Shown here piece after piece: positions 1 to 20,627 of a DNA stretch of 20,627 bases. The notes beneath the pieces are model-generated. The model made no database searches and was not told where the DNA came from. It saw only the letters and a program-made list of their open reading frames with translations. Position numbers and translations under genes: made by a program. Position 1 is the stretch's first letter. Each line of letters opens with the position of its first letter. Where the stretch lies: positions 1-20,627 of the IMG/VR virus record IMGVR_UViG_3300042691_018322. One strand, written 5' to 3'. This stretch comes from a virus.

Positions 1-283
1 AGGGTGATAGAGCATTTCCAGTCCAAATAGTGACCTTGCCTTCTGGATCACCGTGTAGGATTTCTGCTAGTCTGCGTTCATTGCCTGATCCTTCTAAGAA
101 CCAAAGCAGTTCACTAAGACAAGACTTAAATGCTAGTTTTTTGGTTGTAACTGCTGGAAAGCCTAGAGATAAATCATAGCGTTGTTGCATACCAAAAACA
201 CCAATAGTACCAACACCCGTGCGATCTTCTCGCACAGTGCCGTTCTCAAGAACGAATTTTAGTGAGTCAAGATAAGTTTTCAT
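1..283 (-). CDS. thyA: Thymidylate synthase, N-terminal part (cut by window edge)
   Basis: The frame runs from an ATG at 283 to base 1 without a stop, giving the first 94 residues. The translation has the ThyA N-terminal signature: a 'REDRTGVGT' stretch holding the phosphate-binding Arg, '[10 protein letters not shown]', 'ELLWFLEGS' and 'TIW..NA'. ThyA makes dTMP from dUMP using methylene-tetrahydrofolate and releases dihydrofolate, which the adjacent DHFR would recycle. The DHFR gene lies just upstream in transcription order, and a consensus promoter sits in the 35-nt gap. The -10 box is 6 nt from this ATG, so the message is probably leaderless, and no Shine-Dalgarno is possible in that gap. 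The catalytic Cys region lies outside the window. Family identity is certain; completeness cannot be judged. Confidence 0.95.
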
Positions 284-289
284 TTTAAT

Positions 290-318
290 ATTATAGCAGG
301 TTTGCTATGATATGTCAA
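290..318 (-). promoter_or_regulatory. Sigma70-like promoter of thyA (probably leaderless)
   Basis: Minus-strand TTGACA (318-313), a 17-nt spacer, then TATAAT (295-290): a perfect consensus. The -35 box abuts the DHFR stop codon at 319-321. Six nucleotides separate the -10 box from the thyA ATG, putting the predicted +1 on the A of the start codon. Confidence 0.85.
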
Positions 319-816
319 CTAGAATATTACGCGATTCCAAATTTCATAGGTGCAGTTATTACCTGGTCGCACACCGTAGATACGGAAACAGGCCAAATAG
401 CGTTCTAAGTCGATACGAGTATCAGTAAACCATGCTCCTTTCATACGGGTTAAATACACACGTTCAACCAATGGTTCAGTAGCTTCATATAATTGCTGAC
501 CACCAATAACAAACACATCATTCTTTGGATTTTCTTTCTGTATTTGTTTGATACTATTCACAGCATCATTAGAAATCAATCGGACTAAATGCTGATATTT
601 ACGGTCCACGTGAGTTGAGCTTACTACATAGTTAATGCGATTTGGTAATGGCTTAGGCATAAGTGGGTCTTCCCAAGTCCTACGACCCATAATTACGATT
701 TGATTTTCTGTATGTTCTTTAAACCAAGCAAGATCTTCTTTGTGTTTAGGCCAAGGCAAGGTACCTCTATTGCCAATACCGCCCAAACTGGTTGCGGCTA
801 ATATACTACAGATCAT
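319..816 (-). CDS. folA: Dihydrofolate reductase
   Basis: The 165-residue product matches the usual length of bacterial and phage DHFR. It reduces dihydrofolate to tetrahydrofolate with NADPH, regenerating the cofactor consumed by ThyA. Visible motifs are the Met20-loop region 'NRGTLPWP' near residues 16-23, 'IVIMGRRTWE' (NADPH-binding arginines, about residues 40-49) and 'VFVIGGQQLYE' with the conserved Gly-Gly pair near residue 104. The start codon overlaps the stop of the upstream 112-residue gene in an ATGA junction, implying translational coupling. thyA follows under its own promoter. DHFR-ThyA pairing is typical of T4-like phages. Confidence 0.95.
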   Translation of the reverse strand: MICSILAATSLGGIGNRGTLPWPKHKEDLAWFKEHTENQIVIMGRRTWEDPLMPKPLPNRINYVVSSTHVDRKYQHLVRLISNDAVNSIKQIQKENPKNDVFVIGGQQLYEATEPLVERVYLTRMKGAWFTDTRIDLERYLACFRIYGVRPGNNCTYEIWNRVIF

Positions 817-1151
817 AGGCCTTTGAGCACCTTGTCGGTTTCTGGTTGGATCGTATCAACTACTTTTTCGATGTCGATAAGAAAATCTACGTTTTGGATA
901 TAAGCATCGAGTTCGTTAAATTTACCGTCAAGCATTTCTTCTATTTCGCTGTCTAACATGCCGTCAGCTAGTAATCGTTTGACATCTATTGATATATTAG
1001 TACCGTCAATTAACTTGACATCAATCTGTTGAAGGATGTTAATAGGAACTTCTTTTTTATCAACATCCTCAACTATATCTTTCCAACGCTTGCTGACATT
1101 CAGCGTGATTTTTTTACTGTTATGTTGTGGCTTTTTTGGTTTTTCCGACAT
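813..1151 (-). CDS. Hypothetical protein, 112 aa, phage-conserved type
   Basis: I do not recognise a domain. The product has a basic N-terminus (several Lys in the first 25 residues) followed by an acidic, Leu/Ile-rich body ('DGMLDSEIEEMLDGKFNELDAYI') likely to be helical. There is no signal peptide or membrane segment. The proposed ATG at 1151 is preceded by AAGG six nt upstream, and the first 32 nt overlap the end of the 217-residue gene in another frame. It ends in an ATGA junction with DHFR. The tight packing and helical acidic composition support a real gene; its role is unknown. Confidence 0.75.
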   Translation of the reverse strand: MSEKPKKPQHNSKKITLNVSKRWKDIVEDVDKKEVPINILQQIDVKLIDGTNISIDVKRLLADGMLDSEIEEMLDGKFNELDAYIQNVDFLIDIEKVVDTIQPETDKVLKGL

Positions 1152-1773
1152 TCTTAGCCTTGGGTTGTGAAAGTTGTGTAGCTTCTTGTTTTAAACGTTT
1201 AGCTTCTGCTAGCAATGCTTTGGCTTCTGCTTCCATTTTATTAGCCTGTTGTGTGCGTTGTTCTGCTAGATCACTATCACTTAACACACCTGAAATATCA
1301 GCCGAAGTCGTTGACTGGACTCCAGTGAATGGTTTAGCTGGTTGTCCTAGTTCACGACCTTCTTGGATGACACCTCGCATACCACGATTAGCATCCATAT
1401 CAGCTAGTTGTTGAGCCGCTTCACCACCTGCTTCGATCTTGTCGATGATGTCGTTAAGTTCGTCTAGGCGACAGGTTGATTTGATAGTTGGCGTTACAAT
1501 TACTTGGTTAGTTGGAACTTTCTTCATCCAACCACCTTTGTGGATAGCTGATAAACAGTTCTGACCGTCTGCCATAGTAGTGCGGAATAATGCATCGGCT
1601 AGTTCCTTGGCCTGTTGACCTATGTCACTTTCTAAGCATTTCATCATTTCATCATGCACCATCATTGGTAGTGCGTCTGTATAAACGATTAAGGCCATAT
1701 GACTTTCATCTGGAACTTTACGATACACAATAGCGATCCTGCGTTGATTGTGCTTACCTACGTGTTTAATCAT
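1120..1773 (-). CDS. Conserved hypothetical protein, 217 aa, with C-terminal coiled coil
   Basis: The start at 1773 has a good Shine-Dalgarno (GAGGA, about 8 nt upstream). The N-terminal half is compact and mixed alpha/beta ('RRIAIVYRKVPDESHMALIVYTDALP'), followed by 'HDEMMKCLESDIGQQAKELADALFR' and 'KKVPTNQVIVTP'. From about residue 165 an Ala/Lys/Glu/Gln-rich helix reads as a coiled coil, ending in a basic Lys-rich tail. From memory it resembles an uncharacterised family of T4-like marine phages, often beside a short protein like the neighbouring 76-residue one; I could not check this. The coiled coil and partner-like neighbour suggest an oligomeric or structural role, but that is inference. 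Confidence 0.85.
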   Translation of the reverse strand: MIKHVGKHNQRRIAIVYRKVPDESHMALIVYTDALPMMVHDEMMKCLESDIGQQAKELADALFRTTMADGQNCLSAIHKGGWMKKVPTNQVIVTPTIKSTCRLDELNDIIDKIEAGGEAAQQLADMDANRGMRGVIQEGRELGQPAKPFTGVQSTTSADISGVLSDSDLAEQRTQQANKMEAEAKALLAEAKRLKQEATQLSQPKAKNVGKTKKATT

Positions 1774-1774
1774 G

Positions 1775-2005
1775 TTATTTTTCCTCGGTTGGGGTTGGCG
1801 CTGGCGCTATAGCACCAGTGCTTTGTAGAAATTCTACTAATTTATTATATAAACCACCAACTTGTGCTAGTTCTTCTGCACGGAACGCACCGCGTTGTGA
1901 TGTTAGTTGGATGATCTGTGCTACAAATACTAGGTCTTGTAATGTAAGTCCTGGTGCTTGTTGCTCAGCTGCAGGTGCAGCCGCTTGTGTTTCTTTCTTA
2001 GCCAT
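1775..2005 (-). CDS. Conserved hypothetical small protein, 76 aa
   Basis: Both ends are Ala/Pro/Gln-rich and low in complexity ('AAAPAAEQQAP' at the N-terminus, 'APAPTPTEE' at the C-terminus). They flank a conserved-looking helical core of about residues 20-65, 'LTLQDLVFVAQIIQLTSQR' followed by 'FRAEELAQVGGLYNKLVEFL'. GGAG lies about 10 nt before the ATG. Only one nucleotide separates its stop from the next gene's ATG, so the two are probably co-translated. The core resembles, from memory, small proteins of T4-like marine phages of unknown role. There is no membrane segment or signal peptide. Confidence 0.82.
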   Translation of the reverse strand: MAKKETQAAAPAAEQQAPGLTLQDLVFVAQIIQLTSQRGAFRAEELAQVGGLYNKLVEFLQSTGAIAPAPTPTEEK

Positions 2006-2068
2006 TTATAAAATTCTCCATATGGGACAATTTTATTTAACAGCTAGACAACCGATGGAAAAATTTCT

Positions 2069-2353
2069 TTAGATGGTGTTTAGTTCTGGCAGATATAAGC
2101 TGAAGTAACTAGCTTCGCTAGCTAGCTCAAAAGCCACTAATAGATTACGATCAATAGGTTTGCCGCCCGAGGTGCGAGCAATGTCTACGTCACCAACGTA
2201 GAAACGACCTTCAAGATTTTCATACAACCAATCAGTCACAGTTTTTTGAGTGATATAAGGTTCGAATATGACCTGGGTAAAGTGAGGAGGACACCAGGTT
2301 AGTTGCCTTAGCTGATGCACATTTAGGGGATTTGGTTCACCGTGCTTGAGCAT
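2069..2353 (-). CDS. Hypothetical protein, 94 aa
   Basis: Function not recognised. The protein is soluble, rich in aromatic residues and ends in 'FELASEASYFSLYLPEL'. The start is fixed by a TAATG junction with the 49-residue gene upstream, so it is probably translated by re-initiation; no Shine-Dalgarno is visible. A 63-nt gap follows before the 76-residue gene, with no clear promoter in it. Its place in the operon after the VWA protein does not by itself tell its function. Confidence 0.75.
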   Translation of the reverse strand: MLKHGEPNPLNVHQLRQLTWCPPHFTQVIFEPYITQKTVTDWLYENLEGRFYVGDVDIARTSGGKPIDRNLLVAFELASEASYFSLYLPELNTI

Positions 2354-2502
2354 TAGTGTGGAATCATGTGTGGAATATAGGGAACATTACGTGGTCCAAA
2401 ACGTTCTTCTAAGAGCTTTTTAGCCTGTTGAGCATTGTCGGCATATACACGTTCTTTGGTATCTCCGTTTGGCGTTCTAACAGTTGCTTCAAACATTGGC
2501 AT
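2353..2502 (-). CDS. Small hypothetical protein, 49 aa
   Basis: Short gene joined by TAATG junctions at both ends: its ATG at 2502 overlaps the stop of the VWA gene, and its stop overlaps the ATG of the 94-residue gene. The translation begins 'MPMFEATVRTPNGDTKERVY' and continues with a helix 'ADNAQQAKKLLEERFGPRNV', a beta-beta-alpha pattern often seen in small phage proteins. A second in-frame Met at residue 3 is an alternative start. Double coupling and sensible amino-acid composition support a real gene. Role unknown. Confidence 0.75.
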   Translation of the reverse strand: MPMFEATVRTPNGDTKERVYADNAQQAKKLLEERFGPRNVPYIPHMIPH

Positions 2503-3803
2503 TATACTGTCTCCTTGCTTAATTCATAGTAGGTAGTTATACCAAATGGTGCCTCGATAGTAGTTGACCCGTGGATAACGAACATAGTATCACAGTAGTC
2601 AGGTTCACCCCATGATCCATATGGATAACCATCTGTGAACATGATAAACTTCTTAGGTTGGATATCGTTTTCACGCATCCATTTCCAGTTAGCCTCAAAG
2701 TCTGTGCCACCACCACCTAAGGGTTCCCACTCTAAGATCTCATCTAAGTTTTCATTAGTGAATATCTTAGCACCCTCAGCGTATACTTCCGTGTCAAATG
2801 ACCATAAATGTAGTCGGAAACTCTGATAGCTTTCCATGATACCTTTAACTTCACTTAGGATATCTTTGAGCATAGCATCGCTCATTGAACCTGATGTGTC
2901 GATGGCTACACAGATATCAATCTCTTTATCAAAGTCACTGCCTGGCATAATAGCATCCATGTCCCAACCTTTACGACTAGCTCTAGCCCAAGTATAGTCT
3001 GTGCGTAGAGTGCTTTGAATCTGTTGTTGTAGCAGTGCTCTCCAATCTAACTGAGGTGCAGTAAGATCTTTTATCATACGCTTAACCCCTGCTGGCAAGT
3101 TACCTGCACCTACAGCCTGTGCCGCAGTCATAACAGCTTCTTTGATCTCATCTCGTATCTGTTTACGTTCTTCTTCTGAGATTTTAGGACGGCCTTTGCC
3201 TTCTTTTTCTTGGCCTTCACCTTCACCTTCACCACCATCTCCGTCACCATCCAAGTGTTCGTCTAACAGTTGATCTACTAGGTCATCAATGTTGATTTTC
3301 TCTGCATTCTTTTCTAAGTCATCATAGACTTCTTCGGCTGACCAACCACGATACTTAGGCTCGTATAAACCCACAGGAATCTTTTCACCGATCTTTTGAT
3401 CTAACAAATCTTGATTAACACAGTAGTCATCGGCGATATTCCATAGCTGGGGATCTCTATCACCACGACGACCCATATGGTCATAAACACAGTGTAGGAC
3501 CTCATGACCCATAAGGAATTCTAGCTGTTTAGCTGGCATTTTCTTAAGGAATTCGCTGTTATAGTAGAACTTACGTCCATCAGTTGCGGCAGTTGGACAC
3601 CATTCATCGGCATTGACTAGCTGTAGCCTGGTAGCTAGGTTACCAAAAAAAGGTGCTTTAAGTAGTAGTGCGATACGAGCAGTCACAAGTTTCTCACGGA
3701 CCTGTGCGTCTGTTTGTGGATTGGTTTTTACACCAACATAGTTCTTAGCTTTACTGGTGGTTGTGCCTTTTGAATTAGTAGCCATTTTTGTCACTTTCTT
3801 CAT
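2502..3803 (-). CDS. VWA-domain protein with DUF2201-type metallopeptidase-like domain
   Basis: The 433-residue product has three parts. Residues about 30-180 form a domain with an HExxH zinc-binding motif (HEVLH, 100-104, followed by CVYDH), as in DUF2201 putative metallopeptidases. Residues about 180-205 are a Gly/Glu/Asp-rich linker. The C-terminal half is a von Willebrand A domain with a MIDAS motif 'DTSGSM' (302-307), 'GGGGTDF' (363-369) and 'MFTDG' (about 388-392). Such proteins typically partner MoxR AAA+ ATPases, and one is encoded two genes upstream, so a phage chaperone or metal-insertion module is likely. ATG 3803 lies only 11 nt from the -10 box; the ATG at 3785 (Met7) is an alternative start. 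Neither has a strong Shine-Dalgarno. Whether the peptidase site is active is unknown. Confidence 0.9.
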   Translation of the reverse strand: MKKVTKMATNSKGTTTSKAKNYVGVKTNPQTDAQVREKLVTARIALLLKAPFFGNLATRLQLVNADEWCPTAATDGRKFYYNSEFLKKMPAKQLEFLMGHEVLHCVYDHMGRRGDRDPQLWNIADDYCVNQDLLDQKIGEKIPVGLYEPKYRGWSAEEVYDDLEKNAEKINIDDLVDQLLDEHLDGDGDGGEGEGEGQEKEGKGRPKISEEERKQIRDEIKEAVMTAAQAVGAGNLPAGVKRMIKDLTAPQLDWRALLQQQIQSTLRTDYTWARASRKGWDMDAIMPGSDFDKEIDICVAIDTSGSMSDAMLKDILSEVKGIMESYQSFRLHLWSFDTEVYAEGAKIFTNENLDEILEWEPLGGGGTDFEANWKWMRENDIQPKKFIMFTDGYPYGSWGEPDYCDTMFVIHGSTTIEAPFGITTYYELSKETV

Positions 3804-3814
3804 TGTATAGTAGC

Positions 3815-3843
3815 ATTATACACTCAAATTTGGATTTAGTCAA
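3815..3843 (-). promoter_or_regulatory. Sigma70-like promoter of the VWA operon
   Basis: Minus-strand TTGACT (3843-3838), a 17-nt spacer, then TATAAT (3820-3815). The predicted +1 near 3808 leaves about 5 nt before the first ATG at 3803 or about 23 nt before Met7 at 3785. The promoter would drive the VWA gene and the six genes through DHFR. Confidence 0.82.
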
Positions 3844-3853
3844 TACCAAAATC

Positions 3854-4159
3854 CTATTCAAATTGTTCCTTGATCAATAGAAATTGTGTAAGAGCCTGTC
3901 CAGTTAGGTATATCCTAAAGTAGTTATAGTTAGTTTCCCATGCCCATTCGGGTCTGGTGTTTGGATCCATATATCCGATTGAACCAACTTCTCTGCTTGG
4001 TCCAAATGTAGTCCATAACCATTCACGGGCTTTGGATAGGCTATTGATTGATCCCTGCAGGTGCCCTTGAAAGGTCACACGATGCGTGAACCAACGATTG
4101 CCTGTGTGTCGGCTATCTAATTTAGTTATCTTTATTGAAACTTGTGTGGTCATACCCAT
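3854..4159 (-). CDS. Hypothetical protein, 101 aa
   Basis: Function not recognised. The product is rich in Trp, Arg and Thr ('REWLWTTFGPSREV', 'RPEWAWETNYNYFRIYLTGQ') and looks like a small soluble alpha/beta protein. There are two candidate starts, Met1 at 4159 and Met3 at 4153; neither has a clear Shine-Dalgarno outside the terminator stem. It lies directly downstream of the intrinsic terminator that follows the MoxR gene, with no promoter recognised in between, so expression may depend on read-through. Confidence 0.72.
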   Translation of the reverse strand: MGMTTQVSIKITKLDSRHTGNRWFTHRVTFQGHLQGSINSLSKAREWLWTTFGPSREVGSIGYMDPNTRPEWAWETNYNYFRIYLTGQALTQFLLIKEQFE

Positions 4160-4167
4160 ATGAATGT

Positions 4168-4191
4168 AAAAAGCCCCTTGCGGGGCTTTTT
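4168..4191 (-). terminator. Rho-independent terminator after the MoxR gene
   Basis: A perfect 10-bp stem AAAAAGCCCC/GGGGCTTTTT closes a 4-nt loop (4178-4181), ending in a T5 run on either strand. It starts 4 nt past the MoxR stop codon, so it should end that transcript on the minus strand. Being symmetric, it could also act on the plus strand, but no plus-strand gene is present. Confidence 0.9.
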
Positions 4192-4195
4192 CCTA

Positions 4196-5284
4196 TTATG
4201 CCACTGCTTGGACGATATACTTACCAAAACGTTTATGGAATTCATCAAACGTTTTAAGTTTACCTGGAACGAACGGTAAGTTGTAAACAGTAAGAGCTAC
4301 TCGAGCACCCATAACAGTCAATTCAGTAGTAAAGTTCTCCATCATGAACTTGAAGAAGTTATCTACTTTCTCATGCCATACATCTTTGTTAGTTTCTTTG
4401 GCATTGATGTCTTTAAGCTCATAACACATACTTACTGTCAATGAATACATGGCTGAGATCTCTTTGACTTTGAGCTCTTTCACTTTACCATCCAAAATAT
4501 CGCGTGGATTGGGCATCTGTCCTGCAATCTTGCGATGCGCCATAAACTTAACCGCTGTTCCTTCACCTACTGTGCCTGCTACTAAATCAGTTTCAGTTGA
4601 AGCTGGCAAACCATCTTCTAACAGTTGGCTTACGAATGTCCATGCACGTGGCGTAGCAAAACTACGGCTTGATGTCTTAGGATCAAAGTCAAAGAGGTCT
4701 TGTTTGGCGAATGAGATGTAGCCTACAACGTCTTTATGGATGTTGTTGAGCACGGCCCATTTTTGCCAGGCGTCGAAGTCAACACGCATTTCTAAATGCA
4801 CGAAACGATTTGACAACGGACTAGGCATCTTATATGTAACACCCTTGTCACCTTCACGGTTACCCGCGGCAACCATAACCACATTGTCTGGAAGTTTATA
4901 CTTGCCTACACGACGATTAAGGATTAGCTGATAAGCCGCCGCTTGCACGCTTGGGGCGGCACTGTTCATCTCATCAAAGAATAAAACTATCACTGGATGT
5001 TTAGCGGCAAGTTCTTCACTTGGTAAGTCGATTGGAGGTGCCCAATCCATCAGCCCCAATTCCTTGTTATAGAATGGGATACCACGGATATCAGTTGGAT
5101 CCATCTGTCCAAGTCGCAAGTCGATCATATGACCGCCCATTTCGTGGGTGATACCTTCTACTAACTCTGACTTACCAATACCTGGAGGACCCCATAAGAA
5201 CACTGGACGTTTCTTGTTAAAACATTGTATGAGTGCTACACGTGCTTCTTCTGAGGTTACTGTGCGGTTTTCTGTAACTGCCAT
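4196..5284 (-). CDS. MoxR-family AAA+ ATPase
   Basis: A 362-residue AAA+ protein. Walker A 'GPPGIGKS' is at residues 32-39, Walker B 'LFFDEMN' at about 101-107, a sensor-1-like 'VAAGNRE' at about 138-143 and an arginine-finger region 'SNRF' at 158-161. This pattern is typical of MoxR ATPases, which use ATP to remodel or insert metal into partner proteins together with VWA-domain proteins. The VWA/metallopeptidase gene is two genes downstream. The start at 5284 has AAAGG about 10 nt upstream in a leader of some 65 nt behind a consensus promoter. The transcript ends at the terminator just after the stop. The substrate in infection is unknown. Confidence 0.92.
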   Translation of the reverse strand: MAVTENRTVTSEEARVALIQCFNKKRPVFLWGPPGIGKSELVEGITHEMGGHMIDLRLGQMDPTDIRGIPFYNKELGLMDWAPPIDLPSEELAAKHPVIVLFFDEMNSAAPSVQAAAYQLILNRRVGKYKLPDNVVMVAAGNREGDKGVTYKMPSPLSNRFVHLEMRVDFDAWQKWAVLNNIHKDVVGYISFAKQDLFDFDPKTSSRSFATPRAWTFVSQLLEDGLPASTETDLVAGTVGEGTAVKFMAHRKIAGQMPNPRDILDGKVKELKVKEISAMYSLTVSMCYELKDINAKETNKDVWHEKVDNFFKFMMENFTTELTVMGARVALTVYNLPFVPGKLKTFDEFHKRFGKYIVQAVA

Positions 5285-5349
5285 ATGTCTAGCCTTTCAC
5301 TGAAATAAACTATAAAATAACTACGAAAATTTTTACTATCTAAGCACAC

Positions 5350-5378
5350 ATTATACTATCAAAAGTTGACATTGTCAA
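5350..5378 (-). promoter_or_regulatory. Sigma70-like promoter of the MoxR gene
   Basis: Minus-strand TTGACA (5378-5373), a 17-nt spacer, then TATAAT (5355-5350). The -35 box lies 1 nt beyond the stop codon of the 35-residue gene. A leader of about 60 nt follows, with AAAGG ahead of the MoxR ATG. Confidence 0.85.
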
Positions 5379-5379
5379 G

Positions 5380-5487
5380 TTAGATTTTACCCTTAGATTT
5401 TAAATAAAATAGATACCAAACTACGGCACCCCCAAAAGCGGCACCTAGGGTAAAAGACCATGCATAACATAAAATGTATTCTATCAT
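5380..5487 (-). CDS. Small single-pass membrane protein, 35 aa
   Basis: The ATG at 5487 has a good Shine-Dalgarno (AGGA, 6 nt upstream) directly after the stop of the 58-residue gene. The protein begins 'MIEYILCYAW' and has a hydrophobic, Gly/Ala-rich stretch spanning about residues 4-28 ('TLGAAFGGAVVWYLFYL'), then a basic tail 'KSKGKI', as expected of a single transmembrane helix with a cytoplasmic positive end. It is the last gene of the operon before the MoxR promoter. Small membrane proteins of this kind are frequent in phage host-takeover regions; its function is unknown. Confidence 0.7.
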   Translation of the reverse strand: MIEYILCYAWSFTLGAAFGGAVVWYLFYLKSKGKI

Positions 5488-5496
5488 TTTAGATCC

Positions 5497-5673
5497 TTAG
5501 TGTAGATAATCTGTTAGTGGAATATAAGCAATCTTGCCAGCTTCCATGCGAGCCTTCATAAGGTCAGCCATAGCATAGATACCTTCTACTACCAGGGAGG
5601 CTTCTGCTTTGTCTATGTCTGAGGCATCTTCGCCCCAGATAGCATCAATGATTTCTTGTTCTTGTGGTGTCAT
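5497..5673 (-). CDS. Small acidic hypothetical protein, 58 aa
   Basis: The frame opens at 5673 in an ATGA junction with the 81-residue gene and ends 10 nt before the start of the 35-residue membrane protein. The translation is helical and acidic at the N-terminus ('MTPQEQEIIDAIWGEDASDI') with a Met/Ala-rich second helix ('YAMADLMKARMEAGKIAYI'). No domain recognised. Coupling on both sides and coherent helical composition support a real gene. Confidence 0.75.
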   Translation of the reverse strand: MTPQEQEIIDAIWGEDASDIDKAEASLVVEGIYAMADLMKARMEAGKIAYIPLTDYLH

Positions 5674-5915
5674 AGTGGATACACCGCAAATGAATGGGCA
5701 TTGGCTTTAAGGCAAGTGCCACGCTGATGATCATATCTCGGGCCACGGAATTTAACACGGAACTGTCCTGCACGGTAAAGAGCCTGTCGTATCTGGTCCA
5801 AATAAGCTATAGGAATACCTTTCCAAATGCTGGCTTCAGATTCTGGACTCTCATACCTGGCTAAGATCTCTTGTGTGTCTTTTGGAACTGTTGCGAAATA
5901 GATAAATTTATCCAC
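5670..5915 (-). CDS. Hypothetical protein, 81 aa
   Basis: Strong Shine-Dalgarno AAGGAGA upstream of the ATG at 5915. The product is small, basic in its C-terminal half ('QALYRAGQFRVKFRGPRYDH') with one Cys, and has no signal peptide or membrane segment. It sits in a run of five small genes under one promoter and overlaps the 58-residue gene by ATGA. Function not recognised. Confidence 0.78.
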   Translation of the reverse strand: MDKFIYFATVPKDTQEILARYESPESEASIWKGIPIAYLDQIRQALYRAGQFRVKFRGPRYDHQRGTCLKANAHSFAVYPL

Positions 5916-5924
5916 GCTATCTCC

Positions 5925-6251
5925 TTATCTTAGATACATTGGGCCAGTCCATTGGATGGAGTAGCCACCGTCGATGATATTACCACGAGCACTGTTGGTT
6001 GCTGGTGCGTTCCAACCTGCGGCCTTAAGGATATCACCTTCACGAAACTTGCCTGAGGTTTCTTTAACGATAAAACCCCATACACTACGATCGCGGATGA
6101 TTTTGATATATTTCTTACCAATCTTAACGTGGATGCTCTTGTTGAATTCGTCAATCATTTCCTGTCGTGGGCTGGTAAGATTACCCGACCAGCGAGCATA
6201 GTCAGCACGGATAGCGTTGATTAGTTGATCAATGTGTGATTGTAATAACAT
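5925..6251 (-). CDS. Conserved hypothetical protein, 108 aa
   Basis: The start at 6251 has AAGGAGA about 7 nt upstream and forms a TAATG junction with the gene before it. The helical N-terminus is followed by a beta-rich half with 'KYIKIIRDRSVWGFIVK', 'FREGDILKAAGWNAPATNSARGNI' and 'YSIQWTGPMYL'. That second half resembles, from memory, an uncharacterised family seen widely in T4-like marine phages. No catalytic motif was identified. It lies in a cluster of small, probably early, genes. Confidence 0.85.
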   Translation of the reverse strand: MLLQSHIDQLINAIRADYARWSGNLTSPRQEMIDEFNKSIHVKIGKKYIKIIRDRSVWGFIVKETSGKFREGDILKAAGWNAPATNSARGNIIDGGYSIQWTGPMYLR

Positions 6252-6517
6252 TACGCAGTCTCCTTGTCCATTAGGTCAAACACGATAGCCTTGGCGCAGT
6301 TGATCATCTGACGAGCGCGGTTGGCATTGTGAGCTTCTACACCATCTGGGTTCCATTCTGGTGCTAGGATTTCTTGGGCATCACTTAACATACCCATGGC
6401 AAACATAAGTTCTTGTCCCGGAAAAGCCTGTTGTTTTACCATACGATTTAACTGCTCTTTAGTCATACCGTAGGCCTGCTGTTCCCAAGTTAAATCTGTA
6501 TTCATACATGTTGTCAT
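6251..6517 (-). CDS. Hypothetical protein, 88 aa
   Basis: First gene of a five-gene operon. The ATG at 6517 has AGGA about 9 nt upstream in a leader of about 25 nt behind a consensus promoter; Met5 is a weaker alternative start. The protein is predicted all-helical ('MTKEQLNRMVKQQAFPGQEL', 'FAMGMLSDAQEIL') and rich in Met and Ala. Function not recognised. Confidence 0.8.
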   Translation of the reverse strand: MTTCMNTDLTWEQQAYGMTKEQLNRMVKQQAFPGQELMFAMGMLSDAQEILAPEWNPDGVEAHNANRARQMINCAKAIVFDLMDKETA

Positions 6518-6550
6518 TTGTCTAGTTCCTTATTAATTGTTAATGTAAAC

Positions 6551-6579
6551 ATTATACAGGAATTTTAACCAAAAGTCAA
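6551..6579 (-). promoter_or_regulatory. Sigma70-like promoter of a five-gene small-protein operon
   Basis: Minus-strand TTGACT (6579-6574), a 17-nt spacer, then TATAAT (6556-6551). The predicted leader is about 25 nt and carries AGGA ahead of the ATG at 6517. Confidence 0.85.
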
Positions 6580-6614
6580 CCAAAAAATAGGTGATTTTAA
6601 GAAGTCTTTAATAA

Positions 6615-6636
6615 TCAATGACTTATAAATCATTGA
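6615..6636 (-). terminator. Possible weak AT-rich hairpin after the 83-aa gene
   Basis: A perfect 7-bp inverted repeat TCAATGA/TCATTGA with an 8-nt AT-rich loop lies 6 nt past the stop of the 83-residue gene and upstream of the next promoter. No T-run follows it on the minus strand, so it may be a processing or stability hairpin rather than a true terminator. Confidence 0.3.
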
Positions 6637-6641
6637 ATTTA

Positions 6642-6893
6642 TTAGTCTTTTTTGTTGATCCAGTCCTTGTCCCACATGTCTGCGTAGGGATCGGGCGTTT
6701 TATCATAGAGTTTAAATTTTGCGTCCAGGCATTCCTTGATTTTTTTGGGATCCTTATAAGAACAGAGCACTGAGAGATCAGGTGTGGCCATTTGGACTAT
6801 GGCTGTTTTGTTGGATTCTTTGGCCTGTGCTTTGGCCAATAAAGCACTATCAACTTCGTGCATGCCTACCAGGGTGGCGATATATTCAAACAT
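6642..6893 (-). CDS. Hypothetical protein, 83 aa
   Basis: The product starts 'MFEYIATLVGMHEVD' and has a charged Lys/Asp-rich C-terminal half ('YKDPKKIKECLDAKFKLYDK', then Asp/Trp residues and 'NKKD'). The ATG is exactly 6 nt from the -10 box of its own promoter, so the transcript is probably leaderless. It appears to be a single-gene unit, followed by a hairpin and then the next promoter. No domain recognised. Confidence 0.78.
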   Translation of the reverse strand: MFEYIATLVGMHEVDSALLAKAQAKESNKTAIVQMATPDLSVLCSYKDPKKIKECLDAKFKLYDKTPDPYADMWDKDWINKKD

Positions 6894-6899
6894 TTAAAC

Positions 6900-6928
6900 A
6901 GTATAACATCACTGATCTAGATTGTCAA
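6900..6928 (-). promoter_or_regulatory. Sigma70-like promoter of the 83-aa gene (probably leaderless)
   Basis: Minus-strand TTGACA (6928-6923), a 17-nt spacer, then TATACT (6905-6900). The -35 box and part of the spacer lie inside the last codons of the 132-residue gene. The predicted +1 falls on the A of the ATG at 6893. Confidence 0.82.
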
Positions 6929-7307
6929 GATATTGTTGTAGATTGCTACCATGCAAACTTAACATAATCATGTCCTGTTCACCGAATACATAGATGCTGG
7001 TATGGGTGGGGATATAGTAAGGATTTTTGAAGTGTTTTTCTAATTGTATATAAGCACGTGTAACCAAAGGTGTGGGCAGTTTAAACATCCAGCTTTTAAT
7101 ATCTTTGTTTTTGTTCAGCATATTAAATGCTGGTCGGGTCAATCTAAGACTGTTTGGATTAACTGGGTTAAACCACCAGCTTGCTGGGTTATCATAGCGT
7201 TGATAACGTAAGCCAAGTTTGGGGTCTGATGTAAAAGGATTTAGCGTGTGTTCTTGGAAACGGGCCTGCCAGACGTTTTGTAAACTCTCAGCAGTGCGTT
7301 TTGCCAT
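6909..7307 (-). CDS. Conserved hypothetical protein, 132 aa
   Basis: The protein carries 'YDNPASWWFNPVNPNSLRLT' and 'SWMFKLPTPLVTRAYIQLEK', with many aromatic residues, and looks like a compact soluble domain. The 'WFNPVNPNSLRLT' stretch resembles, from memory, an uncharacterised phage family. No signal peptide or membrane helix. It begins 2 nt after the stop of the 95-residue gene without an evident Shine-Dalgarno, suggesting coupling. Its last 20 nt contain part of the next promoter. Confidence 0.8.
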   Translation of the reverse strand: MAKRTAESLQNVWQARFQEHTLNPFTSDPKLGLRYQRYDNPASWWFNPVNPNSLRLTRPAFNMLNKNKDIKSWMFKLPTPLVTRAYIQLEKHFKNPYYIPTHTSIYVFGEQDMIMLSLHGSNLQQYLDNLDQ

Positions 7308-7309
7308 GG

Positions 7310-7597
7310 TTAAGGATAGATCTGATCACCGGCTTTGAGAAGAACTACTGAAAACTTGTCACTCTTGAATAGAGCGTTGAGTTTTTTAGCAAGATTGATA
7401 GCGTGCCCTGGGTTACTAAAACTTACTTTCTTATATTTAGGTCCGGGGTAGGCCACTAGGATGTTCTGTGTTTTAAGATTAATAGGTTGATTATCAAAAA
7501 ATACCGCCCAGATACCTTCTGAACTTAGAATCTGATCGCTTTTATAGCTTGTTTTATTAACGTGCTCTAACAGCACATTGGGTTTTGGTCTTGACAT
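7310..7597 (-). CDS. Conserved hypothetical protein, 95 aa
   Basis: GGAG lies about 12 nt before the ATG at 7597. The sequence is basic with a beta/alpha pattern: 'RPKPNVLLEHVNKTSYKSDQ', 'IWAVFFDNQPINLK' and 'GPKYKKVSFSNPGHAINLAK'. This resembles, from memory, a small family in T4-like marine phages without assigned function. A short AT-rich gap separates it from the glycosyltransferase-like gene upstream; that gap holds a hairpin and a possible late-type promoter element. Confidence 0.82.
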   Translation of the reverse strand: MSRPKPNVLLEHVNKTSYKSDQILSSEGIWAVFFDNQPINLKTQNILVAYPGPKYKKVSFSNPGHAINLAKKLNALFKSDKFSVVLLKAGDQIYP

Positions 7598-7618
7598 CGT
7601 ATATGTTTCTCCACATAT

Positions 7619-7626
7619 ATTTATGC
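7619..7626 (-). promoter_or_regulatory. Possible T4-type late promoter element
   Basis: Minus-strand CATAAATA (7626-7619), one mismatch from the T4 late consensus TATAAATA, lies about 22 nt upstream of the ATG at 7597. A Shine-Dalgarno follows. The motif is short and the region is AT-rich, so chance is a real possibility. Confidence 0.3.
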
Positions 7627-7630
7627 CTAT

Positions 7631-7652
7631 AAAGTGAGTATATAATCACTTT
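7631..7652 (-). other. Hairpin spanning the stop codon of the glycosyltransferase-like gene
   Basis: A perfect 7-bp inverted repeat AAAGTGA/TCACTTT with an 8-nt AT-rich loop includes the TGA stop at 7648-7646. It is not followed by a T-run, so it is not a typical intrinsic terminator; an RNA processing or stability role is possible. Confidence 0.35.
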
Positions 7653-8509
7653 CTAATACTAGCAACCCATTCATCAATCACACGATCTTCTATATTATGT
7701 TTCTTTAGCACTCGTGCTGTGATTTCTATAGCTTCAGGAATGTTTGAATTTCGATGATGTTTCCAAAACTTTGTGTGTGTATGCACATCAAATAGTCTTT
7801 CTTGTTCCAGTCCTATTTCTATATCGGGATTTTTGTAAAATCCACCAATGGGCATCCATCCAGTGTCTTCAGTGAACTTTACTATTGGGTCACTGTCTAA
7901 TATAGTTTCAACATAGTAAACACACCATTCTATACTGGTAGGAAACATCGGCCAAATAGTAAAGTCATGTCCATATCTATCTAATAGTTTATTCCAGATA
8001 CGTTTAGTCTGTTCTTTATTAAATGTATATGGTGTTAATATTATAGGTAGTGGAATATCTAAGGTATCTATACCATAGTGATCACAAAATTCTCTGTAGA
8101 ATTCGCTGAATATTCTTGTGTCTTTGAATCTGGCTATATTATATTTGCCGTTTATTTTAAAATCATTTATATCAGACGGTTTAAGCAGAAAATCTTTAGA
8201 ATCAACACTAATGGTTTCATCAAATCTATCATCCATTGATAAGAGAAAATTATAAAGTTGGGCTTCTTCATATCCCATCATAATATTTTGATATTGAGGA
8301 GCGAACTCTACCGTCCATCCGTCTCTCAGAGTTTCTTCTACTATCACACGAACATCGTCGATAATATCAGGATCCGGCTGATCCCAATTTTTTGTGCAGG
8401 CTACAGTAAGAAAACGATTGCCCTGCCAATACTTATTTAGACAATGGAGCATAATACGTAGTTGTGGAAGATCACCTCGATAGGTGCGTGTGATTAGCTT
8501 TTCAGGCAT
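7646..8509 (-). CDS. Glycosyltransferase-like protein (DUF6492-type)
   Basis: A 287-residue protein with a Rossmann-like N-terminus. 'YRGDLPQLRIMLHCLNKYW' (10-28) fits the opening of GT-A-like glycosyltransferases of the DUF6492 type, and 'SVDSKDFLLKP' (101-111) supplies a DxxD motif where a nucleotide-sugar/metal site would be. The C-terminal half contains 'WPMFPTSIEWCVYYVETIL' and many aromatic residues. The likely role is transfer of a sugar to an unknown acceptor such as phage DNA, a virion protein or host envelope. The start at 8509 follows the 77-residue gene by 3 nt and lacks an evident Shine-Dalgarno. Family assignment is by pattern memory. Confidence 0.65.
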   Translation of the reverse strand: MPEKLITRTYRGDLPQLRIMLHCLNKYWQGNRFLTVACTKNWDQPDPDIIDDVRVIVEETLRDGWTVEFAPQYQNIMMGYEEAQLYNFLLSMDDRFDETISVDSKDFLLKPSDINDFKINGKYNIARFKDTRIFSEFYREFCDHYGIDTLDIPLPIILTPYTFNKEQTKRIWNKLLDRYGHDFTIWPMFPTSIEWCVYYVETILDSDPIVKFTEDTGWMPIGGFYKNPDIEIGLEQERLFDVHTHTKFWKHHRNSNIPEAIEITARVLKKHNIEDRVIDEWVASIRK

Positions 8510-8512
8510 AGG

Positions 8513-8746
8513 TTAAAACTTACCACCCTGCACATTTATTTGTAATGCTGGTTCTGCTGTATCTTGTTGTTTTAGCTCTATTAGATCATTAATCTTTGCT
8601 AATAGGTCAAATATATCTGCTTGTAGCTGTCGTGCTTCTGCGGCTGATAGATTTAGATCTTTGCTGTTGGTCTGATTCATGACCTTGACACGATCATTAA
8701 ATTTCTTCAGGTGCAGGCTTAATTGTTGTTCCAAAGAGTGCTCCAT
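8513..8746 (-). CDS. Small helical hypothetical protein, 77 aa
   Basis: Mostly helical with a likely coiled coil ('LNLSAAEARQLQADIFDLLA') and an acidic/Gln-rich middle, ending 'INVQGGKF'. It resembles, from memory, small T4-like marine phage proteins. The start is uncertain: Met1 at 8746 overlaps the previous gene by 50 nt, while Met23 at 8680 gives a 55-residue product with AAGG only 2 nt before the ATG. I keep the longer form because residues 1-22 continue the same helical pattern. Confidence 0.72.
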   Translation of the reverse strand: MEHSLEQQLSLHLKKFNDRVKVMNQTNSKDLNLSAAEARQLQADIFDLLAKINDLIELKQQDTAEPALQINVQGGKF

Positions 8747-9203
8747 TTGCGATACGTAGGCGTTCTTGCATTTCCTCTACTGTGTCATACGGACCAGCAT
8801 AAGGATAGCGATTAAGTGTGATCAGTTTAGGGCAGTATGATTTTACCCAGCCATTATTAAATTTAACGATATAGTAACCAGCACAGAAAAAGCTCTTTGA
8901 CTTATTGCCTTTGGTATAGATAGGTAGTTTGTGCTTGACGTCCCAAAGGACGTTATTAGGTTTGTGTTCACATGGAAAACCGTATACTGTATTGCTTTCA
9001 GTGATAATACGTTTAGGTGGGGTCTTATCTACAACGATGTTGTATTTGTCGCTGAGTAATTTAAGGCTAGCAAACTGTTCACGCTTTTGATCATGCTGAT
9101 AAACCACACCTTGTGGATTAGTTAAGATAGTGCCGACTTGATGACCATTATCTTCAACGATCCAACATTTATTTTTAACGATTGCTTTAGCCAAGAGTGA
9201 CAT
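8697..9203 (-). CDS. Conserved hypothetical protein, 168 aa
   Basis: AGGA lies about 10 nt before the ATG at 9203, and the first 17 nt overlap the DUF3307 gene. The C-terminal half has a distinctive Cys/aromatic pattern: 'VYGFPCEHKPNNVLWDVKHK', 'LPIYTKGNKSKSFFCAGYYI' and 'GWVKSYCPKLITLNRY'. This resembles, from memory, an uncharacterised family found in many T4-like marine phages. Three spaced Cys and a His could bind metal, but no canonical site is evident. Soluble, no signal peptide. Confidence 0.85.
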   Translation of the reverse strand: MSLLAKAIVKNKCWIVEDNGHQVGTILTNPQGVVYQHDQKREQFASLKLLSDKYNIVVDKTPPKRIITESNTVYGFPCEHKPNNVLWDVKHKLPIYTKGNKSKSFFCAGYYIVKFNNGWVKSYCPKLITLNRYPYAGPYDTVEEMQERLRIANGALFGTTIKPAPEEI

Positions 9204-9555
9204 AACTGATAATTCCTACGTAAGTTAAATAGTGCAGAGTCTGATCGGCTCCAAACAAAATCCAGAATTGACGATGTGGCATGAGTTTACCCCGACTCAG
9301 TTGCTGTTTGGCCCAATCGATATGATAGTGTAAGACAAAGTCAGCGAACGAAAGTGCGATAATTTCATTTGCGTTATTACAGAAGAACACTAGGATGAAG
9401 AAAGTAAAACTAGCATGGACCATGGCATGGTGTAAGCCACCTTCAGCACCATAGATGCCTTTGTCTCTGAGCATGTAGTCATACTGCATCAAGAAGTCAG
9501 CTATGAAATGTTTGATGCCAAATAAGGCTAGTAAGATGAATACTGTTGCTGTCAT
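9187..9555 (-). CDS. DUF3307-family membrane protein
   Basis: A 122-residue integral membrane protein. It opens with a hydrophobic segment followed by 'KHFIADFLMQ', then 'KGIYGAEGGLHHAMVHASF', a hydrophobic segment of about residues 49-60 and further hydrophobic stretches towards the C-terminus. The conserved His/Asp pattern (KHF.AD..MQ, GG..HA..H) is that of DUF3307. The family has no established function; the in-membrane His and Asp residues hint at metal binding, which is inference. It overlaps the QueD stop in an ATGA junction. Confidence 0.82.
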   Translation of the reverse strand: MTATVFILLALFGIKHFIADFLMQYDYMLRDKGIYGAEGGLHHAMVHASFTFFILVFFCNNANEIIALSFADFVLHYHIDWAKQQLSRGKLMPHRQFWILFGADQTLHYLTYVGIISYVTLG

Positions 9556-10100
9556 TTGTAAAATACGCTACGTGACTTAGGAGTTTCCCACCAGTCAATA
9601 TGATCAACAGTTACATTAAGTTTCTGCATTTTAACATCAACTAGATCAGCCATCCAACTACTTAAATTTTCGCTGGTTGGAACAAAGTTCACAATCATAA
9701 ATCCTTCATAATATTCATACTCCGGTGTATTAGGATCTAAGTCTGACAAGTCTAAGTGCCATCCTGCTACATGAGTAGTACCTGGAACAAGGATTGGATA
9801 GCGAACACGATCACCAACGATTTGAAGATATAACGGATCATTTAAATCGATAACAAACTGATGATCGATATATTCATTAATCCACTTCTTTAACCATTCT
9901 AGATGGCGGAAGTCAGTCACCATGCCAGTCTGATCTAGATTACCATCTAGGCTCTTTAGATAGACCTGCATCTTGCCTTCATGTCCATGTAGGTGACGGC
10001 AAGCACACTTCAAGTCTGCGGCATATTCACCATTTAGTTTCTGTGTCCAAACCCTGTGTCCATAACAGAATTCAAACGTTTTATCAATTACCCAAGCCAT
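9552..10100 (-). CDS. queD: 6-carboxy-5,6,7,8-tetrahydropterin synthase (QueD, PTPS family)
   Basis: QueD converts 7,8-dihydroneopterin triphosphate, the FolE product, to 6-carboxytetrahydropterin, the QueE substrate. The 182-residue protein has the zinc-site histidines (His15 in 'YGHR', His38 and His40 in 'CRHLHGHEG'), the catalytic Cys34, 'GMVTDFRHLEWLK' (59-71), 'IDHQF' (78-82), and near the C-terminus 'PTSENLSSW' and 'WETP' with the conserved Glu. It is longer than the usual 120 or so residues because of an insert between the 'DHQF' and 'PTSEN' regions. The start at 10100 is chosen because AAGGA lies 8 nt upstream and homology begins there; an upstream ATG at 10136 would add 12 unsupported residues. 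It overlaps the 85-residue gene by 17 nt. Confidence 0.92.
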   Translation of the reverse strand: MAWVIDKTFEFCYGHRVWTQKLNGEYAADLKCACRHLHGHEGKMQVYLKSLDGNLDQTGMVTDFRHLEWLKKWINEYIDHQFVIDLNDPLYLQIVGDRVRYPILVPGTTHVAGWHLDLSDLDPNTPEYEYYEGFMIVNFVPTSENLSSWMADLVDVKMQKLNVTVDHIDWWETPKSRSVFYK

Positions 10101-10341
10101 GTTTCTTTTCCTTAATGTAATGTTTGTTCCAATCATACTGTGATGCTAGGTGATGATCGTTTTGGAAGTGACTAGGGCCATCATAATAGTCTAGTCCAAA
10201 ATGACGTCGTATATTCTTTTGATCAGCTTGGCTACCGCACATGTCTGCGCAACGCTCACCAACCAAACGATAAAAATGTTCAAGATTATCTGTGACAGAT
10301 AATCCTGCTTGTTCTGCTAATCGTTCTAATTCTTTAGTCAT
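10084..10341 (-). CDS. Hypothetical protein, 85 aa
   Basis: First gene of the queD operon. The N-terminal helices ('LERLAEQAGL', 'LEHFYRLVGERCADMC') are followed by a His/Tyr/Asp-rich tail ('HFGLDYYDGPSHFQNDHHLA'). Two Cys and several His could bind metal, but no known motif is present. The ATG lies 5 nt from the -10 box, predicting an almost leaderless mRNA. Role unknown. Confidence 0.75.
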   Translation of the reverse strand: MTKELERLAEQAGLSVTDNLEHFYRLVGERCADMCGSQADQKNIRRHFGLDYYDGPSHFQNDHHLASQYDWNKHYIKEKKHGLGN

Positions 10342-10346
10342 ACTAT

Positions 10347-10375
10347 ATTATATTTAGGTTTTTGATAAAAGTCAA
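10347..10375 (-). promoter_or_regulatory. Sigma70-like promoter of the queD operon (probably leaderless)
   Basis: Minus-strand TTGACT (10375-10370), a 17-nt spacer, then TATAAT (10352-10347). The -35 box abuts the TAG stop (10378-10376) of the 218-residue gene. Five nucleotides separate the -10 box from the ATG at 10341. Confidence 0.85.
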
Positions 10376-11029
10376 CTATTTTTTTGGCCGTAATTTTTTG
10401 ATCACTTCGAGTACCTCAGGGTCAAGCGTAACGCCCAAAGGTTTGGTAGTGTCTGGGTAACTGCTGATGCCAATGGTTTCTTTATTTTTTAGCGTGGCTA
10501 GATAAATTTCGGCTAGAATTGTTGGGGTTGTGCTGACTAAAATATGAGCATCATCACCATGCTGTTGTTTCATTTCGTTAATGATATTTTCTAAACTAGC
10601 AGAATCGGGATATTTTTTTGCATTGAGAAGGACGGTATGCGGCATCTCTATAGTTTGCTGTCGAGCACGTATCATATCTAAAATATCGGCTGCTTGTCCT
10701 AGGGTGTTGCTAGCCCGTTCTGTTGGATCACTCCTTAAATTTTCTAGCATGGTTTTTAATTTACTTTCTCTTTGGTATGATTCGGGCTCTTCTAAATCGT
10801 CAATAGGATCAGGATACCCAGCTTCATCGAGATCAGGGTTTATAAGATATCCTTCAATTATTACCGTATCCTCTCTTACCGCCTGCCAATCCTTATTATA
10901 TATAACCTGTTCCGCTTCTTCATGGGTAAGTTGTCTAGCCCATGATTGAGTTTCTCCTGTAGGTGATTTTACATTGATAATCGCATAGGTTGATAGATCT
11001 TTTTTAAAATACTTTTGCTTGGTCGCCAT
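10376..11029 (-). CDS. Hypothetical protein, 218 aa, under a structured RNA leader
   Basis: No domain recognised. The N-terminal region 'YAIINVKSPTGETQSWARQL' looks like a small beta domain. An acidic Pro-rich linker ('DPIDDLEEPES') and a helical segment follow. The C-terminal part reads as an alpha/beta domain ('HTVLLNAKKYPD', 'DAHILVSTTPTILAEIYLAT') ending in a basic tail. The start is set at 11029 because AAGGA lies 10 nt upstream; an in-frame ATG at 11098 would require translating the structured leader. The start codon is inside a perfect 9-bp stem with the Shine-Dalgarno in its loop, so translation is likely controlled. It is the next gene after the restriction-modification pair, which may be coincidental. 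Confidence 0.8.
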   Translation of the reverse strand: MATKQKYFKKDLSTYAIINVKSPTGETQSWARQLTHEEAEQVIYNKDWQAVREDTVIIEGYLINPDLDEAGYPDPIDDLEEPESYQRESKLKTMLENLRSDPTERASNTLGQAADILDMIRARQQTIEMPHTVLLNAKKYPDSASLENIINEMKQQHGDDAHILVSTTPTILAEIYLATLKNKETIGISSYPDTTKPLGVTLDPEVLEVIKKLRPKK

Positions 11030-11060
11030 AATATTGTTGTCCTTGTTAGATAATATTATG
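11027..11060 (-). promoter_or_regulatory. Start-codon-sequestering hairpin of the 218-aa gene
   Basis: CATAATATT (minus 11060-11052) is the exact reverse complement of AATATTATG (11035-11027), which contains the start codon. The 16-nt loop holds the AAGGA Shine-Dalgarno. In the RNA this would bury the AUG in a 9-bp AU stem. It directly adjoins the 3' end of the GC-rich leader, like a riboswitch expression platform. Confidence 0.6.
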
Positions 11061-11202
11061 CCAACCTGACGTTGACCATGTCTGCTGAACAGCATCATGA
11101 CCTACCATTGCCGCTTGATGCGACGCTGGGCTACCTGTCTAATGTTCGCTTCTGACTTGCGTCAGGGGCCGGGTAGGGACTCCGGTTGGCTAGGAGTGTG
11201 TT
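11060..11202 (-). ncRNA. GC-rich structured leader RNA, candidate cis-regulatory element
   Basis: This block is visibly GC-rich against its AT-rich surroundings and has no credible reading frame. On the minus strand it contains: ACTCC/GGAGT (11197-11193 with 11183-11179), whose loop holds GCCAACC; GCCAACC (11190-11184) paired with GGTTGGC (11066-11060), which would form a pseudoknot or long-range closing stem; CTGAC-GCAA-GTCAG (11165-11152) with a GNRA loop; CTACC/GGTAG (11176-11172 with 11135-11131) enclosing it; CCTGACG/CGTCAGG (11166-11160 with 11071-11065), competing with the GNRA hairpin; and TGCTG-TT-CAGCA (11094-11083). A candidate promoter puts the RNA 5' end near 11202. I could not match it to a known riboswitch, ribozyme or tRNA. 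The strand is inferred from the promoter and downstream gene. Confidence 0.6.
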
Positions 11203-11208
11203 ACAATT

Positions 11209-11238
11209 ATTATATAGTAAAACTGCTAAACAATTCAA
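11209..11238 (-). promoter_or_regulatory. Probable promoter of the structured leader
   Basis: Minus-strand TTGAAT (11238-11233), an 18-nt spacer, then TATAAT (11214-11209). An overlapping TATATA allows a 16-nt spacing. It is weaker than the other promoters here, but the predicted start near 11202 falls just before the first stem of the structured leader. Confidence 0.55.
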
Positions 11239-11265
11239 CTATAATTTCTATTTAGTTTTGCCGAA

Positions 11266-12255
11266 CTACTCTGAAGAAATCGTGAATAGTGGACCTAACA
11301 ATTCTTCGTCTGGAGATTTACCTTGTATTCGATTGTTGGCAATACTAATATATTTTTCTTCTTTTTCTATGAGGATATAATTTCTGTCTGTTTGTATGGC
11401 TGCCAACGCAGTTGACCCAGACCCGCCAAAACAATCTAATACAACATCACCTGGATCAGTGCAGTGTAATATAATATTCTTGAGTAAATCTAATGGCTTA
11501 GGAGTAATATGACCCTGCTTGTTTTTATCTATGTCATAATTCCAAATGCTGTGATGGGTTTTTTGATTCCTAAATTTTGGTCTTAAGTCATCCATTGTTA
11601 ACCCTAAATGTTTAGTTAATGGGACAATAGTTTTTTCTGATGGAGGACTTTTACCTGACAATACATTTTGTAACCATCCAGTCTGCCCGCCCGATTTAGA
11701 TAAAACTTCTTTGCTAATGTCTGATCCCTTGACACCAAGTTCTATCATTTTTTGACGGACTTTAAGATGTAGATCCTTGCGAGTATAGAACATTATATAC
11801 TCGCACATTTTTTGAAAATTAGTCAGACCTTCTACTTCGCAATAGCCATGGAGCCAGCCATATTCTTTGCTGGGCTGGAATAATTTATTCCATACAATCA
11901 TATTCCGAAACTCTAGATCGGTATTATTCAGCATCTGGTGATTCAATGCTGATAATGCAGGGAATTCGTTATGAAAAAACCAAAAAGATCCAGAGTCTTT
12001 TAGCTTAGTATTAAGTTTGGCAAAGACCTGCCCCATCCAGTTGTAATAATCTTCTTCTGTAGGAGTCCCAGGTTTTCTCATGAAACCTTTTTTAACACGA
12101 CCCCATTGACTATCCCAACCATCACCTCCGTCTTTGTTAATGTTATATGGAGGGTCAATAATAATTAAATCTATGCTCTTATCTGGAATCTGATCTAGGA
12201 CTTCAAGGCAATCGCCTTGCAATACTTGATTGATAATTTCTTCTACTGTTTTCAT
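11266..12255 (-). CDS. Type II DNA methyltransferase, beta class (N6-adenine or N4-cytosine)
   Basis: The 329-residue protein has 'IIIDPPYNIN' near the N-terminus (catalytic motif IV DPPY, 34-37) and the SAM-binding motif I 'DCFGGSGST' near the C-terminus (FGGSGS, 276-281). That order defines the beta class of exocyclic-amino DNA methyltransferases. The middle contains a helical segment 'GGQTGWLQNVLSGKSPPSEK' plus 'LTKHLGLTMDDL', probably the target-recognition region. It follows the putative endonuclease by 4 nt in the same operon without an evident Shine-Dalgarno, suggesting translational coupling. In a restriction-modification pair it would protect DNA from the partner; as an orphan it could mask phage DNA from host enzymes. 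Target sequence cannot be read from this. Confidence 0.92.
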   Translation of the reverse strand: MKTVEEIINQVLQGDCLEVLDQIPDKSIDLIIIDPPYNINKDGGDGWDSQWGRVKKGFMRKPGTPTEEDYYNWMGQVFAKLNTKLKDSGSFWFFHNEFPALSALNHQMLNNTDLEFRNMIVWNKLFQPSKEYGWLHGYCEVEGLTNFQKMCEYIMFYTRKDLHLKVRQKMIELGVKGSDISKEVLSKSGGQTGWLQNVLSGKSPPSEKTIVPLTKHLGLTMDDLRPKFRNQKTHHSIWNYDIDKNKQGHITPKPLDLLKNIILHCTDPGDVVLDCFGGSGSTALAAIQTDRNYILIEKEEKYISIANNRIQGKSPDEELLGPLFTISSE

Positions 12256-12259
12256 GTTA

Positions 12260-13192
12260 TTACTTATCTTGCTCTATCAGTGCTTGCTTCATTCTTTCAA
12301 ATGTTGCAGGAATGGATCTATTACCTTGCCAACTATTACCCTCTCTAGTGATAAGACATACATTATACGGCTTAGTCATATATTCGCTATATACTTTTGG
12401 CTCAACATGACCAAATTGAACACCAGCATCGTCATCGGATCCCTGACCAAACATATTAATATTAAACACAACATGAGTTAACGGACATTTAGGATTCCCG
12501 TCAACTGTTGAAATTTTAATGTTTTTTCCTAAGAAATATTTCACTAGATCATCGAATCTCTGCTTTAATATTTTTTCCATTCCTGGAGTAACATCGATGT
12601 AATTATAAAATCCTGGCACCTGAGAAGACTGAGCAAGCATATCCAAATTAGCCAACACAGACATATAAGGACCAGATGCTAAATTTTGATGTACAAAAAT
12701 ACTTTGATCCGTTTTTGCTTTTAATTCTTTAATATTCTTTTTAATAATTGCTTTAATATTTTTAGATGCTTGAATGACCCAAAATCTGTTTCCGGCACGA
12801 TTCATTGCTCCGTAATCACCACCGTCATTTTCTGTACCTGCTTTAATTTTTTGAACAAAGCCGTTAGCAATAGTTGCCTCATCGGACCCTTTAGGAAAGT
12901 TTTTTATTTTCCAGGGATGATTTTTACATCTTCCTTTGTGATTTTTTGGTTGATAACATATTCCTGATAAACCAAAACCTTTATTTTCGTAATAATCAAT
13001 TATGCGATTTTCTTCTTCTATAGTTAGAGAAGGGTAAAATTTTTTCAATTTTTCAAGTCTTTCGGCTAGAGTTTTTCGTTGCTTTATTTTTGCGGGCAGT
13101 TCTTTCCCGCAAAGACCATACTGAGCAAACATGTCTTTGCCTTGCGGCACCCAAGCAAGGTATTTTTCTTGTGGTTCAAAATTAAATGTCAT
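12260..13192 (-). CDS. Probable type II restriction endonuclease
   Basis: A 310-residue basic, Lys-rich protein encoded immediately upstream of the DNA methyltransferase, the standard place for the cognate endonuclease. The C-terminal region 'QFGHVEPKVYSEYMTKPYNV' then 'LITREGNSWQGNRSI' (259-294) has the spacing of an HNH-like nuclease: His262, Asn277 and Asn286, with Gln-Gly as in 'CN..KG'-type ends. A Cys/His cluster, 'CYQPKNHKGRCKNH' (79-92), could bind zinc. The ATG has AAGGA about 8 nt upstream behind its own promoter. A homing endonuclease is the main alternative, but there is no intron or split gene, and pairing with the methyltransferase favours restriction. Its base composition looks more AT-rich than its neighbours, consistent with transfer. 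Confidence 0.62.
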   Translation of the reverse strand: MTFNFEPQEKYLAWVPQGKDMFAQYGLCGKELPAKIKQRKTLAERLEKLKKFYPSLTIEEENRIIDYYENKGFGLSGICYQPKNHKGRCKNHPWKIKNFPKGSDEATIANGFVQKIKAGTENDGGDYGAMNRAGNRFWVIQASKNIKAIIKKNIKELKAKTDQSIFVHQNLASGPYMSVLANLDMLAQSSQVPGFYNYIDVTPGMEKILKQRFDDLVKYFLGKNIKISTVDGNPKCPLTHVVFNINMFGQGSDDDAGVQFGHVEPKVYSEYMTKPYNVCLITREGNSWQGNRSIPATFERMKQALIEQDK

Positions 13193-13221
13193 ATTTGGAT
13201 CCTTACTTAATTATTAATTAG

Positions 13222-13250
13222 ATTATAGCACTAGTTTGGTTGGAAATCAA
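13222..13250 (-). promoter_or_regulatory. Sigma70-like promoter of the restriction-modification operon
   Basis: Minus-strand TTGATT (13250-13245), a 17-nt spacer, then TATAAT (13227-13222). The -35 box abuts the stop of the 69-residue gene. A leader of about 23 nt with AAGGA precedes the endonuclease ATG. Confidence 0.8.
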
Positions 13251-13460
13251 TTATTTTTTTAAAGGAACCAAATCTAATCCACCATCGCAGACAAAATCTT
13301 TTGAACAGCGATACAGGTGTCCAGTTTGAGTATTCATAACAACGATACTACCATTAGTAGGATCAATATTAAAAGTGTATAGGCTGTTGTTGCGGAATAC
13401 TGGATCCACGGTCTGTGTAGTCATCAATGCCGCTGTAATCGCCGCCAGTAATATTTCCAT
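13251..13460 (-). CDS. Small protein with signal-like N-terminus, 69 aa
   Basis: The N-terminal 'MEILLAAITAALMTTQTVDP' is hydrophobic for about 15 residues, like a short signal peptide or membrane anchor, but lacks the usual basic residues at the start. The mature part is beta-rich ('LYTFNIDPTNGSIVVMNTQT') with two Cys spaced like a disulphide pair ('LYRCSKDFVCDGG'). This suggests a small periplasmic or membrane-tethered protein. The start forms a TAATG junction with the DnaQ-like gene. Function not recognised; an alternative is a small soluble protein with a hydrophobic first strand. Confidence 0.7.
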   Translation of the reverse strand: MEILLAAITAALMTTQTVDPVFRNNSLYTFNIDPTNGSIVVMNTQTGHLYRCSKDFVCDGGLDLVPLKK

Positions 13461-14041
13461 TATATGCTCTTTGCTGAATCCAATATGCTTTCCAATTTGG
13501 CCTGGCGTTCCAGCAAGTTAAAGAACAATGCCAGGGTATTAGCCGCATCTACGTCTGCTCTGTGTGCTTTGCCTTTGAAATGCAGTTTAAAATAGCCCAT
13601 AGCTGACGCAAGTCCACCACTAGGTGCTTTACCTCTGGTCAGCATCAAGTATGTATACCAGGTCTTAACATCGATCCAACGGCGGCCAAAATGCGGGAAA
13701 TCCACATGATTTTTGCTGAATTCTACTAGTAATTCACCACTATCACCACCACCCCAGGTCACTGGGTTGACAAAGCACTTATACTCACGTATCAGCTCAC
13801 CTAGCTCACGGGCTACAGTTTCGTGGCTAACACAATTAGCACGTATGTCAGCATCAGTTATGCCTGTTAGGTCGTTGATGAATTCACTGATAGGTTCTTT
13901 TGGATCTATATACCATTTACGGACAACATAGTCTTCAAAGCGTGTGTGTTTATCACCTATAGCTACTCCGACCTGTATGATCTTACCACTAGGTTGGTTT
14001 AATTCTAGATCTAATGCGAGAAACTTTCCATCTGCTATCAT
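13460..14041 (-). CDS. DnaQ-like (DEDDh) 3'-5' exonuclease
   Basis: From the ATG at 14041 this is a 193-residue RNase T/DnaQ-fold exonuclease. Exo I 'FLALDLELNQPSGKIIQVGV' contains the D-x-E pair, 'LTGITDADI' follows in the usual place, Exo II is likely the Asp in 'GGGDSGELL', and Exo III is 'KAHRADVDAANT' with catalytic His and Asp. These enzymes remove nucleotides from 3' ends of DNA or RNA with two metal ions. T4 encodes DexA of this superfamily, but this protein does not obviously look like DexA itself. I place the start at 14041 because it makes an ATGA junction with the upstream nuclease and fits the domain start; the ATG at 14077 would add 12 residues inside the neighbour. Confidence 0.87.
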   Translation of the reverse strand: MIADGKFLALDLELNQPSGKIIQVGVAIGDKHTRFEDYVVRKWYIDPKEPISEFINDLTGITDADIRANCVSHETVARELGELIREYKCFVNPVTWGGGDSGELLVEFSKNHVDFPHFGRRWIDVKTWYTYLMLTRGKAPSGGLASAMGYFKLHFKGKAHRADVDAANTLALFFNLLERQAKLESILDSAKSI

Positions 14042-15039
14042 GCAGTTTCTTTCTGCGGATAACCGGCAGTAAGCCATTCAGCCATACTACTAGCATTCTC
14101 ACTTAATTTAACTAGATCATACTTGCCACAGAATTTTAAGAACTGAGCACCTACCATTGGAACATTTTTAGGCGTTTGACTGTTGGCGATAGTTTCAGCT
14201 ATCTTGGCCTTGATCGCATCTGGTTGTGCAGTTAAGTCAACTAAGACACGATTACGTTCATAGTCATCTAATACACGATGTTCTTGGCCATTATGGTCAA
14301 CCCAACGCTGTAGCATCAGGTTGTTCCAATTATAACCTTTGGTATTACGATCAGCATAGGCTTCTTCGAGACCTACTTTGTTCTTACTACCTTTGGTGCG
14401 CACGCCTGGAAATGCGGAAAATATATTGTCTGTGGGATCACCACGCATACACTTTTCAAAAAGTATAAACTTAGGATCTGGAATCTTTTTAGGTTCTTTG
14501 GTCTTTTTATCTATGACAGGTTTACCCTTCTTATCAAAGATACCTTTTAGCGTATGGAGTTCATCGCTTATGCCGTTATATTGATTGACATTATCACTAA
14601 GTAGCTGATAGAAATCAGTGTCGCTAGACACGATAGTATGATGATCATCTGGATGAGCTTGTATGAATCCAGCGATAAGATCATCTGCTTCAAGCTCGGG
14701 GTGTTGCAGAACTGTGCAGTTTGTCTTATCAGCGATAAAAGTTTTGAGAGCATCAAAAGTCTCCCAAAATAGACGATCTTCTTCTGCTTCACTTTCAGTA
14801 AGTGCGGCACGGGCAACACTGCGATTTTTCTTATAGGGTTCGTAGAAGTCTTTGCGCCAACTGCGTCCTTCTAAACAGAATATAACATGATCAGCCTTTT
14901 GATCACGCCACGACTTGTTTACTGAAGCTAGGGTTACATGGATAGCAAAACCTAGTTTATCCCATGTGTCACTTTGACGATGGGCACTATGTCGGGCTCT
15001 AAAGAATGTGTTTGCTGTGTCTACAAGTAAGTATCTCAT
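14038..15039 (-). CDS. T4 RNase H-like 5'-3' exonuclease (FEN family)
   Basis: The 333-residue protein has the PIN/FEN layout: 'RYLLVDTANTFFRARH' (2-17) with the first metal-binding Asp, 'DFYEPYKKNR' of the arch region, 'ELEADDLIAGF' (115-125), 'SSDTDFYQLL' (138-147) and 'RGDPTDNIFSAFPGV' (199-213), which begins the helix-hairpin-helix DNA-binding region. T4 RNase H removes RNA primers and flaps during lagging-strand synthesis, and its length is similar. A consensus promoter lies directly upstream, with its -10 box exactly 6 nt from the ATG, so the mRNA is probably leaderless. The downstream gene encodes a 3'-5' exonuclease, giving a paired nuclease operon. Confidence 0.93.
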   Translation of the reverse strand: MRYLLVDTANTFFRARHSAHRQSDTWDKLGFAIHVTLASVNKSWRDQKADHVIFCLEGRSWRKDFYEPYKKNRSVARAALTESEAEEDRLFWETFDALKTFIADKTNCTVLQHPELEADDLIAGFIQAHPDDHHTIVSSDTDFYQLLSDNVNQYNGISDELHTLKGIFDKKGKPVIDKKTKEPKKIPDPKFILFEKCMRGDPTDNIFSAFPGVRTKGSKNKVGLEEAYADRNTKGYNWNNLMLQRWVDHNGQEHRVLDDYERNRVLVDLTAQPDAIKAKIAETIANSQTPKNVPMVGAQFLKFCGKYDLVKLSENASSMAEWLTAGYPQKETA

Positions 15040-15045
15040 GTAAAC

Positions 15046-15074
15046 ATTATACTACCAAATTTGGTTGAAGTCAA
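15046..15074 (-). promoter_or_regulatory. Sigma70-like promoter of the nuclease operon (probably leaderless)
   Basis: Minus-strand TTGACT (15074-15069), a 17-nt spacer, then TATAAT (15051-15046). The -35 box overlaps the TGA stop (15073-15071) of the 124-residue gene. The predicted +1 is the A of the ATG at 15039. Confidence 0.85.
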
Positions 15075-15445
15075 CTGATTTCCGTTCTACCGTTACCTAG
15101 GTCTCTACGGTTATTTGGACGATTGCTGGGATCAGCCATAGCTTGTTCATAATTTTCCATAACAACATTTTGGCACACACTACGAAACCAATTGTCTACA
15201 ATGTCTTGATCAGTTTTTCCCTGATATCCAGCACGTATTAGATTGGCTACAAATTTGTCATTCCAATCCAATTCAAAACTACCTTGTCCTGGATTGTCCT
15301 TATCGATTTCCATGCTTAATACTTCTACCCATGGCTCGCCACGTTCAGTGGCTAGTTCTTTGGGTGTTTTTTTGGTTTTAGGGTCTTTTAAGGTAGCTGG
15401 TTCAGGCTTAGTGCCAAATAAATCTTTGATCAATTTCTTTATCAT
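15071..15445 (-). CDS. Conserved hypothetical protein, 124 aa
   Basis: After a basic N-terminus ('MIKKLIKDLFGTKPEP' and a Lys/Thr-rich stretch) comes a conserved-looking domain with 'GEPWVEVLSMEIDKDNPGQG', 'FELDWNDKFVANLIRAGYQG' and 'DIVDNWFRSVCQNV'. This resembles, from memory, an uncharacterised family in T4-like marine phages. The start is 1 nt after the metK stop, so it is probably translated by re-initiation. Its stop overlaps the next promoter. No catalytic motif recognised. Confidence 0.85.
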   Translation of the reverse strand: MIKKLIKDLFGTKPEPATLKDPKTKKTPKELATERGEPWVEVLSMEIDKDNPGQGSFELDWNDKFVANLIRAGYQGKTDQDIVDNWFRSVCQNVVMENYEQAMADPSNRPNNRRDLGNGRTEIS

Positions 15446-15446
15446 G

Positions 15447-16547
15447 TTAGTCCTTAAATAAATCTACGGCTTCCCACGGTAAATTAGCTTTACCAAAGTG
15501 TCCATAGTTGGTTGTTTCACTATAGATAGGGCGGAACAACTCAAATCTATTTATGATACCTGCCGGTGTAAGATCAACATTTTTCTCAATCCAATCGGTA
15601 GTATCCAAATCAACTCCTCGATCTGTTTTGATAAACAGACTAGTTGGTTGTTTAACACCGATAGCATAACTTAGTTGGACTGTGGCTTTGGTTGCACGAC
15701 CACTTGCTACGATATTCTTAGCTAGATACCTAGCCATATAAGCAGCACTGCGATCAACTTTAGTAGGATCTTTACCGCTAAAAGCACCACCACCATGAGG
15801 GCTATAGCCGCCATAAGTATCAACAATAATTTTACGACCAGTAAGCCCAGTATCACCGTCGGGACCACCAATAACAAAACGACCAGTAGGATTAATAAGA
15901 AACTCAGTGTTAGCATCAATTAACTCCTTAGGTAATACTTCTCTTATATAACTCTCTACTGCTACTCGCACTTCTGCGATATCTATGTCAGCTGAATGCT
16001 GTGTTGAACAGACGATCTTATCGATACGACTAACACTACCATCGTCATGATATTCCATCGTCACTTGACTCTTAGCATCAGGGCCTAACCATGTGACACC
16101 ATTGTTACGACGCAAGGTAAGTTCTTTGACGATCTGGTGACTGTAGTAGATAGCACTGGGCATTAGGTCTGGTGTTTCGTTGATAGCATAGCCAAACATC
16201 AGTCCTTGATCACCTGCACCAAAAGTGTCTGTGCCTAGAGCGATATCCGCTGATTGGCCATGCATGAAATTTAAAATATTTACATTGGCCCAATGGAATC
16301 CTTCTTGTTCGTATCCGATGTTTTTAATGATCCTACGCACGGTGCTAGAAACTTCTGCATCATGTAGAATACCTTTGTATTCGCCAGCTAGAACGACCTG
16401 ATCAGTCGTTACCAGTGTTTCACAAGCACAGCGATTAGCATTATTTCCGTCACGTAAAACTAAATCTAGGATCCCGTCACTAATAGCGTCTGCTACTTTG
16501 TCTGGATGCCCTTCACTAACACTTTCACTTGTAAACAAATAACTCAT
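15447..16547 (-). CDS. metK: S-adenosylmethionine synthetase
   Basis: MetK makes SAM from ATP and methionine. At 366 residues it is slightly shorter than the usual 380-400, yet the signatures are intact: 'SEGHPDK' (11-17) with the catalytic His, 'HGQSADIALG' (96-105), the hexapeptide-type 'GAGDQG' (110-115), 'GGPDGDTGLTGRKIIVDTYG' (227-246) and the phosphate loop 'GGGAFSGKDPTKVDRSAAY' (252-270). All expected active-site segments are present, so it should be functional. It lies between a DUF2061 gene and a hypothetical in the queE operon. Radical-SAM QueE and at least two methyltransferases in the window use SAM. Phage metK is unusual. The start forms an ATGA junction, with GGGG about 8 nt upstream. 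Confidence 0.96.
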   Translation of the reverse strand: MSYLFTSESVSEGHPDKVADAISDGILDLVLRDGNNANRCACETLVTTDQVVLAGEYKGILHDAEVSSTVRRIIKNIGYEQEGFHWANVNILNFMHGQSADIALGTDTFGAGDQGLMFGYAINETPDLMPSAIYYSHQIVKELTLRRNNGVTWLGPDAKSQVTMEYHDDGSVSRIDKIVCSTQHSADIDIAEVRVAVESYIREVLPKELIDANTEFLINPTGRFVIGGPDGDTGLTGRKIIVDTYGGYSPHGGGAFSGKDPTKVDRSAAYMARYLAKNIVASGRATKATVQLSYAIGVKQPTSLFIKTDRGVDLDTTDWIEKNVDLTPAGIINRFELFRPIYSETTNYGHFGKANLPWEAVDLFKD

Positions 16548-16756
16548 TCAGTTCCCCATTTAATTTTTAACCATATACGTTCGTGTATATAATAATCGAT
16601 ACTTAATAATAGATGTAGTAATGTAGCGAATCCAGTTGACTTAGCGATATCTCCGGTCCACATCCATGTCCAAAAAATAGTGAACAGCCATGCAGTGATG
16701 CGATAGCTGATCATCCTAGCAATAGTTCTTTTATGCGTTTCTCTTACTTGCCCCAT
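16544..16756 (-). CDS. DUF2061-family small membrane protein, 70 aa
   Basis: Pattern 'ETHKRTIARMISYRITAWLF' followed by 'TIFWTWMWTGDIAKSTGFA', then 'LLHLLLSIDYYIHERIWLKI', matching the small DUF2061 membrane family with two hydrophobic segments (about residues 19-34 and 40-53) and the conserved 'YY.HER.W' near the end. The family has no known biochemical function. GGGG lies 6 nt before the ATG. The gene overlaps queE by 13 nt upstream and metK by 4 nt downstream, so it is firmly within this operon. Confidence 0.85.
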   Translation of the reverse strand: MGQVRETHKRTIARMISYRITAWLFTIFWTWMWTGDIAKSTGFATLLHLLLSIDYYIHERIWLKIKWGTE

Positions 16757-17598
16757 GAATTACCCCATAAGTCAACATGCAATCTTGGGCTGTAATAATA
16801 CCCACGACGCATAGCTTCATCAGCTACATTGAATTTGTTACCATCATAGACCTTGACCACACCACCTACAGGCATGATATAAACAACACCTTTAAATTTG
16901 GCCCGGCGATACTCTGCCACTGCACGATCTACTTCATCAAAGTCTTTGGGATTTTCGACTACAAATTTAAGATAGGTAGTTCCAACCTTTTCATATGACT
17001 TGACGATTTCAGGTTTAATAGCATCTTCCCACCGCTCACCACTAGCACTTAATTTAGCACTGACTGAGAATGTGATCTCTCTACCAGCACGATTCCAAAG
17101 TTTTAAATACTTGGCAAAGTCTTCATGCAGTTCTTGGGTGCCGTTAGTTTCAAATGTTAAGTTCTTTAGATTATACATATCCTTATGACTTAGTAGTTCT
17201 GGATAAGCACGTTGCCAACCTAGCAATGGTTCGCCACCTGTGATAACCAAATGTGTATCATTACCATTGGGCATGATCCAACTATTACTCGGAACCAGAG
17301 CTAACATACGCTGGACTACAGCATCAATAGTCAGTAGAGGACTAAAGTTCTTAAATCTAGGATCCCATGACGCATAACTGTCACAGCCGGTATTAACCAA
17401 TGGAAGTTCTTCATAGATACGATATTTTGTTGGATCAATAAACTCACGTTCTGTGCTCATCTGTGTGCGATCTGGCATGCCAAATCCACCACAGGTAAAG
17501 TTACAGCCAAAGGTTCTTAAGAACACACTAGGAACACCGATAAAGCGTCCTTCACCCTGTGCCGAATAAAATATTTCACTGACTTTTAATTTGCTCAT
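16744..17598 (-). CDS. queE: 7-carboxy-7-deazaguanine synthase (QueE), radical SAM
   Basis: QueE uses SAM and a 4Fe-4S cluster to turn 6-carboxytetrahydropterin (QueD product) into 7-carboxy-7-deazaguanine. The 284-residue protein opens with 'FYSAQGEGRFIGVPSVFLRT' (10-29), typical of QueE. The cluster ligands appear as Cys32 and Cys36 in 'GCNFTCGGFG' and Cys72 in 'TGCDSYASWDP', so about 35 residues are inserted between the second and third Cys compared with the compact canonical CX3CX2C motif. 'VITGGEPLL' (118-126) and 'LTFETNGTQ' confirm the radical SAM fold. The start at 17598 is chosen because the domain begins there and the promoter's predicted +1 is exactly this A; an ATG at 17661 lies upstream of the promoter and is unlikely. 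Confidence 0.93.
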   Translation of the reverse strand: MSKLKVSEIFYSAQGEGRFIGVPSVFLRTFGCNFTCGGFGMPDRTQMSTEREFIDPTKYRIYEELPLVNTGCDSYASWDPRFKNFSPLLTIDAVVQRMLALVPSNSWIMPNGNDTHLVITGGEPLLGWQRAYPELLSHKDMYNLKNLTFETNGTQELHEDFAKYLKLWNRAGREITFSVSAKLSASGERWEDAIKPEIVKSYEKVGTTYLKFVVENPKDFDEVDRAVAEYRRAKFKGVVYIMPVGGVVKVYDGNKFNVADEAMRRGYYYSPRLHVDLWGNSWGK

Positions 17599-17604
17599 AT
17601 TTGT

Positions 17605-17633
17605 ATTATAGTAGATTTTTTTAGTAAAGTCAA
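17605..17633 (-). promoter_or_regulatory. Sigma70-like promoter of the queE-metK operon (probably leaderless)
   Basis: Minus-strand TTGACT (17633-17628), a 17-nt spacer, then TATAAT (17610-17605). The -35 box abuts the stop of the phosphoribosyltransferase gene (17634-17636). Six nucleotides separate the -10 box from the ATG at 17598. Confidence 0.85.
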
Positions 17634-18179
17634 TCAATGTTCCCAGGGATAAACAATCCAAACATCTTCTTGGGCTTTGTTTATTTCCACAGCACTGTAG
17701 TCGACCTTACGGCTAAACTTACTGCTGAGATTGTCAAATAACACTGCAAAACGCACATTGTTTCCCCATACATCTGCCCAGGCTGGATCGTTAGGCAAGT
17801 TACTACCTTGCCAATCTTTGATGATCCAATCTAATGTAGCACCTGTATCATTGATGTCATCTAAGATTAAGATGTTTTTACGTAGTGCGGGATCGCTAGT
17901 AGGCTCACCTGCTGGACGGGGAACTGCACTGGCACTTAAATATCCAAAAGCATCTTCAGCCATCCAGCAGTTGCTTTCGGTATCTGTGTTATCGCGTAAG
18001 GCTACTTTTAGTGTGTGCATGGGAATATCTAACGCATGACTCATATATACAGCAGGAACTAGTCCGCCGCGTGTTAACCCAACAATATAATCAGGACGCC
18101 ATTCATCCTTATACATTTGGAAACTGATACGATTAACATATTCTCTAATGTCTACGTCACTTACATAACGTTTTTTCAT
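17634..18179 (-). CDS. PRPP-dependent phosphoribosyltransferase
   Basis: A 181-residue type I phosphoribosyltransferase: 'DYIVGLTRGGLVPAVYMSHA' (30-49) is the first PRPP-contact loop and 'ILILDDINDTGATLD' (103-117) is the PRPP-binding motif. The overall layout resembles xanthine/hypoxanthine-type enzymes, which join a purine base to ribose-5-phosphate. The acceptor base cannot be read from sequence; purine salvage is the default guess, and a role with a 7-deazaguanine base is conceivable because folE and queE flank its operon. The start overlaps the previous stop in ATGA, with GGAG 8 nt upstream. Confidence 0.88.
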   Translation of the reverse strand: MKKRYVSDVDIREYVNRISFQMYKDEWRPDYIVGLTRGGLVPAVYMSHALDIPMHTLKVALRDNTDTESNCWMAEDAFGYLSASAVPRPAGEPTSDPALRKNILILDDINDTGATLDWIIKDWQGSNLPNDPAWADVWGNNVRFAVLFDNLSSKFSRKVDYSAVEINKAQEDVWIVYPWEH

Positions 18180-18475
18180 TTCATCAACTCCAAGGTCATG
18201 ATCTTAGCGATACTATCTGTTTTGTTTTCATCATCGTCGTTGATGATGTGCATGTTAGTGATCCACTCACTGCGTTGCTTATCCCAGCGTCCTACTTCCA
18301 AGATGATACCACCTGTGGCATTATAGATACGGAAGTTAGTTTCTGGATTACGATCAAAGAAGCTGGGGGCATCACTTTTTATTCTGATAGTATCTCTACT
18401 AGGAATCGCTTCTCCCCAATCATCGTAGCGTTCTACACCTAACCAATTACAGATTTTACGTTTGATCCAACGCAT
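18176..18475 (-). CDS. Conserved hypothetical protein, 99 aa
   Basis: The N-terminus is basic ('MRWIKRKICNWLGVERYDDW'), followed by a beta-rich stretch 'NFRIYNATGGIILEVGRWDK' and 'ITNMHIINDDDENKTDSIAK'. It resembles, from memory, small proteins of T4-like marine phages. AAAGGA lies 6 nt before the ATG. It is coupled by ATGA to the phosphoribosyltransferase. Function unknown. Confidence 0.82.
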   Translation of the reverse strand: MRWIKRKICNWLGVERYDDWGEAIPSRDTIRIKSDAPSFFDRNPETNFRIYNATGGIILEVGRWDKQRSEWITNMHIINDDDENKTDSIAKIMTLELMK

Positions 18476-18478
18476 AAT

Positions 18479-18805
18479 TTATCCTTTGTATGCTTTGATA
18501 CTAGAAATTTTATCATCTGTGAATGTTATAACATCTGTGACTAAAATAGTCTCGGCTCCGTTAATCAATATTTCTAATTCTGCAGCCACAGTATTCGCGT
18601 CTTGGTAAAGGGCCAAAGGTGTTACCAGGATAGAATCTACAGTATTAAAAATACCACGCACTGTAGATAATACAGCACTTTTACCTTCTGCAAAATATTG
18701 CCAGTCACGTAACACGATATTATCGTCGTATAATTCGGCTAGCCCGTCAATATCTTTATTTGAAAATAATTCAAAATGTTTATGGCATAATTCTTTTAAA
18801 TCCAT
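18479..18805 (-). CDS. SnoaL-like (NTF2 superfamily) protein
   Basis: The 108-residue protein follows the SnoaL/NTF2-like pattern: an opening helix 'CHKHFELFSNKDIDGLAELY', then 'DDNIVLRDWQYFAEGKSAVL' and beta strands ending 'ETILVTDVITFTDDKISSIK'. The fold is a cone-shaped pocket used by small-molecule isomerases and ligand-binding proteins; the particular ligand cannot be inferred. AAGGAG precedes the ATG at a good distance. It follows the SAM methyltransferase by 2 nt, so the two may act on the same metabolite or surface group. Confidence 0.8.
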   Translation of the reverse strand: MDLKELCHKHFELFSNKDIDGLAELYDDNIVLRDWQYFAEGKSAVLSTVRGIFNTVDSILVTPLALYQDANTVAAELEILINGAETILVTDVITFTDDKISSIKAYKG

Positions 18806-18807
18806 TA

Positions 18808-19608
18808 TTAATCTCCTTGATATTCAAAACTTTTGTCTGATGAGGATCCCTCAAATTTTTTACATAACATAGTAACTGATTTATATGACTGCGGGGCGAA
18901 ATTTTTTAAATCTTGTATCGCAAACCAATTTTTATTAAACTGACGTTCAACAACATGGAATTCGATGCGCCATCCAAAGAAATACAAAATCATTTCTAAC
19001 CAAGCCAGATTCGGACACGATCCAATCGCAGTTTTAAGATCACCATCAAATACTGTAAATGGACTTTCTGTTGTCTGAGAATAATAATGCACGGCAGGTG
19101 TGCCTTCATCGGAAAAAATAGTAGATTCAAAAATAAGATTTTTTATATCACTTTTAGAAATCGTTTCAATGATCGCATATGGATTTCTAAGATGTTCTAA
19201 AACCTGTGTAAAAATCAAAGTATCTTTATCTTTACAATTTTTTTCCAATAACTCTAAATCTTCAATATTACCTTGTTCAAATGTGTAATCAGTCATTCCT
19301 AACTGCTGATATGCAAAATTAGCAACATCAATTGGGAATTTTCTTACGTTAATTCCGTGGATTGATTTGGCTCCTAATTTTTTAGCTATATAAGACAAAT
19401 ATCCGACATGACAACCTAAATCTAATATTCTACAATCTTTAATATAGGAAATATCAGTTAGAAATAATCTTTCAAATCTTGTTCTATCTAGAGTCGGATA
19501 ATCCCAATCTTGTAAGGGCTGATATTGATCATACGATATCAGATTTTCAGTATGAAACAAGTGCGAAAAATATTGATAGTGTGCTGAAGGAGGTAACAAG
19601 AGACTCAT
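18808..19608 (-). CDS. Class I SAM-dependent methyltransferase
   Basis: A 266-residue protein with a Rossmann methyltransferase domain: motif I 'RILDLGCHVGYLSYIAKKLG' (60-79), 'IHGINVRK' as the acidic-loop equivalent region, 'GNIEDLELLE' and 'LIFTQVLEHLRNPY' (131-144), the latter typical of UbiE/Methyltransf_11-like small-molecule methyltransferases. It is not a DNA methyltransferase because no DPPY or PCQ motif is present. The substrate is unknown; a sugar or lipid-linked group is possible, as an aminotransferase of sugar-biosynthesis type lies two genes upstream. The start overlaps the folE stop in ATGA. Confidence 0.88.
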   Translation of the reverse strand: MSLLLPPSAHYQYFSHLFHTENLISYDQYQPLQDWDYPTLDRTRFERLFLTDISYIKDCRILDLGCHVGYLSYIAKKLGAKSIHGINVRKFPIDVANFAYQQLGMTDYTFEQGNIEDLELLEKNCKDKDTLIFTQVLEHLRNPYAIIETISKSDIKNLIFESTIFSDEGTPAVHYYSQTTESPFTVFDGDLKTAIGSCPNLAWLEMILYFFGWRIEFHVVERQFNKNWFAIQDLKNFAPQSYKSVTMLCKKFEGSSSDKSFEYQGD

Positions 19609-20297
19609 CTTGGTGCAAACTCCTGTTGTAGTTTAATATTATCAAAGAATTCTTTCTTAGTGTTACCATCATTCTTAAATGCACCTTTTAATACCGTAGT
19701 TTGTGTCAGACTTGAATGTGCCATGATGCCACGATTCTCACAGCAACCATGTGTGGCCTGTATATAGACAGCTACATTTTCACTACCTGTGGCTTTTTGG
19801 ATTTCTCTGGCGATGTCGTTAGCAAGTTCTTCTTGCAACGTACCACGACGAGCACACCATTGAGCAATACGAGTATACTTAGACAAGCCAATAAGTTTTT
19901 GTGCGGCGATAATCCCAATATAGGCAACCCCAGCGACAGGCTGGTGATGATGGCTACACATACTACGAAGTTCACTTCTAACCACAAGCATACCTTCATA
20001 ACGGTCCTCACTATCATTTGGAAAAGCTGTAGCATCTGGTGCTGGATCATAGCGTCCTGCCATGATCTCATACAGATACATTTTTGCAAGGCGACGTGCT
20101 GTGCCTTTTGAATTTGGGTCATTGTGTCTGTCGATAATCAAACTATCTAACACACCTTCAAATTTCTCAGTCAGTTCATCTACTAACTGTGCTCGTTCTT
20201 CGTCTTTGACGTATTTTGATATATTATCACCTGCCCAGTATCTCGCACCGTCATTGCTGATGCGTTCAAGGATAATATCACTGATTTTATTGCTCAT
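19605..20297 (-). CDS. folE: GTP cyclohydrolase I
   Basis: FolE opens GTP to 7,8-dihydroneopterin triphosphate, the entry step for folate and for 7-deazaguanine. The 230-residue protein has 'VRSELRSMCSHHHQPVAGVA' (106-125) with zinc ligands Cys114 and His117, 'IGLSKYTRIAQWCARR' (136-151) for substrate binding, and 'THGCCENRGI' (182-191) with the third zinc ligand, probably Cys185. The N-terminal helices and the 'NDSEDRYEGM' loop fit the family. The start at 20297 has GGAG about 8 nt upstream in a leader of some 35-40 nt behind its own promoter. With QueD and QueE in the same region, a 7-deazaguanine role is the simplest reading; feeding folate for ThyA/DHFR is the alternative. Confidence 0.96.
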   Translation of the reverse strand: MSNKISDIILERISNDGARYWAGDNISKYVKDEERAQLVDELTEKFEGVLDSLIIDRHNDPNSKGTARRLAKMYLYEIMAGRYDPAPDATAFPNDSEDRYEGMLVVRSELRSMCSHHHQPVAGVAYIGIIAAQKLIGLSKYTRIAQWCARRGTLQEELANDIAREIQKATGSENVAVYIQATHGCCENRGIMAHSSLTQTTVLKGAFKNDGNTKKEFFDNIKLQQEFAPR

Positions 20298-20339
20298 TTA
20301 AGTCTCCGATGTTAAGGCAGAGGATTGCCATATTGTTAT

Positions 20340-20368
20340 AGTATATAGGTTATTTAGGTCTAAGTCAA
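20340..20368 (-). promoter_or_regulatory. Sigma70-like promoter of the folE operon
   Basis: Minus-strand TTGACT (20368-20363), a 17-nt spacer, then TATACT (20345-20340). It lies 2 nt beyond the stop of the DegT-like gene. The leader to the folE ATG carries GGAG. Confidence 0.82.
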
Positions 20369-20370
20369 GG

Positions 20371-20627
20371 TTATTTGATAATAATTTCACGTAGATCCGG
20401 ATACTCTTTATATTTAGGTTCTTGATCAATATTTGGTAATAATTCTAAACCCTTTACTGCTTCTTCGATAGTAGGCTTATAGTGATATCCAACACGGAAT
20501 ACTTTTTGTTGTTCCCAAGGACTGATCGATAGATCACGTCCATCGTAGCATTGATGTTTGAGAATGTCATAAATTTCTACATCGTCAGTAAGTATGGCCC
20601 CACCGCGTCCAATTGACAGTGGTTTAT
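20371..20627 (-). CDS. DegT/DnrJ/EryC1/StrS-type aminotransferase, C-terminal part (cut by window edge)
   Basis: The frame is open from the right window edge to a TAA at 20373-20371, giving the last 84 residues. It begins just after the expected catalytic region with 'KPLSIGRGGAILTDDVEIYD', followed by 'YDGRD', 'QKVFRVGYHYKPTIEEAVKG' and a Leu-rich end. This 'GRGG.I.TDD' and 'GYHYKPT.EEA..GL' layout is that of the C-terminal half of PLP-dependent sugar aminotransferases of the DegT family, which add an amino group to nucleotide-linked keto-sugars. The PLP-binding Lys would lie outside or at the very edge. It suggests a neighbouring sugar-modification cluster beyond the window. Confidence 0.8.
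   Translation of the reverse strand, partial: KPLSIGRGGAILTDDVEIYDILKHQCYDGRDLSISPWEQQKVFRVGYHYKPTIEEAVKGLELLPNIDQEPKYKEYPDLREIIIK

Follow-up and report, generated by a model that had tools for sequence, protein, structure and literature searches.

Well-characterised leader RNAs of phages are few to our knowledge, and most of them come from model phages. The put RNA of phage HK022 consists of two simple hairpins of about 70 nt and makes RNA polymerase resistant to terminators. The closest described systems are leaders and hairpins around ribosome-binding sites. In phages T4, T2 and RB69, an H-type pseudoknot precedes the ribosome site in the gene 32 mRNA leader, which is under translational control, with autoregulation by gp32 (PMC3014915). 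The T4 genes e, soc, 49 and I-TevI as well as Aeh1 mobE have the Shine-Dalgarno sequence and/or the AUG in an mRNA helix, and several such hairpins are located on mobile phage genes (PMC3014915).

The phage leader described here resembles a combination of the gene 32 pseudoknot and the start-codon hairpins, and is a member of neither group by the tests made. It shares with the gene 32 leader the arrangement of a phage 5' leader with an H-type pseudoknot, here a proposed one, upstream of the ribosome site. The gene 32 leader, however, has an A+U-rich unstructured stretch, whereas in our case a three-arm core, more than 100 nt long, would lie inside the pseudoknot, which would directly adjoin a start-codon hairpin. 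Moreover, the gene downstream does not encode an ssDNA-binding protein that binds the leader, and no gp32 gene is adjacent to it: the first gene is an orphan gene or an mtr gene and varies between copies. The T4 and Aeh1 hairpins stand alone, and the best-studied ones are relieved by a later promoter, whereas the present hairpin is directly joined to a branched RNA domain that is conserved. An invariant unpaired core beside a structured ribosome site is also known from translational riboswitches (preQ1, SAM and others in Rfam), but the leader has neither an Rfam match nor a metabolic first gene. With HK022 put RNA it has in common that a structured RNA forms the 5' end of a phage transcript; put is smaller and simpler, while the present RNA has a start-codon hairpin attached.

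Results

The analysed stretch of DNA, in the following called the window, comprises positions 1-20,627 (20,627 nt) of the IMG/VR record IMGVR_UViG_3300042691_018322. A first-pass annotation had pointed out a GC-rich block between a candidate promoter and a gene start. We found this block at 11197-11060 on the minus strand, with a GC content of 0.57 compared to about 0.39 across the window, and confirmed both of its flanks, a promoter-like TTGAAT-18-TATAAT (11238-11209) and an ATG at 11029. The surroundings of the block are as follows:

11266-12255, minus strand: gene 5' of the module, N6/N4 DNA methyltransferase (PF01555, 1.4e-43), variable cargo
11209-11238, minus strand: sigma-70-like promoter, TTGAAT 11238-11233, 18-nt spacer, TATAAT 11214-11209
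10376-11029, minus strand: first gene in the window, 217-aa orphan-family protein

Transcription is predicted to start at about 11202. The relatives carry TTGACC or TTGAAC, 18 nt and TATAAT in the same place, and the exact spacer precedes every copy. In one relative (L024, 15209-15286), a 9-base insertion into the promoter brings in a new TTGACC, which lies exactly 18 bases from TATAAT and, judging by the sequence, apparently replaces the old upstream hexamer. We detected no intrinsic terminator in the stretch from leader to gene. The block has the properties of a cis-regulatory leader, i.e., a position 5' of a gene, a promoter just upstream and a covarying structure, with transcription being predicted from sequence.

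Relatives were sought in 80 related-phage loci, which were gathered via a neighbouring membrane-protein gene. An nhmmer search with the 236-base leader region detected the element in L024, L026, L027, L029, L030, L033 and L004 (each <=1e-31), and the RNA family consists of the window and these seven IMG/VR contigs. Since L004 carries the window version unchanged and L030 repeats that of L029, there are six distinct versions, with a core identity of 85-98%. When 1.4 Mb of loci were searched with the covariance model R1, it found the same seven contigs only, and in a scan of 32 whole records each of these contigs gave a single copy; pattern scans of viral contigs and of genome contigs revealed no further members. 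Within the loci, records and contigs searched, the family is narrow, and its carriers are a small group of uncultured phages that are apparently large.

Folding of the window sequence alone was modestly beyond chance (z compared to shuffles: -1.86 for the minus and -1.56 for the plus strand), and this weak advantage could not settle the structure. We therefore rely on the fold drawn from the six-version alignment and RNAalifold, a closing helix with three arms:

11179-11197, minus strand: 5' hairpin H1, ACTCC 11197-11193 / GGAGT 11183-11179, P1 5' strand in the loop
11060-11190, minus strand: closing helix P1, GCCAACC/GGTTGGC, 7 bp, 97.6% of cells paired
11131-11176, minus strand: outer helix of arm P2, CTACC 11176-11172 / GGTAG 11135-11131, invariant
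11165-11161 / 11156-11152, minus strand: inner hairpin P2a, CTGAC / GTCAG, loop GCAA (ACAA in L029)
11105-11129, minus strand: arm P3, CCA/TGG 11129-11127/11107-11105 and GTCGC/GCGGC 11124-11120/11114-11110
11074-11102, minus strand: arm P4, GGTCATG/CATGGTC 11102-11096/11080-11074 and TGCT/AGCA 11094-11091/11086-11083

It is the comparative evidence that settles the observation. The full model, which includes the start-codon hairpin described below, has standard pairs in 304 of 305 cells, and eight pairs are changed on both sides, seven in P2a, P3 and P4 together and one in the start-codon hairpin. The covariation score (0.163; shuffled mean 0.076) was reached by none of 500 shuffles, and sliding the partners by 1-3 columns reduced paired cells to 25-41%. 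Owing to wobble pairs, the plus strand gives only 289 of 305 standard pairs, which identifies the minus strand as the RNA strand and disfavours a plus-strand RNA. The double changes comprise two pairs in P2a (CTGAC/GTCAG to CCAAC/GTTGG or CTAAC/GTTAG), a G-C to A-U exchange in P3 (CGC/GCG to CAC/GTG) and four pairs in P4, which form a C-G/U-G/U-A series; in L026, both partners of the terminal P4 pair are lost together. P1 contains one A-A mismatch (L026) and no covariation, and H1 is invariant in all 19 columns, with five of five pairs in all six versions and likewise no covariation. For P1, outer P2 and H1, which are almost invariant, the support is complementarity; with only six versions of such high similarity, P1, outer P2 and the pseudoknot show no covariation. 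Unpaired bases are conserved, too: 36 of 42 are invariant in junction and internal positions, compared to 8 of 13 in hairpin loops and 9 of 16 in the loop with the Shine-Dalgarno sequence. The conserved junction and internal bases suggest that the core may be bound by something.

Rfam gave nothing relevant for the window at E up to 1, and noise for the block and two diverged copies at E<=10. In Rfam 15 no gathering threshold was reached, the sole riboswitch match being sul1 with 13-15 bits compared to 36.2, on the strand opposite the RNA. ARAGORN reported no tRNA or tmRNA, and distant blastn searches against phage records yielded chance 31-base matches in head-protein genes and nothing else. 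The first-pass annotation had proposed an undescribed structured 5' leader RNA and had named a covariance-model search of Rfam and compensatory changes as ways to check it. This proposal holds: a promoter lies directly upstream and a gene downstream, no Rfam family comes near its cut-off in three versions, and compensatory changes are present in P2a, P3 and P4.

The same annotation had also suggested two pairs of mutually exclusive stems and a pseudoknot. All of the motifs that it listed are indeed present where it placed them:

11190-11184 / 11066-11060, minus strand: GCCAACC / GGTTGGC
11166-11160 / 11071-11065, minus strand: CCTGACG / CGTCAGG
11177-11172; 11135-11131; 11106-11101, minus strand: CCTACC; GGTAG; GGTAGG

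The exclusive pairing of CCTGACG with CGTCAGG is broken in three of the six versions (6/7 pairs in L029, 5/7 in L033, 6/7 in L026). In these three, the 3' partner CGTCAGG is unchanged, and the local hairpin retains five of five pairs via compensatory changes. As the alternative loses pairs while the local hairpin compensates, it is not kept by selection, and we rejected this switch. CCTACC can pair with either GGTAG copy in nearly all versions, both copies being nearly invariant. The two helices of the proposed pseudoknot (ACTCC/GGAGT and GCCAACC/GGTTGGC) are fully complementary in five of six versions, and the sixth has six of seven P1 pairs, but their near-invariance leaves them without support from covariation. 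In an H-type pseudoknot, two bases can cross a 7-bp helix, and the 5' hairpin with the P1 5' strand in its loop may plausibly form such a structure.

The first-pass annotation overlooked the part of the locus that is most informative for the mechanism, a hairpin at 11059-11028 that abuts P1 with zero bases between them:

11059-11052 / 11035-11028, minus strand: start-codon hairpin, ATAATATT / AATATTAT, in 6/6 versions

The Shine-Dalgarno sequence AAGGA (11044-11040) sits in the loop of this hairpin, and the 3' arm AATATTAT reaches into the AUG, whose A and U are paired in the stem. The hairpin shows one A-U to U-A compensatory change among the six versions, a shuffle z of -3.8 to -4.3 and pair probabilities of 0.87-0.97 in longer transcripts. 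With this hairpin, the conserved structure takes in the ribosome-binding site, as expected of a translational leader. The stability of the hairpin, about -5 kcal/mol, is near the point where start-site hairpins begin to hinder ribosomes. The predicted value would be in the right range for tuning and is no proof of repression; the hairpin might not repress, as it is weak enough that it may be melted by a ribosome.

Promoter, leader and ATG form a module, which we found in front of three different first genes and at two insertion hotspots. One hotspot is flanked by a ribonuclease-like exonuclease gene and an 80-aa gene (window, L029, L026), the other by a 132-aa gene and an 83-aa gene (L024, L027, L033). 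Similarity between the window and L024 is high up to the ATG and falls beyond it. Because the leader is shared by different genes and the match drops after the ATG, it is a module that does not belong to one gene alone. Its initial description as the leader of an orphan phage gene was thus correct as to the position upstream of a gene, but too narrow. We rejected a leader specific to the orphan gene, also in view of L003, which has a 49% identical orphan homolog without the leader.

Five of the six versions have a cassette of variable cargo, promoter and leader, directly followed by a 77-aa mtr gene or an orphan-family gene; in L027, no cargo separates the leader from the preceding 132-aa core gene. 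The cargo includes a methyltransferase, large proteins with weak helicase or endonuclease matches, and unknown proteins. Searches of cargo genes with PADLOC, PHROGs and Pfam mostly gave no match, save for methyltransferases and helicase or restriction-like proteins. The first genes, orphan or mtr, matched no known protein family. For the 217-aa orphan protein, neither Pfam nor PHROG gave a match; it has two viral relatives, one with an identical sequence, and its structure model is poor (pLDDT 59.6). The model of the 77-aa mtr protein had no significant structural match (all E 0.06 or worse, with RRM- and ACT-like folds among the weak ones). The different first genes behind the leader argue against a first gene product that, as such, controls its own synthesis, but every copy has a gene for an orphan-family protein no more than one gene away from the leader, which makes autoregulation by this family possible.

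The hotspots are hypervariable (window 10376-13192, minus strand; L003, L015, L021, L023, L024, L026, L027, L028, L029, L033, L036, L040). They are filled with methyltransferases, ResIII helicases, phrog_2615 proteins and large family-less proteins, and the orphan-family gene recurs behind these. Leaderless relatives with other junctions occupy the same hotspots in L003, L021, L028, L036 and L040. Some of them carry, at the leader position and just before the Shine-Dalgarno sequence of the next gene, a terminator-like GGCCC/GGGCC hairpin and, after it, a run of T's, which are fewest in L028 and L036:

L021, ~7250-7300: GGCCC/GGGCC hairpin
L028, ~11860-11910: GGCCC/GGGCC hairpin
L036, ~7590-7640: GGCCC/GGGCC hairpin
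L003, 5944-5994: GGCCC/GGGCC hairpin

Elsewhere, the window encodes QueD-like and MetK genes, and further translations resemble, by eye alone, DHFR, thymidylate synthase, QueE and FolE (jointly 9552-10136, 15447-16547, 319-816, 2-283, 16744-17661 and 19605-20297, minus strand). This gene set suggests nucleotide or 7-deazaguanine metabolism. The best-matching named relatives of the protein encoded at 2502-3803 (minus strand) belong to phages of ~285-470 kb (Sinorhizobium phage Phosso, PA5oct), and the 20.6-kb window therefore probably represents one piece of a large phage genome.

Discussion

The leader is probably a previously undescribed gene-control switch, and is best read as a new RNA family within an already known class of regulators. 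We see about an even chance that the block is a 5' leader with its own promoter, in which the state of the core controls translation through the start-codon hairpin. A minus-strand mRNA would be transcribed from the sigma-70-like promoter, with the block as its 5' leader. This leader folds compactly, its arms P2, P3 and P4 closed by P1 and its 5' end probably pinned by the H-type pseudoknot, and the 3' strand of P1 continues without spacer into the start-codon hairpin, which would stack on P1. A phage or host factor, if bound, could set the state of the folded core; this state would then determine the stability of the stacked hairpin and, with it, how fast ribosomes enter the first gene of the cassette. 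An alternative pairing by which the start codon would be released is not known to be conserved. Under a bolder reading, which is tentative and, in our view, somewhat unlikely, the leader would be a new RNA of the sensor type, similar to a riboswitch or responsive to a protein, and would travel as a self-contained unit of promoter, leader and start codon.

The strongest rival, a constitutive 5' end that stabilises or insulates the transcript, is unlikely to a slightly greater degree. Such an element would shield the mRNA from decay, standardise the ribosome site and allow cargo expression free of any signal, in agreement with a start-codon hairpin that is weak and recurs before three first genes, at two hotspots and behind unrelated genes; it would need neither the invariance of 36/42 junction and internal unpaired bases nor a three-arm core of 140 nt. 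Next in rank, and improbable, is a trans-acting phage RNA, released by processing or pausing, that serves as a decoy or inhibits a host defence or RNA-processing factor, the gene being secondary. The core is indeed better preserved between window and L029 (87% alike) than the downstream orphan protein (42% identity), and restriction-like and methyltransferase genes are among the hotspot neighbours. However, the block has no terminator after it, and the covarying start-codon hairpin, which adjoins the leader without a gap, ties it to the gene in cis.

We regard as very unlikely a put-like RNA that would render RNA polymerase terminator-resistant for a long downstream operon. The position of the leader, at the extreme 5' end of the transcript, would suit it, as would the GGCCC/GGGCC hairpins with T's that several leaderless relatives have at the same junctions instead, but the leader is larger than put, branched and fused to a start-codon hairpin. 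That the inverted repeat is a signal in DNA, marking a recombination or insertion site for the cassette, can be given hardly any credence: the position at a junction of swapped genes in two hotspots would fit, yet the changes are compensatory and strand-biased as in RNA, and the promoter is kept.

With its comparative support, defined promoter and start-codon hairpin, the leader, which we favour as a translational control element, is directly testable in a reporter. If it senses a signal, it would be a case of phages carrying a complete module for the control of expression from one hypervariable cargo site to another, and would be relevant to how acquired accessory genes stay silent or are timed. 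Should the sensor reading be true, any accessory gene that lands behind the module would come under the control of an infection-state signal.
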